NCBI GenBank assembly: GCA_013376995.1
Contig: JACAAZ010000009.1
Span: forward strand, 1-64,000
DNA length: 64,000 bases
Direction of reading: 5' to 3'
Source: Bacteroidota bacterium
GTDB taxonomy: Bacteria > Bacteroidota > Bacteroidia > Bacteroidales > UBA4417
Below the pieces are notes generated by a model. The model was given only the letters and a program-made list of their open reading frames with translations, was not told where the DNA came from and searched no databases. A program made the position numbers and the translations under genes. Numbering within the stretch: the first letter of the stretch is position 1; each line of letters starts with the position of its first letter. Of the stretch, positions 1-64,000 are shown piece after piece.

Positions 1-16
1 GTTTGGCGACACACCT

Positions 17-57
17 GCACCGGAGTTTTCATGTTTCTCCGGTGCTTCTTTTTTTTT
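17..57 (+). terminator. Rho-independent terminator of a gene left of the window
   Basis: A perfect 9-bp stem (GCACCGGAG at 17-25 with CTCCGGTGC at 37-45) around an 11-nt loop is followed by a T-rich run at 46-57. It ends transcription of a plus-strand gene outside the window and insulates the kinase gene that follows. Confidence 0.9.
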
Positions 58-230
58 GTATTTCAATTAATTACTAATGACCTATTCAGCAATTAATAGT
101 AGAAGAAGTTTCCCTTTTTCATTAAGTGAATTCTCACAGAGCAATCACCTGAGATAAACCAGAAAGGCAACTCCTTATTTATCAGTGATTAGCATTCAAA
201 CGAAAGCAATCGGAACAAAAGACTCAAAAT

Positions 231-1655
231 ATGTCAGAAGTAACCAACTTTGCCAGGAAATATGCGCTAAAAGTGCTTCCGTTCCTTCTAATTATCATCT
301 TTGGAGCGCTTTATCTGAGGCATACATGGATCAGGATACAAAAAGAAACCTCGGAGAACATCCTCCAGGTTGCCAGGTCAATAGAGGCTGCTATTCCAAA
401 GGATAGTCTGAATACTCTGGAAGTGAACATCAATGACCTGAATAAACCGTATTATAAGTCATTGAAAAGAGCATTAAGAGAAGTGATCAAGGTTAATAAA
501 ATGGCCCGTTTTGCTTATCTCTACACTCAAAGAAATGGCAACATCTATTTTATTGTCGACTCTGAACCGGATACCTCCGCCGACTATTCTCCCCCGGGAC
601 AGGAGTTTTCGGAAGCTGATATTTCCGACTGGCAACCCTTGCTGAAAGGAGTTGAAAGCGTTTCTGCGCCACTAACTGACCGCTGGGGCACATGGGTATC
701 TGTCTTAATACCAATTACTGATAAATCAAACGGCAAACCCATTGCAGTATTCGGGATGGATTTTAATGCACAATCTTTCCAGCATATGGTATTGGTTGAA
801 GAAATGCGCTCCTGCTTCATCATCCTGTTAATGCTGGCGGTGCTCTTTTTCTTTGTCCGGGTCCGTGAAAACAATTCCAGGCTTAAGCAGGAGATAATTA
901 TCAGGAAAGAGGCCGAACTAACCATTCAACATCAGAATGAAGAACTGGTAGAACTCAATATTACCAAGGACAAGTTCTTTTCAATAATAGCCCATGACCT
1001 GAGAGGACCTTTTGCTGGCTTCCTGGGGTTGACGGAAATCCTGGCCCAGACATTGCATACCATGTCGTTGGAACAGATCCAGAAATTTGCCGTTAGCATG
1101 GAGAAGACATCCAAGAATCTTTACCGGCTCCTTGAGAACCTGTTGCAATGGTCCTTAATGCAGAGAAATGTCACAACTTTTGACCCCCAGTCATTTTTAT
1201 TACTGAACCAGGTCACTGAAGGCATCGCTCCTACGCTGGAACTTGCAGAAACAAAGGAAATTGAAATGATTGTCAATGTTCCGGCAGGTCAGAAGGTGTC
1301 AGTGGACCTTCATATGTTCAATACAATTATCAGGAACCTTGTATCCAATGCTATTAAGTTCACGCCTAAAGGTGGCAAGATCAGTATTTCATCTGCCGTT
1401 AAGGAAGATTCTTTTATTGAAATTGCCGTTAAGGATACAGGAATTGGGATGCCAAAAGAGATGGTTGATAACTTATTCAGGCTTGATGTTGTTACCAGCC
1501 GGAAAGGAACTGAAGGAGAGCCCAGCACCGGATTAGGATTAATCCTGGTTAAAGATTTTGTGGAAAAGCACAAAGGGCATCTGAGAGTTGAAAGTTCCGA
1601 AGGAGCGGGTAGTACTTTCTATTTCACAATTCCTTCGGTACTTACAATTGAATAA
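231..1655 (+). CDS. Membrane-bound sensor histidine kinase
   Basis: This is a 474-residue two-component sensor kinase. A first membrane segment (about residues 14-29) and a second (about 195-211) flank an extracytoplasmic sensor region of about 165 residues. A short coiled linker leads to a HisKA domain with phospho-acceptor H255 in AHDLRGP. The ATPase domain shows the N box (N373 in NLVSNAIKF), G1 box (D402-G406, DTGIG) and G2 box (G434-L437, GLGL). No response regulator is adjacent; the next gene is a methyltransferase, so the kinase is an orphan here. The receiver-Hpt protein at 5309 is the nearest possible partner, but nothing in the sequence links them. The signal sensed is unknown. Confidence 0.93.
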   Translation: MSEVTNFARKYALKVLPFLLIIIFGALYLRHTWIRIQKETSENILQVARSIEAAIPKDSLNTLEVNINDLNKPYYKSLKRALREVIKVNKMARFAYLYTQRNGNIYFIVDSEPDTSADYSPPGQEFSEADISDWQPLLKGVESVSAPLTDRWGTWVSVLIPITDKSNGKPIAVFGMDFNAQSFQHMVLVEEMRSCFIILLMLAVLFFFVRVRENNSRLKQEIIIRKEAELTIQHQNEELVELNITKDKFFSIIAHDLRGPFAGFLGLTEILAQTLHTMSLEQIQKFAVSMEKTSKNLYRLLENLLQWSLMQRNVTTFDPQSFLLLNQVTEGIAPTLELAETKEIEMIVNVPAGQKVSVDLHMFNTIIRNLVSNAIKFTPKGGKISISSAVKEDSFIEIAVKDTGIGMPKEMVDNLFRLDVVTSRKGTEGEPSTGLGLILVKDFVEKHKGHLRVESSEGAGSTFYFTIPSVLTIE

Positions 1656-1708
1656 AGGTAACACTCTGAATTACAATAATAGATATATAATCAATAAATA
1701 AAGCAAAA

Positions 1709-2488
1709 ATGGAATTCATCAATTACACCCTCTATAATAAAGCAGAGGATATCAAAAGGTTAAAATTCATTATCGACAATCTTCCGGTAAGGGATAAGAA
1801 ACAGCTTAACATCCTTGAAATCGGATGTGGTGAAGGTAATATTTGCTACCAGATGGCACGATACGGCCATAAAGTAACGGGGATTGATATCAGTGATGCC
1901 ACTATAAAATCGGCTACCCAGAAGTTTGGTGACACACCTGGTCTTACCTTCAGAGTTGAAGATGCCGAGCAGCTAAAAATGGCAGCAAATGACAAATACG
2001 ATGTTATTGTTTGCAGCGAGATTTTGGAACATCTGTATGAACCGGCCAAATTGGTTGCCAATTTTGAAAACCTGCTGCATCCCGAAGGAATAGCAATTGT
2101 AACAGTTCCCAATGGATTTGGGCCAAGGGAAGTTCTTATTACCAAGCCTGTACAGCGATTAAAACATGGAGACGGGTCTTTTTCAAAATTTGTAAAAAAA
2201 TTCAAGGCCTCTCTTGGATACCGGGGAGATACAGACCAGTCGTCGGCAGACGAGCTGTCACACATACAGTTCTTCTCAATGAAGCAATTAACAAGGCTTG
2301 CTGAAACTTCAGGCTTCCAAATAATCAAGAAGAAATCAGGCAACTTTGTTGAGAATGTCTTTCCTTTTTCAATGTTGTCGAGGCGTTTGTTCTTTATTCA
2401 GAAACTGGATTGTATGGTAGCGGATGTTTTACCCCTGAACTTTACAAGCCAGTATTACTCTGTCTGGAAAAGGACAGACCAGAGGTGA
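1709..2488 (+). CDS. Class I SAM-dependent methyltransferase
   Basis: This 259-residue soluble protein has the seven-strand methyltransferase core. Motif I, ILEIGCGEGN (residues 35-44), is the SAM-binding glycine loop. It is followed by an acidic strand end (GIDIS) and by VIVCSEILEHL, typical of UbiG- and methyltransferase-11-type enzymes. Family membership is clear but the substrate is not: such enzymes methylate quinones, lipids, sugars or small metabolites. It lies 53 bp after the kinase on the same strand and may be co-transcribed. The C-terminal 90 residues lack further motifs I recognise. Confidence 0.88.
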   Translation: MEFINYTLYNKAEDIKRLKFIIDNLPVRDKKQLNILEIGCGEGNICYQMARYGHKVTGIDISDATIKSATQKFGDTPGLTFRVEDAEQLKMAANDKYDVIVCSEILEHLYEPAKLVANFENLLHPEGIAIVTVPNGFGPREVLITKPVQRLKHGDGSFSKFVKKFKASLGYRGDTDQSSADELSHIQFFSMKQLTRLAETSGFQIIKKKSGNFVENVFPFSMLSRRLFFIQKLDCMVADVLPLNFTSQYYSVWKRTDQR

Positions 2489-2824
2489 ATTTAAAAATGG
2501 AGGTGATCCGGAAGTTTTTGATCAACTTATTACCGATTCTCACTTTGCGAAATCGAAATAGCTACGTGCTAATTTCTTTACACATTGTAAAATAATTATC
2601 CTTACCCAGGTCAGAATAGCAAACCGTTTATTACCCATCAAAAAAAAAAGAAATTTTTTACTAAGATGTATATATCTGTTTATGTGCTACTTAACGAGCA
2701 TTTATTCTTTCCAAACAACCAGAAAGATAAACTTTTTTTGAGTTTGGCACGGTTCTGTTATTAGTATTGGCACAACACTGAAAAACTAATAACAACTAAC
2801 AATAACTCAAAAAACTTTACAACA
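2489..2824. other. Intergenic region, AT-rich, with a tentative promoter
   Basis: This 336-bp gap has no credible gene. It contains a poly-A/poly-T dyad near 2640-2660. Near its right end a possible promoter has TTTG at 2737-2740 and TAGTATTG at 2762-2769, one mismatch from the Bacteroidota -7 consensus TAnnTTTG. It would drive the DUF4402 gene with a leader of about 50 nt. Confidence 0.4.
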
Positions 2825-3337
2825 ATGAAAAACATGAAATCAGTACTCGTCCTCGCTATCATCGTTCTCGGATTTGCTGCCAGCTCATTTGCACAGGTAA
2901 CCGCAACCGCTTCCACCACCGCCACCATCATCACCCCGATCGCAATTACAAAAGATGTTGATATGAATTTCGGCCACATAGCTGTCAGCCCGACACTTGG
3001 TGGTACCGTAGTTCTCCCCACAGCAGGTGCCCGCACTCTCACAGGTGGTGTTACCCTGCCAGTTGTTACCGGAACCGTTACCCCTGCTTCCTTCACAGTA
3101 ACCGGAGAAGGCAACAGTACATATTCGATCACCCTTCCAAGTTCTGCAATACTGCTTTCATGTGCTGCAGGCACCATGACAGTAGAAAACTTTGTAAGCA
3201 CACCTTCGAACACAGGTGCTTTGAACAGCGGAACCCAGGAGATCAAGGTAGGAGCTACCCTGAACGTAGGCGCAGCCCAACCAGCAGGAACTTATACAAA
3301 TGCTTCCGGCCTTTTCGTAACCGTGAACTACAACTAA
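2825..3337 (+). CDS. Secreted DUF4402-family protein
   Basis: This is a 170-residue exported protein. A signal peptide ends at about residue 23 (SSFA before Q24). The mature part is rich in Ala, Thr, Val and Gly and has the features of DUF4402, including TATIITPIAITK near the mature N terminus, an N-F-G motif (MNFGHI) and strand-rich segments ending in LFVTVNYN. DUF4402 proteins are secreted or surface proteins of Bacteroidota and Proteobacteria with no settled function and may be fimbria- or matrix-like. The codons are unusually C-ending and the gene has its own strong terminator, which suggests high expression as a single-gene unit. Confidence 0.85.
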   Translation: MKNMKSVLVLAIIVLGFAASSFAQVTATASTTATIITPIAITKDVDMNFGHIAVSPTLGGTVVLPTAGARTLTGGVTLPVVTGTVTPASFTVTGEGNSTYSITLPSSAILLSCAAGTMTVENFVSTPSNTGALNSGTQEIKVGATLNVGAAQPAGTYTNASGLFVTVNYN

Positions 3338-3357
3338 AAAATATAAGCTGATGGAGG

Positions 3358-3387
3358 AACGCTGCCCCGTGGGGCAGCGTTTTTTTT
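3358..3387 (+). terminator. Strong Rho-independent terminator after the DUF4402 gene
   Basis: An 11-bp GC-rich perfect stem (AACGCTGCCCC at 3358-3368 with its complement at 3371-3381) is followed by T residues to 3387. It starts 20 bp after the stop codon. Confidence 0.95.
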
Positions 3388-3392
3388 ATTGC

Positions 3393-3414
3393 CGGGGTGA
3401 CTCTAGTCACCCCG
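3393..3414. repeat. Second perfect hairpin directly after the terminator
   Basis: A 22-bp inverted repeat has arms CGGGGTGACT (3393-3402) and AGTCACCCCG (3405-3414) with a 2-nt loop. It has no T-run, so it is not a second terminator. It could be a 3'-end stabiliser, a REP-like element or a protein site. Confidence 0.7.
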
Positions 3415-3500
3415 ACAATAGTAAAATCCGGAAATAAACAAGATGTGTTGAACCAACCCGCAATAATTCTGTTTAACATTTATAATATATCCTTAATCAA

Positions 3501-4175
3501 ATGTCAGCAATCGAAACAAAACCACTCATTCAGCTCAGGTCCACTGCGGTACTTTCCAATATTGAAATAGCACCATCAGTATTTATACTTTCCTTTCAAA
3601 GAGATTTTACCTTCAGGGCAGGACAGGTTCTTGGCTTGGGCCTTTCTGCCAATGATGACCCCAGGTTATATAGCATTGCCAGTGGCGAAAATGATGATAT
3701 AATCCAGATTCTTTACAATATCAAACCAGGTGGTCAGTTGACCCCGAATCTTGCCCATCTTACTACAGGTTCAAAATTATGGCTTACCCCACCCTTTGGA
3801 AACTACGAAGGAAGCGAAGAACCAGCCTGGTGGATAGCTGCCGGGACTGGAATAGCACCCTTTATGAGTATGTTCAGATCCGGGATTGGAAATAATAAAA
3901 TCCTTATTCACGGAAGCCGGACACTGGATTCCTTCTATTATAGCAATGAATTAAGCCCTGCAATGGGAGAACGTTATGTGAAGTGTTGTTCAGGCCAGGA
4001 TGGTGAGGATGTTTTTCATGGCAGGGTCACCAATTACCTTGAACAAGCTGAAGATTTGCCTTCCGGTCAAAAATACTACCTTTGCGGAAGTGCTGAAATG
4101 GTGGTTGAATGCAGGGAAATCTTACTGCGTAAAGGTGTATCCTACAACAACATCGTTGCAGAAATTTATTTCTGA
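3501..4175 (+). CDS. Ferredoxin/flavodoxin-NADP reductase-like FAD oxidoreductase
   Basis: This 224-residue cytosolic flavoprotein belongs to the ferredoxin-NADP reductase superfamily. The FAD motif RLYSIAS is at residues 55-61 and the nucleotide-binding motif GTGIAPF at 115-121. A CGSAEMV segment near residue 195 matches the C-terminal NADP-site region, and the chain ends AEIYF with a terminal aromatic, as in Fpr-type enzymes. It should move electrons between NAD(P)H and a small carrier. It is followed after 11 bp by rlmN, whose radical SAM enzyme needs reduced flavodoxin or ferredoxin, so a functional link is plausible but inferred. Confidence 0.87.
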   Translation: MSAIETKPLIQLRSTAVLSNIEIAPSVFILSFQRDFTFRAGQVLGLGLSANDDPRLYSIASGENDDIIQILYNIKPGGQLTPNLAHLTTGSKLWLTPPFGNYEGSEEPAWWIAAGTGIAPFMSMFRSGIGNNKILIHGSRTLDSFYYSNELSPAMGERYVKCCSGQDGEDVFHGRVTNYLEQAEDLPSGQKYYLCGSAEMVVECREILLRKGVSYNNIVAEIYF

Positions 4176-4186
4176 CAAATACATAG

Positions 4187-5248
4187 ATGGATCCTTCCGG
4201 GATTGTAAAGACCCCCTTACTGGGAAAAACCCTTTCTGAACTAAAGGAACTGGTCAAAAACATGGACCTGCCGGCTTTTACTGCAGGGCAGTTAGCCTAT
4301 TGGTTGTACAAAACAAATATTCAATCTTTTGATGAGATGACCAATCTTTCCAAAAAGGTTCGGTTACTCTTTGAAGAACAATATGTAATTGGTTCAATTG
4401 AAAGTGTTAAAGTCCAGGTATCCGGTGACGGAACAAAAAAATACCTCTACCCTACCCGGGATTCCAAATTCGTAGAATCAGCCTATATCCCTGATGAAAG
4501 AAGAAATACCCTCTGTGTTTCCACACAGGTAGGCTGCAAAATGGGCTGCCTCTTTTGCATGACCGGTAAGCAGGGCTTCCAGGCAAACCTTTGTGCCGGC
4601 GAAATAGTAAATCAACTCAGGTCACTGCCCGAAAGAAACACCATTACAAATATAGTCTTCATGGGAATGGGTGAGCCTTTTGACAATCTTGATGCTGTAA
4701 TGCAGGCGCAGGAGATCCTGACATCAGAATATGGATTTGCCCTTTCTGTGCGGAAAGTAACGGTATCAACCATTGGGCTGGTTCCGGCAATGAAAGTCTT
4801 TCTTGAAAAGAGCAAGTGCAACCTTGCAGTAAGTCTCCATACTCCATTTGATGAGGAAAGGAGGAAATTGATGCCTATCCAGCATGTTTACCCTATCAAG
4901 GAGGTAATCAATACGATTAACCAGTTTGACCTTGGCAAATATCGGCGGGTATCAATGGAATATATTGTTTTTAGCGGGCTGAACGACACATCATCCCATG
5001 TTAAAGAACTGGCAAGGCTTTTGAATAAAACCCGTTGCCGGATCAATCTCATCCGTTTCCATCCAGTACCGGGTGTCCCTCTGCCAGGTACTGATGAAGA
5101 AAAGTTACTTTTGTTTCAGCGGGCATTGAATGATAAAGGAATCATAACCACCATCCGGGCTTCAAGGGGTCTTGATATCGATGCTGCCTGCGGATTGTTA
5201 TCGACCAAAGAATTATTGAAACACAGGATGCCGAATTATAATCAGTGA
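4187..5248 (+). CDS. rlmN: Dual-specificity RNA methyltransferase RlmN
   Basis: This 353-residue radical SAM enzyme methylates C2 of A2503 in 23S rRNA and A37 in some tRNAs. The [4Fe-4S]-binding CxxxCxxC motif is C117, C121, C124 (CKMGCLFC). GMGEP-type residues follow at MGMGEPFDN. The catalytic C-terminal cysteine is C335 in AACGLLS, and the Cys of the methyl-carrying loop is C118-like in the family. Length and motif order are normal. The gene lies 11 bp after a ferredoxin-NADP reductase-like gene, which could supply electrons to the cluster. Confidence 0.96.
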   Translation: MDPSGIVKTPLLGKTLSELKELVKNMDLPAFTAGQLAYWLYKTNIQSFDEMTNLSKKVRLLFEEQYVIGSIESVKVQVSGDGTKKYLYPTRDSKFVESAYIPDERRNTLCVSTQVGCKMGCLFCMTGKQGFQANLCAGEIVNQLRSLPERNTITNIVFMGMGEPFDNLDAVMQAQEILTSEYGFALSVRKVTVSTIGLVPAMKVFLEKSKCNLAVSLHTPFDEERRKLMPIQHVYPIKEVINTINQFDLGKYRRVSMEYIVFSGLNDTSSHVKELARLLNKTRCRINLIRFHPVPGVPLPGTDEEKLLLFQRALNDKGIITTIRASRGLDIDAACGLLSTKELLKHRMPNYNQ

Positions 5249-5272
5249 TACACATCGATAGACATTTCGCCC

Positions 5273-5280
5273 TATCTTTG
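5273..5280 (+). promoter_or_regulatory. -7 promoter element TATCTTTG before the receiver-Hpt gene
   Basis: This is a perfect match to the Bacteroidota -7 consensus TAnnTTTG. It lies 28 bp before the ATG and after the rlmN stop. No clear -33 TTG is visible. Confidence 0.7.
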
Positions 5281-5308
5281 TTTTTCCATCGACAAAGCTA
5301 ACCAGGGA

Positions 5309-6082
5309 ATGTTATTAAATAACAGAGTATTACTTGTTGAAGATAGTGATTCGGATCGTTTCCTTTTTTCCAGGTATTTGAATCAGCTTGGATATGAATG
5401 TGATTGTTTTGAGAATGGAAAAGAATTGATTGATAAGATTGATGAGTACCCTTCTTCACTTGTATTGCTTGATATTGAATTACCGGTGATGAATGGAATT
5501 GAAACTGCACTTCATGTCCGCAAACATTGTGATCATAGTGAAAGAAGGTTCATCCTCATTGGACTGACAAGTCATGACGACCCTGAAATGCTGGATGAAA
5601 TTGCCTCTTCCGGATTTGACAACTGCCTGCATAAGCCTATCAGAAGGCGAGAACTGGAAATTAAGTTAAAGCAATACATCAAACTGAATATGAATCAACT
5701 CCATAATAACGAGGACTCTGCTTCCAAAAAAAATGAAAAAGGGCGGGTTTATTCTCTTGACATGTTTGAAGCGGACGATCCTGAATTCCTTCAATCTATC
5801 ATTGGGATGTTTGTAGCAAGCACACCAGTGGCCATTGTTGCCATGCAAGCGGCATTTGATGAAAAAAACTGGGAACTTCTGCGGATGCATGCCCATAAGT
5901 TAAAACCCCATTTTAACTATTTTATGATTGCTGAGGGTGCAGCTGCTCTGCAGGAACTGGAAGAATATGCCCGTCATGTGAAGGAATTGGATAAGATACC
6001 AGGATTGCTCCACACTATTGACAGGATTGGAAAGCTGGTGTTAGAGCAAATAAAAGAAGATTACCCTTCCATTTCTGAATAG
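5309..6082 (+). CDS. Receiver-Hpt phosphorelay protein
   Basis: This is a 257-residue two-domain phosphorelay protein. Residues 5-124 form a CheY-like receiver with the acidic pair E11-D12, phospho-acceptor D55, T87 and K109. Residues about 150-250 form a histidine phosphotransfer bundle with the motif AHKLKP; H196 is the probable phospho-acceptor. There is no DNA-binding output domain. In the usual Hpt motif the residue two after the second Lys is Gly; here the segment is LKPHFNYF, a common variant. It should relay phosphate between a hybrid kinase and another receiver, but no partner is adjacent. The MATE gene follows 44 bp downstream. Confidence 0.9.
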   Translation: MLLNNRVLLVEDSDSDRFLFSRYLNQLGYECDCFENGKELIDKIDEYPSSLVLLDIELPVMNGIETALHVRKHCDHSERRFILIGLTSHDDPEMLDEIASSGFDNCLHKPIRRRELEIKLKQYIKLNMNQLHNNEDSASKKNEKGRVYSLDMFEADDPEFLQSIIGMFVASTPVAIVAMQAAFDEKNWELLRMHAHKLKPHFNYFMIAEGAAALQELEEYARHVKELDKIPGLLHTIDRIGKLVLEQIKEDYPSISE

Positions 6083-6126
6083 ACCAAATACTCCCTTTCA
6101 GAAAGCTTGTACAACCCAGTAATTTT

Positions 6127-7485
6127 ATGAAGGACCTTACCGTAGGAAATAGCAGCCGGCTGATATTCCTTTTTGCTGTTCCGATGCTTATTGGCAACGT
6201 CTTTCAGCAATTCTACAACATTGCTGACAGCATCATCGTCGGGAAATTTATCGGTAAGGAAGCGCTTGCTGCTGTAGGGGCCTCATTCCCCCTGATCTTC
6301 ATGCTTATTTCCTTTGTTATCGGGGTTGCCATGGGCAGCACTGTAATCATTGCACAGTATTTTGGGGCAAAAGACATGCGCAATGTGAAGCGTGCCATGG
6401 ACACACTTTATATCTTTATGTTCTTTGCATCGCTGCTGATCACTCTTATCGGGATTGTATTCAGTAAACTAATTTTCAAACTGATAAACCTGCCTCCTGA
6501 TATTTTACCCCTGGCAGTCACCTATTTCAATGTGTATGTAGCAGGAAGCATTTTCTTTTTTGGCTTTAACGGGACAAGCGCTATTCTCAGAGGCCTGGGA
6601 GATTCCAAGACGCCTTTGTACTTCCTGATCATCTCAACTGTCACCAATATCATCCTTGCAATACTCTTCGTTGCTGTTTTCAAATGGGGTGTTACAGGAG
6701 CAGCCCTTGCCACCGTTATCTCACAGGGAGGAGCATTCATTACGGCTGTGATTTACCTGAATCAATATCACGAAGTTGTAAAGTTCTCCCTGAAGAATAT
6801 GGAATTTGACTGGGGAATCTTTAAAAAGAGCCTGCAAATAGGGCTCCCTTCCGGATTCCAGCAAACATTTGTTGCCCTGGGTATGCTGGCTGTCATGAGG
6901 ATAGTTAACGATTTTGGAACAAATGTGATAGCCGCTTACAGTGTTGCCGGCAGAATTGATTCGCTTGCCGGAATGCCTGCAATGAATTTTGGGGTAGCAC
7001 TTTCAACTTTTGTCGGGCAAAACCTTGGAGCCCGAAAGGTTGAAAGGGTTAAAGCAGGATTTCGCTCTACACTTTATATGTCATCAGCCCTGGCCTTATT
7101 CACCACACTGGTTGTTGTGATATTCCCAAGGTCATTGATGAGCCTTTTTACTACAGATCCTGCAGTAATCGAAATCGCTTCGCATTACCTGGTAATTGTA
7201 GGAACATTCTATGTTTTTTTCTCTACGATGTTTGTTGTTGGCGGAGTGATGCGTGGTGCCGGCGACACACTTATACCTATGTTCATTACCCTGTTCTCGC
7301 TTTGGATCATACGAATACCCATGGCCTGGATATTTTCCAAGCATTTCGGGTACCAGGGCATCTGGTGGTCCATCCCGGTGGCATGGTTTACAGGAATGTG
7401 CCTTTCATACCTGTATTACCTTAAAGGGAACTGGAAGAAAAAAGTTATCATACGGCCGGTTCCAGTAGCAGAAGAGACTGAATAG
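6127..7485 (+). CDS. MATE-family multidrug/cation antiporter
   Basis: This 452-residue inner-membrane protein has about twelve hydrophobic segments. The N-terminal region reads FAVPMLIGNVFQQFYNIADSI, the hallmark of MATE exporters, and a related second half begins near residue 236 (QIGLPSGFQQTFVALG). It should exchange organic cations or drugs for Na+ or H+. It has no promoter-like -7 box directly upstream and may be co-transcribed with the receiver-Hpt gene. It converges with the YD-repeat gene. The substrate cannot be read from sequence. Confidence 0.93.
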   Translation: MKDLTVGNSSRLIFLFAVPMLIGNVFQQFYNIADSIIVGKFIGKEALAAVGASFPLIFMLISFVIGVAMGSTVIIAQYFGAKDMRNVKRAMDTLYIFMFFASLLITLIGIVFSKLIFKLINLPPDILPLAVTYFNVYVAGSIFFFGFNGTSAILRGLGDSKTPLYFLIISTVTNIILAILFVAVFKWGVTGAALATVISQGGAFITAVIYLNQYHEVVKFSLKNMEFDWGIFKKSLQIGLPSGFQQTFVALGMLAVMRIVNDFGTNVIAAYSVAGRIDSLAGMPAMNFGVALSTFVGQNLGARKVERVKAGFRSTLYMSSALALFTTLVVVIFPRSLMSLFTTDPAVIEIASHYLVIVGTFYVFFSTMFVVGGVMRGAGDTLIPMFITLFSLWIIRIPMAWIFSKHFGYQGIWWSIPVAWFTGMCLSYLYYLKGNWKKKVIIRPVPVAEETE

Positions 7486-7529
7486 CTTAACTTCTTCCTC
7501 AAGTAAACGGTGATTCTGTAACTGGCCGA

Positions 7530-8426
7530 TCAGGAAAAATATTCACTTTCGAAACGGATCCTGTAATCCTGGGGTGGTATCTGGCCACGGCCTTCAATAT
7601 GGACGGTAGTAGTAATTTGCTGCCCGTTTACATCATAGGTCCTTTCAATACAACTGATGGGATCGCCGGTATCAGAAACAGTATCCTGGAGAATGATATT
7701 ACCCTGGGCATCGTACTCAAGGGTCATCACTTCTATGCCGGTAACAGTTTCTTCCTTTATGAGAACTGACCTTCCATCAGCATCACGCTCATAGGTTATC
7801 CTGCCGATCAGCTCTTCCTGTTCGTTGTATTTTCTCGTTACTGAACGGAATCCTTTATCATCATATTCATGAAGTAACTCAAAATACTCATCGTGGCTCC
7901 TGAGCAATTCCATGACAACATTTCCAGCCTCATCATATTCAACTTTCTTTTCGGAAACAATATCTCCATCAGGATCCGTTTCAATTTCTGAAACCGGCCG
8001 TGACACCAGGTATTCGTATTTTACTTTGTTTCCCTTTTCGCCATCTTCTCCTGTTGTTTCCCTGAATTGAAGTATCCCCTCTTCATCGTATTGGTAAATG
8101 GTTTCATCATAGGAACCATCCATATAATGATTTTGCTCTTTCCACAACTTGCCGGATTCATTGTACTCCATAGTCCGATGTTCAGAAACAAAATCATCTT
8201 CCTCAATAAGCAATTCTTCAACCAGGTTGCCCTCAGGGCTATACCGATAGCTTGACTTGTGCTCAATTGATCCGTCTGACAGATAGGTAATTTCCATCAG
8301 CAAATGCCCGGCATCATCGTATTCAGAATACTGGTATTGGTATTCATGTTCCCTGATTTCCTGATCTTCCAGTCCATTGACATGGATAGCCCTGAATGAA
8401 GTTGTACTTTTCAATTTTAAGGTCAT
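7530..8426 (-). CDS. Acidic YD-repeat (RHS-like) protein without signal peptide
   Basis: This 298-residue, very acidic protein is built almost entirely of imperfect repeats of about 20-22 residues with the pattern Y-[DE]-x-x-G-x-[LV]-x-x-E. Examples are YDDAGHLLME, YDEEGILQF, YDEAGNVVME and YDAQGNIILQ. This is the YD/RHS-type beta-hairpin repeat. No signal peptide, membrane segment, Rhs core protease motif or toxin tail is seen, so it is not a polymorphic toxin in the usual sense. A cytosolic beta-strand scaffold is the simplest reading; function unknown. It stands alone and converges with the MATE gene. Confidence 0.8.
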   Translation of the reverse strand: MTLKLKSTTSFRAIHVNGLEDQEIREHEYQYQYSEYDDAGHLLMEITYLSDGSIEHKSSYRYSPEGNLVEELLIEEDDFVSEHRTMEYNESGKLWKEQNHYMDGSYDETIYQYDEEGILQFRETTGEDGEKGNKVKYEYLVSRPVSEIETDPDGDIVSEKKVEYDEAGNVVMELLRSHDEYFELLHEYDDKGFRSVTRKYNEQEELIGRITYERDADGRSVLIKEETVTGIEVMTLEYDAQGNIILQDTVSDTGDPISCIERTYDVNGQQITTTVHIEGRGQIPPQDYRIRFESEYFS

Positions 8427-8448
8427 AGCTAGCCGGTTTTCGTTGCCG

Positions 8449-8456
8449 CAAAACTA
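8449..8456 (-). promoter_or_regulatory. -7 promoter element (TAGTTTTG on the minus strand) for the YD-repeat gene
   Basis: The minus strand carries a perfect TAnnTTTG box 22 bp before the ATG at 8426. Confidence 0.65.
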
Positions 8457-8572
8457 TCAAAAACCCCGTAACAAATAATGAAGATGATGCTTAATTAAAA
8501 AAGTATGAGTTTTGGGCAATAAATTTTACTTTCGCAAGTATCATATACATCCTATTCAAAATTACATTCATT

Positions 8573-9790
8573 ATGCCTAAGAAACACAAGAGGTTGCCCT
8601 CACTTCTTATACTCTTGCTCATTTCCTTACTCTTATCCGGCATCAAGGTAAACGCCCAGGAAAGCGGCTCCGACAGCTTATTTGCTGCCCGCTTAATGGA
8701 AGACAACCTGGTTTTGTTCAACCAGGCTGACAGCCTTGAAAGGATGACTCATCAGCTTGAAAAAAAGAACCTGGTGTTGCAGCATGAAATTGATTCATTG
8801 AAACGAGAATACAGGAAACTTGTATCGAATCATAACCTGCAATCCAGGCAGGATAGTACAAAAAAGGATCAAAGCCAGGAATATTCTTCCCAGGCCGACA
8901 AGCAAAAGATTGCTGAACTTTCTGAACAACTGGGACAAAAGATAGAAAATCTAACAAAGGCCGAAGCTCAACTGGCCTCAACAGAGGAAGAACTCAAGGA
9001 CTTGAAAAGTTCCTCAGCACTTGACCAGGTAAAACTCGAGGGCAAACTTGACGCACATAATTCACAATTAGCAGGAAAAGACAAAGAGATCGTCTACCTG
9101 AAAAAATCCGTTGAGGAGAAAAACCAATTGTTAAAAGAGAAAACGAATGAGATATCATCCTTGAACAAGGAGAAAGATCGATCACTTATTACTATCGACA
9201 CCCTGAATAAATCCCTGAATCAGAAGGCGCTTGAATATGCAAAAACATCCGAGAGATTAAGCCTCATAGAACCTGAGTACAATGTTCTTAAAGCAGAGAA
9301 AGATGCCGCAAACAGCAAGAAGAAAAAGATCCGTTTCATACAGGGAATGGCAATAAAAAGCTACCGCACGCCGGATTGGCAAATGGCTCCTGCAAGTTCC
9401 TCATCGCCCAACGATTATGTAATCACGAATAAAAATGCCGGGAAAGTCGATTTTGATTATATCACAGGAATAAGTCTTTCGGTTTACGACCTCACACAGG
9501 AGGACAGCAAATTCACATCCGATGTGGGAGTTTTTGCCGGTTTTGGAGGACAAAACCTGTTTAAAAATTTCTACCTGGGGCCTAGTTTTAAATTCTTCGA
9601 TTTCATCCATCTGAACACTGGGCTTAACTTTGCAGAATATGAGCAACTTAAACCAGGATTCAAAGAAGGTGACCACCCAGGGGCATCAGGTTTATCCTCA
9701 ATATTGATTAAAAAATGGAAAACCAATTTTTTCATTGGTTTTACACTGGACCTGGAATTGCTAAGGATAATTACGCGGAAAAATGGGTAA
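8573..9790 (+). CDS. Exported coiled-coil protein with strand-rich C-terminal domain
   Basis: This is a 405-residue protein of unknown function. A signal peptide ends near residue 28 (KVNA before Q29). Residues about 40-245 are strongly heptad-like and charged (repeated E/K/L/Q, e.g. EKKNLVLQHEIDSLKREY), indicating a long coiled coil. Residues about 255-405 are aromatic- and Gly-rich alternating segments that look like beta strands facing a membrane or sheet. It may be an outer-membrane or periplasm-spanning protein. No known domain is recognised. It converges with the cytochrome c peroxidase gene with only 5 bp between them. Confidence 0.8.
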   Translation: MPKKHKRLPSLLILLLISLLLSGIKVNAQESGSDSLFAARLMEDNLVLFNQADSLERMTHQLEKKNLVLQHEIDSLKREYRKLVSNHNLQSRQDSTKKDQSQEYSSQADKQKIAELSEQLGQKIENLTKAEAQLASTEEELKDLKSSSALDQVKLEGKLDAHNSQLAGKDKEIVYLKKSVEEKNQLLKEKTNEISSLNKEKDRSLITIDTLNKSLNQKALEYAKTSERLSLIEPEYNVLKAEKDAANSKKKKIRFIQGMAIKSYRTPDWQMAPASSSSPNDYVITNKNAGKVDFDYITGISLSVYDLTQEDSKFTSDVGVFAGFGGQNLFKNFYLGPSFKFFDFIHLNTGLNFAEYEQLKPGFKEGDHPGASGLSSILIKKWKTNFFIGFTLDLELLRIITRKNG

Positions 9791-9795
9791 ATAGC

Positions 9796-10977
9796 TCAAT
9801 TACTCGAACCATCAGGGAACAAGGCAGGCTTTGAGAATGCGGGATTCGTCAGGAATTCCTCGTCACGCAGTGTTTTTATAAATGCAATAAGATCGGCCTT
9901 TTCTGCAGGCAGAAGGTGAATACCGCCATCGTTCACATGATGCATGAGCGGGCTGATTGAAGGTGACCAGGTCACATGCTCGGAGTAAAAGTCAATCACT
10001 TCCTCCAATGTCTTATACCTGCCATCGTGCATATAGGGGCCTGTGAGTTCAATATTCCGCAAAGTTGTGGCTTTGTAGGCGCCTATATCGGCAGGATTCC
10101 TTGTTACCGAATAACGATCGCGCTGATCAGTAAACACTGCATCCTTTCCGTTATTGTAAAAAAGGTTTGTTGTAAACAACGGATTACCATCGCCCCCGTG
10201 ACAGTGGAAACAATCGCCTCCATCTTCAGTCATGAAAAGGACATAACCACTCAGTTCCTGGGTATTTAGCTGCTCTTCTCCCCTTAAATAGCGGTCAAAT
10301 TTAGAATTTGAGGAAACCAATGTCCTGATGAACTGGGCAATTGCCTTACTTATATTCCTGAATGTCACAAGCCTGGAACCGAACGCCTTCTCAAACAGTT
10401 CCGGGTAACCGGGAATGGATTGGATCATTGCTTTCACCCTGTTCGTATCTGCATCCATTTCGTGAGGAGCAATAACCCCCATATAAACAATATCTTCAAT
10501 GTTTCTTTTAGCTGGATCAGGTCCATCTTCACTTACCAGCCCTGACCAAAGGTACCCGGTTTCATTCCATACCAGGTTTATCAGCGGAAGCATAACATGA
10601 GGAGTTTGGATACCGGTAATGCCAAATGGGTGGCCACCCTGGTATTTAGGATGATCTATCCCGCATTCAAAGGAGTTTTTCTGCAGATGGCAGGTCCCGC
10701 ATGACATCATGCTGTCTGTGACAGTCCTTCCGGAAAGTCGACCGTCGTAAAACAAATATCTGCCCAATGCAATACCTTCAACGGTGAGGGGGTTATCAGC
10801 AGGTATATTTAAATGGGTTGGGAAAAATTTGGGGATTACCAGGTTATATGGTGTTGGCTGATAGGCATTTTCCTTCTCACGGCATCCATACATCCCAAAC
10901 AAAATAAGTATAACGGCCACTTTATGAAAGAGGCTGTTAACTTTTTTAAGGAAGAAGATATTGCACAACCGGTTCAT
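9796..10977 (-). CDS. MbnH/CcpA-like dihaem cytochrome c peroxidase lipoprotein
   Basis: This 393-residue exported enzyme of the bacterial dihaem peroxidase/MauG superfamily has two CxxCH haem sites, at residues 93-97 (CGTCH) and 256-260 (CFHCH). The N terminus has a hydrophobic stretch ending in a lipobox-like FGMYGC with C32. It starts 9 bp after the stop of a gene that looks like MbnP. In characterised MbnP/MbnH pairs, the dihaem MbnH oxidises a Trp of MbnP. From the pairing, an MbnH-like role is more likely than plain H2O2 detoxification, but this is inferred. Confidence 0.88.
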   Translation of the reverse strand: MNRLCNIFFLKKVNSLFHKVAVILILFGMYGCREKENAYQPTPYNLVIPKFFPTHLNIPADNPLTVEGIALGRYLFYDGRLSGRTVTDSMMSCGTCHLQKNSFECGIDHPKYQGGHPFGITGIQTPHVMLPLINLVWNETGYLWSGLVSEDGPDPAKRNIEDIVYMGVIAPHEMDADTNRVKAMIQSIPGYPELFEKAFGSRLVTFRNISKAIAQFIRTLVSSNSKFDRYLRGEEQLNTQELSGYVLFMTEDGGDCFHCHGGDGNPLFTTNLFYNNGKDAVFTDQRDRYSVTRNPADIGAYKATTLRNIELTGPYMHDGRYKTLEEVIDFYSEHVTWSPSISPLMHHVNDGGIHLLPAEKADLIAFIKTLRDEEFLTNPAFSKPALFPDGSSN

Positions 10978-10986
10978 AATTGGGGA

Positions 10987-11796
10987 TTATTTCGGTTTTG
11001 CTGATGAATAGGAAACAGTAATAGCATCCTTACCATTCATACTGGCCATGTACATGGCATCCTGGTTCTGCATGATCTGGCCCCCAATGATATTCCAGTC
11101 CCAGGTATAAGGGGTATCAAACCAGGAGTTGATATCCATCTGGAACCAAAGGGTCCGGTTAAACTGGCTTTCGCTGACATAAGCCTGGTAGACTGGAACA
11201 GTGACCGTAAAATAATTCTGCACAAACACATTATTCCCAAGAGAATCACTTATCATTCCAACACCCAGGTGCAGGTTGAAAGGATTTATCTGCCCACCTG
11301 TTGCTTTCCACTTACCGTTCATTTTCATGTAATGATAACCTCCCCCCATAACATCTGGCCAGAACATATCCCTTTCGGGAGGATTCACAAAGTAATTCGA
11401 GATATTTCTCGCCTCATTCAATCCAAAGGTATAGGATATTGAATCGTAGGTCCCGGCAGGGAAAACCTGGTCCGGTGTCCATATAAGAGTTGATGGGATG
11501 TTAATATCAACATAATGGATCCCACTGTCAGCTGTAAGCAGAAAAGCTTTCCCTTCCTTCCATAGTTTGATGTCAGAGATAAAATACTGCAATTCATCCA
11601 CTTCATAAATATTTCCGGCTGAATTTGTGTAGCGCAGGCTTGAAGTAATAGCAGAACTATCATTCAGGAGGTTGCGGAATGCGATATCAATCTTTCCACC
11701 CTTATCCTGATCATTTCTGCAGGAACCTGCAAGGAGAAGCCAGCAGAACAGAGCAGGCAAGAGGATCAGCGATAGTTGTTTACAGGGCAAAGCCAT
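10987..11796 (-). CDS. MbnP-like copper-associated lipoprotein
   Basis: This 269-residue exported protein has a lipobox LAGSC with C26. It resembles the MbnP family, whose features are an early DELQYFISDIKL segment, a GTYDSISYTFGLN segment, then PDVMGGGYHYMKMNGKW (about residues 147-163) and a HLGVG motif near 176. Members bind copper and carry a Trp that the partner dihaem enzyme converts to kynurenine; W146 and W163 are candidates. It is the first gene of a two-gene operon with the MbnH-like peroxidase. No methanobactin genes are nearby, so the pair probably works in general copper or metal handling at the cell envelope. Confidence 0.8.
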   Translation of the reverse strand: MALPCKQLSLILLPALFCWLLLAGSCRNDQDKGGKIDIAFRNLLNDSSAITSSLRYTNSAGNIYEVDELQYFISDIKLWKEGKAFLLTADSGIHYVDINIPSTLIWTPDQVFPAGTYDSISYTFGLNEARNISNYFVNPPERDMFWPDVMGGGYHYMKMNGKWKATGGQINPFNLHLGVGMISDSLGNNVFVQNYFTVTVPVYQAYVSESQFNRTLWFQMDINSWFDTPYTWDWNIIGGQIMQNQDAMYMASMNGKDAITVSYSSAKPK

Positions 11797-11857
11797 TGTG
11801 GAAAAATTAATTTCAGGGTAAAATTAGTTGAATATTGAACAGCTTACTGTAGTCAGG

Positions 11858-11865
11858 CAAAAGTA
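11858..11865 (-). promoter_or_regulatory. -7 promoter element (TACTTTTG on the minus strand) for the MbnP/MbnH-like operon
   Basis: A perfect TAnnTTTG box lies about 62 bp before the ATG of the MbnP-like gene. It is 18 bp from the oppositely directed box at 11883, so the two divergent promoters nearly touch. Confidence 0.65.
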
Positions 11866-11882
11866 AGGTCGGATTAATAGCT

Positions 11883-11890
11883 TAACTTTG
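11883..11890 (+). promoter_or_regulatory. -7 promoter element TAACTTTG for the DUF2027-Smr gene
   Basis: A perfect TAnnTTTG match lies 59 bp before the ATG at 11950. Confidence 0.65.
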
Positions 11891-11949
11891 CTGTAATTTC
11901 TGATGCCGGGGTTGAACCGGTTAATTATCATATAACGCTGATCCAGACG

Positions 11950-13029
11950 ATGAATTTTAAACCAGGTGATAAAGTCCGATTTTTAAATACGACAGGTGGA
12001 GGCACAGTAACCAAGAATATTAATAGTTTCATGGTTTCCGTAGCTATTGAGGATGGATTTGAAATCCCAACATTGACAAGTGAATTAGTCATCATAGAAC
12101 CCTCAGGCACAAGCGACAAAATGTTTACCCGGGCACATGAGCAGGTTGCTCCCCCTAAACCTGTTGAACCTATAGCTGATGAATATGACCGGACAAGCAG
12201 GATAAGGACTAAACCCGGCCAGCATCCGGTACCTAGTGGAATTTACCTGGCCTATGTGCCGCATGACCAGCAATGGATGATGACCGGCAACCTGGATATC
12301 TTCCTTATCAATCATACAGATATGGATATCCTGTATAGTTTTTTCCTGAAGGATGCAGAAGGCAAATTCTCAGGAATTGACTATGGTTCCATAGAGAAGA
12401 GTTCTAAACTTGCCCTGGAGTCCATAGTGCGCGAAGATATCGAACAATGGTCAGGTGGGGTAGTTCAGATACTTTTTCACTCCGATGAAGGCGAAAAAGT
12501 TTTAATGCCTGTCAGCACCACTTTCCGTATTAAAGGAACGATTTTTTATAAGGACGGCAGCTACAAGGAATGTGGGCTGCTGGATAACCAGAAGGCTATT
12601 ATGTATACAGTTTGTGAACTGAACAGGATCCCTTCAACAGTGGAACACTTGCTGAATGAAAAAGAAGGATTGGATTCAGTGCCGGTAAGCGCCCGGCAGT
12701 TTGTACCCGAATCAGCAATTGATCGATACAGGATTGCACCCAGGGAAGCCGAAGTTGACCTGCACATTTCAGCTTTACGTGATAAATATGAGAACCTGTC
12801 GCCCAATGAAATTCTCACCATCCAGATAGGTGTATTCGAAAGGATGCTGGAAAATGCCATGGCCAGAAACTACACCCGGGTTGTGTTTATACATGGCGTA
12901 GGAAATGGTACGCTGAAACAAGCCCTGATTGATCGGCTGAAGGATTACGGCGATATTGAATTCCGCAATGCTCCCTTTGCAAAATATGGAAATGGTGCCG
13001 TTGAGATTGTCATTCACCAGAATATGTAG
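11950..13029 (+). CDS. DUF2027 and Smr-domain protein
   Basis: This 359-residue soluble protein is typical of Bacteroidota. The N terminus (MNFKPGDKVRFLNTTGGG and following, residues 1-55) is the small barrel-like region of DUF2027, and the middle is strand-rich. The C-terminal 90 residues form an Smr domain: VDLHI at about 269-273 and the glycine loop HGVGNG at 315-320. Smr domains, best known from MutS2, bind or cut branched DNA or RNA, and recent work on MutS2 links them to ribosome rescue. The role of this fusion is not established. The Asp-Leu-His motif is intact. Confidence 0.9.
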   Translation: MNFKPGDKVRFLNTTGGGTVTKNINSFMVSVAIEDGFEIPTLTSELVIIEPSGTSDKMFTRAHEQVAPPKPVEPIADEYDRTSRIRTKPGQHPVPSGIYLAYVPHDQQWMMTGNLDIFLINHTDMDILYSFFLKDAEGKFSGIDYGSIEKSSKLALESIVREDIEQWSGGVVQILFHSDEGEKVLMPVSTTFRIKGTIFYKDGSYKECGLLDNQKAIMYTVCELNRIPSTVEHLLNEKEGLDSVPVSARQFVPESAIDRYRIAPREAEVDLHISALRDKYENLSPNEILTIQIGVFERMLENAMARNYTRVVFIHGVGNGTLKQALIDRLKDYGDIEFRNAPFAKYGNGAVEIVIHQNM

Positions 13030-13176
13030 AGGCAAATACTGCTTTAGCAGAGTTTCATTAAAATATAAATCTCTTTTCTAGCTTACTTCCCTGAACTTTC
13101 CTATTCAGTGGACCCCCTCGATTAATAACAAGATTTGAGCTTAACCTAAGCAATTGATCCTCTAAACTATAGTTTT

Positions 13177-13197
13177 TATTTAGAACTATTCTAAATA
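13177..13197. promoter_or_regulatory. 21-bp perfect palindrome, candidate operator
   Basis: TATTTAGAA (13177-13185) and TTCTAAATA (13189-13197) are exact inverted repeats with a 3-nt spacer. The site ends 14 bp before the -7 box at 13212 and so covers the -33 region, where a dimeric repressor or activator would act. Confidence 0.55.
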
Positions 13198-13211
13198 GTG
13201 ATTTTTTATAT

Positions 13212-13219
13212 TATCTTTG
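13212..13219 (+). promoter_or_regulatory. -7 promoter element TATCTTTG for the small exported protein
   Basis: A perfect TAnnTTTG box gives a predicted leader of roughly 90 nt to the ATG at 13314. Confidence 0.65.
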
Positions 13220-13313
13220 ATCAGGTCAATTACATCATACGACAAAATATCGAGATGTTGGCTTTACGAATTAACCATTCATTAATTATTCATTAACTAA
13301 AAAATCGAGGATT

Positions 13314-13751
13314 ATGAAAAAAGTTTACATTCTTATCTTGCTGTTATCAGTAATTCTTTGCAACTCTAAACTTCAGGCCCAGGAAAAAAACTATAAGGAA
13401 GGTTCTACCTGGTCGGTTTCTTTTGTCAAGGCTAATGCAAATATGGGCAAGGATTATCTTAACAGTTTAAAAGGTACATGGAAGGCGGTTCATGATGAAG
13501 CAGTGAAGGAAGGCATCATTGTTTCCTATAAAATTCTTTCAGGTATGGCCTCAAATCCCGAGGATTGGGATATCATGCTGATGGTTGAGTATAAATCACT
13601 TGCCAGTATAGAAGGCAATGATGACAAATGGGATGCTATTTATAAAAATATTGTTGGAAATGATGAATCCATGAAGAAGCTCAATGAAACCAGGGCAAAT
13701 ATGAGAAGTATTTATGGTGGCAAGCTATTGCGGGAGATTATTTACAAGTAG
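13314..13751 (+). CDS. Small exported protein of unknown function
   Basis: This 145-residue protein has a clear signal peptide (MKKVYILILLLSVILCNSKLQA before Q23). The mature part alternates strands and helices: WSVSFVKANANMGKDYLNSL, a middle segment DWDIMLMVEYKSLASIE, then a basic helical end. The pattern is reminiscent of dimeric alpha/beta barrel (ABM- or NIPSNAP-like) domains, but I cannot confirm that. It is a single-gene unit with its own palindrome-covered promoter and its own terminator, suggesting regulated expression. Confidence 0.8.
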   Translation: MKKVYILILLLSVILCNSKLQAQEKNYKEGSTWSVSFVKANANMGKDYLNSLKGTWKAVHDEAVKEGIIVSYKILSGMASNPEDWDIMLMVEYKSLASIEGNDDKWDAIYKNIVGNDESMKKLNETRANMRSIYGGKLLREIIYK

Positions 13752-13820
13752 GCAACAAGCTACTAACACCAATTGTTAGTCTGAATATTATCTTTTCATG
13801 ATCAATAATATTTGGGTTTA

Positions 13821-13864
13821 GGCTGGAAGTGAAGTCTTAGGATCTTTCTTCCAGTCTTTTTTTT
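13821..13864 (+). terminator. Terminator of the small exported protein gene
   Basis: The stem GGCTGGAAG (13821-13829) pairs with CTTCCAGTC (13848-13856) with one G-T pair and is followed by eight T residues to 13864. Confidence 0.8.
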
Positions 13865-13940
13865 GCCCCGCACTATACACCTTGCTCTATGCTCTTTTCC
13901 TATCAATCGAATGATCCGCCAGCCAGCGGAAATAACCATT

Positions 13941-13995
13941 GAATGACCAGAGAGTGACAACTGATTGACTATTGAGTGACAATTGAATGACCCAT
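13941..13995. repeat. Five tandem 11-bp units GANTGAC-N4 upstream of rnpB
   Basis: GANTGAC starts at 13941, 13952, 13963, 13974 and 13985, an exact 11-bp period. The units are GAATGACCAGA, GAGTGACAACT, GATTGACTATT, GAGTGACAATT and GAATGACCCAT. A weaker copy starts at 13930. The array ends 18 bp before the rnpB -7 box. It is either a degenerate tandem repeat or a helically phased binding array. Confidence 0.8.
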
Positions 13996-14013
13996 CGACA
14001 TCTCAAAATTCCC

Positions 14014-14021
14014 TACCTTTG
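14014..14021 (+). promoter_or_regulatory. -7 promoter element TACCTTTG of rnpB
   Basis: A perfect TAnnTTTG box lies 4 bp before the first paired base of the RNase P RNA, as expected for a start point near 14026-14028. Confidence 0.85.
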
Positions 14022-14025
14022 CACC

Positions 14026-14441
14026 GCAACAGCCCGTTCTATCGCTGGTTTCGTCACTTGTGGCGCGATTCGGAGGAAAGTCGGGACAACTCAGGGCACC
14101 ATACTTCCTAACGGGAAGGCTTCGCGGCTGAACACCGTGAAGACAGACAGTTCCACAGAAAAGATACCGTCTCGTCTCGTCATTAATGACGAGACGAGAT
14201 AAGGGTGAAAACGCGAGGTAAGAGCTCACGCACCGGTATGGTAACATAACGGTAGGGAAAACCTTATGGGTTGAAAGGTCAAATATACCGGGTATCCGTC
14301 AGCTGACGGATAAGGGCTGCCCGCCCGACGCCCGGGGGGTAGGCCGTTAGAGGCAGGCAGTGATGCCTGTCCCAGATAAATGATAGAAGCTTTCCCGGGT
14401 AATTCCGGGGAAGAACAGAATCCCGCTTATAAGGCTGTTGC
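14026..14441 (+). ncRNA. rnpB: RNase P RNA, bacterial type A
   Basis: This is the catalytic RNA that trims tRNA 5' leaders. The ends pair as helix P1: GCAACAGCC (14026-14034) with GGCTGTTGC (14433-14441). Universal core segments are seen: GGAGGAAAGTCGGGA near 14072, GGGTGAAAACGCGAGGTAAGAG with CACGCACC near 14203-14233, and GATAAATGATAGAAGC followed by ACAGAATCCCGCTTAT near 14377-14430. Its P12-region helix is a 30-bp perfect palindrome at 14170-14199, and a second 18-bp palindrome (14294-14311) forms another extra stem. It is transcribed from the -7 box at 14014 and ends at the hairpin at 14442. Confidence 0.96.
14170..14199. repeat. 30-bp perfect palindrome within rnpB (P12-region helix)
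   Basis: Every base from 14170 to 14199 pairs with its mirror position; the centre is CATTAATG. It lies where the variable P12 stem of type A RNase P RNA is expected, between the GAACACCGTGAAGACAG side and the conserved GGGTGAAA segment. Confidence 0.85.
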
Positions 14442-14462
14442 ACCCCCGAAAGGGGGTTTTTT
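14442..14462 (+). terminator. Terminator of rnpB
   Basis: ACCCCC (14442-14447), a GAAA tetraloop and GGGGGT (14452-14457) are followed by T residues to 14462. Confidence 0.92.
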
Positions 14463-14464
14463 AA

Positions 14465-14688
14465 TGGCATAGTGCTAAGAGCTTAGGGCGGAGAACAAGA
14501 TACAAAGAACTTAGAGCGTAGCGCAAGGAGCTAAGCGCAATGGGAAAAATGCAAAGTGCAAAATTTAAATTGCTAAAGCACAAAGACAAATCCGCCTCAA
14601 ACCGAAAAATAGAATTAACACTAAACGTTAAACGCTGAACACATAGCGATGAACGTCAAACACTGAACGCTAAACGCCTGACAAAATA
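14465..14688. repeat. Degenerate tandem heptamer tract (7-bp period)
   Basis: This 224-bp non-coding stretch reads as 32 heptamers in one unbroken register. Block A (14465-14590, 18 units) has a loose consensus G-N-G-C-W-A-A: C at unit position 4 in 15 of 18, A at position 7 in 15 of 18. After three poor units, block B (14612-14681, 10 units) has consensus C-R-C-T-R-A-A: C at position 1 in 9 of 10, A at positions 6 and 7 in 9 of 10 each. It fills the gap between the rnpB terminator and the T9SS cargo gene. No gene is seen in it; a 7-bp period cannot encode a simple peptide repeat. Confidence 0.85.
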
Positions 14689-14827
14689 AACAACTAAAAG
14701 AATGCGTGTTCTGCTCTGATTATCTAAGAATTGAACAAAGAGCATGTAAAATCAGCCTGGTTATGAATGAAAATATTATCACTGATAATTCTCCGTCAGA
14801 ATGGCTGGATGTCACCCTGAATATTTC

Positions 14828-14835
14828 TACTTTTG
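14828..14835 (+). promoter_or_regulatory. -7 promoter element TACTTTTG for the T9SS cargo gene
   Basis: A perfect TAnnTTTG box lies 17 bp before the ATG at 14853 and helps to choose that start over an in-frame upstream ATG at 14706. Confidence 0.65.
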
Positions 14836-14852
14836 TCCAAAGCCCAACTGCG

Positions 14853-15773
14853 ATGAAATACGTTTTTAAGCTGATCCTGATCGTACTTTTCGGATTCTTT
14901 TTCTCTTCATCAATAATTGCACAGGATATTCCAAATTCAAGCTTTGAAAACTGGTCCGGTGGAAACCCCGTGAACTGGTACAGCACAAATATGAATTTCC
15001 TGGGATTCCAGTTCAATGTAGTAAACAAGGAAACAGCAAACCCTCAATCCGGACTGGCATCAGCTAGACTGGAAGTTGTAACAAAGACTATCCCGTTTGT
15101 GGGCACATATACTGTTCCCGGTGTGCTTTCACTAAGTCCCATAAACATTGACCTGCTCACCGGCACCTACAACATTTCCGGTGGATATCCTTTTACTGCT
15201 ATGCCTCAGCAACTTTCTGGTTTCATTAAATACCATCCTGTTGGTACTGATACTTGCTATTTCGGTTTCGCTTTGACCAAATGGAATAATGGAGTACGAG
15301 ACACAATCGGTTATTCTGTGGATACGGTTTCCGGTCTTGTGAATGACTGGACTGCCTTCCAACTCCCTATAGCATATGATATTTGGGAAGCTCCTGACAC
15401 CATGAGTATCCTCTTTCTCTGCTCCAATGTTAATGACCCTGTTGTCCATACAGGTACAAAACTCTGGATCGATAACCTGAGTTTTATCTATGGAACAGTC
15501 GGAATAGAGGGTATCACCTTCGGCAAGGATTACAGGATATATGCAGATGCAACTTCCAGGCAGATACGAGTGGAAACGCAGTTTGATACCTATCGGAAAA
15601 TTCATTTGTACCTTTTTGACATCAGCGGCAAGCTTGTTGAGTCCAAAGAAGCCAATATGAAATCCGATATTGAAAGGATGGATACTGGCCATCTGCCCAC
15701 TGGAACGTATATCCTGAAGATCACAGATAGAAAAAAAATACTTGACAGTCGCAAAATAACTCTATATCAATAA
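14853..15773 (+). CDS. Secreted protein with type IX secretion C-terminal domain
   Basis: This 306-residue protein is predicted to cross the inner membrane by its signal peptide (MKYVFKLILIVLFGFF to SIIAQ, about 24 residues) and the outer membrane by the type IX system. The C-terminal 80 residues carry the sorting-domain pattern: IHLYLFDISGKLVES, then MDTGHLPTGTYILKITD and a final KITLYQ. The passenger (SSFENWSGGNPVNWYST and following) resembles the carbohydrate-binding-like beta-sandwich domains often found alone before such tails (PCMD-like). A longer open frame begins at 14706, but the signal peptide and the -7 box at 14828 support 14853. Role: surface or released protein, probably glycan-binding; substrate unknown. 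Confidence 0.88.
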   Translation: MKYVFKLILIVLFGFFFSSSIIAQDIPNSSFENWSGGNPVNWYSTNMNFLGFQFNVVNKETANPQSGLASARLEVVTKTIPFVGTYTVPGVLSLSPINIDLLTGTYNISGGYPFTAMPQQLSGFIKYHPVGTDTCYFGFALTKWNNGVRDTIGYSVDTVSGLVNDWTAFQLPIAYDIWEAPDTMSILFLCSNVNDPVVHTGTKLWIDNLSFIYGTVGIEGITFGKDYRIYADATSRQIRVETQFDTYRKIHLYLFDISGKLVESKEANMKSDIERMDTGHLPTGTYILKITDRKKILDSRKITLYQ

Positions 15774-16012
15774 TTTGAGAGGTAAATCACTCTTTCATCT
15801 ACCCTTAATTCATTCTTCATATTACATCATTCTCATACTACCACGGAATTTCCGCCGTTATCAGTATGCGAAACCCAAACCCCCTCCTATTCCGCATTTT
15901 CTACACTGATTTTTGCAAGTTGTTAAATACGAACTGTTGATAAATGACAGATCCGAACATATTTGTCAGTTTCCTATTACAGTACCTTTAAACTTGTTTT
16001 CATTTGATCGCT
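15774..16012. other. Intergenic region before the TPR gene
   Basis: This 239-bp gap has no gene or strong hairpin. A near-consensus -7 box TACCTTTA lies at 15983-15990, 22 bp before the ATG at 16013, and may drive the TPR-barrel operon. Confidence 0.4.
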
Positions 16013-19000
16013 ATGATTCGACCCTCTAAGATAAAAAGCTTATTTTTCCTGTGTGCCCTCTTCATTTCCGTTTCTTCTTTCTCGCAAAGGACATACTCCT
16101 ATCAACCTCCACAGTCAGACTATGACAAAGCACTGGAACTTTACAACAATGGGAAGTATGGCTCGGCATTGAGCATGTTCGATAATTTAGCCTCCGGCGA
16201 AAAATCGAATCTTCAGGCGGGCTCGTCATATTATGCTGCACTTTGTGCTGTTCAGCTTTTTCACCCGGATGCCACGCAACGACTGGAACAGTTCATCGCC
16301 ACCTATCCGCAGAATGCCCAGGTTAACAATGCCTATTTCGAGCTTGGCAAACAGTATTTCCAGAACAAGGATTACAGGAAAGTCCTGGATACTTTTAAGG
16401 AGTTGGACATTTACGACTTAAGTAATGATCAGCTCATGGAATACTTCTTCAAAACCGGGTATTCATGGTTTAAGCTCGATAACCTGGCCAAAGCGCGCGA
16501 GAACCTGGCACTTGTTAAGGACAAACCTAATAAATTCAATATCCCGGCTAATTATTACTATGCGCATATAGCCTACCAGGAAAAAAATTATGAAACAGCC
16601 CTTCAGCACTTTGAAAAGGTGCAGAATGATGAAACCTTCCGTGATGTGGTAAACTACTATATTGTGCAGATTTACTCCATGCAGATGAAATATGACGAGC
16701 TGCTTGTAAAGGCATTACCTCTGCTCAAAGGTGACGATGACAGGAAGACAACAGAAATTGCAAGGCTTACAGCTGATGCTTACTATCACAAAGGTGATTA
16801 CAAGGAAGCTTTGAAGTATTTTAAACGATATATAGCAGGCAATCCTAAGTCCATTTCCCGGAACGATTACTATGAAATGGCCTTCTGTTATTACCTGGCC
16901 AATGATTACAACCAGGCTATAAAGAACTTCCAACAAGTAGCTACAAACCAGGATTCTCTTTCTCAAAATGCTTATTTTAACCTGGGAAACTGCTATTTAA
17001 AAACCAATCAGAAACGATATGCATTTAACGCTTTCAGTTCCGCCAGCAAAATAAAGTTGGATCCGGTCATTGCTGAAGAGGCCCTGTTCAATTATGCTAA
17101 ACTTGCCATTGAACTCTCCTACAACCCTTACAATGAAGCTGTTAATGCAGTTCAGGACTATCTCAACACCTATCCCAATTCTTTACGCAAAGATGAAGCC
17201 TATGGCTATCTTGCTGACCTCTATATGCTTACCCGGAATTATAAGAACGCTCAGGCTTCCATACAGCAAATCAAAAAGCGGAATGCCCGCCTGGATGCTG
17301 CATTCCAAAAGATTTCCTACTACAGGGGCATCGAAGTTTTTAATGAAGGAAACTGGGAAGATGCAATAAAACTTTTCAAGGAAGTACAAACCAGCGGAGC
17401 CGACAATTCTATCAAGGCTGCCGCTATCTATTGGACTGCCGAAGCCTACTACCGTTCGGCACAATGGAACTCCGCCCTGGCTGCCTATAATAAGTTCCTT
17501 GTTAGTCCGGGCGCGATTGGGCAACCCTTCTTCAATACAGCAAATTACAATATTGGATATTGCTATTTCAAGACCAAAGATTATGGAAAAGCGGCCCTGA
17601 ATTTCAGGAAATTCCTTTCCGCCAAATCAGCTGACGTAAGGCTCACAGGTGATGCCAACCTCCGCCTTGGAGATTGCTATTTCATGACCAAGGAATATGG
17701 GCAGGCTATTGAATTCTACAAAACAGCATCCTCTTCAGGAATCCCGGATGCTGATTATTCTGTATACCAGATTGCTGTCTCCTATGGTGTGCAAGGGGAT
17801 ATGCAGCAAAAGATCAATTACCTGCAAAAACTTCTGAATGAGTATAAGAAATCATCCTATACTGATGACGCCCTTTACGAGATAGGCACTACACTGACTG
17901 TTATCAATAAAGATGCAGAAGCTATCAAGTATTTCCAGCGGGTTGTTAAAGAATACCCAAAGAGTGCCTACGTAAAGAAGTCATTGCTAAGGACAGGCCT
18001 TGTATATTTCGGCCAGAACAAGGATGCAGAAGCATTAAGCACCTTGCAGCGGGTCGTCAAGGAATATCCAGGCACTCCTGAATCAAAGGAAGCATTGGCC
18101 AGTATCAAGAGTATCTATGTGGATATGAACCAGGTAGATGAATACATGGAATTTACCAAGCAGGTTCCGAATGCCGATGTTTCAAGGAGTGAGCAGGATT
18201 CACTTACTTATACGGCTGCAGAGAACCAATACATGAACGGCGATTGCGAGAAGGCAAATGCAGGTTTTGGTAAATATATCACCAAATTCCCGGAGGGTTC
18301 ATTCCTGGTGCAAGCTTATTTCTACAAGGCAGAATGTGATTACCGTACCGAAAAATATGACCTCGCTTTAAAGGGGTACGAGTATGTACTTTCGCAGGAG
18401 CGCTCCCGCTTTACCTGCAATGCCGCCCTGAAGGCAGCCAGGATCAATTATTTCAACAAGAACTACGAACCGGCACTTGAAAATTTCATCCGTCTCGAAG
18501 AAACTGCAGAACAATCATCGCAAACCATTGATGCCATTACAGGCCAGATGCAATGCAATTATAACCTTGGTAAATATGGGCTTGCCATACAATCCGCCCA
18601 GAAATTGCTAACGCAGGCGAAACTGCCAGATAATTTAGCAACCGAGGCTCATATCACCATAGCACGCTCTGCATACGCTTTGCAGAACATGGAGCTTGCA
18701 AAGAAGGAATTTGAAGAGACATTGAAGCTATCTCAAAATGAGATGGGAGCTGAGTCAAAATTTATGCTGGCTCAACTTCAGTTTGACGAAGGGAAATTTG
18801 ATGAAGCTGAAAAGACCGTATTTGCCCTTTCTGATAAATTTGCATCCTATGATTATTGGGTGGCAAAAGGCTTTATTCTCCTTGCAGATGTATATGTCAA
18901 AAAAGATAATGCATTCCAGGCGAAACAAACTCTTCAAAGCATCATCGATAATTACGAAGGCCAGGACCTTGTTGTAATAGCCCGTGAAAAGCTGAATGCA

Positions 19001-19045
19001 ATTCTTGCAACGGAAGTAAAACCACAGGAAAATTCGCCTGAATAA
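16013..19045 (+). CDS. Large exported tetratricopeptide-repeat protein
   Basis: This 1010-residue exported protein consists of a signal peptide (ending near SSFSQ, about residue 25) followed by TPR-like helical repeats along almost its whole length. Typical units are YDKALELYNNGKYGSALSMFDNLA, YETALQHFEKV, YKEALKYFKRYI, YNQAIKNFQQVA and AEAIKYFQRVVKEYPKSAYVKKSL. The open frame extends to a TTG at 16004, but the ATG at 16013 gives the normal signal peptide. The gene lies 23 bp before a beta-barrel gene and probably forms an operon with it. By analogy with other Bacteroidota pairs it may be a periplasmic scaffold for envelope assembly. No specific name is justified. Confidence 0.9.
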   Translation: MIRPSKIKSLFFLCALFISVSSFSQRTYSYQPPQSDYDKALELYNNGKYGSALSMFDNLASGEKSNLQAGSSYYAALCAVQLFHPDATQRLEQFIATYPQNAQVNNAYFELGKQYFQNKDYRKVLDTFKELDIYDLSNDQLMEYFFKTGYSWFKLDNLAKARENLALVKDKPNKFNIPANYYYAHIAYQEKNYETALQHFEKVQNDETFRDVVNYYIVQIYSMQMKYDELLVKALPLLKGDDDRKTTEIARLTADAYYHKGDYKEALKYFKRYIAGNPKSISRNDYYEMAFCYYLANDYNQAIKNFQQVATNQDSLSQNAYFNLGNCYLKTNQKRYAFNAFSSASKIKLDPVIAEEALFNYAKLAIELSYNPYNEAVNAVQDYLNTYPNSLRKDEAYGYLADLYMLTRNYKNAQASIQQIKKRNARLDAAFQKISYYRGIEVFNEGNWEDAIKLFKEVQTSGADNSIKAAAIYWTAEAYYRSAQWNSALAAYNKFLVSPGAIGQPFFNTANYNIGYCYFKTKDYGKAALNFRKFLSAKSADVRLTGDANLRLGDCYFMTKEYGQAIEFYKTASSSGIPDADYSVYQIAVSYGVQGDMQQKINYLQKLLNEYKKSSYTDDALYEIGTTLTVINKDAEAIKYFQRVVKEYPKSAYVKKSLLRTGLVYFGQNKDAEALSTLQRVVKEYPGTPESKEALASIKSIYVDMNQVDEYMEFTKQVPNADVSRSEQDSLTYTAAENQYMNGDCEKANAGFGKYITKFPEGSFLVQAYFYKAECDYRTEKYDLALKGYEYVLSQERSRFTCNAALKAARINYFNKNYEPALENFIRLEETAEQSSQTIDAITGQMQCNYNLGKYGLAIQSAQKLLTQAKLPDNLATEAHITIARSAYALQNMELAKKEFEETLKLSQNEMGAESKFMLAQLQFDEGKFDEAEKTVFALSDKFASYDYWVAKGFILLADVYVKKDNAFQAKQTLQSIIDNYEGQDLVVIAREKLNAILATEVKPQENSPE

Positions 19046-19068
19046 GAAACTAAAACCTGAAGTTTATC

Positions 19069-20787
19069 ATGATTTCAAAGACCTTTTCGAGTCCCATCAT
19101 AGCAATACTGGTAGTATTCATCTTGTTACTGTTCAAAGCCGCTCCGGTTCTTGGCCAGGCAAAGCCATACAATGAAGAAATAACGGTTATTGCTGCTTTC
19201 GACCCTATCATTCCGGATGCTTTCAAGATTAATCAGAATCCACTGATAACGGATACAAGCACAACAATACCTGTAATGACCTATTTTGTTCAACCGAGGA
19301 ATGCCGGAATCAAGCTGGACATAGATCCTCTTCCATCCGTGAAACTTGTTGCTGAGCCTCTTTCAAAGATATACAGGAATTACCTGAAAGCCGGGTTTGG
19401 AAATTATACAAGTATCTATGGTGAACTCTTTGCCAGTTCCCTGCGATCCAAAACCAGCCTGGTCGGAGTGCACTTCAGTCATATTTCCTACTCAGGCAAG
19501 ATCAAGGATTACGCACCTGCAGCAAATTCAAGCCAGTTAGCTGAAGTTTTCGGACAGCGATATTTCGAAAACCATACATTATCAGGAAAGGTCTTCTTCA
19601 AAAGGGATGGCCTGCATTTATATGGATTTAAGCCTGATTTTTATCCAAGCTGGAATGTAAACGCCAGGGATATTAAGCAGCATTACCTCGTAAGTGGATT
19701 TGAAACCACTTTTGGAAGCAGGTACAAGAGCATGGAAAAGCTGAACCACAACTTTGGTTTGTCCTATTACCATCTTTCTGATAATTACCAGGTCAAGGAA
19801 AACAACCTGAAGATCTCTGCCATGCTGGATAAACAGGCAGATCTTTTCAAATGGGATACTAAGCAGACTCTTGGTTTGAATGCATCCTTAGATTTCTACA
19901 ACCAGAAAGATTCGGTTTCGAAGATCAATGCCAGTGTTCTCTGCATCAATCCAACCATCGCAGCCAGGCTTAATGAATATAGCTTTAAGGCTGGTTTGAT
20001 TTTCGACATTGGGATTGATTCCGTAACGAAACCTCACCTTTACCCAATGCTGGAAGCAAAGATTGACCTGCTTCCAGGTGCGTTGCAACTCTATGCAGGT
20101 ATTGATGGTGGCATGGAAAGAAATTCCATACGTAAATTGATGCAGGAGAATCCCTATATCACTTCGGGCCTCCCTTTGAAATACACCTATGATAAATTCA
20201 GGGCTTATGGCGGTTTTTCGAGCAACATCAGCCGAACCTTCAATTTCAATGGAAGTATCTCAAGCAGTACTTTCGAGAATTATCCGTTTTTTGTGACAGA
20301 CATCGCAGCTAATTTCCAAAATTCCTTCACACTTCTCTATGATGATATCAGTCTAGTTAAGATCAGAGCAGAGCTTGAATTTGTAAAAGCTGATAAACTC
20401 CGGTTGAGCCTGGCGGGCAATTACAATCATTATAACCTCGGAACACAGGATTATGCCTGGTACAAACCCGATTACAGCCTCGATTTAACAGCTAATTACA
20501 ACTTTCAGGATAAAATTATCTTCAAGTTCCAGGCAGAACTGAATGGACCTGTTTATGCACCAATTCCGACTTTTCCAGATGATCTGAATATTCAGGATCC
20601 AGTGGTTTACAGAAAAAAGAATATCAATGGCTGGGTAGATGCTAACCTTGGAGCTGAATACAAATTCAACAAAGCACTTTCCTTCTGGCTCAACATCAAC
20701 AACCTTGGAAATACTCGGAATTTCAGCTTCTATAACTATCCTTCCTACCGAATCAATGCAATGGGCGGAGCTAGCTATTCCTTCTAG
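19069..20787 (+). CDS. Outer-membrane beta-barrel protein, TonB-receptor-like
   Basis: This 572-residue protein has a signal peptide (to about residue 30, PVLGQ). It is followed by a short N-terminal segment and then many alternating aromatic/polar strands separated by turns, ending in GGASYSF with a C-terminal Phe, the usual barrel-insertion signal. Phrases such as NINNLGNTRNFSFYNYPSYRI resemble the last strands of TonB-dependent receptors, but the chain is shorter than usual and I see no plug domain, so it may be a plug-less relative. It is probably co-transcribed with the TPR gene 23 bp upstream. Cargo unknown. Confidence 0.82.
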   Translation: MISKTFSSPIIAILVVFILLLFKAAPVLGQAKPYNEEITVIAAFDPIIPDAFKINQNPLITDTSTTIPVMTYFVQPRNAGIKLDIDPLPSVKLVAEPLSKIYRNYLKAGFGNYTSIYGELFASSLRSKTSLVGVHFSHISYSGKIKDYAPAANSSQLAEVFGQRYFENHTLSGKVFFKRDGLHLYGFKPDFYPSWNVNARDIKQHYLVSGFETTFGSRYKSMEKLNHNFGLSYYHLSDNYQVKENNLKISAMLDKQADLFKWDTKQTLGLNASLDFYNQKDSVSKINASVLCINPTIAARLNEYSFKAGLIFDIGIDSVTKPHLYPMLEAKIDLLPGALQLYAGIDGGMERNSIRKLMQENPYITSGLPLKYTYDKFRAYGGFSSNISRTFNFNGSISSSTFENYPFFVTDIAANFQNSFTLLYDDISLVKIRAELEFVKADKLRLSLAGNYNHYNLGTQDYAWYKPDYSLDLTANYNFQDKIIFKFQAELNGPVYAPIPTFPDDLNIQDPVVYRKKNINGWVDANLGAEYKFNKALSFWLNINNLGNTRNFSFYNYPSYRINAMGGASYSF

Positions 20788-20906
20788 TTTTCCCTTGGCT
20801 GATTATCTCTAATTGGAGTCATTTTTATAACTTCGAGGTTCTGTATTGTTACTGAGCAGGAATCAGTCTTTACGGATTTATCTGAATCTATCCAGCAATT
20901 TAACAC

Positions 20907-22820
20907 ATGAAAAAACACCTACTTTACACTTTCGTCTTTATTCTTTTTGGCAAGCTGCTGCTCTGTGCGCAGGGATCTCCCAAAGCCTACGAACCATCCT
21001 TTTTCAAGTTCACCACTTCCAATGGAATGATCGTATCGGTTTACAATACCTTGGAAAACAGGATCGACTATGTATATCCGCATATCTTCGCGAATTACGA
21101 TTCAGGGATCTATGTCCATCCTTTCACCGGGAACATTGTATTGGCCGGAGGCGATCTTCCCCTTTCCACCAGTTACGTTGAGAATACTCATGTAATCAGT
21201 TCGCAGTACAAGGACTTTACGGTCAACTACTTTGCCTCTTTTACCAATCACGATAAGATCTTTTATATAGTAGTAAGGGGTTCCAAACAGAAAATCGAAA
21301 ATCTGAATTTCAAGGTTGAAAGCGGAGACGTGAACATAGTTAGCGGCATCACTCAAATCGAGAACCCGTTGGAGGACCTGCCGCTTAAGATATCCGGGAA
21401 CATGCTGACCGGAACTCTCCTCAGGCAATATAACAAGGATACATGGGAGAAGTACTTTCTCTATTCCTTCACTGATTTGTATCATCGCGACCCGGAGATC
21501 ATCAACAAGGAGTTGCTTAAATTGAAAAAAGAGAACAAGTCGCTGCTGGATGCTGAAGTGAACTACATGAAGCAGTGCTTTGCCCGTTGTATAATCCCAA
21601 AGGACCTGTCAGCAAAGGAAAAGAATGTAGTGGAGCAATCCATTTCAATTCTCAAAATGGCCCAGGTTTCTGACTATGAGATCTTCCCGGCTTCGCACGG
21701 GCAGATACTTGCATCCCTGAGGCCCGGGCTCTGGCATACAGCATGGGTGCGGGATGGAAGTTTTGCCATCCAGGCTATGACACGGCTGGGAATGTATGAT
21801 GAAGCAAGAAAAGCCATTGAATTCATGCTGAAAGCGCCTTCAGGAAATTTCAAGCATTATATTTATAAAGATGGAAAGGATTATGGTACGGGGGTTGACT
21901 ATCAGATCTCCCTCACCCGTTTCTTCGGGAATGGTAAGGAAGAATGCGACTATAACGATTTCGGTCCCAATATAGAATTTGATGATTTCGGGCTATTTCT
22001 TTGTGCCTATTGCGATTATGTAACACGTAGCAAAGATGAAGCTTTCCACAAAAAATGGAACAAACTGATGTGTGATAAGGTAGCTGATGCCACTGTACAA
22101 GTGATTGATGCCAATGGCCTGATCCGGGAAGATTCCGGTCCCTGGGAACATCATCTTGAAATGCCCCGTCAATATACTTTTACATCCGGGGTCTGTGCCA
22201 GGGGACTTGAACTTTTTGCGCAACTGCAACAGAAGTGCCTGCTTCCGTATGAGAAATACCTGTCGGCTGCTGAATCAATCCGTAAAGCAATCCTGGATAA
22301 CATGCTGGTTGATGGAAGATATATTAAGGGAAACGTTAATGATCAATCGAAAACAACCCGTGAATATTATGATGCAGGTGTTTCCGAGATCTTTGCCAAC
22401 GGCCTGATCAGCAACAAGTCCCTTTTCCTGACACATATGGAAGAATATGACAAGGTGCTTAGGATTAAAGGCGAGAGGCCGGGATATATCCGTCTAAATA
22501 CTGTTGATCCATACGAAAACCAGGAATGGGTATTCATTGACCTGCGTATTGCTTTGGCACAGCTAATCTTCGGGAATAAGCCCGAGGCAGCCAAAATTTT
22601 GAATTATATAACTGAACAGGCTTCCTTCAATCATAATACGATCCCGGAAATGTTCAGCAACAAGCTGCAGATGGATAAGGTGACTGAAAATTTCAAATCA
22701 AGCAATATCTGGTGCAATTGCATCAGGGATAAGGACGATCAGTTCATTGGTGAGATTCCTATGGTAGGATACGGTTCAGCAGCCTATATCCTGACACTTT
22801 ACGCCTATCACGAGAAATAA
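20907..22820 (+). CDS. Exported GH15-like (alpha/alpha)6 glycoside hydrolase
   Basis: This 637-residue enzyme has a signal peptide (to about LLCAQ, residue 22). The N-terminal 230 residues are strand-rich, and the rest is a helical (alpha/alpha)6-type domain. It contains WVRDGSF (about 280-286), the substrate-binding motif of glucoamylase-like enzymes, and PWEHHLEMPRQYTFTSG with E414, the expected general-acid region. IPEMFS and GYGSAAYILTL follow near the C terminus. Family 15 enzymes release glucose or hydrolyse related alpha- or trehalose-type linkages; the exact linkage is not readable. It is followed after 3 bp by a NagB-like gene. Confidence 0.82.
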   Translation: MKKHLLYTFVFILFGKLLLCAQGSPKAYEPSFFKFTTSNGMIVSVYNTLENRIDYVYPHIFANYDSGIYVHPFTGNIVLAGGDLPLSTSYVENTHVISSQYKDFTVNYFASFTNHDKIFYIVVRGSKQKIENLNFKVESGDVNIVSGITQIENPLEDLPLKISGNMLTGTLLRQYNKDTWEKYFLYSFTDLYHRDPEIINKELLKLKKENKSLLDAEVNYMKQCFARCIIPKDLSAKEKNVVEQSISILKMAQVSDYEIFPASHGQILASLRPGLWHTAWVRDGSFAIQAMTRLGMYDEARKAIEFMLKAPSGNFKHYIYKDGKDYGTGVDYQISLTRFFGNGKEECDYNDFGPNIEFDDFGLFLCAYCDYVTRSKDEAFHKKWNKLMCDKVADATVQVIDANGLIREDSGPWEHHLEMPRQYTFTSGVCARGLELFAQLQQKCLLPYEKYLSAAESIRKAILDNMLVDGRYIKGNVNDQSKTTREYYDAGVSEIFANGLISNKSLFLTHMEEYDKVLRIKGERPGYIRLNTVDPYENQEWVFIDLRIALAQLIFGNKPEAAKILNYITEQASFNHNTIPEMFSNKLQMDKVTENFKSSNIWCNCIRDKDDQFIGEIPMVGYGSAAYILTLYAYHEK

Positions 22821-22823
22821 TCC

Positions 22824-23552
22824 ATGATGAAGCAATTCGTTTATCCTGATCAAACTGAACTCTCCATACAGACAGCTAAGCTGATAGCTGGCGAGTTGGA
22901 GCGGAAGCCTGGTTCAATGCTATGCTTCCCGGCAGGAGAAACCTCTCTGGGTACTTTCAGGGAGTTGGTAAGGATGCATCAAAGCAAACAAATAAACTTT
23001 GACCAATGCAGGATCGTTGGGTTGGATGAATGGCTGCACCTTGGAGAAAAGAGCGGTGAAAACTGCTTCCATTTCCTGGACAAACACCTTTTTGGACCGC
23101 TTTCCCTTAAAAAAAAGAACTTCTGCTTTTTTGATGGAGAAACAGCAGACCCGGAAGCAGAATGCAGGAAAACAGATCATTTCATCAAAGAAAACGGAGG
23201 AATTGACCTTATGCTTCTCGGCCTTGGCATGAACGGGCATTTGGGACTGAATGAACCCGGTACTTCCGCTGACCTGTGTTCCCATATTGTTGAGCTGGAT
23301 GAGGTTACCAGAACAATCGGGCAAAAGTATTTTACGGCACATACCAATCTAACACAAGGGATTACACTGGGGATGAAGCAAATTCTGGAAGCCAGGACCG
23401 TTCTGCTGCAGGTTAGTGGCCTGAAGAAAAAGCCTTTGGTCAAACGATTACTTGAAAATGAGAGCAATACAGAATTTCCGGCATCCCTACTGCATTTGCA
23501 TCCTGATGCATTTTTATTAATTGATAAGGATGCAAATCCCGAAAATTTTTAA
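22824..23552 (+). CDS. nagB: NagB-like glucosamine-6-phosphate deaminase
   Basis: This 242-residue cytosolic sugar-phosphate isomerase converts glucosamine-6-phosphate to fructose-6-phosphate and ammonia in characterised members. Seen: a phosphate-binding loop FPAGETSLGTF (35-45), the LDEW motif with D68, and GLGMNGHLGLNEPG with N137, H139 and E144. Enterobacterial NagB has Asp where N137 lies, but the shorter monomeric class to which this length belongs normally has Asn there, so I read it as active. It is probably translated with the GH15-like gene (3-bp gap), suggesting a small sugar-use operon. A relative acting on another amino-sugar phosphate is possible. Confidence 0.85.
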   Translation: MMKQFVYPDQTELSIQTAKLIAGELERKPGSMLCFPAGETSLGTFRELVRMHQSKQINFDQCRIVGLDEWLHLGEKSGENCFHFLDKHLFGPLSLKKKNFCFFDGETADPEAECRKTDHFIKENGGIDLMLLGLGMNGHLGLNEPGTSADLCSHIVELDEVTRTIGQKYFTAHTNLTQGITLGMKQILEARTVLLQVSGLKKKPLVKRLLENESNTEFPASLLHLHPDAFLLIDKDANPENF

Positions 23553-23661
23553 GAAACATCAGATTCTGAAAACCAAGGAGTTGATTTTTGAGATATAAAT
23601 ATTATGACAGCTTATCTGTGAAGACCAGCAAATTTTCACTTTTTGTATTCACTATTTGCCT

Positions 23662-23669
23662 TACTTTAG
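23662..23669 (+). promoter_or_regulatory. Tentative -7 element TACTTTAG before the DUF5916 gene
   Basis: This site has one mismatch to TAnnTTTG. TTTG lies 16 bp upstream (23642-23645). A start near 23676 would give a leader of about 100 nt containing the hairpins at 23686-23750. Confidence 0.35.
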
Positions 23670-23685
23670 TATGACCTTTTGAAAG

Positions 23686-23750
23686 AATACGGATAAAGTT
23701 CGAATCATCGAATTTGCTGATATCAACAGCTTCAGGCTAATATCCGTATT
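23686..23750 (+). promoter_or_regulatory. Candidate three-way-junction leader RNA
   Basis: AATACGGATA (23686-23695) pairs perfectly with TATCCGTATT (23741-23750). Two hairpins lie inside: TTCGA/TCGAA (23699-23703 with 23708-23712, loop ATCA) and GCTG/CAGC (23716-23719 with 23727-23730). There is no T-run, so it is not a terminator. It lies 29 nt before the ATG of the DUF5916 gene, where a structured leader or regulator site would act. Confidence 0.4.
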
Positions 23751-23779
23751 TTGAGATACTTATAGTTGTACCGTTCATT

Positions 23780-26425
23780 ATGTCCCTATTACGTAACTTT
23801 TACATCCTGTTTTTACTCACATTTCTATCCCTAACTTGTAAACTTCCAGCACAAACACGATCTTACACTTGCAGCCGGTTGAGCGGAAAAGCTCCTCAGG
23901 TGGATGGGTTATTGGATGACGCTGCCTGGAAGACCTCAAACTGGACAGGCGAATTCATTCAGCGTGATCCCTTTGAAGGCAAGAATCCTTCCCAGAACAC
24001 TATGTTCAGCCTGCTGTATGATGACAATAACCTATATATTGCTATCAAGGCAATGGATTCCGTGCCTTCAGGCATCGTAAAACGCTTGTCAAGAAGGGAT
24101 CTCAACGATGGTGATTGGGTAGCTGTCGAAATTGACAGTTATGCTGATAAGCTTACCGGTTTTGCTTTTGGAGTTACTGCCTCAGGTGTGAAATTCGATG
24201 TTATGCTGGTGAACGATGTTGGCAGTGATGACACCTGGGACCCGATATGGTATGTTAAAACGGTCACAAATTCTACAGGCTGGAGCGCCGAGATGAGGAT
24301 TCCCTTGTCGCAATTGCGGTTTGCAAGGAAAGAAGAACATGTATGGGGCCTGCAGGTTATGCGTTATATATACAGGAAGCAGGAATATTCAGCCTGGCAA
24401 CCCATCCCGCGGGATGCTTCCGGCTGGGTAAGCCGGTTTGGTGAACTGAAAGGCATCAATGGAATCAAACCTCACCGCGATGTTGAGCTTTTGCCTTATG
24501 CAATGGGCAAAGTTATTACTGACAGGAAGGAGGAAGGCAATCCCTTTGCGACTGGAGAGGAACACAGAGGTTCTGTTGGATTGGACGGAAAAATCAGCCT
24601 AACCAACAATTTCACACTGAATTTCACGATCAACCCGGATTTCGGGCAGGTTGAAGCAGACCCGTCAGTTATGAACCTAACTGCCTTTGAATCCTATTTT
24701 CCTGAAAAAAGGCCCTTTTTTATTGAAGGCAAGAATATATTCGATTATAAGCTAACAGGAAGTGATGACCCGCGAAATCAACTCTTCTATTCCAGGCGTA
24801 TCGGCAGTTCGCCACATTACTATCCGAACCTGTATTCAGGCGAATATGCCAAAGTACCAGAAGAAACAAGCATTCTCGGATCCTTCAAATTAAGTGGGAA
24901 AACGCATAATGGCTTATCAATCGGTGTGCTGGAATCTGTAACTGAAAATGAAAAAGCTCTTATCGATTATAATGGAGACCGAAGAAAAGAGAGTGTTGAA
25001 CCTCTTACCAGTTACTTCGTTGCACGGGTTCAGAAAGACATCAAAAAAGGAAATACCCAGTTGGGAGGGATCATTACGGCAACCAATCGGTTTATTGATG
25101 CAGCTGACCCACAACTCAAGTTCCTGCCCGCAGCTGCTTATGCAGGAGGTTTTGACTTCACACATTACTGGAAAAACAAGACCTATTATTTTTCCGCCAA
25201 GGGGGTACTAAGCTCTGTCAGGGGTGATTCAGCGGCTATAACTCGGTTACAAACTTCTTCAGCCCATTATTACCAGCGTCCTGACATGGATTATGAGCAC
25301 CTGGACTCAAACAGGAAAGCGCTTAGCGGACAGGGAGGCACATTGGAAATCGGGAAACTTGGAAGGGGACATTGGCAATACAAGGGATGGCTGACCTGGC
25401 GTTCACCCGGACTTGATTTCAATAACCTGGGGTATATGCAACAGGTCGACGAAATCCAGCAACTGGCATGGATTGGCTATAGGATTTACAAGCCATTCAG
25501 CATTTTCAGGTATGTTTCAGGTAATTTTAATCAATGGTGGGGTTGGGATTTTGGCGGAGAATCAGTGTACAAAGGAATTAACCTGAGTGCTTATTCGAAG
25601 TTTACAAATTACTGGTCAGCGCAGTTAAGCTATAATAAGGACGGTGAAAGCCTCGCCCGCACAGAACTTTGGGGCGGCCCTGCATTGCTTGTTCCAGGCG
25701 GGCAACAATTTGCAGGTAGTTTACAGACTGATGACAGGAATAAGGTATATTTCAAAATATCCGATACCGAATACAGGGGAAAGGATAACTCTTACTGGAG
25801 CAGCGCAATGAGTGCCGGGATTACATTTAAGCCAATAAATTCATTTTCATTTTCTTTTGAACCTGAATACACCCGGACACATAACCTGATCCAATATGTT
25901 GCAACCAATATTGCTCCGAATGGTGATCCACGGTATATTATGGCACACCTGGATCAGAACATCCTGCGGTTTTCCCTCAGGCTCAACTTCAATCTCACGC
26001 CTGATTTGAGCTTCCAATATTACGGCCAACCGTTTCTTTATGCAGGCAAGTACAATAATTTCAAATATGTTACCAATCCCCGTGCTAAAAAGCTAGCTGA
26101 CCGTTACAAGGAATTTACAGACCAGCAATTAACCTTGTACAGTAGCTCTTCAAGATGGGATACCTACCTGGTAGATGAAAATACCGATGGAAGTGCCGAC
26201 TATGGATTTGCTGCACCCGACCTGGATTTCCTCCAATTCAGATCCAACCTGGTTGTAAGATGGGAATATATTCCCGGGTCCACGGTTTACCTGGTTTGGT
26301 CACAAGGAAGGACTGGTTTTGGGCCCGATAGCGAGTTCAATCTCCCGAACTATGTAAACAACCTTTTTGAAGTTTTCCCGCAAAACGTTTTCCTGCTAAA
26401 GATTTCGTACATGTTCGTACACTGA
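23780..26425 (+). CDS. CBM9-like and DUF5916 outer-membrane protein
   Basis: This 881-residue exported protein has a signal peptide to about PAQ (residue 25). Residues about 30-210 form a CBM9-type beta-sandwich (VDGLLDDAAWKTSNW, SLLYDDNNLYIAIKAMDS, GWSAEMRIPLSQLRF), a carbohydrate-binding fold. The rest is DUF5916: FGQVEADPSVMNLTAFESYFPEKRPFFIEG is the signature stretch, followed by barrel-like strands to the end (FLLKISYMFVH). Such proteins are common and uncharacterised in Bacteroidota and are probably outer-membrane barrels with a periplasmic or surface sugar-binding domain. It is a single-gene unit, possibly controlled by the structured leader upstream. Confidence 0.88.
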   Translation: MSLLRNFYILFLLTFLSLTCKLPAQTRSYTCSRLSGKAPQVDGLLDDAAWKTSNWTGEFIQRDPFEGKNPSQNTMFSLLYDDNNLYIAIKAMDSVPSGIVKRLSRRDLNDGDWVAVEIDSYADKLTGFAFGVTASGVKFDVMLVNDVGSDDTWDPIWYVKTVTNSTGWSAEMRIPLSQLRFARKEEHVWGLQVMRYIYRKQEYSAWQPIPRDASGWVSRFGELKGINGIKPHRDVELLPYAMGKVITDRKEEGNPFATGEEHRGSVGLDGKISLTNNFTLNFTINPDFGQVEADPSVMNLTAFESYFPEKRPFFIEGKNIFDYKLTGSDDPRNQLFYSRRIGSSPHYYPNLYSGEYAKVPEETSILGSFKLSGKTHNGLSIGVLESVTENEKALIDYNGDRRKESVEPLTSYFVARVQKDIKKGNTQLGGIITATNRFIDAADPQLKFLPAAAYAGGFDFTHYWKNKTYYFSAKGVLSSVRGDSAAITRLQTSSAHYYQRPDMDYEHLDSNRKALSGQGGTLEIGKLGRGHWQYKGWLTWRSPGLDFNNLGYMQQVDEIQQLAWIGYRIYKPFSIFRYVSGNFNQWWGWDFGGESVYKGINLSAYSKFTNYWSAQLSYNKDGESLARTELWGGPALLVPGGQQFAGSLQTDDRNKVYFKISDTEYRGKDNSYWSSAMSAGITFKPINSFSFSFEPEYTRTHNLIQYVATNIAPNGDPRYIMAHLDQNILRFSLRLNFNLTPDLSFQYYGQPFLYAGKYNNFKYVTNPRAKKLADRYKEFTDQQLTLYSSSSRWDTYLVDENTDGSADYGFAAPDLDFLQFRSNLVVRWEYIPGSTVYLVWSQGRTGFGPDSEFNLPNYVNNLFEVFPQNVFLLKISYMFVH

Positions 26426-26613
26426 TCAAGCCGAATTTTTCCGATTATTTCCATGCTCCTGGCAACTAAACTTGTGCTATCACTGGTTTGTTATCGATAT
26501 TAGATCTATATATTTATTAATCAATAAATTAACCCTTCAAAAAACATTGGAAATTGTTGATAAAATATAGTAACCCGGGAGTCGATAATCTGGGTATTTT
26601 CATTATAAATGAG

Positions 26614-26621
26614 TACCTTTG
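26614..26621 (+). promoter_or_regulatory. -7 promoter element TACCTTTG of gyrB
   Basis: A perfect TAnnTTTG box lies 35 bp before the ATG; an AT-rich tract lies upstream. Confidence 0.75.
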
Positions 26622-26641
26622 CATCACTTTGAACTTTTTAA

Positions 26642-28639
<1,998 letters not shown>

Positions 28640-28657
28640 AAAGAATTTGATATTTAG

Positions 28658-28724
28658 AATCAGCGCTTTTCAGTGTAATCAGCGTCTTTTTATTTGACGC
28701 TGATTTCGCAGAAAGGCGCTGATT
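28658..28724 (+). terminator. Nested hairpin after gyrB (first copy)
   Basis: An inner stem AATCAGCGTC/GACGCTGATT (28677-28686 with 28696-28705) sits inside an outer stem AATCAGCGC/GCGCTGATT (28658-28666 with 28716-28724). A weak T-rich run follows at 28726-28730. It is the likely gyrB terminator or 3'-end stabiliser and is repeated downstream. Confidence 0.6.
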
Positions 28725-28737
28725 ATTTTTATACTGC

Positions 28738-28894
28738 CTGATGTCGAGCGATGGGCCCCAAAGAAGGGAGTTTATCGAGAAGAATGCGAAGTATGCGAAT
28801 ATAGGTATCTAATAAACTGATATTTAAGATCAGCGCTTTTCAGTGTAATCAGCGTCTTTTTATTTGACGCTGATTACGCAGAAAGGCGCTGATT
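28738..28894 (+). pseudogene. Diverged tandem copy of the gyrB 3' end and its hairpin
   Basis: Sequence from 28565 to 28724 (last 25 codons of gyrB plus the nested hairpin) is repeated at 28738-28894, about 173 bp away. In the gyrB frame the copy still reads [16 protein letters not shown] and then TAA. Relative to gyrB the differences in that stretch are three synonymous third-position changes (Ile, Ala, Ala), one Asp to Gly change and TAG to TAA. The copy's own nested hairpin ends in seven T residues (28893-28899), a better terminator than the first. It has no start codon and cannot be a gene; it is a gene remnant. Confidence 0.85.
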
Positions 28895-28908
28895 TTTTTG
28901 AGATTTAT

Positions 28909-29574
28909 TTATTGATTGTTTATTGCGCGGGCCAGGAAAGCATGCATAGGCAGCATGGCTTTCGATACTTCCAGCACATATTCGAGGTACTTTGGTGAAT
29001 GTACAACCTCATCATTCACGTTTTTTGAAACAATGATACTGCGGTACATTAGCAGGTCCAGATCCGGGAAATCTGCAGGATATTCACGCGGAGCCTTTTT
29101 CATCTTGTCAAATTCATCGAGCTTTCCGAAATACATCCTGAATTCCTTCGATTCAATGATCTTCCTGAATTCAGTAGCATTGAAATAAATTTCATTTCGC
29201 ATGAGCTTTAACACATCAGGTGGGGGCATGTAAATCCCGCCGGCAATAAAACTCTGCCCCGGCTCGAAGTGTACATAATATCCGGGCTGTGTAGTTTTCC
29301 TCCCGCCTTTTCCCACGAATGCCCCGAAATTGGTTTTATACGGAGACTTATCCTTCGAAAACCTAACATCCTTGTATATTCTGAACATGCAATCCTTTAC
29401 TTCAGGTGCCCCAATTGCAGGATCAAGTTTTGATAATTCAGGTATCAGCTTGGAGAGGAAACCTTCTATTTCGCCCTTGGCTTTTTCATACCGGTTTTTA
29501 TTTCCCTGGAACCACTCCCGGGTGTTATTTTCTTTCAGGTCTGAAAGAAACTCAAACGTTGATTTTGTGATCAT
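28909..29574 (-). CDS. DUF2461 family protein
   Basis: This 221-residue cytosolic protein matches the DUF2461/TIGR02453 family. Seen are the opening TFEFLSDLKENNTREWFQGNKNRYEKAK, the FRIYKDVRFSKDKSPYKTNFG signature and the GYYVHFEPGQSFIAGGIYMP segment. The family is widespread and its biochemical role is not known to me; the conserved Arg/Lys/Asp residues suggest binding of a charged ligand. It is a single gene converging on gyrB with its own -7 box. Confidence 0.92.
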   Translation of the reverse strand: MITKSTFEFLSDLKENNTREWFQGNKNRYEKAKGEIEGFLSKLIPELSKLDPAIGAPEVKDCMFRIYKDVRFSKDKSPYKTNFGAFVGKGGRKTTQPGYYVHFEPGQSFIAGGIYMPPPDVLKLMRNEIYFNATEFRKIIESKEFRMYFGKLDEFDKMKKAPREYPADFPDLDLLMYRSIIVSKNVNDEVVHSPKYLEYVLEVSKAMLPMHAFLARAINNQ

Positions 29575-29617
29575 ATATCTTCAATTACTAGATAATTAAC
29601 TATTTTCAATCTCTACC

Positions 29618-29625
29618 CAAAGTTA
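29618..29625 (-). promoter_or_regulatory. -7 promoter element (TAACTTTG on the minus strand) for the DUF2461 gene
   Basis: A perfect TAnnTTTG box lies 43 bp before the ATG at 29574. Confidence 0.65.
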
Positions 29626-29722
29626 CTAACTTCTCCCTAATTCCCCCATTTTTCACTTATCTTAGTGCTCATTTTAGAAATCAGGAATTTACTATTCAGC
29701 ATTCGTTTATCAATTTTTAGCT

Positions 29723-30541
29723 ATGAAAACAGCCATTTTCGGCACAATTGTGCTTATTTCCCTTATTACAAAAACACAGGCCCAATACTGGATCCCTTGC
29801 GGGGGAAGGGCTTCTGCCATGAGCAATGCCGCAGTTGCTATCGCTGATGCCTTCAGCGTTAACAACAACCAGGCGGGTATGGTAATGATTAAACAACCAA
29901 CGGCCGCTTTGTTCTTCGAAAACCCATACTTTTTAAAGGAATTAAGCACTCAGTCATTCGGAATTAACCTTCCAACCGCTTTTGGTGTATTTGGAAGTGT
30001 TGTCAATTATTGCGGCAACTCGAATTATAACACCATTAAAGCAGGGCTGGCTTATGCCCGCATGTTCGGGAACAGTTTTTCTGCTGGCTTACAACTTGAT
30101 CTTCTAAACACTCATCTCGCAGAATCCTATGGTTCAAAAATCTCGGGGACAATTGAAGCTGGCATACAGATTAAGGTTAACAATAAGCTCTCGTTTGGAG
30201 CCCATGTTTTTAATCCTGTCCAGGTTCATCTTGCCAAATACATGAATGAGCGAATACCAACAATAATGAGGGTTGGATGGGTCTACATTTATTCGCAGGC
30301 CCTGTTATTGGCCATGGAAGTAAAGAAGAACACTGGCTTACCGCCCGAATTCCTTTCAGGAATCGAATATAAGTTCTTCGGAAAGGGTTTTGCCAGGCTT
30401 GGAGTAGCTACATCTCCTTTCCGCTATTCATTCGGCACCGGATTCCTCTTTCATCATTTTTCGCTGGATATTTCATCATCTTATCATGAATCCCTTGGAT
30501 TCTCACCTCAGGCATCCATAGCTTACGCCTTTGGTAAATAA
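29723..30541 (+). CDS. PorV/PorQ-like outer-membrane beta-barrel
   Basis: This 272-residue protein has a signal peptide to about TQAQ (residue 21). The mature start, GGRASAMSNAAVAIADAFSVNNNQAGM, is the characteristic opening of FadL/PorV-type barrels of Bacteroidota. Alternating strands follow to the end (PQASIAYAFGK). PorV and PorQ work with the type IX secretion system, but close homology to either cannot be claimed from this reading. The gene is followed after 44 bp by an HhH-barrel gene on the same strand. Confidence 0.75.
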   Translation: MKTAIFGTIVLISLITKTQAQYWIPCGGRASAMSNAAVAIADAFSVNNNQAGMVMIKQPTAALFFENPYFLKELSTQSFGINLPTAFGVFGSVVNYCGNSNYNTIKAGLAYARMFGNSFSAGLQLDLLNTHLAESYGSKISGTIEAGIQIKVNNKLSFGAHVFNPVQVHLAKYMNERIPTIMRVGWVYIYSQALLLAMEVKKNTGLPPEFLSGIEYKFFGKGFARLGVATSPFRYSFGTGFLFHHFSLDISSSYHESLGFSPQASIAYAFGK

Positions 30542-30585
30542 GCTGCCAGCCTATTTTCAATTTTTATATCACAATCCAGTTTATC

Positions 30586-32685
30586 ATGTATCCTTATTTA
30601 ACTTTCACTATGGGCTTGCTGATGCTACTAACGATGTCATCCTACGCCCAATCCATCGATTCTGTCCAGGTGCAGGAATCATATCCCCTCGAAAACCAGG
30701 TCGAGAATATCACTGAGAACAATGATGCTGAATTCGATGCCAGTCAATGGAACGACGATCTTGAAGACCTCAGCCAAAAACAGGTAAACCTGAACTCTCT
30801 TAATGAAAACGAACTCAGGCGACTTTTCCTTATCAATGAACAACAGATAAGCAATCTTTTAGCTTATACAGCTGAATATGGCCCAATTGCTTCCGTCTAT
30901 GAGTTACAACTTATTGAAGGCTTCAACCAGGAGATCATAGAGCAACTGATCCCTTATATCTGCCTGGATTTTCAACCCATAGAAAAATTTCAATGGGAAA
31001 AAGCCCTTCGATACGGCCATGGTGAGACGATTGCAAGGTATAAGAGGGTGCTGGAGCCACAATCGGGATATGAAAGAAATAACGATAGTATCCGCGTAAC
31101 CAGTCCAAATAATTATTACCTGGGGAGCCCGGATGCGCTCGGCCTTCGTTTCCTATACAAATACAAGGACCGGGTTCAGTATGGCCTTGTTGCAGAGAAG
31201 GATCCCGGGGAAACCTTACTGCCCAAGGCAGATTCGCTGAAAAAAGGCTTCGATTTTTACTCGGCACATCTTTACCTGAACGACTTCGGCAAATTGAAAC
31301 ACCTTGCTATCGGAGATTATCACCTTCAGTTTGGACAAGGGCTTACCTTTTGGTCCGGCCTGGCTATGGGCAAAGCTTCAGGCATGTTACCCCAACGAAA
31401 ACGTGCAACTGCCATAAGGCCTCATGCCTCTGCAAATGAGATCAATTTCCTGAGAGGTGTAGCAGTATCAACCGAACTGAAGCATCTGACAATTACTGCC
31501 TTCGCTTCATCAAGAAAGAGGGATGCAAACCAACTTGCCGGTGACACTGTAAATTCAGAGGAAAGCCTGTTCAGTTCCCTCCAGGAAACAGGCTATCACC
31601 GCACTGCAGGAGAGTTGGCTGACCGAAAAAGAGTCAGGGAATTTATAGCAGGTGGAAATATGGCTTTTAGAGAGGATCGTTTCAGGGTTGGGTTTACGGC
31701 ATATCATATTTCCTACAATGGAAATTTCAAACCTTCAGATGCCCTGTATTCCCAATTCCAGGCAGGAATCAGCGAAAACACCTTCGCTGGTATTGATTAT
31801 TCCTATTCCTACAAACGACTTACATGCTATGGGGAAGGCAGCTATCAGCTTGGCCACGGGTTAGCCCAGGTCCATGGGCTTTCATTCACTGCGGATCCGG
31901 CTTTGTCGGTTGCATTAATATTCAGGGATTACCGGAAAGATTACAACAACTCCTTTTCAGCAGCTTTTGGAGAAGGAAGTAAGAACACAAATGAAAGGGG
32001 AATGTATGCTGGCATTATCACAACTCCCTATAGGTCAGTGAGCTTAACTGCCTATGCTGATTTTTTTCAGTATCCCTGGCTTCGCTACAGGATTGATGCC
32101 CCTTCCACAGGACATGAGTATTCTGCACAATTGGTTTATATGCTCGGAAGGAAAGGCAATACATCCCTACGATTCCGGTATTCCTTAACTCCATTAAACG
32201 GATCTTCTGAAAACCGGATAGTTCAACCGGTATCGCAATCCGAAAGATTTTACTGGCAATGGCAGTTAAATTGGCAAGCCTTTTCCTGGTTAAAAACCGG
32301 AAACAAGGTTTACCTGGTAAAAAAGAACTCCACTGAAGGAATCAAGTCACAAGGCTATTTTGTGTGCCAGGATTTTCAATTCATCCCTGGTAAATGGGAA
32401 AGCAGGATATCATTCCGCTATGCCTTATTCGATACTGACAGTTATGAAACGCGCATGTATGCATACGAAAATGACATCCCAGGTGGATTTTCAGTACCGG
32501 CCTTATCAGGTAAAGGGAGCCGCTGCTACATGATGCTATACTTCCGTTTACTGCGATACCTGCAAGTCTGGATAAGGTATTCAAGGACCTTCTATTCGAA
32601 TATTAACTATATATCGGATGGGCCTTCACGAATTGAAGGAAATGTGAAAAGCGAGGTTGAATGTATGATGAAGATCCGGTTGTAA
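30586..32685 (+). CDS. Helix-hairpin-helix outer-membrane barrel protein
   Basis: This 699-residue exported protein has a signal peptide to about SYAQ (residue 22). After an acidic stretch, residues 65-125 form a ComEA-like helix-hairpin-helix region (VNLNSLNENELRRLFLINEQQISNLLAY and ELQLIEGFNQEIIEQLIPYI). From about residue 135 it is a long barrel-like series of strands containing GDYHLQFGQGLTFWSG, a stretch common to this Bacteroidota family. HhH motifs usually bind DNA or act as spacers; here they would face the periplasm. A DNA-uptake role is possible but unproven. It is likely co-transcribed with the PorV-like gene. Confidence 0.83.
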   Translation: MYPYLTFTMGLLMLLTMSSYAQSIDSVQVQESYPLENQVENITENNDAEFDASQWNDDLEDLSQKQVNLNSLNENELRRLFLINEQQISNLLAYTAEYGPIASVYELQLIEGFNQEIIEQLIPYICLDFQPIEKFQWEKALRYGHGETIARYKRVLEPQSGYERNNDSIRVTSPNNYYLGSPDALGLRFLYKYKDRVQYGLVAEKDPGETLLPKADSLKKGFDFYSAHLYLNDFGKLKHLAIGDYHLQFGQGLTFWSGLAMGKASGMLPQRKRATAIRPHASANEINFLRGVAVSTELKHLTITAFASSRKRDANQLAGDTVNSEESLFSSLQETGYHRTAGELADRKRVREFIAGGNMAFREDRFRVGFTAYHISYNGNFKPSDALYSQFQAGISENTFAGIDYSYSYKRLTCYGEGSYQLGHGLAQVHGLSFTADPALSVALIFRDYRKDYNNSFSAAFGEGSKNTNERGMYAGIITTPYRSVSLTAYADFFQYPWLRYRIDAPSTGHEYSAQLVYMLGRKGNTSLRFRYSLTPLNGSSENRIVQPVSQSERFYWQWQLNWQAFSWLKTGNKVYLVKKNSTEGIKSQGYFVCQDFQFIPGKWESRISFRYALFDTDSYETRMYAYENDIPGGFSVPALSGKGSRCYMMLYFRLLRYLQVWIRYSRTFYSNINYISDGPSRIEGNVKSEVECMMKIRL

Positions 32686-32796
32686 ACGGCTCTGAAAAAT
32701 GGAACACGGATCCGCGTTGTCAGCGTTCCATTGGTTGCGCTATTATACTCATCACCTTAGATAAATTCCAAATTAAGGCTTCATCTATGCAGCCTC

Positions 32797-32826
32797 TTGC
32801 CCGATATTCGGATTTGGTTATATTTG
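32797..32826 (+). promoter_or_regulatory. Full Bacteroidota promoter of the POT transporter
   Basis: TTG at 32797-32799, a 19-bp spacer and TATATTTG at 32819-32826 match both the -33 and -7 elements. This is the best complete promoter in the window. Confidence 0.8.
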
Positions 32827-32869
32827 TCATGAAAACATAAATATCACAAACCCAACTAATCCAGTCAAT

Positions 32870-34660
32870 ATGTTTAAACAGCATCCCAGAGGACTTATCG
32901 TTGCATTCTTTGCCAATATGGGTGAAAGGTTTGGTTTTTATACCATGATGGCAATCCTGGTTTTATTTCTCCAGGCCAAGTATGGACTTACCGCCGACAA
33001 GGCCGGCAGTATCTACAGCTGGTTTTATTTTGCCATTTATGCCATGGCCCTGGCCGGAGGTATGCTGGCTGATGCTACCAAGAAATACAAAACCGTGATC
33101 CTGGTCGGGCAGATCATCATGTTTTCAGGTTATGCCTTGCTTGCTGTACCCGGATTACCATTGACTATTACAATTGCCGGCTTGTTCACTATAGCGCTTG
33201 GAAACGGCTTATTTAAAGGTAACCTGCAGGCTGTTGTCGGACAGATGTACGATGACCCGAAATACTCAAAGCTTCGCGATTCGGCATACATGGTATTTTA
33301 TATGGGCATCAATGTTGGAGCATTCTTCGCTCCTTTTGCTGCAACTGGAGTAAGGAACTGGTGGCTAAAGACCAACGGTTTCCTTCATGACGGGAGTCTT
33401 CCTTCACTTTGCCATCAGCAGATAAACGGAACACTGAAAGACACTACCGAACTTCAAACCCTTGCCGACAAGGTTAACATTGGTGGCCATGTCACTGACC
33501 TGACCAGCTTTGCACACAGTTATATCGATGTTTTCGCTAGGGGATACAACTACGCTTTTGGCATCGCTGCAGGCGCAATGATTGTATCACTTATTGTCTA
33601 TCTAATTTTCAGCAAACTGTTGCCTAACAAGGAAAAAGCACCTGCAAGTGAAGCAAAGATCAGTAACGGTGGATCACTCAAAGGCGTTATTGCTATCGGT
33701 ATTGCATTTGCCGTAGGTGCTGCCATCTATTTCATAGGACATAACATTGACCTGGCATTTGCTTTCGGACTTTTCCTGGGATTTGTAAGCTGGATCGTAC
33801 AGATTTCCACCAAGGAAGAACGGCCGCGCATCTCTGCCCTACTACTTGTATTCCTGGTAGTAATTTTCTTCTGGATGTCCTTCCATCAGAACGGGCTAAC
33901 CCTCACACTTTATGCCCGCGACTATACCTATAAAGTTGTTGACGCATTCACCAGCCTGTTCTTTGGATTGTACTCTATCCTTTCTGTTATTGGTGCTGTT
34001 GCAGGTGTTGTTCTGCTGGTTGGCAAGAAAAACTCAGTAAATCTGAAAATCACCGGAGGCATCCTGACTGTTGCCGGTGGTGCTCTCTCTTACTATTTCT
34101 ACAGTCATGCCGGACCTCAGAATGCCATCTCACCCGAGGTATTCCAATCCTTCAACCCACTTTTCATAGTAGCACTTACCTTCCCGGTTATGGGCTTCTT
34201 CAATTGGTTGAACAATAAAGGCAAGGAGCCATCAACACCACGCAAGATCGGCTATGGAATGATTATCGCTGCTATTGGATTCTCACTCGTACTGATCAGT
34301 TCACTCAGCCTGATACACTTCTCTCCCATTGACCTGGGAGGCCAGGCCGTTGCTGATTCTTCACGCGTATCACCTTACTGGCTGATCAGCACATACCTGA
34401 TCCTAACCATCGCTGAGCTTTGCCTGAGCCCCATGGGACTTTCTTTCGTCTCGAAGGTAGCACCTACCCGTTTCCAGGGATTGATGCAAGGTGGATGGCT
34501 GCTTGCAACAGCTGTCGGTAACAAACTATTGTTCGTTGGAACCTGGGCATGGGACAGGATTCAATTATGGCAGTTGTGGGCTATTTTTATTACGGTTTGC
34601 CTGCTGTCAGCTATTTTTATCTTTTCCATCATGAAGAGGTTGGAAAACGCAGCGAAGTAG
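32870..34660 (+). CDS. POT/PTR2-family proton-coupled peptide transporter
   Basis: This 596-residue inner-membrane protein of the major facilitator superfamily imports di- and tripeptides with protons in characterised members. The N terminus carries the family signature NMGERFGFYTMM (residues 16-27; the ExxERFxYY motif with E19, R20, F21). At least twelve membrane segments are visible, with an extra extramembrane loop at about 165-215 that holds a CHQQINGTLKD segment, longer than in short POTs. It has its own full promoter and terminator. Confidence 0.93.
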   Translation: MFKQHPRGLIVAFFANMGERFGFYTMMAILVLFLQAKYGLTADKAGSIYSWFYFAIYAMALAGGMLADATKKYKTVILVGQIIMFSGYALLAVPGLPLTITIAGLFTIALGNGLFKGNLQAVVGQMYDDPKYSKLRDSAYMVFYMGINVGAFFAPFAATGVRNWWLKTNGFLHDGSLPSLCHQQINGTLKDTTELQTLADKVNIGGHVTDLTSFAHSYIDVFARGYNYAFGIAAGAMIVSLIVYLIFSKLLPNKEKAPASEAKISNGGSLKGVIAIGIAFAVGAAIYFIGHNIDLAFAFGLFLGFVSWIVQISTKEERPRISALLLVFLVVIFFWMSFHQNGLTLTLYARDYTYKVVDAFTSLFFGLYSILSVIGAVAGVVLLVGKKNSVNLKITGGILTVAGGALSYYFYSHAGPQNAISPEVFQSFNPLFIVALTFPVMGFFNWLNNKGKEPSTPRKIGYGMIIAAIGFSLVLISSLSLIHFSPIDLGGQAVADSSRVSPYWLISTYLILTIAELCLSPMGLSFVSKVAPTRFQGLMQGGWLLATAVGNKLLFVGTWAWDRIQLWQLWAIFITVCLLSAIFIFSIMKRLENAAK

Positions 34661-34682
34661 AAAAAAATGTAATTTTATCACG

Positions 34683-34711
34683 GCCGGTTCCGGACAAGGG
34701 CCGGCTTTTTT
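34683..34711 (+). terminator. Terminator of the POT gene, abutting the next start codon
   Basis: GCCGGTTC (34683-34690) pairs with GGGCCGGC (34698-34705), including two G-T pairs, and six T residues end at 34711, three bases before the ATG at 34715. Confidence 0.75.
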
Positions 34712-34714
34712 CAT

Positions 34715-35662
34715 ATGGCTGAATTTCCCTGGGGACATCAACGACGCTTCAATTCCTACGCTGAGTATTTCAGAAGGGAGTTCGGGCAACGCGTGCAAAA
34801 AGTAACGATCGATGCCGGTTTTTCCTGCCCCAACCGTGATGGGAGTAAAAGTACCGGAGGATGCACCTATTGCAACAATGAGGCATTCAACCCCTCCTAT
34901 TGCCAGCCGGATAAAGAGATTACACAGCAAATACAGGAAGGCATTGAATTCCACAAGGTGCGCTACAGGCGGGCATCTAACTATCTTGCCTATTTCCAGG
35001 CTTACTCCAATACCCATGCGCCACTTTCTCATCTCAGGAAATTGTATGATAAGGCCCTATCCTACCCCGGGGTTATCGGCCTGGTGATAGGCACTCGCCC
35101 GGATTGCGTGGACAGGGAAAAGCTTGAATACTTTGCCAGGCTTTCAGAGAAGTATTACATAATCCTGGAATATGGAATTGAATCCTGCTATAATTCCACG
35201 TTAAAAAATATCAACAGGCAGCATACGTTTGAAGAATCTGTGGAAGCAATTCAACTTACAGCTTCTCTTGGGATAAAAACCGGGGCTCACCTTATTTTCG
35301 GGCTTCCGGGGGAAAGCAGGGAGCAAATGCTGAAAGAGGCAGAAATACTATCTGCATTGCCCATCAACAATATCAAATTCCATCAGCTACAGATCATAAA
35401 GGATACAAGGATGGCAATTGATTACCAGTTTCATCCTGAGGAATATCCTCTCTTTACGATGGAAGGGTACATACATTTTATTGTTCAGTTTGTCGGGAAA
35501 CTCAATCCCGTGTTGGTAATTGAAAGGTTTACAGGGGAAGCTCCTCCCCGCTTCCAGGTAGGTCCAACCTGGGGAAACATCAGGACTGATGAAGTACAAC
35601 GCTTAATTGAAGCGGAACTTGAGAAACAAGATACCTGGCAGGGGAAATTTTACAGTCAATAA
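34715..35662 (+). CDS. TIGR01212/YhcC-type radical SAM protein
   Basis: This 315-residue radical SAM enzyme has the variant cluster motif CPNRDGSKSTGGCTYC (C38, C50, C53), which has a longer spacing between the first and second Cys than the classic CxxxCxxC. It also has YFQAYSNTHAPL and GLPGESREQML, typical of the YhcC family. The reaction is not established. The start lies three bases after the T-run of the preceding terminator, so an mRNA starting upstream would need to read through, or the promoter overlaps the terminator. Confidence 0.9.
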   Translation: MAEFPWGHQRRFNSYAEYFRREFGQRVQKVTIDAGFSCPNRDGSKSTGGCTYCNNEAFNPSYCQPDKEITQQIQEGIEFHKVRYRRASNYLAYFQAYSNTHAPLSHLRKLYDKALSYPGVIGLVIGTRPDCVDREKLEYFARLSEKYYIILEYGIESCYNSTLKNINRQHTFEESVEAIQLTASLGIKTGAHLIFGLPGESREQMLKEAEILSALPINNIKFHQLQIIKDTRMAIDYQFHPEEYPLFTMEGYIHFIVQFVGKLNPVLVIERFTGEAPPRFQVGPTWGNIRTDEVQRLIEAELEKQDTWQGKFYSQ

Positions 35663-35688
35663 CCTTTTAGCTTTAACCCAGCATCTGG

Positions 35689-36381
35689 TTACTGAATTGT
35701 CAAGCGATAGCCGATATTATGGATATTCTCAATTCTGATTGAAGGATCAGCTTTAAGGATTTTTCGCAGGCGTGAAATGAAAACATCCAGGCTGCGACTG
35801 GCAAAGAAGTGATCATTTCCCCAAACTTCCATCAGTATATCATCTCTTTTGAGAATGTGGTCCTTATTGCGCAAGAGATATGCTAGCAGCTGTGCTTCAC
35901 GGTGTGTCAATGATTGAACATTCGTGCCTAAAACCAATTGTTGCTGTGAAGGGGTAAATGAAAATCCCCCAAGCTGTAATGCTGCTTCCTTCTGAACGCG
36001 GCCTGTGTCAATTGTATTCCTTTTCAGGAAGATCTCGATTTTTAAGATAAGTTCTTCAATACTGAAGGGCTTTGTAATATAGTCGTCAGCTCCCAGTTGA
36101 AGCCCGTAGATCCTGTCATCCATTGTCGATTTGGCAGACAGGAACAAGATTGGAACCGATTCGTCGCGTGAGCGGATTTTGCGTGCCAGCGTATATCCAT
36201 CAATTTTAGGAAGCATAACATCCAGAATGTACAGATCATACTTCTTCTCTGCAATCTTTTCAGAAGCAACATTTCCATCATCGCAAAAATCAACCACATA
36301 CCCCGCTCTTTCAAGATTATCGCGGGTAACAAAGGAGAGCGTCAGATCATCCTCTACATATAATATCCTGGCATTTTTCAT
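35689..36381 (-). CDS. OmpR/PhoB-family response regulator
   Basis: This 230-residue DNA-binding regulator has a receiver domain at residues 4-118 (acidic pocket E10-D11-D12, phospho-acceptor D54, K104) and a winged-helix trans_reg_C domain at about 130-230 (LTHREAQLLAYLLRNKDHILKRDDIL, then SRSLDVFISRLRKIL and NIHNIGYRL). The open frame runs to a TTG at 36390, but the ATG at 36381 gives the normal N terminus. It is downstream of its partner kinase by 19 bp. The family binds tandem direct repeats; a matching array lies at 37722-37773. It resembles RprY-type regulators of Bacteroides. Confidence 0.93.
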   Translation of the reverse strand: MKNARILYVEDDLTLSFVTRDNLERAGYVVDFCDDGNVASEKIAEKKYDLYILDVMLPKIDGYTLARKIRSRDESVPILFLSAKSTMDDRIYGLQLGADDYITKPFSIEELILKIEIFLKRNTIDTGRVQKEAALQLGGFSFTPSQQQLVLGTNVQSLTHREAQLLAYLLRNKDHILKRDDILMEVWGNDHFFASRSLDVFISRLRKILKADPSIRIENIHNIGYRLTIQ

Positions 36382-36400
36382 ACAAACCAAAATTCCCGAA

Positions 36401-37660
36401 TCATGTCAATTCAAGTATAAATGTAGCACCTTTTGACGTAGAAGGGTCAAGCCATATTTTCCAGTGATGTGCTTCACAGATGCTTTTAACATAGAAAAGG
36501 CCCAAACCAAATCCCTTAACATCGTGAATGTTGTCAGTCGGGATCCTGTAAAACTTCCGAAAGACTTTCTTTTGATGTGTTTTACTGATACCTGGTCCAT
36601 TGTCAGAGAATAACACAAGGATGCGATTGCCCTCTCTCCGGGTTTCAATTTTCACTTCCGGGTGTTCACCCGCGTACTTGGAAGCATTATCGAGCAGGTT
36701 ATGAAAAATATTAGTAAGGTGCAGTTTATCAGCCATCACCTCTCCAACATCGTCACCCAGGCTTGTACTTACCGAAATCTTCCGGGAAGTATCTGTGGTA
36801 TTACTATCAACTACTTTCCGGATGATTGCATTAAGATCCACTTTCTCTTTTCTAAGGTGGAAGCCGCTTTTTTCGATACGGGCTATCTGAAGCACTTTAT
36901 CAACCTGGTCGTTCAGGCGGTTGATCTCCTGTTTAATTACAGATCCATAGGTAAGCAAACGGGCTGGTTCCTTTATAGTATCAGGGTTTGAGATAACATC
37001 GGCAGATATATTAATGCTTGCAATCGGGGTTTTGAACTCATGGGTCATATTGTTGATAAAATCCCTTTGCATTTCGGAGAGCCTTTTTTGCTGAAGGATA
37101 ACAAATATCGAGTACCCAAAAAATATGACGGAGATCAATAAAATGCCCATCAGGAAAAACCATATAGCCATATCTCCTGTAATAGTATTTTTGAGCAGGG
37201 GAAAGTTTACCCCGAAGTAATAATTATAGCCTGCGTATTTCGGCAGGTTGACCGTTATTGCATCATGTTTTACTGCACCGTTGTAGGAAAAATAATTCCC
37301 ATACTCCATCATGTCAGTATTACAGTTATAGATAGCATATTCATAATCCGTGTGAATACCAAGACGGTCAAATTCCAGTTTCAGGTAATGTTCAAGGATA
37401 TTTGCATCGATCTCGCTGTTTACATCTACCACAAAGTAATTTGACGATAGCTGCCTAACCGGGTTTGATGTAGAAGGCGAGGTTTGGTTTATCCTGTGCA
37501 GTTTAAATGCAACTGAGCGTAAACCAATCATTACCGTTTGTGAAAATTGCTTTTCCTTATTACTCCATTCCGTATTGAGGAAATAGCCCTGAATGGCAAC
37601 AATACCAACAATGGCAATTACCCCAAGTAAAACTACGAATCGTATATGTTTGATCCTCAT
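36401..37660 (-). CDS. Sensor histidine kinase, partner of the OmpR-type regulator
   Basis: This 419-residue membrane kinase has membrane segments at about 8-27 and 165-190 bounding an exported sensor region of about 135 residues. The H box is FINNMTHEFKTPI with H207, the N box NIFHNLLDNASKY, the G1 box SDNGPGIS and the G2 box GFGLGLFYV. The ATG at 37660 is preferred to the longer frame from 37711 because it gives a short cytoplasmic N terminus. It is the first gene of a kinase-regulator operon and resembles RprX-type kinases. Confidence 0.93.
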   Translation of the reverse strand: MRIKHIRFVVLLGVIAIVGIVAIQGYFLNTEWSNKEKQFSQTVMIGLRSVAFKLHRINQTSPSTSNPVRQLSSNYFVVDVNSEIDANILEHYLKLEFDRLGIHTDYEYAIYNCNTDMMEYGNYFSYNGAVKHDAITVNLPKYAGYNYYFGVNFPLLKNTITGDMAIWFFLMGILLISVIFFGYSIFVILQQKRLSEMQRDFINNMTHEFKTPIASINISADVISNPDTIKEPARLLTYGSVIKQEINRLNDQVDKVLQIARIEKSGFHLRKEKVDLNAIIRKVVDSNTTDTSRKISVSTSLGDDVGEVMADKLHLTNIFHNLLDNASKYAGEHPEVKIETRREGNRILVLFSDNGPGISKTHQKKVFRKFYRIPTDNIHDVKGFGLGLFYVKSICEAHHWKIWLDPSTSKGATFILELT

Positions 37661-37721
37661 TTTAAAAACTGAGCTGGAAATACACAATAAAAATACTGTA
37701 AAATCAAACAAAATCGGTTCA

Positions 37722-37773
37722 TTTACATTTCGTTTACAATCTTTAACATCCTGTTAGGTTACTTTTACATTTC
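37722..37773. promoter_or_regulatory. PhoB/PhoP-box-like direct-repeat array
   Basis: TTTACA at 37722 and 37733 and TTAACA at 37743 are spaced 11 and 10 bp. A further TTTACA lies at 37764, and the 10-mer TTTACATTTC occurs at both 37722 and 37764, 42 bp apart. OmpR-family regulators bind such hexamers repeated every 10-11 bp. The array lies between the divergent kinase operon and the DUF1573 gene. Confidence 0.6.
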
Positions 37774-37836
37774 ATTTGATTGAAATTGGAATAACAGGGT
37801 CATCTTTGTTGCCTAAACCAAATACAGACTGTTGAT

Positions 37837-38274
37837 ATGAAAAAATTATTTCTCTTCCTGCTTGTGATTGCTTTTGCATACACACAGGTAAATGCCCAGA
37901 CAGCTACCAAACCTGCTGAACCAGAAAAAACCGTTGTCAATCCTAATGCTCCTAAAGCAAAATTTGACAAGATCGTTAGCGATTTTGGTGAGATTCCACA
38001 GGGAACTCCAAAATCAGCCGAGTTCAAACTAACCAATGAAGGCAAAGAGCCACTGTTGATCCAGTCAGCAAAAGCTTCATGCGGATGCACTAACCTACAG
38101 TATTCACAGGAACCTATTCTTGCAGGAAAATCAACAAACATCTCTGCTACTTACAACGCTGCCGCTGCCGGAGCTTTTACCAAAACTATTACCGTTACTA
38201 CCAATGCTGATGCTACTCCGATAGTATTGCAGATCAAAGGAACCGTAATTGCCAAGAAAGAAGACCCGAAATAA
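37837..38274 (+). CDS. Exported DUF1573 protein
   Basis: This 145-residue exported protein has a signal peptide to about VNAQ (residue 20). After a Pro/Lys-rich linker, residues 40-140 form the DUF1573 immunoglobulin-like domain: AKFDKIVSDFGEIPQGTPKSAEFKLTN, then SAKASCGCTNLQYS with the conserved Cys pair, and ITVTTNADATPIVLQIKG. The family is abundant in the Bacteroidota envelope and its role is unknown. It is divergent from the kinase operon and shares the direct-repeat array, so it may be a target of that system. A weak -7 site CATCTTTG (37801-37808) lies 28 bp upstream. Confidence 0.9.
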   Translation: MKKLFLFLLVIAFAYTQVNAQTATKPAEPEKTVVNPNAPKAKFDKIVSDFGEIPQGTPKSAEFKLTNEGKEPLLIQSAKASCGCTNLQYSQEPILAGKSTNISATYNAAAAGAFTKTITVTTNADATPIVLQIKGTVIAKKEDPK

Positions 38275-38308
38275 TTCCCAACTCTACCATACTCATAACC
38301 ACATTAAG

Positions 38309-38344
38309 GCGAAAGGCGGGAGTTTTCCCGCCTTTCGCTTTTAT
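38309..38344 (+). terminator. Terminator of the DUF1573 gene
   Basis: A perfect 13-bp stem (38309-38321 with 38326-38338), a 4-nt loop and a T-rich tail to 38344. Confidence 0.95.
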
Positions 38345-38402
38345 TCACAACGCTTACTTTGCAATTCACAATTAATCCTAATAACCAAGCATACTTAACT
38401 GT

Positions 38403-38972
38403 TTATTCAATAATCTTTTGTTCTTTTAACCTGTCCAGTAATACTTTAAACATTTCAATCAATTCAAGGATCATTTCCTTACTTCCTGTATTTCTTTGAA
38501 TTACACTAGTTAAAACAGCATAGTTATGCTTACTGTCTGTTTGAAATGACAAAGAATAAATATTGCGTTTTAACATCTCCTTCTGGATATCCGAAGTAAT
38601 TACAGATTTTAACAAATCGGGCTTATTGCTTTGAATAAAATATTTATTGTCAAATGTATCCCAGCCAAGAGTAATTTCACTCTTTCCCAACTTTTTCATT
38701 AGCTTGTCAGTGAAATCTTCCAAACCTAATACCATCTCAAAATCACTATGAGTTGCAAAGGGAATTGAGATTTTTAAAGGCGTGGTATCAGAAATTGAAA
38801 GTACGATTTCCCACTTTTTATAGGGGATTGATATTGTATGATACTCTATGATATTGCTTGTTGACAGATGAACCCTGAACTCTCCTTTTAACTCAATGGC
38901 AATATCATTCATGATCTCTCTGTTCTTGAAAGCATCTATATAACCAAGTGTAGGCCCATTCATGAATTTCAT
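38403..38972 (-). CDS. Hypothetical protein
   Basis: This 189-residue soluble protein has no signal peptide, no membrane segment and no motif I recognise. It begins MKFMNGPTLGYIDAFKNREIM and has alternating strand- and helix-like segments, with an amphipathic C-terminal helix rich in Leu, Glu and Lys. Base composition looks more AT-rich than its neighbours, which could mean later acquisition. It lies 54 bp after the ribbon-helix-helix gene and could be the last gene of the SPFH operon, though the gap makes that uncertain. Confidence 0.65.
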   Translation of the reverse strand: MKFMNGPTLGYIDAFKNREIMNDIAIELKGEFRVHLSTSNIIEYHTISIPYKKWEIVLSISDTTPLKISIPFATHSDFEMVLGLEDFTDKLMKKLGKSEITLGWDTFDNKYFIQSNKPDLLKSVITSDIQKEMLKRNIYSLSFQTDSKHNYAVLTSVIQRNTGSKEMILELIEMFKVLLDRLKEQKIIE

Positions 38973-39026
38973 TGATGTATTATTTTTTCCCTGCTAACTA
39001 TTAAAAAATAGCATTTCGATTGTGAC

Positions 39027-39215
39027 TTATAATTTCTTTGGGTTGTCACTTTCTGCATCATTGGATACAGGAGACCTGCCTGCATCCTTTACAGCCTTGC
39101 TTATCATCCATTCCAGTTGACCGTTTACTGAACGAAATTCATCAGCAGCCCACCGCTCAACAGCCCTGAGTAATTCTTCATTTATGCGCAAGGCAAATAC
39201 CTTCTTCTCAGCCAT
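39027..39215 (-). CDS. Small ribbon-helix-helix (Arc/CopG-like) DNA-binding protein
   Basis: This 62-residue protein has the Arc/MetJ-type ribbon-helix-helix layout: strand KKVFALRINEE (4-14), helix LLRAVERWAADEF (15-27), a turn, then helix SVNGQLEWMISKAVKDA (29-45) and a polar tail. Such dimers insert the strand pair into the major groove and bind short repeats in tandem. It is the third gene after an SPFH protein and a membrane protein with very short gaps (6 bp to the latter), so it is likely the operon's own regulator. The TGATA repeats upstream of the operon are a candidate target. Confidence 0.82.
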   Translation of the reverse strand: MAEKKVFALRINEELLRAVERWAADEFRSVNGQLEWMISKAVKDAGRSPVSNDAESDNPKKL

Positions 39216-39221
39216 TTGAGT

Positions 39222-39764
39222 CTAAGGATTGTTCGGTTTCATTAATCGTTGCATGGCTTGTTCCATACCCTTCACATCCTGGGTTCCGAAAAGGACCGTC
39301 TTACCATTTTTTAAGAAGATTTTCACTCCCATCCTGCCTTTTACATTGAATGCCCTACCCTTACCAGGTCGAATCCTTATACCCCAGCCACCGTATTCCA
39401 TGATGGGATTATATTTACCAACAAAATAATGTTCTATATCTTCCTTCTTTATTTCTCTAACCTTGTTAAGAATGGGTGGGAATGTGTAATAGAAACCGGA
39501 ATCCCTGACTTCCGTTTCAAGTTTCAGAGACAGGAAAACCAGAAAGAACAAGCAGAGAAATACAATAACCAGTGTGGATGCAATGACAAGGGCAGTATTG
39601 GAAGTTGGATTATCACCCCAGGGTTTACCAAGGTATATCTGCTGATACATTCCATAAACCTGCAAGAGTGCTCCTGCTGCAACGATTGGAAGAACCAGCA
39701 TCATGATCCAGTTTTGCCGGAATCGTTGTTCCTCATGAAAAATGTAATGACCTGATGATTTCAT
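39222..39764 (-). CDS. Two-helix membrane protein with C-terminal PH-like domain
   Basis: This 180-residue inner-membrane protein has two hydrophobic helices (about 20-40 and 60-83) followed by a cytosolic strand-rich region. The phrases GGWGIRIRPGKGRAFNVKG and VKIFLKNGKTVLFGTQD are typical of bacterial PH-like (bPH/YdbT-type) domains. Conservation of the Gly-Trp-Gly-Ile-Arg segment fits that class. It is the second gene of an operon with an SPFH protein (10-bp gap) and a ribbon-helix-helix regulator, so it probably works with the SPFH complex in the membrane. Confidence 0.75.
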   Translation of the reverse strand: MKSSGHYIFHEEQRFRQNWIMMLVLPIVAAGALLQVYGMYQQIYLGKPWGDNPTSNTALVIASTLVIVFLCLFFLVFLSLKLETEVRDSGFYYTFPPILNKVREIKKEDIEHYFVGKYNPIMEYGGWGIRIRPGKGRAFNVKGRMGVKIFLKNGKTVLFGTQDVKGMEQAMQRLMKPNNP

Positions 39765-39774
39765 TGTTTAAATT

Positions 39775-40641
39775 TTAGTACAGTGTCCCAGCATTTACAA
39801 CAGGAGATGCATCCTTATCAGAACAAAGCACAACCAGCAGGTTACTTACCATTACTGCTTTTCTTTCGCTGTCGAGTGATACCAGTTTCTTTTCTTCCAG
39901 TTTTTCCAAAGCCATTTCAACCATACTAACTGCCCCTTCTACGATCTTGGTTCTGGCAGCAACAACTGCAGTAGCCTGCTGACGTTTCAACATGGCCTGG
40001 GCTATTTCAGAAGAATATGCAAGGTGTGCAATTCTTGCTTCAATAACATTGATACCAGCTATGTGCAAACGCTCTGACAATTCTTTCTCCAGGACATGGT
40101 TCACTTCTTCACCACCTGAGCGCAGTGTGATCTCCGATTGATCTTCGTCAAAATTATCGTAGGCATAATGCCCTGCAAGCTTCCTGACAGCTGATTCACT
40201 TTGAATCTCTACGAACCTAACGTAATCATCAACCTGGAATGCTGCCTTGAAAGTATCTTCCACTTTCCAAACCAGTACAATTCCAATATTGATAGGGTTC
40301 CCAAGCTTATCATTCACTTTGAGCAATTCAGAATTGAAATTCCTGGCACGTAAAGAGAATTTCTTCTTGATAAAGAAAGGATTCATCCAGAAAAACCCGT
40401 TTTGTTTAAGAGTTCCTTTATAATCTCCAAAAAGGATAAGCACTGAAGACTCATTGGGATTCAAGACAAGAAAACCAGGTGCCAGTAATGAAGCGAGCAA
40501 AATACAAACCGGACCGCCTATTATTCCAAGCAGGGAAGCATTAAAGTTAGCAAGAAGAAAGACGGCTAATGCCACCAATACAATTAAAAATGTAACAGCT
40601 GTATACCCTGATACAGGTGCACTTACTTTTTCTTTTTCCAT
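39775..40641 (-). CDS. SPFH/Band 7 membrane protein
   Basis: This 288-residue protein of the SPFH (stomatin/prohibitin/flotillin) family has two N-terminal hydrophobic helices (about 12-32 and 36-55), then the Band 7 domain from LVLNPNESSVLILFGDYKGTL to about residue 220. A coiled tail follows with LKRQQATAVVAARTKIVEGAV, a hallmark of the domain end. SPFH proteins form large membrane rings or cages and organise proteases or lipid domains. This one is not next to an NfeD-type protease gene. It is the first gene of the SPFH/PH-like/ribbon-helix-helix operon. Confidence 0.92.
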   Translation of the reverse strand: MEKEKVSAPVSGYTAVTFLIVLVALAVFLLANFNASLLGIIGGPVCILLASLLAPGFLVLNPNESSVLILFGDYKGTLKQNGFFWMNPFFIKKKFSLRARNFNSELLKVNDKLGNPINIGIVLVWKVEDTFKAAFQVDDYVRFVEIQSESAVRKLAGHYAYDNFDEDQSEITLRSGGEEVNHVLEKELSERLHIAGINVIEARIAHLAYSSEIAQAMLKRQQATAVVAARTKIVEGAVSMVEMALEKLEEKKLVSLDSERKAVMVSNLLVVLCSDKDASPVVNAGTLY

Positions 40642-40648
40642 ATTATTA

Positions 40649-40675
40649 TGATATTATTTTGATATCACAATGATA
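40649..40675. promoter_or_regulatory. Three TGATA repeats at exact 11-bp spacing before the SPFH operon
   Basis: TGATA begins at 40649, 40660 and 40671. The last overlaps a near-consensus minus-strand -7 box (TATCATTG, 40668-40675) for the SPFH gene. Ribbon-helix-helix proteins bind short half-sites at this spacing, and the operon encodes one. Confidence 0.5.
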
Positions 40676-40735
40676 CGACAATATTTTGAATTTCCGACAA
40701 AAGCCTGAAAATTTTTTTCTCCAAACGGGAAAGTT

Positions 40736-40743
40736 TACATTTG
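40736..40743 (+). promoter_or_regulatory. -7 promoter element TACATTTG directly before the YjjG-like gene
   Basis: A perfect TAnnTTTG box ends only 6 bp before the ATG at 40750, so transcription should start at or next to the A of the start codon (leaderless mRNA). Confidence 0.7.
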
Positions 40744-40749
40744 CCGGTG

Positions 40750-41448
40750 ATGAAAAAAGTCTATAAACATATATTTTTCGACCTGGATCACACTCTTTGG
40801 GATTTTGAACGGAATGCAGAAGAAACCAAGCAGGAGCTATTTACCGAACTACAACTTGGGGCAAAAGGAATCCCTTCGTATGAGTCATTCAGGAGCAAAT
40901 ATATAGGGATCAACCTGGCTCTGTGGGCTTTATATCGTGAGGATAAGATTGGAAAAGATGATTTGAATTTTAAGAGGTTCCACCTTACACTTCTCGAATT
41001 CGGAATAGATGATAAAGAATTGGGAGCAGCAATGGCTTCAAAATACCTTGAAGGGATCACAACCAAGACTTATCTATTCCCTTACACCAGGGAGATACTT
41101 GAATACCTGTACCCGAAATACCCCTTATACATCATTACTAATGGATTTGAAGAAGTACAATTCGGGAAGTTGAAGAATTCCGGCCTTGATAAGTATTTTA
41201 CATCCGTAATTACAAGTGAAGAAGCCGGAGTTAAAAAACCTGATAGCGCGATATTCCTCTATGCACTTAGCAAAGTAAATGCTGATGTTGAGGATAGCCT
41301 GATGATTGGTGATGACCTTGAAGTAGATATTGGTGGTGCCCGGGATATAGGAATGGATCAGTTGTTTGTCAACCATGAAAGGAAAACACATGAAACCCCG
41401 GCAACTTTTGAAGTGACTTCTCTAAAAGATATTGAGAACATATTGTAA
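40750..41448 (+). CDS. YjjG-family HAD pyrimidine nucleotidase
   Basis: This 232-residue HAD hydrolase has the nucleophile motif FFDLDHTLW (D11, D13), motif II IITNG, the Lys of motif III in AGVKKPDSAIF, and motif IV MIGDDLEVDIGGA. The DHTLWDFERNAEET opening and the order of motifs fit the YjjG family, which dephosphorylates non-canonical pyrimidine nucleotides and cleans the nucleotide pool. The open frame extends to a TTG at 40741, but the -7 box overlaps that codon, so ATG 40750 is correct. Confidence 0.9.
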   Translation: MKKVYKHIFFDLDHTLWDFERNAEETKQELFTELQLGAKGIPSYESFRSKYIGINLALWALYREDKIGKDDLNFKRFHLTLLEFGIDDKELGAAMASKYLEGITTKTYLFPYTREILEYLYPKYPLYIITNGFEEVQFGKLKNSGLDKYFTSVITSEEAGVKKPDSAIFLYALSKVNADVEDSLMIGDDLEVDIGGARDIGMDQLFVNHERKTHETPATFEVTSLKDIENIL

Positions 41449-41450
41449 AA

Positions 41451-41478
41451 AAAAATCCCGCCTTATGACGGGATTTTT
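41451..41478. terminator. Bidirectional terminator
   Basis: AAAAATCCCG (41451-41460) and CGGGATTTTT (41469-41478) flank an 8-nt loop. Read either way the stem ends in a T-run, so it serves both the YjjG-like gene and the converging Cys-rich gene. Confidence 0.9.
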
Positions 41479-41497
41479 CAAATAGCTTTCGCAGTCA

Positions 41498-41809
41498 CTA
41501 GTTTTTCTTTGGAACTGGAGCTGCTTCAGGAGTTGTTTTTGCTTCTTTCTCATGTTTGCAGGCAGCTTTTTCTTTTTCGCTGCAAGATTTTGAGCAACCA
41601 GCTTTTCCACCTTTATCAGCGCAGCAAGCTTTCTTTTCGCCGGCTTTCTTATCGGCACAGCAAGCTTTTGCAGCCGGAGCACTCTTTTCAGTGCTAACCT
41701 TTTCAGTTGTAGCTTTCTGGGTTCCAGTAGCTTTCTGAGCGGAGACAGTGGAAACTGTAAATGCCAGAACCAGAGTAACCAGAGAGAGGATCATTGCAAT
41801 TTTCTTCAT
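41498..41809 (-). CDS. Small exported Cys/Lys-rich protein
   Basis: This 103-residue protein has a signal peptide to about VSAQ (residue 25). The mature region is almost only Ala, Lys, Glu, Thr, Gly and Cys, with the repeated motif KACCADK (two copies, 13 residues apart) and then GCSKSCSEKEKAACKHE. It has eight mature Cys in a 36-residue stretch and no hydrophobic core. The vicinal CC pairs suggest metal binding, but function is unknown. It has its own perfect -7 box and shares a bidirectional terminator. Confidence 0.8.
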   Translation of the reverse strand: MKKIAMILSLVTLVLAFTVSTVSAQKATGTQKATTEKVSTEKSAPAAKACCADKKAGEKKACCADKGGKAGCSKSCSEKEKAACKHEKEAKTTPEAAPVPKKN

Positions 41810-41847
41810 TTTCAGGTAGGTTTTAGTGATTCAAAGATTTTCTAACG

Positions 41848-41855
41848 CAAAAATA
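41848..41855 (-). promoter_or_regulatory. -7 promoter element (TATTTTTG on the minus strand) for the Cys-rich gene
   Basis: A perfect TAnnTTTG box lies 38 bp before the ATG at 41809. Confidence 0.65.
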
Positions 41856-41912
41856 GAGTGATTTAGCGTAAGGAGCCTATTATTTTTTGTTAATGAGATG
41901 TTAAAGAACAGG

Positions 41913-42578
41913 TTAAAATTCTCCAATTTGCGTTAAACCACCTTTCACCTTTTGCTCAAGTTTAACATCAATTTTAGCAGATAAAGGCAGGAACAGGTCC
42001 ACCCTGCTTCCGAATTTGATAAATCCCAGTTCATAGCCCTGGTTAATTCTTTCGTTTGTGCGCGCATAACAGACAATCCTGCGGGCAACTGCTCCTGCAA
42101 TTTGCCTAACCAGTACCTGGCCATGGTGACTATTTTCAATAACAACGGTATTGCGTTCATTTTCCGTTGAAGACTTAGGATGCCAGGCTACAAGGAATGA
42201 ACCAGGCCAATAGTTGGTATAAACGATCTTCCCGCTGACAGGATACAAATTAACGTGTACATTATTAGGTGACATGAAAATTGACACCTGGCGGCGCTTG
42301 TCCTTGAAAAATTCAGGTTCCTCAACTTCCTCAATAGCGACTATAGTACCATCAGCCGGGCAAAGGATAGTATCCGGATTTGATTGCATCACCCTGTATG
42401 GCACCCTGAAAAATCTGAGTACAAGGATATAAATGACGCCCAAACCTGTATACAGGAGGTAATGGAAGATTGTCTGTACCGGGAATATCCAATTAACAAC
42501 CAGTGGGATGATCAAACAAATAACTGTGGTAAACAAAATGATACGATAGCCTTCCTTGTGTATTTTCACCCTGGCCAT
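41913..42578 (-). CDS. psd: Phosphatidylserine decarboxylase, short (archaeal-type) form
   Basis: This 221-residue membrane-associated enzyme makes phosphatidylethanolamine from phosphatidylserine. It has two N-terminal hydrophobic helices (about 11-31 and 38-56). The core shows CPADGTIV, FMSPNNVHVNLYPVSG with the conserved His, and the self-cleavage site IKFGSRVD, where G190-S191 is the bond that yields the pyruvoyl group. The short length fits the PSD-A class found in Bacteroidota. It is the last gene of the rsfS-ftsH-LUD-DUF2007-cdsA-psd run, 18 bp after cdsA, which makes the CDP-diacylglycerol precursor. Confidence 0.95.
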   Translation of the reverse strand: MARVKIHKEGYRIILFTTVICLIIPLVVNWIFPVQTIFHYLLYTGLGVIYILVLRFFRVPYRVMQSNPDTILCPADGTIVAIEEVEEPEFFKDKRRQVSIFMSPNNVHVNLYPVSGKIVYTNYWPGSFLVAWHPKSSTENERNTVVIENSHHGQVLVRQIAGAVARRIVCYARTNERINQGYELGFIKFGSRVDLFLPLSAKIDVKLEQKVKGGLTQIGEF

Positions 42579-42596
42579 AAAGAGATTTTTCAGTAA

Positions 42597-43415
42597 TTAA
42601 CAAAAGAGGGTCAAAAATACGAAGACAAATGGAACCGATACCAATACTGCATCAAATCGATCCAGAATTCCGCCGTGCCCGGGCAAAATGCTCCCTGAAT
42701 CCTTAATGTCCAGGCTTCTTTTGAGAAGGGATTCCGACAGATCGCCCAGTGTTCCGAATAGAATGATCAATACAGCTATTATCATCCATTGCAGAACCGT
42801 ATGCCCAACATAAAGGAAAGATATTCCATAGGTGACAGCAAGAGCAAAGATTCCGCCTCCAATACTTCCCTCCCAGCTTTTTTTCGGTGAAATTCTCTCA
42901 AAAAGGCGATGCTTGCCGAAAAGAGAACCAATAACATAGGCACCGGTATCATTAGCCCAAAGAATAATCAGGAATCCCAAAACTGTTCCGTAATGAAGTG
43001 GTCCGGAAGGCACGAACGGGTTAAAGAAATAGGTCATCAATCCAAAGGGCAGGGCGATATAGAGGTAGCCTAATAGACTGAAAGCTATATTTTCGAATGG
43101 TTTCTCCTTTTTACTCCATAATTCAGCTATAATGATCAGGAAAGGAACGGGCAGGTTTACGATAAGGATATTACCATGGGTAATTCCGGCGGCATTAACT
43201 GCCAGCGTCACATAAAGAATTACTCCAGCAATAACGGATAGGAATTTTGAAGGTTGATATCCTGCCTTTTCAATAAGCCCGAAGAACTCCCATATTCCGA
43301 GGCAGGTAACCATCAGGAAGAGAAATGAAAACACCCATTGGCCCAGCAATGCTGAACCGATTATAACAACTATGAAACCTATACCGGTAACTGTTCGGGT
43401 AGCTAAATTATTCAC
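42597..43415 (-). CDS. cdsA: Phosphatidate cytidylyltransferase
   Basis: This 272-residue multi-pass membrane enzyme makes CDP-diacylglycerol from phosphatidate and CTP. About eight hydrophobic segments are visible, and the C-terminal signature GDLSESLLKRSLDIKDSGSILPGHGGILDRFD is intact. It starts with GTG at 43415; the product begins NNLATRTVTGIGF, which fits the family start. It overlaps the end of the DUF2007 gene by 8 bp and is followed by psd, so two successive steps of phospholipid synthesis are co-expressed. Confidence 0.95.
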   Translation of the reverse strand: MNNLATRTVTGIGFIVVIIGSALLGQWVFSFLFLMVTCLGIWEFFGLIEKAGYQPSKFLSVIAGVILYVTLAVNAAGITHGNILIVNLPVPFLIIIAELWSKKEKPFENIAFSLLGYLYIALPFGLMTYFFNPFVPSGPLHYGTVLGFLIILWANDTGAYVIGSLFGKHRLFERISPKKSWEGSIGGGIFALAVTYGISFLYVGHTVLQWMIIAVLIILFGTLGDLSESLLKRSLDIKDSGSILPGHGGILDRFDAVLVSVPFVFVFLTLFC

Positions 43416-43617
43416 CTATAAACTGGATAATAAGTTGCTTGGCTTTTAATGCATCTTCAGCCTGTACATATATTTCTATATCACCAATGAGGTAAGCTGA
43501 ATCGCGTTTATCCATACTGATACATCCTATCTCATTCTCTGCAAGTAATGCTTTGACTGCTTCCAAATCAATAAACTGGCCAGAGGAATATATACTTACC
43601 CAATCATTTGCCATCAT
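43408..43617 (-). CDS. DUF2007-type small protein
   Basis: This 69-residue soluble protein has the DUF2007 ('putative signal transducing protein') pattern: DWVSIYSSGQFIDLEAVKALLAENEI, then YVQAEDALKAKQLI. The family is thought to be regulatory on fold grounds only. It is translationally coupled on both sides: it overlaps the LUD stop by 4 bp (ATGA) and the cdsA GTG by 8 bp. Confidence 0.88.
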   Translation of the reverse strand: MMANDWVSIYSSGQFIDLEAVKALLAENEIGCISMDKRDSAYLIGDIEIYVQAEDALKAKQLIIQFIGE

Positions 43618-44276
43618 TCGTCTTCTGCTTCATTTTCAGGAACTTCAGTAAGGAATACATATAGCTCCTTAGGTCCGTGAGCTCCCATCACCAATGTCTT
43701 TTCGATATCGGCTGTGCGGCTTGGACCGGTAATTACTGAAACCAATGATGGAATCCTGTTCCCATATTTTTCCCTGATCAGGGCAAGTGCATCCTTTAGA
43801 TCAGGCACCAATTGCGATGGATAGGCAATAACAATATGTATTTCAGGATACACATTCAATCTCCTGCCTGAATCCTGCTTTGATGAGATCATGATACTTC
43901 CCAGTCGGGAAATGAGGAATTCACAGGAAGTAATTCCCACTTTAAGATCATGGAAACTCTCGTCATCCGATTGAAATGGTATACCGGCTTGAGTAAGGTA
44001 ATATTGAATGGAAGGATCCATGCAAAAGACATCCTGCCAGTCGTTCTCCGATGCCAGGGAAGCAAGGGATTGCACAAGGTCAGTTTCATCCTCGCAATAC
44101 ACGAATTGACCACCAGCCTTAGTAAACTCCTGAGCAAAATTGACATCCAATGATTCATCCATGGCTGTATAAACCGGCGAATCAAATTCCACCTGTGCAA
44201 AAGGATTATCAGTCTTATAAATAAGTGCATTACGCACTCTTTTTAAGACTTTTTCCCTGGATGTACTTTCTTCCAT
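43614..44276 (-). CDS. LUD-domain (LutC/YkgG-like) protein
   Basis: This 220-residue soluble protein is of the LUD family, seen in LutC. Supporting segments are SREKVLKRVRNAL at the N terminus, VGITSCEFLISRLGSIMISS in the centre, and VVSVITGPSRTADIEKTLVMGAHGPKELYVFL, the strongest signature. LutC takes part in lactate oxidation with LutA and LutB, but no lutAB lies here. Instead the gene sits between ftsH and cdsA, a position conserved in Bacteroidota, so a role other than lactate use is likely. Confidence 0.9.
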   Translation of the reverse strand: MEESTSREKVLKRVRNALIYKTDNPFAQVEFDSPVYTAMDESLDVNFAQEFTKAGGQFVYCEDETDLVQSLASLASENDWQDVFCMDPSIQYYLTQAGIPFQSDDESFHDLKVGITSCEFLISRLGSIMISSKQDSGRRLNVYPEIHIVIAYPSQLVPDLKDALALIREKYGNRIPSLVSVITGPSRTADIEKTLVMGAHGPKELYVFLTEVPENEAEDE

Positions 44277-44322
44277 AACAGACGTTGAAAATTGAAATTC
44301 AGTAGGCTATCAAGTGTCAATG

Positions 44323-46392
44323 CTATGCAACATCAGGTGGCGGAGGAGGACTTTCAGGTGCCTTTTGAGCAACCTCAGCCTTTGCTACGTTAACCTGTGG
44401 CGGAGCTGTTCTTTCTTCTGTATCGGTTCCGTTGATTGAAACATGATCCTGGTCTTCGAACGGGCGTGGGCCATAGATTTGTTCCAGATCTTCCCGGAAA
44501 ATTACTTCTTTTTGCAATAGGATTGCAGCCAGTGAATTTAATTTATCCCTGTTTTCGATCAGCAATTTTTTAGCCCTGGAGTAAGCAGTTTCAATCATTT
44601 TACTGATCTCTTCATCAATAACCTGGGCAGTTTTTTCACTGAAAGGTTTCCCCAGCATATATTCCTGCTGACCTGATGAATCATAGAAACTGATATTCCC
44701 GATCTTTTCATTCAAGCCATAGAAGGCCACCATCGCATAAGCCTGTTTTGTAACCTTTTCAAGGTCGTTAAGAGCCCCGGTGGATATCTTTCCAAAAACA
44801 ACCTCTTCGGCAGCACGGCCGCCAAGAGCAGCTGTAATTTCATCGAACATCTGCTCAAACGTAGTGATCTGTCTTTCTTCCGGCAGGTACCAGGCTGCTC
44901 CGAGGGCTTTTCCCCTGGGGACAATCGTCACTTTAACCAGTGGATGAGCATATTGGAGAAGCCAGCTTACGGAGGCATGCCCCGATTCGTGGAAAGCAAT
45001 AACCTTTTTCTCGTGCTGAGAAATGATTTTATTCCTTTTTTCCAAACCTCCTACAATCCTGTCGATGGCATCGAGGAAATCCTGTCTGTCAATCCTTTGC
45101 TTATCCTTACGGGCAGCTATAAGCGCTGATTCATTGCAACAATTGGCAATATCTGCGCCTGAGAAACCAGGAGTTTGCTTAGCCAGGAAATCTTTATTTA
45201 TGGAATCGTCCATCTTGAGTCCACGCATGTGCACGGCAAAAATGGCTTTTCTTTCTTCCAGGTCAGGCAATTCAATGTAAATCTGCCTGTCGAAACGGCC
45301 GGCCCTTAGAAGAGCACGGTCAAGAATATCAGCCCTGTTGGTAGCTGCGAGAATGATAACGCCTGCATTTGTCTGGAAACCGTCCATTTCGGTAAGCAGC
45401 TGGTTCAGGGTATTCTCCCTTTCATCATTTGAACCAGTCATAGGATTACGACCACGGGCGCGGCCAACGGCATCAATTTCATCAATGAAGATGATACTTG
45501 GAGCTTTTTCCTTAGCCTGTTTAAACAGGTCGCGGACACGCGAGGCACCAACACCTACAAACATTTCAACGAAATCGGATCCTGAGAGAGAAAAGAAAGG
45601 CACTTTGGCTTCACCGGCCACTGCTTTTGCAAGCAAGGTTTTCCCGGTTCCAGGAGGGCCGACGAGCAATGCTCCTTTAGGGATTTTTCCACCCAGTTCT
45701 GTAAATTTCTTTGGATTTTTGAGGAATTCAACAATTTCCATTACTTCAACCTTAGCCTCTTCAAGTCCGGCAACATCGTTAAAATTAAGTGATACCATGG
45801 TATCCTTATCGAAAAGCTGAGCTTTCGATTTTCCAATGTTGAATATCTGTCCTCCCCCACCTGCGCCACCACGGGTCATCATGCGCATAACCAGCAGCCA
45901 GAGCCCTACCAGCACAACAACAGGAAGCAACCAACCTAGGAGTTCGCTTCCCCAGTTTCGCCTGGTTTCACTATGGGCGTAGACAGGAGGTGAAATATTT
46001 TCCTGGGCGGCCTGGAGATCCTTTTCAAATCCTTCTACCGACAAAGGGTTGTAAACATATTGAGGTGAGGTTGACACCAGGTTATTGGTTGGCCTGACGT
46101 CCTTGAACTTTTCCAGTTTAAGGCTATCTTTTTTGATATAAATCTCAACCTGTTCCTTATTTACAACAAGTATCTTTTCGACACATCTGTTCTGAAGCAG
46201 GGTTTTCAACTGCCCCCACTCGATTTCTTTTGGGCTGGAACCCATATTGGCGAAGTACAGGCCAAAGAAAATGACCCCTAATATCCCATAAATCCAATAA
46301 AAATTGAATTTAAACTTTGGGCTTTTCATCCTGCTGGGGTTTCCTCCGGGTATTTTACTCCTGTTTTCGCGATTATCTGTTTCTTCACTCAT
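44323..46392 (-). CDS. ftsH: ATP-dependent zinc metalloprotease FtsH
   Basis: This 689-residue membrane AAA+ protease degrades membrane and regulatory proteins. It has two membrane helices (about 31-49 and 151-170) around a periplasmic domain, then Walker A GPPGTGKT (245-252), Walker B IIFIDEID (300-307), the second region of homology near 350-369, and the zinc site HESGH (468-472). The tail beyond residue 650 is Pro- and Ala-rich (ending SPPPPPDVA). It follows rsfS by 26 bp. SPFH proteins partner FtsH in other bacteria; an SPFH gene lies 4 kb away but in a separate operon. Confidence 0.97.
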
Positions 46393-46418
46393 TATAAAAG
46401 GTCATAATTCGTTCAACT

Positions 46419-46796
46419 TCAGTTACTTGATGGCACATTAATCCTCTCGGCATCATTCCATAAATTTTCCAACTTATAGAATCCGCGGGATTCCTGTAAA
46501 AAGATGTGAACTACCACATCAAAATAGTCAAGGAGAATCCATTCTGCATTTTCAAATCCTTCCTTATGCCAGGGGTTAGTGCCAACAGCTTTCTTGACTT
46601 CTGCCTGCACTGACTCAGCAATTGCTTCTACCTGGGCTCTTGAAGTGCCATGGCAGATCACAAAATAATCGGTAATGGAATTGGGGACTTTTGAGAGATT
46701 CAATTTTACAATATCCAACGCTTTGCGCTCCAACATTCCTTGAACAACAACGTCTGCCAACATATCAGGAGCTTCAATCTTCTTTTTTCTAGCCAT
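46419..46796 (-). CDS. rsfS: Ribosomal silencing factor RsfS
   Basis: This 125-residue protein binds ribosomal protein uL14 and blocks subunit joining in starvation. Signatures seen: KALDIVKLNLSKVPNSITDYFVICHGTSRAQVEAIAESV and HKEGFENAEWILLDYFDVVVHIFLQESRGFYKLENLW. The open frame extends to 46871, but the family N terminus (ARKKKIEAPDML) and a perfect -7 box between them place the start at 46796. It is the first gene of the long operon through psd. Confidence 0.96.
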   Translation of the reverse strand: MARKKKIEAPDMLADVVVQGMLERKALDIVKLNLSKVPNSITDYFVICHGTSRAQVEAIAESVQAEVKKAVGTNPWHKEGFENAEWILLDYFDVVVHIFLQESRGFYKLENLWNDAERINVPSSN

Positions 46797-46815
46797 GTAA
46801 GGGGTATTATCTATG

Positions 46816-46823
46816 CAAAGGTA
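46816..46823 (-). promoter_or_regulatory. -7 promoter element (TACCTTTG on the minus strand) of the rsfS-ftsH operon
   Basis: A perfect TAnnTTTG box lies 19 bp before the ATG at 46796, inside the spurious upstream extension of the rsfS frame. Confidence 0.75.
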
Positions 46824-46977
46824 AGTATTTCCGCTAACTTCCCTTTTCCTTGAGTTGCTTAGTATTAACAAACAATGAACCTTTTATTCAAACACGCCAA
46901 TATGTCAGTTAACAAGTCATACTTCTCAACAAGTGGGCTCATCTTTTGTTGTATTTTTATGATCCAAACTTCAAACA

Positions 46978-47727
46978 ATGTTTAAGCAAATAATTGGCTC
47001 CCATGTAATAAGGCTACCTGAAACAGCATCTACCAACCTTCATGCTCTAAGGGAACTAAACTCACATCGCCCGGCTGAAGGCTCTGTATATATAACTGAC
47101 AATCAAACCCAGGGACGAGGCCTTGAAACAAACTCATGGGAAAGCGAGCCTGGCAAGAATCTCACATTCTCTTTCATTCTTTATCCATCCTTTTTACCGG
47201 TTGACAAACAATTCAGACTAAACCAATGTATTGCCCTGGGAATTTCGGATTTCGTTAAACAAATGATTACTGACAGGATAACGGTGAAATGGCCGAATGA
47301 CATATATTACCGGGATAAAAAAATATGTGGCACCTTAATCCAGAATTCTGTGATAGGAAGCTCTTTCGACTATTCCGTTATAGGAATAGGGATGAATGTT
47401 AACCAGGCAGAATTCCTGAGTGAAGCGCCCAATCCCGTTTCCATGATGAATGTGCTGGGAATTGAGCAATCCCTGGAAAATCTGTCCCTCCAACTATTTC
47501 AATCGCTGGACAGGAGATACTGGCAACTGATGAACGGGGAATTTGAAAAGCTCAGCGCGGATTACCTGAACAATTTATACAGGATGGGGGAAATCGGCAA
47601 ATATATGATCCATGGTATTGAAGAAGAAGCCAGGATAACCGGTGTATCCAACTATGGCCACCTGTTATTAAAAAATGTAAACGGGAAATCATGGTCCTGC
47701 GACCTGAAAGAAGTCAAATACCTCTGA
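46978..47727 (+). CDS. birA: Biotin-[acetyl-CoA-carboxylase] ligase (catalytic type)
   Basis: This 249-residue enzyme attaches biotin to carboxylase carrier domains. Seen: STNLHALREL, the biotinyl-AMP loop QGRGLETNSWESEPGKNLTFS, KWPNDIYYRDKKICGTLIQN with the catalytic Lys, and a C-terminal small barrel (GVSNYGHLLLKNVNGKSWSCDLKEVKYL). It lacks the N-terminal winged helix of E. coli BirA, so it should not act as the biotin repressor. The gene is single and divergent from rsfS. Confidence 0.95.
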   Translation: MFKQIIGSHVIRLPETASTNLHALRELNSHRPAEGSVYITDNQTQGRGLETNSWESEPGKNLTFSFILYPSFLPVDKQFRLNQCIALGISDFVKQMITDRITVKWPNDIYYRDKKICGTLIQNSVIGSSFDYSVIGIGMNVNQAEFLSEAPNPVSMMNVLGIEQSLENLSLQLFQSLDRRYWQLMNGEFEKLSADYLNNLYRMGEIGKYMIHGIEEEARITGVSNYGHLLLKNVNGKSWSCDLKEVKYL

Positions 47728-47732
47728 AATTA

Positions 47733-49571
47733 TTAATAAGCCAGCTCTTCTGCATCTATTTCAACTGGCTCTGGCAGGTCCATCTGCTCCGCTACAAGTT
47801 CCGCTATGTCCTTTACGTTTATGTCAGTACCATTGTGGAAAGTCTTTTTACACAAAGGGCAGGATGTGATTAGCAGGTCAGGGTTAGGGCGGGTCAGGAC
47901 TTCCAGGGCTGCATCACGGATCTGCTCACGCTGATAGTGATCCATGCTGAAATCACCCAGGCTGCCTCCGCAACACAAGGCATTTTCCTTTTCTTCAGCA
48001 ACAGGAACAAGCCTAGCAACTCTTTTCAACAATTTCCTTGGCTCCTTATAAACTGCTGATCCACGTCCCAATTCACATGGATCGTGATAAACCACGGATA
48101 GACCGCTTTGATTGAGCCAGAGTGAACCAGCTTCAGCCAACCTCAAAAGGTATTGGGTATGATGCAGCACTTCAACACCGAATAGTTTATATTCTTCGTT
48201 GAACATCTTGTAACAAATCGGGCAGGATGTAACCAGGATCCGGGCACCGGAAGCATGTATTATCTGCCGGTTCTTCTCCATCACAGAATGAGCTGCATTG
48301 TTCATCCCGGCCATCATCAAAGGCCTGCCGCAACATATAGATCCATCGGCATCCATAAACCGGTACTTTACGTTGGCAGCCTGCATGATCTTCAACATAG
48401 CTTTCTTAACAGAAGGGGTGAGATGCCCCATACATCCGGCAAAATAAAGGACATTGATGCCCTTACTATCAGGAACATCAGCCGGCAGATAGGAATAAAT
48501 CTTGTCTATTTGCTTGTTGTCCAGATTTCGCGAAGCAACCCTCAGATCAAGAAGATCGATCTGTACAGGACATACCTGCTGGCATCTGCCGCATAGCAAA
48601 CAATTATTATCTACAATGGGTACAGGAACCTTCTTCCTCAATGACCTGAGGAAATATACCGGAGTCGAGAAAGTCTTCTGTGCAGTATTCATCTGGCAGA
48701 CATCGATACAGACGCCACACCTGGGGCAAGCCCTCATTTCTATCTCACTGAAACTGTTAATGGTTTTTCCAGATTTTACGCCGAAATGCTTGAGGTATAT
48801 CATCACTACCTCGGTTGGAATATGCATGTAACGCGACCATGGAAGGGTGATGAAGAATATGCCAAGCACACATGAATATCCCCACCAACTAATGTATGCG
48901 GTGCTCGTAAGGAAATTATCAGGCAGGATGGATGCGAGCACATCTCCCATGGAATTGGTCAGGAAACCACCGCCACCATGATGACTGGCTGTCAGGCTTT
49001 CTGCCAAAAGGCGCATAGGAAATATCAGCCACAGGCAGGTAATCGCCCAGCGGTCAAAACTGCTCTGGCGGGTAGTCCGTTTCATACCGAACCAACGTGA
49101 ACGGATCCTTTTGAATAGGGCCAATACTATCCCGGTTAGAACAAAAAGCAGGATAAAATCCATACTGAACCTGAAGAAACCGGGCATGGTATTCAGTTCA
49201 AAAGGAAGAACCCTTTTGTCGTGAACGAAAAATTTAAGGAAGATAGGATAGTATGGCGGGTTGATATGTCCGCCACTGTATACCCTCGATTCAATGTTTC
49301 CCATCAATATAAGCAGGAACCATCCCAGGGCAAAGCTCATGTGCATGAATCCCAAAAGCTTGTTCTGCTTCCACATCCTACGGTGAAGAAGGCATTCCAT
49401 GAAAACTTCAGCTGTGGCAGGGAAAATCTGCATGCTAAACAGCCCATAGCCGATCTTTCGCCTGCCGGAGCGGTCGATCAGGGCTATCCACCTGCTGAAC
49501 TTGACGAACAGCACTGTAAGCAGGAATAGCAAGCCTATGAAAAAAGGCAGTACAAAAATATCGAAGGTCAT
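47733..49571 (-). CDS. Membrane NarI-like/HdrD-like iron-sulfur oxidoreductase
   Basis: This is a 612-residue integral membrane electron-transfer protein. The N-terminal 270 residues hold about six hydrophobic helices with several His residues, as in NarI-type b-haem subunits. Then follow two [4Fe-4S] motifs (ACPRCGVCIDVC and CLLCGRCQQVCP) and two CCG domains (GCMG, ICCGRP, SCPICYKMF; then HDPCELGRG, LCCGGS, SCPLCKKTF), as in HdrD. This NarI-HdrD fusion resembles ETF:menaquinone oxidoreductases (EMO/FadF, 'DUF224'). The start at 49571 overlaps the preceding HdrC-like stop as ATGA. It is likely the quinone-facing subunit of the Hdr-like complex. Confidence 0.88.
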   Translation of the reverse strand: MTFDIFVLPFFIGLLFLLTVLFVKFSRWIALIDRSGRRKIGYGLFSMQIFPATAEVFMECLLHRRMWKQNKLLGFMHMSFALGWFLLILMGNIESRVYSGGHINPPYYPIFLKFFVHDKRVLPFELNTMPGFFRFSMDFILLFVLTGIVLALFKRIRSRWFGMKRTTRQSSFDRWAITCLWLIFPMRLLAESLTASHHGGGGFLTNSMGDVLASILPDNFLTSTAYISWWGYSCVLGIFFITLPWSRYMHIPTEVVMIYLKHFGVKSGKTINSFSEIEMRACPRCGVCIDVCQMNTAQKTFSTPVYFLRSLRKKVPVPIVDNNCLLCGRCQQVCPVQIDLLDLRVASRNLDNKQIDKIYSYLPADVPDSKGINVLYFAGCMGHLTPSVKKAMLKIMQAANVKYRFMDADGSICCGRPLMMAGMNNAAHSVMEKNRQIIHASGARILVTSCPICYKMFNEEYKLFGVEVLHHTQYLLRLAEAGSLWLNQSGLSVVYHDPCELGRGSAVYKEPRKLLKRVARLVPVAEEKENALCCGGSLGDFSMDHYQREQIRDAALEVLTRPNPDLLITSCPLCKKTFHNGTDINVKDIAELVAEQMDLPEPVEIDAEELAY

Positions 49572-49918
49572 AGGTTTTCGGATTGCAGCACCCTGTTGAT
49601 TTGCAGGATAAGGTTTCTTGTACTTATTCCCCTCGGACATACCAACTGGCATTTCCCGCAAAGCATGCATTTTTGTGCTTCCCTGGCAAGTCCCTTTAGT
49701 TCACCTCTTTTTACCTGGAGGATAATGCGCCTCAGGCTGAAATCGGTAAACTTTGCCGCTGTACAGGTTGCTGCGCAGGTCCCGCAGGATATACACCAGT
49801 TCAGTCCCGGTTCGGCAGCAGCAACTTTACTGGCAACCTCGTGGTTGTTGCGATCGAAGTCGATCTGCCGGTCCGGGCTGACGAAATATCCGAAACGGGA
49901 GGCTGAATCTTGCATCAT
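49568..49918 (-). CDS. Second HdrC-like dicluster ferredoxin subunit
   Basis: This is a 116-residue iron-sulfur protein with two [4Fe-4S] motifs, CISCGTCAATC followed by TAAKF, and CMLCGKCQLVCPRG, joined by a helical spacer. This is the arrangement of HdrC. In the first motif the residue after the fourth Cys is Thr rather than Pro. It lies 71 bp after the HdrA-like gene and overlaps the membrane HdrD-like gene by 4 bp, so the two are translated together; it is probably the electron wire into the membrane subunit. Confidence 0.88.
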   Translation of the reverse strand: MMQDSASRFGYFVSPDRQIDFDRNNHEVASKVAAAEPGLNWCISCGTCAATCTAAKFTDFSLRRIILQVKRGELKGLAREAQKCMLCGKCQLVCPRGISTRNLILQINRVLQSENL

Positions 49919-49989
49919 TTATAACTCTTATGTGATGATGTTCAACAATTCTTAATAAAATCAGATTTTCAACTCGAAAACTATCTGAA

Positions 49990-51015
49990 TTATATTATCT
50001 CTTTCAAAAACCTGTCGATCTCCAAAGCCGCCGACCTGGCATCTGTCAGAGTGTCGGTAATCGTCTTTGGCCCCGTGGCAGTTCCTGCCATAAAAAAACC
50101 GGGCAATTCGCTAAGATTAGCCTGGGTGTGAGGATCAACTGGCTTAAGGAAACCATCATCTACTTTTGCCAGCCCGAGTTTATCCCGCATATTGGTAACA
50201 GCAACCGGAGCAACCATTCCAGACATTAGGACCAACAAGTCAAGGGTTAGTTTCAGAGGTTTTCCAAGCAAGGTATCCTCCACTTTTACAACGACTCCCC
50301 CTTGTTTGTTTTCAGAGGCTTCGCTCAGACGGCCCCTGATGAACTGGATATTGTGTTTTTCCTGGGCTTCCTGGTAAAGTTCTTCATAGTGGCGACCAAA
50401 CATCCGAAGGTCCATGTAAAAGCAATATACCTCGACAGAGGGATAAAGTTCCTTGATCTCAATAGCCTGCTTAACGGCTGTTATACAACAGACTTTCGAG
50501 CAGTAGATATTCCCCGCTTTCTCATCGCGTGAGCCGACACAATGAATGAAACCAATACGTTGCGGGTCTTTACCCAGGCGCGGATTCAAGCCTTCACCCT
50601 GGATGAAAATTTCTTCCAGGTCTGCAGAAGTGATAACATGATCATAGATTCCATATCCATATTCTTCCTTCTTATGTGCATCGAAAAGGTCGAAACCGGT
50701 AGCCATCAGCACTGCATCAGCATTGGTAACCCAACCGTCAGCGGCAGTTACAATAAATTTCCCGGAAAATGGCTTGATAGAAGTTATTTCCTTTCCATAC
50801 TGGACCTGGATGCTGTCATCCATCTTTTCATACAGTTTCTCAAGCAAATCCCTGCCCTGCCTGCGATTCGGGAATAACTGGTGCCAGTGGTTTATATGCC
50901 CTCCAAGTATTTCATTCTTTTCAATCAGGGTTATGGAATGGCCCATAGCATTGAGGATTGAGGCCGCTTCAATCCCGGCAATGCCGGCGCCGACAACTGC
51001 TACATGTTTACTCAT
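49990..51015 (-). CDS. Short HdrA/QmoA-like FAD protein
   Basis: This 341-residue flavoprotein has an N-terminal FAD fold (VAVVGAGIAGIEAA, residues 5-18, then TLIEKNEILGGH). It carries the HdrA cysteine cluster motif around CVGSRDEKAGNIYCSKVCC, near residues 177-195. It lacks the N-terminal domain and the extra ferredoxin domains of methanogen HdrA and is near QmoA in size. It should therefore carry FAD and one [4Fe-4S] cluster, but I see no basis for flavin-based electron bifurcation partners here. It overlaps the HdrB-like stop by 4 bp. Confidence 0.88.
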   Translation of the reverse strand: MSKHVAVVGAGIAGIEAASILNAMGHSITLIEKNEILGGHINHWHQLFPNRRQGRDLLEKLYEKMDDSIQVQYGKEITSIKPFSGKFIVTAADGWVTNADAVLMATGFDLFDAHKKEEYGYGIYDHVITSADLEEIFIQGEGLNPRLGKDPQRIGFIHCVGSRDEKAGNIYCSKVCCITAVKQAIEIKELYPSVEVYCFYMDLRMFGRHYEELYQEAQEKHNIQFIRGRLSEASENKQGGVVVKVEDTLLGKPLKLTLDLLVLMSGMVAPVAVTNMRDKLGLAKVDDGFLKPVDPHTQANLSELPGFFMAGTATGPKTITDTLTDARSAALEIDRFLKEII

Positions 51016-52088
51016 TCCTGGTAGAATTTTAGGTAAGATGGAGCCGCGGGTTTCCCCATATCTTCGCCGTTAGGCCCCTTGAATTTTGCTTCCGGATCAT
51101 ATTCAATCCCGATCTTATCCAGCAGGGGTTCTGCCGGCACCTGGTGAACCTGAAGGCCGAGTTGCCATGGATCGTAACCCAGTAGCATACCGGCAACCTC
51201 TTCGTATGTAAATACTGGAATTCCCTGTTTATCTTTTCCATAGGTCCTGCCTTCCATTTCGCTGAGTGCATATTGCCAGCGATCGAGGAACATAGGGCAA
51301 CCTGGACAATTCGTAATGATCATGTCCGGCTCGTAAGGTTCCATTGAATCAAACTTTTTCCTGGAACAGGCTATGGAAAACCCCCGGTTGGCCTGGATGG
51401 CATACTGCCTGAATCCAAAACCGCAGCAATGGCGCCGCTCAGGATAATCCACCACTTCACCACCCCATGATTCGATCATCCCGGTGAGAACATAAGGATA
51501 TTCAGCACCTCCAACTCCCTTGTGGGGGAACATTTTGGAATAGTGGCAGCCGATATGTTCAACCACTTTCAGGGGAGAGCCGGTATTTTTATCAACGAGC
51601 CTGTATTTAGCCTTAGCGGCTATCTCGTTCCTGAATTTGTAGATAATATCACTGGCATGGGCCAGGTTGTTGGGAACCGTAAATTCACGCCCCGTGGCCT
51701 TGTAAAGAAAATCACGCGTTTTTTCAAGTGTTTCCGGGAAATGTTTCCAGGTCTCAATGATCTCGGTGTAAAGTCCAAAGGATGTTATGCAGGAAGCAAT
51801 ATAGTTGCTGTAGCCTGCTTCAGTCATCAATGAGAACTGCCGGGCAATCACAGTCATGGTGGTTTCGAAAGGCACTACATCTGTATGATAGCCGATGCCA
51901 GTGCAGGAAGTATGGTGCTGGTTATCGCAAAGGTCTTTACCCAGTTCATCTTTCATGATGCGGGTAAAGGCTTTTTCGGAGCCCGGAAAAAAATTCTGAC
52001 GGATACAGGAGCGTGCATAAAAATAATGATCGTCAGCGATCTCCTTCTGGTATTCCTTCCAGATCAGTTTCTTCCCGTCCGCCTTCAT
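51012..52088 (-). CDS. HdrB-like CCG-domain subunit
   Basis: This 358-residue soluble subunit has an intact C-terminal CCG motif: GCHYSK, then HCCGFG 39 residues on, then NCPGC after 38 more. In HdrB such Cys bind the non-cubane [4Fe-4S] clusters that reduce disulfides. The N-terminal half has only scattered Cys (SCIRQNFFPG, HTSCTGIG) in place of a full second CCG set, so it may hold one special cluster rather than two. ATGA overlaps join it to the HdrC-like gene before it and the HdrA-like gene after it. Confidence 0.87.
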   Translation of the reverse strand: MKADGKKLIWKEYQKEIADDHYFYARSCIRQNFFPGSEKAFTRIMKDELGKDLCDNQHHTSCTGIGYHTDVVPFETTMTVIARQFSLMTEAGYSNYIASCITSFGLYTEIIETWKHFPETLEKTRDFLYKATGREFTVPNNLAHASDIIYKFRNEIAAKAKYRLVDKNTGSPLKVVEHIGCHYSKMFPHKGVGGAEYPYVLTGMIESWGGEVVDYPERRHCCGFGFRQYAIQANRGFSIACSRKKFDSMEPYEPDMIITNCPGCPMFLDRWQYALSEMEGRTYGKDKQGIPVFTYEEVAGMLLGYDPWQLGLQVHQVPAEPLLDKIGIEYDPEAKFKGPNGEDMGKPAAPSYLKFYQE

Positions 52089-52795
52089 TCGCGTGTATGA
52101 GTTTGATTATTTGTCGTATAGATCATCCTGAAGTATTCATTATTTGCACCTTCACCGAATTCCACTCCCATTTCTTCTGCCTTTGCTTTGGAAAACTTCT
52201 CAAGGTCGCGGAAGCGGTCCATTCCTCCTGTAACTTCAAATATTTTGTGTATCTCATCCAGGTCTTCCTGGGGAATTTTTCTCAAAGCACCTGGACCTTC
52301 TCCCTTGTAATTGGCTCCCAGCTTTTCCATTACCTCCTCAATATGCTCCATTTCCCATTCCCAGATTGGACCTTGTTCAGGGTGATTGCCGGGAGCAATG
52401 GTATCAGGATTTATACAATATCCATGTGATAGTATTTTCTCCCCTATAGCTCTTTTAAGCGCCAACTGCTGCCTGCCTTTCTCCGATTCGGTAAAATAAC
52501 CAAGATCCTGTGAAAGCGCCCTCAATGCTATTACAAGGAGTCCAGGAACATTACCGCGGGGGCATCGTGTTTTGCATGACATGCATTCCCCGCAATACCA
52601 GATGGTTTCGCTTTTCAGCAATTCAATGATCTTAGCGTCATCCTGGGTTTGGACAGTGATAGCTACGGTACGGGGATCATAAACATAGAATTCTGCGGCA
52701 GGACAGATTGCAGTGCAGGTACCGCAGTTGATACAGGCTTTCAGGCTTTCGATGAACCTGACATCGGTTGCTAATTTATCATACAATACACCCAT
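52085..52795 (-). CDS. HdrC-like iron-sulfur subunit, first gene of the Hdr-like operon
   Basis: This 236-residue protein has two [4Fe-4S] motifs near the N terminus, CINCGTCTAICPAAEF (about 21-36) and CGECMSCKTRCPRG (about 68-81), as in HdrC. It is followed by a long, helical, charged C-terminal extension of about 140 residues absent from minimal HdrC. It leads the operon HdrC-HdrB-HdrA-HdrC2-HdrD/NarI. A perfect minus-strand -7 box lies about 75 bp upstream. Confidence 0.88.
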   Translation of the reverse strand: MGVLYDKLATDVRFIESLKACINCGTCTAICPAAEFYVYDPRTVAITVQTQDDAKIIELLKSETIWYCGECMSCKTRCPRGNVPGLLVIALRALSQDLGYFTESEKGRQQLALKRAIGEKILSHGYCINPDTIAPGNHPEQGPIWEWEMEHIEEVMEKLGANYKGEGPGALRKIPQEDLDEIHKIFEVTGGMDRFRDLEKFSKAKAEEMGVEFGEGANNEYFRMIYTTNNQTHTRE

Positions 52796-52869
52796 AAAGT
52801 TCCAGTCTTCCAGTACCAGGCTTCATTGCAGATAAAGCCCGGTAATTCCTCACTAAATCTAATTGCAGA

Positions 52870-52877
52870 CAAATATA
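52870..52877 (-). promoter_or_regulatory. -7 promoter element (TATATTTG on the minus strand) of the Hdr-like operon
   Basis: A perfect TAnnTTTG box lies 74 bp before the ATG at 52795. Confidence 0.7.
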
Positions 52878-53018
52878 GCCAAAGTAGCTTTGTTAGACTA
52901 TATAGGATAGAAAGAAGTTTTAGGCTGCTGATATGGAATGCAGATTACGCGGAACCGCTAAATGGCGGACGCGGAAATCCACGGATTGTAATTAATGGCA
53001 AAATAATGGCAAGGATAA

Positions 53019-53053
53019 ACTTCCGGCTTCGGACTTCCGGCTTCCGGCTTCAA
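53019..53053. repeat. Short tandem heptamer tract
   Basis: Five 7-bp units run without a break: ACTTCCG, GCTTCGG, ACTTCCG, GCTTCCG, GCTTCAA. They lie 9 bp beyond the stop codon of the SRPBCC gene. Just before, TAATGGCAA occurs twice at 11-bp spacing (52993 and 53004). Confidence 0.75.
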
Positions 53054-53062
53054 GCCTAATCT

Positions 53063-53473
53063 CTACCTTCCTTCCATCACTTCCTTCAGCTTAACTGCCA
53101 GGGTATTGACGAAGGTGGCCAGCGGTTTTTCTGCCATCATGGCAATGAAAGGATTCATATCCGCATCAATGATCAGCTGTGTTTTGCTAGTGTCGGGGGT
53201 GATTGATTCAATGGATGAAATGAGTAGAAAATCAAAAGGAAGCTTTCCCTCGCTTTTCATTACGATCCGGCTATCAGGCTGTCGCTCAGTAATACTCATA
53301 CCCAGCGTCGCCAGTCCTTTAATCTCAAATGAACAATGGTCGGAACTGGCTTCCCAGTTGATAACATTGTCCGGGACCAGGTACGAAAAATTATTGAAAT
53401 CGTTCAGAAAATGAAAGATCGCCCCTGCAGGACGATCTATGGTGATAATATCGCTTTCAATTTTTTTGCTCAT
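53063..53473 (-). CDS. SRPBCC-fold (START-like) protein
   Basis: This 136-residue small soluble protein reads SDIITIDRPAGAIFHFLNDFNNFSYLVPDNV, then strands ending with ADMNPFIAMMAEKPLATFVNTLAVKLKEVM, the long C-terminal helix of the SRPBCC/polyketide-cyclase fold, which encloses a hydrophobic ligand. The frame extends to 53509, but the ATG at 53473, 2 bp after the pyrE stop, is preferred. It is next to pyrE in many Bacteroidota. The ligand is unknown. Confidence 0.85.
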   Translation of the reverse strand: MSKKIESDIITIDRPAGAIFHFLNDFNNFSYLVPDNVINWEASSDHCSFEIKGLATLGMSITERQPDSRIVMKSEGKLPFDFLLISSIESITPDTSKTQLIIDADMNPFIAMMAEKPLATFVNTLAVKLKEVMEGR

Positions 53474-53475
53474 AG

Positions 53476-54120
53476 CTAAACTCCCCAGGATTTGGGATTT
53501 TCCCTCCACTTGATGAGTGACTCAAGGTCGGAATCTTTGACAATATTTTGTTCTATAGCCTTCTTAATAAGAGTATTGTAGGAGGTCAAGGTCCGAAGGA
53601 TACAATTGGCCTGCTTGAAATTCTCTTCAGCTTCAGGCAATTCGTATGTGAAAATTGCAACCATTCCTTTTACATTGCATCCTGCTTCACGCAAGGCTTG
53701 TACGGCATTCAGGCTGCTTTTTCCTGTAGAAACCAGGTCTTCAACTACTACGACTGATTGTCCGCTTTCAACCACACCTTCTATCTGGTTTTCGAGGCCG
53801 TGGCCCTTCTTTTCAGAACGAATATAGACAAAAGGAAGCCCGAGATCCTGGGCAACAAGTACCCCTGCAGCAATGGCACCAGTGGCAACCCCGGCAATCA
53901 GGTCCACAGTTCCAAACTCTTCATTGATCAGTTTTACGAACTCCTGGCGGATAAAGGTCCGGATCTTGGGATACGATAAGGTACGGCGGTTATCACAATA
54001 GATAGGTGATTTAATACCGGAGCTCCAGGTAAAGGGATTTACAACATCCAGCTTTATTGCTTTAATTTGCAGCAGGGACTCAGCCGTAGTAAGAGCGGTT
54101 TCTTCGAACTTCGATTTCAT
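53476..54120 (-). CDS. pyrE: Orotate phosphoribosyltransferase
   Basis: This 214-residue enzyme of UMP synthesis joins orotate to PRPP. The PRPP-binding motif VVVVEDLVSTGKSS is intact, YCDNRRTLSYP and the flexible loop RSEKKGHG are typical, and the length is normal. It probably forms a two-gene unit with the SRPBCC gene. It is divergent from the Nudix gene with only 17 bp between start codons; its -7 box lies inside the Nudix gene. Confidence 0.96.
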   Translation of the reverse strand: MKSKFEETALTTAESLLQIKAIKLDVVNPFTWSSGIKSPIYCDNRRTLSYPKIRTFIRQEFVKLINEEFGTVDLIAGVATGAIAAGVLVAQDLGLPFVYIRSEKKGHGLENQIEGVVESGQSVVVVEDLVSTGKSSLNAVQALREAGCNVKGMVAIFTYELPEAEENFKQANCILRTLTSYNTLIKKAIEQNIVKDSDLESLIKWRENPKSWGV

Positions 54121-54137
54121 GCGGTTAATTCAAAAAG

Positions 54138-54788
54138 ATGGATTCTTCACTTTCAAAGGGTCAAAGGTATAGAGTTTTTCTGAATGAAAAGTCTATACTC
54201 ATTTCAGAAGATATTAACATTGTTGATAATCAGGTAAATAACAGGTTTGTTACTTACCAGGACAAGGAATCCATGCAATTGGAGTATGAACGCTTCTCTA
54301 AGGAAGAAGATTGTTCTCAGCTGATTATTTTAGCCGGAAATCTTTTTTGCAGGGCCTGTGAGGAATTCCGGTCAATCTTTATTGAGATCAAGGCTGCAGG
54401 GGGAGTGGTGAAGAACCGGGAAGGCAAAATCCTGTTCATTAAACGATGGGATGTATGGGATCTGCCCAAAGGCAAACTTGAAATTAATGAATTGCCCGAA
54501 GCCGGTGCCCTCCGGGAAGTGGAAGAAGAAACTGCATTGTCATCTTTAAGCATTATCCGACAGCTTCCTTCCACTTTTCACATCTATAACGACAGGCATG
54601 GAAAAGCTATTCTTAAAGAAACCTGCTGGTACGAAATGAGCTATAATGGTGATCAGGTTCCAGTTCCTCAAACCGAGGAAGATATCACCGAGGCAAAATG
54701 GTTTGAACCCCGACAAATCGATATTGTGTTAAACAATACATATGTCTCGCTTCAGGAAATGATTTCAGGTTTCGCATCTGATATTTGA
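54138..54788 (+). CDS. Nudix hydrolase with N-terminal extension
   Basis: This 216-residue Nudix enzyme has its box at residues 112-134: G112, E118, R126-E127, E130-E131, with Ala instead of Gly at 133, a mild change. Residues 1-80 form a separate domain (RYRVFLNEKSILIS at the start) typical of Bacteroidota proteins in this position. Nudix enzymes cleave nucleoside diphosphates linked to another group; the substrate is unknown. The start follows the pyrE start by only 17 bp on the opposite strand. Confidence 0.9.
   Translation: MDSSLSKGQRYRVFLNEKSILISEDINIVDNQVNNRFVTYQDKESMQLEYERFSKEEDCSQLIILAGNLFCRACEEFRSIFIEIKAAGGVVKNREGKILFIKRWDVWDLPKGKLEINELPEAGALREVEEETALSSLSIIRQLPSTFHIYNDRHGKAILKETCWYEMSYNGDQVPVPQTEEDITEAKWFEPRQIDIVLNNTYVSLQEMISGFASDI
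54162..54169 (-). promoter_or_regulatory. -7 promoter element (TACCTTTG on the minus strand) of pyrE, inside the Nudix gene
   Basis: A perfect TAnnTTTG box lies 41 bp before the pyrE ATG and 25-32 bp inside the Nudix coding region. Confidence 0.7.
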
Positions 54789-54849
54789 CATCTTTCATGA
54801 AACAGCTTTCCACCAAAAACCAGTAAACGCAAACTAATTTGCATTAAAC

Positions 54850-54919
54850 ATTTCCAACTATCCAATAACCACTTCCCATTATCTAATAACCATTTCCCAA
54901 TAACCAATTCCCCTCTTCC
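54850..54919. repeat. Tandem heptamer tract upstream of coaD
   Basis: Ten 7-bp units run in one register; A is first in 9 of 10 and CC last in 8 of 10. AATAACC occurs three times (54864, 54885, 54899), each followed by a TTCCC-containing or related unit. The tract ends one base before the coaD -7 box. Confidence 0.82.
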
Positions 54920-54920
54920 T

Positions 54921-54928
54921 TACCTTTG
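54921..54928 (+). promoter_or_regulatory. -7 promoter element TACCTTTG of coaD
   Basis: A perfect TAnnTTTG box lies 14 bp before the ATG at 54943, directly after the heptamer tract, which therefore occupies the -33 region. Confidence 0.78.
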
Positions 54929-54942
54929 TAAAAAATCCGCCT

Positions 54943-55398
54943 ATGAATATCGCCGTTTTCGCTGGTTCCTTTGATCCCATTACCCGGGGACATGAGTCGA
55001 TAATCCGCAGGGCAATTCCCCTTTTCGACAAGATCATCATTGCTATCGGCCATAATGCCGACAAAACAGGTTATTTCCCCCTTGAAAACCGCCTGAAATG
55101 GATAAAGGAAGTGTTCAAGGATGAGGCATCCATTTCTGTTGAGAGTTACAATGGATTAACAGTTGATTTCTGCAAGGAAAAAAAAGCAGGCTACCTGATC
55201 AGGGGATTACGGACTTCTGCGGATTTTGAATTTGAACGTAGCGTAGCTCAGGTGAACAGCCGTCTGAACCCTGAACTTGAGACCGTTTTCATGCTTACCC
55301 TGCCTGAACATGTAATGATCACCTCCTCCATAGTCAGGGAAGTGCACAGGAACGGCGGGGATATCCGTCAGTTCATACCCGAAAAGATCCAAATATAA
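54943..55398 (+). CDS. coaD: Phosphopantetheine adenylyltransferase
   Basis: This 151-residue enzyme makes dephospho-CoA from phosphopantetheine and ATP. It has the nucleotidyltransferase motif FAGSFDPITRGH (residues 5-16), the RGLRTSADFEFE segment and the ISSSIVRE-like MITSSIVREV near the C terminus. The length is normal. It converges with rsmD with 4 bp between stops. Confidence 0.97.
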   Translation: MNIAVFAGSFDPITRGHESIIRRAIPLFDKIIIAIGHNADKTGYFPLENRLKWIKEVFKDEASISVESYNGLTVDFCKEKKAGYLIRGLRTSADFEFERSVAQVNSRLNPELETVFMLTLPEHVMITSSIVREVHRNGGDIRQFIPEKIQI

Positions 55399-55402
55399 TT
55401 AC

Positions 55403-55954
55403 TCAGGAATCTTCCCCGGTATCAATATGAAATAAAGTAAAATGTACTTTCCCATACTGTCGTTCAGAATGGAAAGTCGGGTATTCCCTGAAATTGACTG
55501 ATGAATCATGTTCAATGATCAGCCAGCCATCCTCATTAAGCAATGACTGGTTGAAAACCAAGTCAGGAATATGGGTAACTTCCTTCAATTCATAAGGAGG
55601 ATCAGCGAAAATAACATCAAATTTCCGCCTGACAGATTTCAGGTAGTTGAAAGCATTTGCTTTCACGACGAATACCCTTTCGAAGCCAATTTCCGATATG
55701 CATTCTGAAATAAAATCGGTACAGCGGTGATTGATCTCTACGGAGACCACATCCTTTGCCCCTCTTGAAGCAAATTCGAGACTGATATTCCCGGTACCGG
55801 CAAATAAATCAAGTACAGCAATTTCTTCAAAATCCACCTTACTAACCAGGATATTGAACAGGCTCTCCTTGGCAAGGTCAGTGGTTGGCCTTACAATCAA
55901 ACCTTTTGGGGGATGGAGTTGTCTTCCCCGGTGAGATCCGCTGATTATTCGCAA
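55403..55954 (-). CDS. rsmD: 16S rRNA (guanine966-N2)-methyltransferase RsmD
   Basis: This 183-residue SAM enzyme methylates G966 of 16S rRNA. It starts RIISGSHRGRQL, then RPTTDLAKESLFNIL, the SAM motif VLDLFAGTGNISLEFASRGA and the catalytic DPPYEL. The start codon is TTG at 55954; no ATG fits and the N terminus matches the family. It overlaps the DUF3822 stop by 10 bp and is translated with it. Confidence 0.95.
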   Translation of the reverse strand: MRIISGSHRGRQLHPPKGLIVRPTTDLAKESLFNILVSKVDFEEIAVLDLFAGTGNISLEFASRGAKDVVSVEINHRCTDFISECISEIGFERVFVVKANAFNYLKSVRRKFDVIFADPPYELKEVTHIPDLVFNQSLLNEDGWLIIEHDSSVNFREYPTFHSERQYGKVHFTLFHIDTGEDS

Positions 55955-56805
55955 AATGGCAGGTTAAAAAGTGTAAAATACTTATGGACTAAGACTTCAG
56001 AGAAAACAGGACTAAACTCTGCAAGTTCATTCATGCCGGCAAAATGAAGCCTGTCGATAAACTGCGTCAACAGCCGGAATTCATCTGAGTCGGAAACTAT
56101 ATCCCCGGTCAGCGTTATTACTTCTTCGGCAGGAACAAACCCCATCTGCTCGAGCACATATACAACAAAATAGACCAGGTCGTCGGCTGCCTGTTTCCTG
56201 AACGTATTATAATACTGCAGCTTACGTCCCTGGATGATAATGATATCAAAATAGCTACCCCATACATTAACAAAAACCTGCCTGGTAAGAATATGGGCAT
56301 TGTCTTTAACAAGTCCTTGTATCAATATAGATGCGGAGCATTGATCAACTTCTTTATGAAAGAATTCATTTGCTAGTCTTGAAATACAGGAAGGAAGCGA
56401 ATACACAGCAGTCATTTCGCCAACCGGAATATTCCTGCAGAGCACCTTTTCGGAAGCGCTTAGCGGATGATTGAACCGGAAATACTCTTCCATGGTTTCA
56501 TCTTTCACAAATCCGGGAGGTACAAGAGTAACCTTCGGGGAGGCATAAACAACATCTACCTGCCCATATTTATAAAGCAGCAATTCTTCCTCCCTGAATC
56601 TGGCCTGGATCCGCTGGCAAAGAGTATCAGGGGATGCAATAACAATAGAGTTAGATCCATTTAACTGGAAATCTGACATGCCAAGGAAAATCCTGGTCCG
56701 GGGATCCAGGACAGACAACGAATAGCCATCAGGCCTGAAAAGCACCGAAAGCCGGTATTTCTCAGTTCGGAACTTGTCGAAGGTAGGATCTATCAGGTTA
56801 ATCAT
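55945..56805 (-). CDS. DUF3822 family protein
   Basis: This 286-residue protein is specific to Bacteroidota, begins INLIDPTFDKFRTEKYRLSVLF and is almost always beside rsmD, as here. Its fold is thought to be related to the ASKHA (actin-like) superfamily, but no function is known to me. The frame extends to a TTG at 56817; the ATG at 56805 fits the family start. It is the first gene of a DUF3822-rsmD unit with its own -7 box. Confidence 0.92.
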   Translation of the reverse strand: MINLIDPTFDKFRTEKYRLSVLFRPDGYSLSVLDPRTRIFLGMSDFQLNGSNSIVIASPDTLCQRIQARFREEELLLYKYGQVDVVYASPKVTLVPPGFVKDETMEEYFRFNHPLSASEKVLCRNIPVGEMTAVYSLPSCISRLANEFFHKEVDQCSASILIQGLVKDNAHILTRQVFVNVWGSYFDIIIIQGRKLQYYNTFRKQAADDLVYFVVYVLEQMGFVPAEEVITLTGDIVSDSDEFRLLTQFIDRLHFAGMNELAEFSPVFSEVLVHKYFTLFNLPFCE

Positions 56806-56854
56806 GAAAAAATACAATTCCTTGTTTAAGATGGTTGCCTTAACGGAATGTAAG

Positions 56855-56862
56855 CAAATGTA
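56855..56862 (-). promoter_or_regulatory. -7 promoter element (TACATTTG on the minus strand) of the DUF3822-rsmD unit
   Basis: A perfect TAnnTTTG box lies 49 bp before the ATG at 56805 and after the stop of the preceding gene. Confidence 0.65.
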
Positions 56863-56882
56863 AGATTAATTCTCTATCCTGT

Positions 56883-57347
56883 TTACGTATAAAGGTCAAG
56901 TAACTCAGCGTAGGATGGAATGCCTTCAATAAAATCGTAAGCTCCTTTTTGATAATCGATCTTGCAGCAATAATGTTCCAGGCCATTGGTAATCAGGAAA
57001 TACCGGGCTTTCAACTGCATATTGTAACGCGCTGCCTGGTCAAAAACCTCCTGTTTAATCCCTACAGAAGGAGCTTTGCATTCAATCAACATTACCGGAA
57101 TTCCGGATCGGTCAAAAACAACCAGGTCAAATCGCTTTTTAAGCCCATTTAGGAGTAACTGCTTCTCTACACCAATCAGGGAAAGTGGCACTTCCCCAAT
57201 TTCCACCAGATAGCATAACATATTCTGCCGTACCCATTCTTCAGGGCTCAGGTTGACAAATTTCTTCCTGACCGGGTCAAAGATTAACTCTTTATCTCTT
57301 TTACGGTCAAATCTGAAATGAAAGAGGGGAAAATTCAAATTTTGCAT
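56883..57347 (-). CDS. HsdR N-terminal-like (PD-D/ExK) nuclease-fold protein
   Basis: This 154-residue stand-alone protein matches the HSDR_N_2 domain. The nuclease-fold motif is complete: RFDLVVFD with D74, then LIECKAP with E89 and K91, and LNLSPEEWVRQ-like text at 33-41. No HsdR helicase, HsdM or HsdS gene is nearby, so it is not part of a type I restriction system. In Bacteroidota this protein is commonly found beside holA and amn, as here; its role is unknown. Confidence 0.9.
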   Translation of the reverse strand: MQNLNFPLFHFRFDRKRDKELIFDPVRKKFVNLSPEEWVRQNMLCYLVEIGEVPLSLIGVEKQLLLNGLKKRFDLVVFDRSGIPVMLIECKAPSVGIKQEVFDQAARYNMQLKARYFLITNGLEHYCCKIDYQKGAYDFIEGIPSYAELLDLYT

Positions 57348-57479
57348 GCAAAATCCATTTGCTTCATAAAATTATATATCTCTTGCGGAAGATTTGCTTT
57401 CCCCGAGGAGAATTGCTTCATTTTATCCGTTTTATTTTCAGATGGGGGCCTGAAACATGCAAAGATGCTTGAAATAATC

Positions 57480-57487
57480 TAAATTTG
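57480..57487 (+). promoter_or_regulatory. -7 promoter element TAAATTTG of the AMP nucleosidase gene
   Basis: A perfect TAnnTTTG box lies 24 bp before the ATG at 57512. Confidence 0.65.
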
Positions 57488-57511
57488 CGCCACCTCTCCC
57501 ATTCCAACCCT

Positions 57512-58282
57512 ATGAAAACAAAGAAAGAGATCGTAGAAAACTGGTTACCCCGTTACACAGGCACTCAACTTAATGAGTTTGGCGAATATATCCTCCTGGT
57601 TAATTTCTCAGCTTACCTTGAAGAATTTGCAAAGATCCACAATGTTGAAATTAAAGGCCAGGGGCGTTCCATGCCAAGTGCCACTTATGGCAATATCACC
57701 ATTATCAAGTTTGGGATGGGTTCTGCAAATGCTGCTACCATTATGGACCTGCTCGGGGCAATCCGTCCAAAAGCTTGTCTGTTCCTGGGAAAATGTGGAG
57801 GGTTAAAACGCAAGAACCAACTGGGGGATTTGATCCTTCCAATTGCCGCGATAAGGGGAGAAGGAACATCCAACGACTACTTTCCGCCTGAAATACCAGC
57901 TTTACCGGCATTTAGCCTCCAAAGAGCTATTTCTACCTCAATCAGGGAGCACAGCCGGGATTACTGGACAGGCACAGTCTATACAACCAACCGCAGGGTT
58001 TGGGAACATGATAATGATTTCAAGAAATACCTGCGCCATACCCGTGCCATGGCTATCGATCTTGAAACCGCAACCATTTTTGTTGTTGGCTTTGCCAATG
58101 AGATACCTACCGGGGCTCTCCTGCTCGTCTCTGATCAGCCTATGATCTCCTCTGGCGTTAAAACAGAAAACAGCGACCGCATTGTGAATGAAAAATACCT
58201 GAACGATCACCTGAATATCGGAATTGATGCCCTCAAACAGATGATTGACAAACATATGACGCTGAAGCACCTGAAATTCTAA
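57512..58282 (+). CDS. amn: AMP nucleosidase, short form
   Basis: This 256-residue enzyme splits AMP into adenine and ribose 5-phosphate. Seen: ITIIKFGMGSANAATIMDLL, FLGKCGGLKRKNQLGDLILP (the phosphorylase-fold core), AIDLETATIF and LLVSDQPMISSGVKTENSD. It lacks the N-terminal domain of the 480-residue E. coli enzyme, as usual in Bacteroidota. The frame opens at a TTG (57485) that overlaps the -7 box, so the ATG at 57512 is chosen. It is followed by holA after 27 bp. Confidence 0.92.
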   Translation: MKTKKEIVENWLPRYTGTQLNEFGEYILLVNFSAYLEEFAKIHNVEIKGQGRSMPSATYGNITIIKFGMGSANAATIMDLLGAIRPKACLFLGKCGGLKRKNQLGDLILPIAAIRGEGTSNDYFPPEIPALPAFSLQRAISTSIREHSRDYWTGTVYTTNRRVWEHDNDFKKYLRHTRAMAIDLETATIFVVGFANEIPTGALLLVSDQPMISSGVKTENSDRIVNEKYLNDHLNIGIDALKQMIDKHMTLKHLKF

Positions 58283-58309
58283 TCAATCTGCATAACCTAC
58301 GTCTGCTTT

Positions 58310-59332
58310 ATGATGCCGACATTCAATAACCTGATCAAGGATCTTCAAAAGAAAGTTTTTCAGCCGGTATACCTGTTATACGGGGAAGAGCCTTACTATG
58401 TCGACCTCATTTCAGATTATATGGTTGAGAATGTACTGGATGAAACTGAGAAAACCTTCAACCAGGTAGTGCTCTATGGGCGAGACACTTCCGCTCCCGT
58501 TCTTGCTGATCAGTGCAGGCGATTCCCGATGATGGGGAATTTTCAGCTGGTTGTATTGAGGGAAGCCCAGGATATGGATTTGAAGAAAGATGAGAATCAG
58601 CAGTATATCATATCCTACCTGAAGAACCCTGCTCCAACTACTATCCTGGTTATGGGGTATAAATACAAATCCCCACCGGTCAAGGTGCTTAATGCTGCCA
58701 AAAAGGAAGAGAAAAATATTGTTCTGTTTGAATCGAAAAAGAGATCCGAAAGCGACCTCCCGATCTGGATCAGTGAACAGGTGAATGAGAATGGCTATAC
58801 CATTAACAACAAGGCCTGCAATATGTTGGTGGAATTCCTGGGAAATAACCTGGAGAAAATATCGAATGAATTAGGCAAACTCTATATAAACCATCCGAAG
58901 GAGAAACAGATCACCGAGGATGTAATAGAAAACTATATCGGTATCAGCAAAGATTATAATGTTTTTGAACTCCAGAAAGCCCTTGCAAACCACGATGTTA
59001 TAAAAGCAAATAAAATTATCAATTACTTCGCCGCAAATCCCAAAGACAATTCCATTTTTAAGATCATTCCTATACTTTTCAGTTTTTTCAGTAAGCTGAT
59101 GAACTTTCATTGTCTGGACAAGAAGTCACCTGCCGATATTTCCGGTAAGCTGAAAATTTCCTATTATGCAGTTGATGAATATGCAAAAGCTGCCCGCTTC
59201 TACCCACTGCCTAAGACACAGGACATCATCACATGGCTCAGGGAAGCCAATGTCCGGGCTTTGGGAATTGACAATTATTCTGTCGGGGAAGGGGAATTAT
59301 TGAAAGAATTGATATTCAAAATCCTTCATTAG
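58310..59332 (+). CDS. holA: DNA polymerase III delta subunit
   Basis: This 340-residue clamp-loader subunit opens the sliding clamp. It starts FNNLIKDLQKKVFQPVYLLYGEEPYYVDLI, the HolA hallmark, and has LVVLREAQDMDLKKDE, ELGKLYIN and the C-terminal helical collar. The length is normal. It is co-directional with amn and converges with the acyl-CoA ligase gene, with only 3 bp between stops. Confidence 0.95.
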   Translation: MMPTFNNLIKDLQKKVFQPVYLLYGEEPYYVDLISDYMVENVLDETEKTFNQVVLYGRDTSAPVLADQCRRFPMMGNFQLVVLREAQDMDLKKDENQQYIISYLKNPAPTTILVMGYKYKSPPVKVLNAAKKEEKNIVLFESKKRSESDLPIWISEQVNENGYTINNKACNMLVEFLGNNLEKISNELGKLYINHPKEKQITEDVIENYIGISKDYNVFELQKALANHDVIKANKIINYFAANPKDNSIFKIIPILFSFFSKLMNFHCLDKKSPADISGKLKISYYAVDEYAKAARFYPLPKTQDIITWLREANVRALGIDNYSVGEGELLKELIFKILH

Positions 59333-59335
59333 GAA

Positions 59336-61117
59336 TTAGTCTTCTCCCCTGTTAAAAAGCTTTTCAATCCTTGCCTGGTATTTCTGCTGGATAAAGAGTC
59401 TGCGCAGTTTCAGTGATGCGGTTAATTCTCCGGAATCTACTGTCCATTCAGAATCAAGTATTTCAAAAGCTTTAATTTGCTCAGTAGCACCCAGGAATTT
59501 ATTGAATTTCTGTATCTCTTTCCCAAACCTTTTCTGTATCCTTTCCATCTTGACCATATCCGCATCGTTGGTATAGGTGATTTCTTTCCGGGCACACCAG
59601 GTACGAAGGAAAGCGAAATCAGGTACGATGATGGCAGCTGCATATTTCTGGTTCTCACCAACAACCATCAGGGTATCAATAAAATGGGACTCCTTGAATT
59701 TATTTTCAATTAATTCAGGGCTGATATATTTCCCGAAGGAAGTCTTGAAAATCTCCTTTTTCCTTCCTGTGATCTTCAACTGGCCTTCAGGTTCGATCCT
59801 GCCCAGGTCACCTGTATGAAACCAACCTTCACTGTCAATGGCAGTTGCGGTTAATTCAGGTTCCTTGTAATACCCCATCATTACGCTCGGACCTTTGCAA
59901 AGGATTTCCTGGTCCTCACCTATTCTAACTTCAACATTATTTATAACAGGGCCTACTGTTCCAAATTTAACCCCATTCTCCGTAAAATTATTGATGGAAA
60001 TAACAGGTGAAGTCTCAGTTAGTCCATATCCTTCAAGTACCGGTATACCGGCAGCCCAAAATATGCGGGCAAGCCTGGGTTGAAGTGCGGCACCACCGGA
60101 GGCAATAACCTTGAAGTTTCCTCCCAAAGCTGCCACCCATTTGGAAAAGACCAGCTTGCGTGCGATCTTTAGCTTAGCTTCATAATACATCCCGTTCTTA
60201 CCATACATTTCGTAATGAAGCCCAAGGTGAACAGCCCAGAAAAATATCATTCTCTTGATACCTTTCAGCTTTAGACCATTTGCCATGATTTTGTCGTAGA
60301 TCTTTTCCAGGAGCCTTGGCACTGTTGAAATAATGTAAGGCTTGATTTCCCTCATATTATCGGAGATTGTGGCAATGCTTTCAGCATAGTAGATAGAGAT
60401 TCCGCGATAATGGTACAAATAAACCAGCATCCTTTCATAGATGTGACAAAGCGGCAGGTAGCTAAGCGCGCGGCCTTCTTCCCCGAATGGCAGAATATAT
60501 TCACAGGCCAGGAAATTCGAAATGATATTGGAGTGGGTGAGCATTACCCCCTTGGGATTCCCCGTGGTTCCAGAGGTGTAAATCACCGTTGCAAGGTCTG
60601 AGGGCTTAATGGTCTCCTGAATGCTTTTCAGTTTACCAGGTTCCGGGTTATTTTTACCCAGGGCAATGAGCTCCGAAAACGATGGGATGCCTTCTGTTTC
60701 CTTAAATGCATAAACTCCTTTCAAAGTAGGTATCTCACTTACTATATGTTCTATTTTACGGTAAGTATCCCAACCGGAAACAAAGATGTACTTAACCTCG
60801 GCATGAGCAAGGATATAGCGGTAATCAGATTCGCTGATCGTTGGGTACACAGGCACATGAATAGCTCCTGCCTGGAGAATGCCCATATCGCAGAAATTCC
60901 ATTCCGGGCGGCTTGAACTGATAGTAGCAACCTTATCACCGGCTACCACTCCCAATTTCATCAAGCCATAGCTTACATTGTTTGCGATTTCGATATACTC
61001 GTCGATGGAGTATTTCTTCCAGGCACCACCCTCTTTTCCTGCAAGTAAATCCTCTTTTTTAACAAATTTTTCCCTGATGTAAGGTAAGAGATCAAAAAGC
61101 CGGGATACCTGGTTCAT
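59336..61117 (-). CDS. Long-chain fatty acyl-CoA/acyl synthetase (AMP-forming)
   Basis: This 593-residue member of the adenylate-forming family activates long-chain fatty acids. The P-loop VIYTSGTTGNPKGVMLTHSN (about 183-202), the YGLTETSPV segment, and GWFHTGDLGRIEPEGQLKITGRKKEIFKTS with the conserved catalytic-region Lys are all intact. The FadD15-like architecture with a large insert (EKIYDKIMANGLKLKG) fits bacterial long-chain acyl-CoA synthetases. No beta-oxidation genes are adjacent. Chain-length preference cannot be read. Confidence 0.93.
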   Translation of the reverse strand: MNQVSRLFDLLPYIREKFVKKEDLLAGKEGGAWKKYSIDEYIEIANNVSYGLMKLGVVAGDKVATISSSRPEWNFCDMGILQAGAIHVPVYPTISESDYRYILAHAEVKYIFVSGWDTYRKIEHIVSEIPTLKGVYAFKETEGIPSFSELIALGKNNPEPGKLKSIQETIKPSDLATVIYTSGTTGNPKGVMLTHSNIISNFLACEYILPFGEEGRALSYLPLCHIYERMLVYLYHYRGISIYYAESIATISDNMREIKPYIISTVPRLLEKIYDKIMANGLKLKGIKRMIFFWAVHLGLHYEMYGKNGMYYEAKLKIARKLVFSKWVAALGGNFKVIASGGAALQPRLARIFWAAGIPVLEGYGLTETSPVISINNFTENGVKFGTVGPVINNVEVRIGEDQEILCKGPSVMMGYYKEPELTATAIDSEGWFHTGDLGRIEPEGQLKITGRKKEIFKTSFGKYISPELIENKFKESHFIDTLMVVGENQKYAAAIIVPDFAFLRTWCARKEITYTNDADMVKMERIQKRFGKEIQKFNKFLGATEQIKAFEILDSEWTVDSGELTASLKLRRLFIQQKYQARIEKLFNRGED

Positions 61118-61206
61118 CTTGTTAACAATTTGGGTTCAGGTAAAAATAATAAATCCCCGGTATTTATATCAAAATCTTCTATTTAATTTTTTAAATATGT
61201 TAGAGC

Positions 61207-61968
61207 TCAGAGTTTCTTGTTAAAATGTCCGGCAGCTGCCTGGGCTGTTGGCATTATAACCAGGTCGTTCACATTGACGTGTGCAGGCAAACCGGTAACC
61301 CAGATAACTGCTTCAGCAATATCCTCAGCAGTAAGCGGCTCATACCCTTTATAAACCTGGGAGGCAACTTGTTTATCCCCTTTGAAACGGACTTCCGAAA
61401 ACTCTGTTTCTGTTGCCCCGGGACATACTTGCGATACCTTAATACCATATTCGAGAAGATCCAACCGCATACCTTTTGTAAGGGCATTGACTGCAAACTT
61501 CGTGGCGCAATATACATTTCCCTTGGGGTAGACTTCTTTCCCGGCTATTGAGCCAATATTCACAATATGGCCTTTGCCGGCATCTATCATCATCGGGCTG
61601 ATCATTCGGCTGATGTAAAGCAATCCCTTGATGTTGGTATCGATCATCTCTTCCCAGTCGTTGATGTTCCCGCCTTGCATTGGATCCAGCCCAACGGCAA
61701 GACCTGCGTTGTTCACAAGTATATCTATAGATTTCCACTCAAGAGGCAGACTATTAATTGCCTCTTCAACGGATTTTCTCTGCTTAATGTCAAAACTGAG
61801 AATAAATACCTCTGCGTTATATGTCGAACGGATATTATCAGCCATCTGTCTAAGCCTTTCAATTCTCCTCCCACAGATGATAATGCGGTCATTCAGTTTT
61901 GCAAAACGAATGGCACAGGCTTTCCCTATCCCGCTTGTTGCGCCGGTAATCAATATGGTTCTGGTCAT
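61207..61968 (-). CDS. Short-chain dehydrogenase/reductase (YdfG-like)
   Basis: This 253-residue NAD(P)-dependent oxidoreductase has TGATSGIG (8-15), NNAG and the catalytic Ser-Tyr-Lys set (IVNIGSIAG, then VYCATKFAV). The basic residues after strand 2 (CGRRIERL) favour NADP. The segment DILVNNAGLAVGLDPMQGG with FSEVRFKGD resembles the YdfG 3-hydroxy acid/serine dehydrogenase group. The gene is monocistronic. Confidence 0.9.
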   Translation of the reverse strand: MTRTILITGATSGIGKACAIRFAKLNDRIIICGRRIERLRQMADNIRSTYNAEVFILSFDIKQRKSVEEAINSLPLEWKSIDILVNNAGLAVGLDPMQGGNINDWEEMIDTNIKGLLYISRMISPMMIDAGKGHIVNIGSIAGKEVYPKGNVYCATKFAVNALTKGMRLDLLEYGIKVSQVCPGATETEFSEVRFKGDKQVASQVYKGYEPLTAEDIAEAVIWVTGLPAHVNVNDLVIMPTAQAAAGHFNKKL

Positions 61969-62105
61969 TGTAAGTGATTTTTGTTGAAAAAGGAGAATGA
62001 ACTAAAGCTGACGAAAATACAACTCAGCTTTCAAAGAGATTTTTTTTGAAAATAGCATCAGAACCGGATGAAATTCCGGGCACAACATTTATAACAACAG
62101 GAATA

Positions 62106-62813
62106 TTATACTGCCAGTGAAAGAGCAAGTTCGCTCATCTGGGTGAAATTCAACTGTCTTTCCTCAGCCGGTACATGCTCCCCGGTGATAAGATGATCAC
62201 TGACAGTTAAAAGCGCTAGTGCTTCTACTCCAAACCTTGCAGCCAGGAGGTACAAACCGGCTGATTCCATCTCAACTGCAAGTGTGGAATGCCTGCGCCA
62301 TACTGCATAGCTGTCACCATTCACAGTTTCATGGTAAAATAAATCAGAGGAAAGGATATTCCCAACTTTCAAGTCCAGGCCGCGATTCTTTGCATTTTCA
62401 GCTGCTTTCTGAGCGAGACGGAAACTAGCAGTTGGTGCAAAAGTCATCCCTGAGAATGTTTTGGAAACAATTGCGGAATCTGTGGATGCAGAAATACCCA
62501 TCACCAGGTCCCTGACCTTAATTTCTTCAATAAGTCCCCCACAAGTACCAACGCGAATAAGCGTTTTAACTCCATAATCAACAATCAGCTCATTAACATA
62601 GATCATATGGGACGGAAGCCCCATTCCGGTACCCTGCACCGACACTCTACGTCCTTGATAATAACCGGTAAACCCCAGCATTCCCCTTACATTATTGTAG
62701 CAGACTGCGTTTTCAAGAAGGTTTTCTGCAATATGCTTTGCTCTGAGGGGATCCCCGGGAAGTAGCACGAAATCAGCTATTTCACCAGGTTTTGCTTCAA
62801 GATGTATGCTCAT
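62106..62813 (-). CDS. deoD: Purine-nucleoside phosphorylase, DeoD type
   Basis: This 235-residue enzyme cleaves purine (deoxy)nucleosides with phosphate. Seen: [52 protein letters not shown] and [10 protein letters not shown]. The frame extends to 62909 but the ATG at 62813 gives the standard DeoD N terminus ([14 protein letters not shown]), and a -7 box lies between. Length normal. Confidence 0.94.
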
Positions 62814-62833
62814 TTGTATTTTGAATAAGGGCG

Positions 62834-62841
62834 CAAATATA
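62834..62841 (-). promoter_or_regulatory. -7 promoter element (TATATTTG on the minus strand) of deoD
   Basis: A perfect TAnnTTTG box lies 20 bp before the ATG at 62813, between the purL stop and deoD. Confidence 0.72.
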
Positions 62842-62877
62842 CGCACATTCCAAGATTTACAAAGGAAGTGATCATAT

Positions 62878-64000
62878 TTACATTTTCTCCCAAATCCACT
62901 CCCTGGCATTCACAAATGCTTCAATCCAGGGTGTAACCTGATCCGACTTTCTGACTGACGGGTAATAAGCCCATTGCCAGGGATATATCGATCTCTCAAG
63001 GTGGGGCATCATGACCAGATGACGGCCATCATCCGATACAAGGCTGGCTGCATCATACATGGATCCGTTCGGATTGCCGGGGAATCCCGAAAAGGAATAT
63101 TTAGCCGGAATCTGGTAGTCCTTTTCATCTTTTGGGAATTCAAATTTCCCTTCTCCATGGGCCACCCAAATACCCAGCCTTGTTCCCGCAAGGGTCTTCA
63201 AGAGTACTGAATTGTTTTCTACAATATCAACAGTTAAAAATGAGGATTCATACTTATGGGTATCGTTATGCAGCATTCTAGGTTTAACATCATGTCCGGC
63301 ATTCAGCAATCCAAGCTCTATCATGAGTTGGCAACCATTGCATACGCCCAGCGATAAAGTGTCTTCTCTTGCATAAAAGGCATCGAGTGACTGTTTAGCT
63401 TTTTGATTGTAGATGAAAGCACCGGCCCAACCTTTGGCTGAACCCAAAACATCGGAATTGGAAAACCCGCCTACAAATACTATAAAATTTATATCCTCCA
63501 GGGTTTCACGACCTGTGACAAGGTCAGTCATGTGCACATCCTTTACATCAAAACCTGCAAGATGCAATGCCCAGGCCATCTCCCGATCGCCATTCGATCC
63601 TTTTTCGCGGATAATTGCTGCCTTGATTCCAGATTTTAATTTCCTGGAAGGATTGATGCCATATTGCTGAATGTTCCCGGCAAATCCTTCCTTGAATGCA
63701 AATGACCTTTCCTGCAGTTTGTAATTTGCAAAGCGTTCAGCTGCCTTTTGTTCACCGGATTGCCTGCGGTCAAGCAGCCAGGATGAACGGAACCAGTCAT
63801 CACGAAGTTCATCTATACTGAAGGTGTATTCAGTCCCTCCATCAAAAACAAAGAGTGATCTCTGCAGTATTGGCTTCCCTAGTTTATAAAATTCGATCCC
63901 AAGTTCATGAAGGAAAATGCTAACGAAATCAACATCATTTACCTGTACTACAACAGCAGGATTTTCAGCAAAAAGCTTATGAATAAGATCCTTACCTTTC
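62878..64000 (-). CDS. purL: Phosphoribosylformylglycinamidine synthase, C-terminal part
   Basis: The last 373 residues of a large single-chain PurL are in the window; the gene runs off the right edge (5' end missing). From about 63620 downward it is the glutamine amidotransferase domain: [33 protein letters not shown], the nucleophile Cys in LGVCNGCQ, and the His/Glu pair in [13 protein letters not shown]. The preceding part ([33 protein letters not shown]) belongs to the linker with the synthase domain. An internal ATG at 63579 is not the start. It makes formylglycinamidine ribonucleotide in purine synthesis. Confidence 0.95.

Follow-up and report, generated by a model that had tools for sequence, protein, structure and literature searches.

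The cluster of Hdr-type genes at positions 47733-52795, on the minus strand of the window (the whole 64-kb stretch of DNA that was analysed), raises the question of whether its five genes form a single system and, if so, which known enzymes it is related to and what it might do. The first-pass annotation had proposed the order HdrC, HdrB, short HdrA, second HdrC and a NarI-HdrD fusion, with ATGA joins at HdrC-HdrB, HdrB-HdrA and HdrC2-HdrD. All five genes were confirmed in this order, and the three joins were seen in the sequence; between HdrA and HdrC2 the spacing is 71 nt. The set is referred to below as the cassette, with subunits C1, B, A, C2 and D (the membrane subunit).

The five-gene order, which the annotation suggested should be sought in relatives, was found at 73/80 related loci and at 30 of 37 further loci; the former count includes loci in which a contig end truncates D, and two in which A is split into two frames. 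Five of the seven exceptions end no more than about 0.7 kb from a contig end, while L039 and L077 do not. Since the order recurs in 73 of the 80 relatives, it is not due to chance. The A-C2 gap has a median of 4 nt and exceeds 300 nt in 6/73 loci; the genes in the intergenic gaps of L032, L011, L016, L081, L062 and L072 read as unrelated, or there were none. Among 80 sampled Bacteroidales genomes, D was present in all 42 that have HdrB and in none of the 38 that lack it (Fisher p about 1e-23), even in G395 and G512, whose B and D genes are on separate contigs. This contradicts the possibility, raised at the outset, that the membrane subunit is never conserved with HdrABC. Full-length-level matches to HdrB occurred in 90/295 sampled Bacteroidales genomes (about 30%). 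At least five other genomes of the same order gave no match, which says little about the order as a whole. The sources named in the record titles of the relatives include lakes, groundwater, a fen and a goat rectum. Parts of the cassette also occur separately: C1-B pairs were found with no other cassette genes (L077, L210, L221, L236, L237, L240-L244), as were B-A pairs with D located elsewhere (L199, L201, L218). The sequence evidence supports a single Hdr-type set of five genes, coherent and conserved in the lineage, that includes a membrane subunit of its own.

The first three subunits point to the sHdr lineage. HdrC1 (52085..52795, minus strand; 236 aa) has two CxxCxxCxxxC sets, i.e., two [4Fe-4S] binding sets, whose eight cluster cysteines are invariant in 20/20 alignment rows; its kinship to sHdrC1 was seen by BLAST only, that of A and B by trees. 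HdrB (51012..52088, minus strand; 358 aa) is of the sHdrB1 type and carries the proposed substrate site. As the annotation had noted, it has only one full CCG motif: the second site is complete (C181, C221-222, C261, C264), and of the first only C28, C62 and C100 remain (alignment of 20 rows), a degenerate signature common to sHdrB1. The second site lacks one cysteine in 3/3 sHdrB1 rows. The structure model of HdrB (m748b7349f274) matches HdrB 5odc_B, and its tree separates cassette, cyanobacterial B and sHdrB1 proteins from HdrB, SdhE and cyanobacterial B2 (100/100). The short HdrA (49990..51015, minus strand; 341 aa) contains a GxGxxG FAD motif and one [4Fe-4S] motif, CX12CX3CC. No ferredoxin domain appeared among its Pfam matches at E 0.001, in agreement with the earlier remark that it lacks the extra ferredoxin domains of methanogen enzymes, though the lysine of methanogen HdrA is retained. 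Its profile match to sHdrA 6tjr covers the full length, and in its tree the cassette proteins join sHdrA, apart from HdrA and a lone Qmo-like row (support 97/97), Qmo being represented by a single protein (identical in L141 and L152) named from its length and arrangement. HdrC2 (49568..49918, minus strand; 116 aa; alignment of 16 rows) is a small two-[4Fe-4S] protein with an ATGA overlap with D. By sequence comparison, sHdr, the lipoate-linked, sulfur-oxidizing heterodisulfide-reductase-like system, is thus the nearest relative found, as A and B group with sHdrA and sHdrB1. The annotation had expected a complex related to Qmo/Hdr but of different composition; the Hdr-type set stands, whereas the relatives found are sHdrC1-B1-A and not Qmo, for which one row was compared.

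The membrane subunit D (47733..49571, minus strand) is an HdrE-HdrD-like fusion. The listed open reading frame, with 645 aa and a start at 49670, overestimates its length; the corrected start is the ATG at 49571 (612 aa), which lies within the ATGA overlap and agrees with the relatives. Five long helices are putatively transmembrane, and His63, His77 and His250 are invariant in an alignment of 19 rows. The domain make-up is that of EtfD/EMO, with a predicted cytochrome b-type membrane domain, two ferredoxin-type sets and two CCG domains, and the model of D spans Mycobacterium smegmatis EtfD end to end, membrane part included (TMq 0.71). The cluster ligands are of a different type. Both CCG ligand sets are complete in 19/19 rows, and the first-CCG signature of EtfD/EMO (second cysteine missing, histidine before the last cysteine) was not seen: the histidine is present in 0/19 rows, and the second cysteine is never missing in the same 19. 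His63 is an extra invariant histidine, with Gln at the same place in 9/9 EMO-type rows. According to the accessible part of one study, EtfD seems to bind a single haem b and to have a menaquinone site, its first CCG site holds a linear [3Fe-4S], non-catalytic noncubane cluster, and complete CCG sites in Hdr are the catalytic ones (PMC13083937). On the basis of the model and the alignment, D is an EtfD/EMO architecture with HdrD-type cluster ligands. The proposed resemblance to ETF:menaquinone oxidoreductases therefore holds for the architecture but not for the ligands, and because the latter are HdrD-type, the likeness to EMO should not be taken as a link to ETF.

Conserved neighbours gave little indication of a partner. 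No generally conserved neighbour of the full cassette was found, and the best candidates were rejected as synteny among near relatives (RsfS, FtsH, PyrE) or as opposite-strand shadow frames. The annotation had reported no adjacent etf, mvhD or dsr/apr genes, and this was borne out: queries for EtfA and EtfB gave 0 matches in the window, with positive controls matched, and no EtfAB was found in 117 loci; FlpD, a stand-in for mvhD, had no match in the window; and no dsr or apr genes were noted there on reading the open reading frames. Sulfur-gene neighbours of cassette copies are sporadic. The G418 cassette has a DsrE2-DsrE-FlpD-HdrA-HdrA-QmoC-like cluster as its immediate upstream neighbour and, directly downstream, a methionine-gamma-lyase-type gene that scores below the family cut-offs. 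Similar FlpD/HdrA-type genes are found no more than about 15 kb from extra copies of C1-B in G420 and G473, and from a B remnant in G457. DsrE and Qmo-like genes beside some copies are in keeping with sulfur chemistry. As to whether the cassette is a fixed part of a known pathway, no such pathway generally accompanies the complete set of genes; the G418 copy, adjoining the cluster just described, is an exception. An obligatory role for LbpA was also rejected, given 0/117 loci with three queries and no GcvH/LbpA-type protein in the cassette-bearing genomes G398 and G412. General dependence on FlpD was likewise rejected, with 24/40 cassette-bearing genomes lacking it, though FlpD clusters adjoin some copies. 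Bacillithiol made by BshC was dismissed as the substrate (BshC in 0/80 genomes; controls match in 3/14). A lipoate ligase query matched only its own cluster, so its absence elsewhere is weak evidence.

With somewhat better than even confidence, we read the cassette as a membrane-bound, quinone-linked variant of sHdr that acts on its substrate at HdrB. The soluble second wing of sHdr (C2-B2 or B3) would be replaced by C2 and the membrane protein D, in which an HdrE-like cytochrome b domain would be fused to HdrD. A substrate with thiol, disulfide or sulfane sulfur would react at the iron-sulfur site of HdrB, and electrons, ferried from B to HdrA (FAD, [4Fe-4S]) by HdrC1, would pass through C2 to D (ferredoxin-type clusters, haem b) and on to a membrane quinone. 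In the usual direction the substrate would be oxidised and the quinone reduced, supplying fumarate respiration. The formation of a complex, this electron path, the haem, quinone as the partner, the direction and the type of substrate chemistry are our inferences. The menaquinone link drawn by the annotation found no backing, the markers being neutral: MenD or an Mqn marker is present in 31/42 cassette-bearing genomes, against 30/38 without the cassette, and 11/42 have neither MenD nor MqnA/MqnD (MenD of G399, split and below cut-off, was counted absent). Against this reading also stand the want of a generally linked partner gene, the separability of the cassette parts, and the two complete Hdr-type active-site motifs of D, which would be superfluous if D only relayed electrons; the direction, moreover, is not readable from sequence.

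Methanogen HdrDE reduces a disulfide, and the same complex might run in this reversed direction, with quinol reducing a disulfide, aided by the proton gradient or by a quinol pool of low potential. We consider this doubtful, since at about -74 mV a quinone donates electrons only weakly to ordinary disulfides, and B, C1 and A would be unexplained if D itself were the active site. In its favour are the two complete HdrD-type CCG sites and the absence of the EtfD-type histidine, such sites being described as catalytic in Hdr in the part of PMC13083937 available. Those same sites, together with one complete and one three-cysteine site in B and a lysine-bearing HdrA flavin between them, also suggest a bolder and equally tentative idea: both ends might be catalytic, coupling two thiol/disulfide or sulfane reactions via the flavin to the quinone pool. 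If so, an as yet undescribed thiol cofactor or sulfur-carrier protein in Bacteroidales would be implied, other than BshC-made bacillithiol or LbpA; the DsrE-family proteins near some copies would be candidates.

True sulfur oxidation, in which sulfane sulfur bound to a lipoate-protein becomes sulfite, is unlikely. The sHdr lineage of A, B and C1, the agreeing gene order and the DsrE-family genes near some copies favour it, but LbpA, reported as essential for sHdr in the accessible parts of PMC6067878 and PMC10332631, gave no match at any of the 117 loci or in the window, although its queries did detect both type II control clusters; G398 and G412 manage without any GcvH/LbpA-type protein, and the window's genome has one. 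Still less probable is a bifurcating Hdr that is fed via FlpD, from FlxABCD or a cluster of the Qmo/DsrE type, and has ferredoxin as its second product. FlxABCD-HdrABC is encoded on another contig of the window's genome, the HdrA lysine is kept, and FlpD-HdrA genes adjoin the G418 cassette and lie near an extra B copy or remnant in three other genomes, as noted above; against this, HdrA has no ferredoxin domains, and FlpD occurs in 16/40 genomes with the cassette and 10/40 without (p 0.23). Very improbable is that D is an electron-transfer-flavoprotein:quinone oxidoreductase (EMO/EtfD) to which the Hdr genes are accessory. Its fold and domain order are those of EtfD, and ETF alpha is present in 41/42 cassette-bearing genomes, but it is equally common without the cassette (36/38), and G423 has a cassette and no ETF alpha match. 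Furthermore, EtfD-type proteins of 7 other Bacteroidota have the EtfD-type histidine in 7/7 and lack the second cysteine in 6/7 (G020 keeps it), and D has neither trait.

No published description of the cassette was found in the open-access literature searched. The cassette uncouples the sHdr lineage from lipoate and perhaps also from lithotrophy on sulfur. The joint inheritance of B and D throughout the sample makes the cassette a genetically clean target. Many Bacteroidales of gut, lake and groundwater carry it, and its likeness to sulfur-oxidizing enzymes points to a sulfur-based step in their energy metabolism. If quinone-linked thiol or sulfane chemistry is correct, current models of these anaerobes lack a step that conserves energy.

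Among known systems, Qmo has two HdrA-type subunits and an HdrC-cytochrome b fusion, with no HdrB or HdrD. The cassette likewise combines HdrA and HdrC modules with a membrane cytochrome b-type domain; however, it has HdrB and HdrD and one HdrA, which groups with sHdrA and not with the single Qmo-like row, and Qmo kinship is ruled out by subunit make-up and, weakly, by that tree. In methanogens, HdrDE consists of a cytochrome b and an HdrD with two complete CCG sites. By ligand pattern D resembles it, having a predicted cytochrome b domain, conserved membrane histidines and two complete CCG sites, but as a single fused protein encoded with HdrC1-B-A-C2. FlxABCD-HdrABC shares HdrA, B and C homologues; its HdrA, in contrast, is full-length and includes ferredoxin domains, FlpD is present, and there is no membrane subunit. 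Neither the extra ferredoxin domains of HdrA nor the two complete CCG sites of HdrB that mark HdrABC (methanogen/Flx/Mvh) were found in the cassette. EtfD/EMO matches D structurally from end to end, including the five long helices, the ferredoxin-type region and two CCG domains, and differs in the ligands described above and in the extra His63.

The sHdr-LbpA clusters are described, in the part of PMC11582611 available, as shdrC1B1A-hyp-C2B2 (type I) and shdrC1B1A-hyp-B3 with etfAB (type II). Homologues of C1, B1 and A occur in one cluster in the cassette as well, with the degenerate first site of HdrB, a short HdrA, a second HdrC and a terminal second CCG-type protein. In contrast, the cassette has neither LbpA nor EtfAB nearby, keeps a complete second CCG site in HdrB, and ends, with C2 present, in a membrane-bound subunit in place of B2 or B3; neither C2 with B2 nor B3 with EtfAB was therefore found. 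The hyp gene between A and C2 is likewise absent in most loci, because the median gap leaves no room for it; a hyp BLAST query was insensitive, matching only its source cluster and missing the second control. A cluster on a Picosynechococcus plasmid (NZ_CP016476.1) has the same order, C1-B-A-C2-B2, with identities of 46% for A, 42% for B and 52% for C1, and carries a soluble B2 and an FAD oxidoreductase, a flavoprotein weakly like sulfide:quinone reductase, in place of D.

The five genes of the Hdr-like cassette lie on the minus strand of the window and were characterised by Pfam signatures. C1 (52085-52795) and C2 (49568-49918) are ferredoxin-type HdrC proteins, B (HdrB; 51012-52088) has one CCG stretch, A (short HdrA; 49990-51015) has a flavin fold, and D (47733-49571), in which a cytochrome b-type membrane domain is fused to HdrD, carries two CCG stretches and ferredoxin signatures. 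The order HdrC-HdrB-HdrA-HdrC-membrane HdrD, with ATGA overlaps at C1-B, B-A and C2-D, is present as the first-pass annotation described it. The ORF caller started D at 49670; the ATG at 49571 was adopted because it agrees with the C2-D overlap and with relatives. Among the NCBIfam matches listed for the five proteins, the first 25 in the case of A and C2, no model exceeded its cut-off. The same genome encodes a second Hdr set (contig C6, L190:718-7346), in which HdrC-HdrB-HdrA accompany FlpD and three Flx-type genes (FlxABCD-HdrABC).

The cassette is not an artefact. B was searched in one genome per species (84,980 species), giving 425 related stretches, and the full five-gene order was found in 73 of the best 80 loci. 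In five of the seven exceptions the contig runs out no more than about 0.7 kb away; with contig space remaining, L039 lacks D and L077 has C1-B alone. The full order also occurs in 30 of 37 further loci (chosen by the author from 36 less similar Bacteroidales genomes), one of them with D split over two frames. The remaining seven comprise B-A alone (L199, L201, L218), C1-B alone (L210, L221), a locus at a contig end (L195), and C1-C2-D followed by B-A (L207). Record titles of the best 80 of 425 name Bacteroidota or its families, except L031, titled Alphaproteobacteria, which carries the cassette with a 73% identical HdrB and is probably a mislabelled or contaminated assembly. Across the 80 and 37 loci compared, no flanking gene outside the five was kept beyond near relatives. 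Close to the cassette in the window (43614-44276) stands a lone LUD-domain (LutC-like) gene, which was seen at that place in only a few near relatives.

B was matched in 93 of 295 genomes of the order (90 at full-length level, two fragments and one weak match to another protein), and in a phylum sample of 395 genomes a full-length-level match was found in the window's own genome alone. When a D profile was searched at E 1e-60 in 80 genomes (73 families as labelled), D was present in 42/42 genomes with B and 0/38 without (p ~1e-23, a value inflated because the genomes share ancestry). In this sample the membrane subunit always accompanies HdrB, against the first-pass refuting condition that it is never conserved with the HdrABC genes. 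Furthermore, B and D lie on separate contigs in two genomes (G395 and G512, all B candidates scored), which indicates that their association is more than linkage.

The likeness of D to ETF:menaquinone oxidoreductases, claimed in the first-pass annotation, holds for architecture and not for cluster ligands. The predicted structure (pLDDT 83) matches EtfD of M. smegmatis end to end. EtfD has Thr in place of the second cysteine at its first CCG site, with a histidine as the completing ligand of the second cluster, giving a shielded electron wire (PMC13083937). EtfD-type proteins from seven other Bacteroidota have the histidine in 7/7 and lack the second cysteine in 6/7, whereas cassette D keeps all CCG cysteines and lacks the EtfD-type histidine in 19/19 rows, an HdrD-like ligand pattern. 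Three histidines of its membrane part are invariant in the 19 rows.

Electrons would pass from B through C1, A and C2 to D and on to quinone, a route deduced from cofactor motifs. Redox potentials favour thiol oxidation coupled to quinone reduction. MenD and MqnA/MqnD were both absent in 11/42 cassette-bearing genomes, which speaks against a firm quinone claim; quinone scavenging may account for these genomes. In the genome from which the window comes, two MqnA/MqnD-type genes were found and MenD was not matched. A plasmid of the oxygenic phototroph Picosynechococcus sp. PCC 7003 (NZ_CP016476.1, L234:8065-13805) encodes C1-B-A-C2-B2 with a flavoprotein weakly like sulfide:quinone reductase, and its HdrA sits among Bacteroidales rows in the A tree. 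This plasmid cluster hints at a modular core whose membrane outlet is exchangeable.

Sulfur-related genes adjoin the cassette in one genome (G418), where the stretch directly upstream (L239:77-7634) carries DsrE2 and DsrE-family genes together with FlpD, two HdrA-type genes, one of which is a GltD-HdrA fusion, and a QmoC-like gene scoring 150.6 bits against a cut-off of 300; a single opposite-strand gene separates this stretch from the cassette. Directly downstream is a Cys/Met-metabolism PLP enzyme, nearest to methionine gamma-lyase and below cut-offs. DsrE2-DsrE-FlpD-HdrA-HdrA-QmoC-like clusters, their genes identified by family search in L239 alone, also lie near an extra C1-B copy or a B remnant (L236:194-6597, L237:15494-19000, L238:9051-15000). 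In G420 and G473, FlpD/HdrA-type genes of this sort lie no more than about 15 kb from an extra C1-B copy; in G457 they adjoin a B remnant. Methionine-gamma-lyase-type PLP genes were seen beside the cassette or C1-B pairs (L239:13974-15155, L240:8491-9672, L244:5111-6292).

Extra C1-B pairs without A, C2 and D (L236, L237, L240-L244, L210) keep company with DUF134, NifX-like, CGGC, radical-SAM and MinD/NUBPL-type ATPase genes. Of 11 pair or remnant loci, 8 matched one or more of the seven queries for these genes, against 1/115 others (L225, by MinD queries only), a descriptive comparison and not a test because the pair loci were hand-picked. These surroundings look like a conserved locus in their own right. 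The neighbours speak for B and C1 working in a sulfur or iron-sulfur setting; they name no substrate, and the odds given to the readings stay unchanged.

The closest known systems found are the lipoate-linked, sulfur-oxidizing Hdr-like (sHdr) complexes, for which PMC11582611 gives type I as shdrC1B1A-hyp-C2B2 and type II as shdrC1B1A-hyp-B3 with etfAB. Queries for LbpA and EtfAB drew no match in 1.8 Mb, made up of the 117 loci and the window, and recovered both type II control clusters. The absence of hyp and Lpl is weak, since these low-sensitivity queries matched solely their source cluster. A GcvH/LbpA-type protein had no match at all in two cassette-bearing genomes. GCV_H-domain frame pairs about 3 kb apart occur both in cassette-bearing and in cassette-free genomes (~245 + 560 aa in G416:C57, G558:C6, G487:C1 and G401:C56; 247 + 245 aa in G559:C100). 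The type II comparator, from another Bacteroidota genome (G005, L188:450-16595) its genes named by reading and by these definitions, contains EtfAB and EMO, two LbpA-type genes and genes for lipoate assembly; tblastn with its B3 gave a second match inside the cluster (~41% identity), presumably EMO.

The open-access literature searched showed no account of the cassette, and as far as the analysis went it is not a known pathway module. The order C1-B-A-C2-(CCG protein) is common to the cassette and sHdr, and the first site of cassette HdrB is like that of sHdrB1 (three rows), with C, TSC/TTC and CxTS replacing C, CC and CxxC. The B tree split cassette B, sHdrB1 and a cyanobacterial homologue from HdrB, SdhE and cyanobacterial B2 (100/100, long branches flagged). 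The A tree split cassette A and sHdrA from HdrA and a single Qmo-like row (97/97, one long branch flagged). Type I sHdr was sampled by one plasmid-borne B1 and the sHdrA structure 6tjr (the latter via profile match). The predicted complex, known here from its genes, is a variant of the sHdr-type complexes that is anchored in the membrane and fixed in its lineage.
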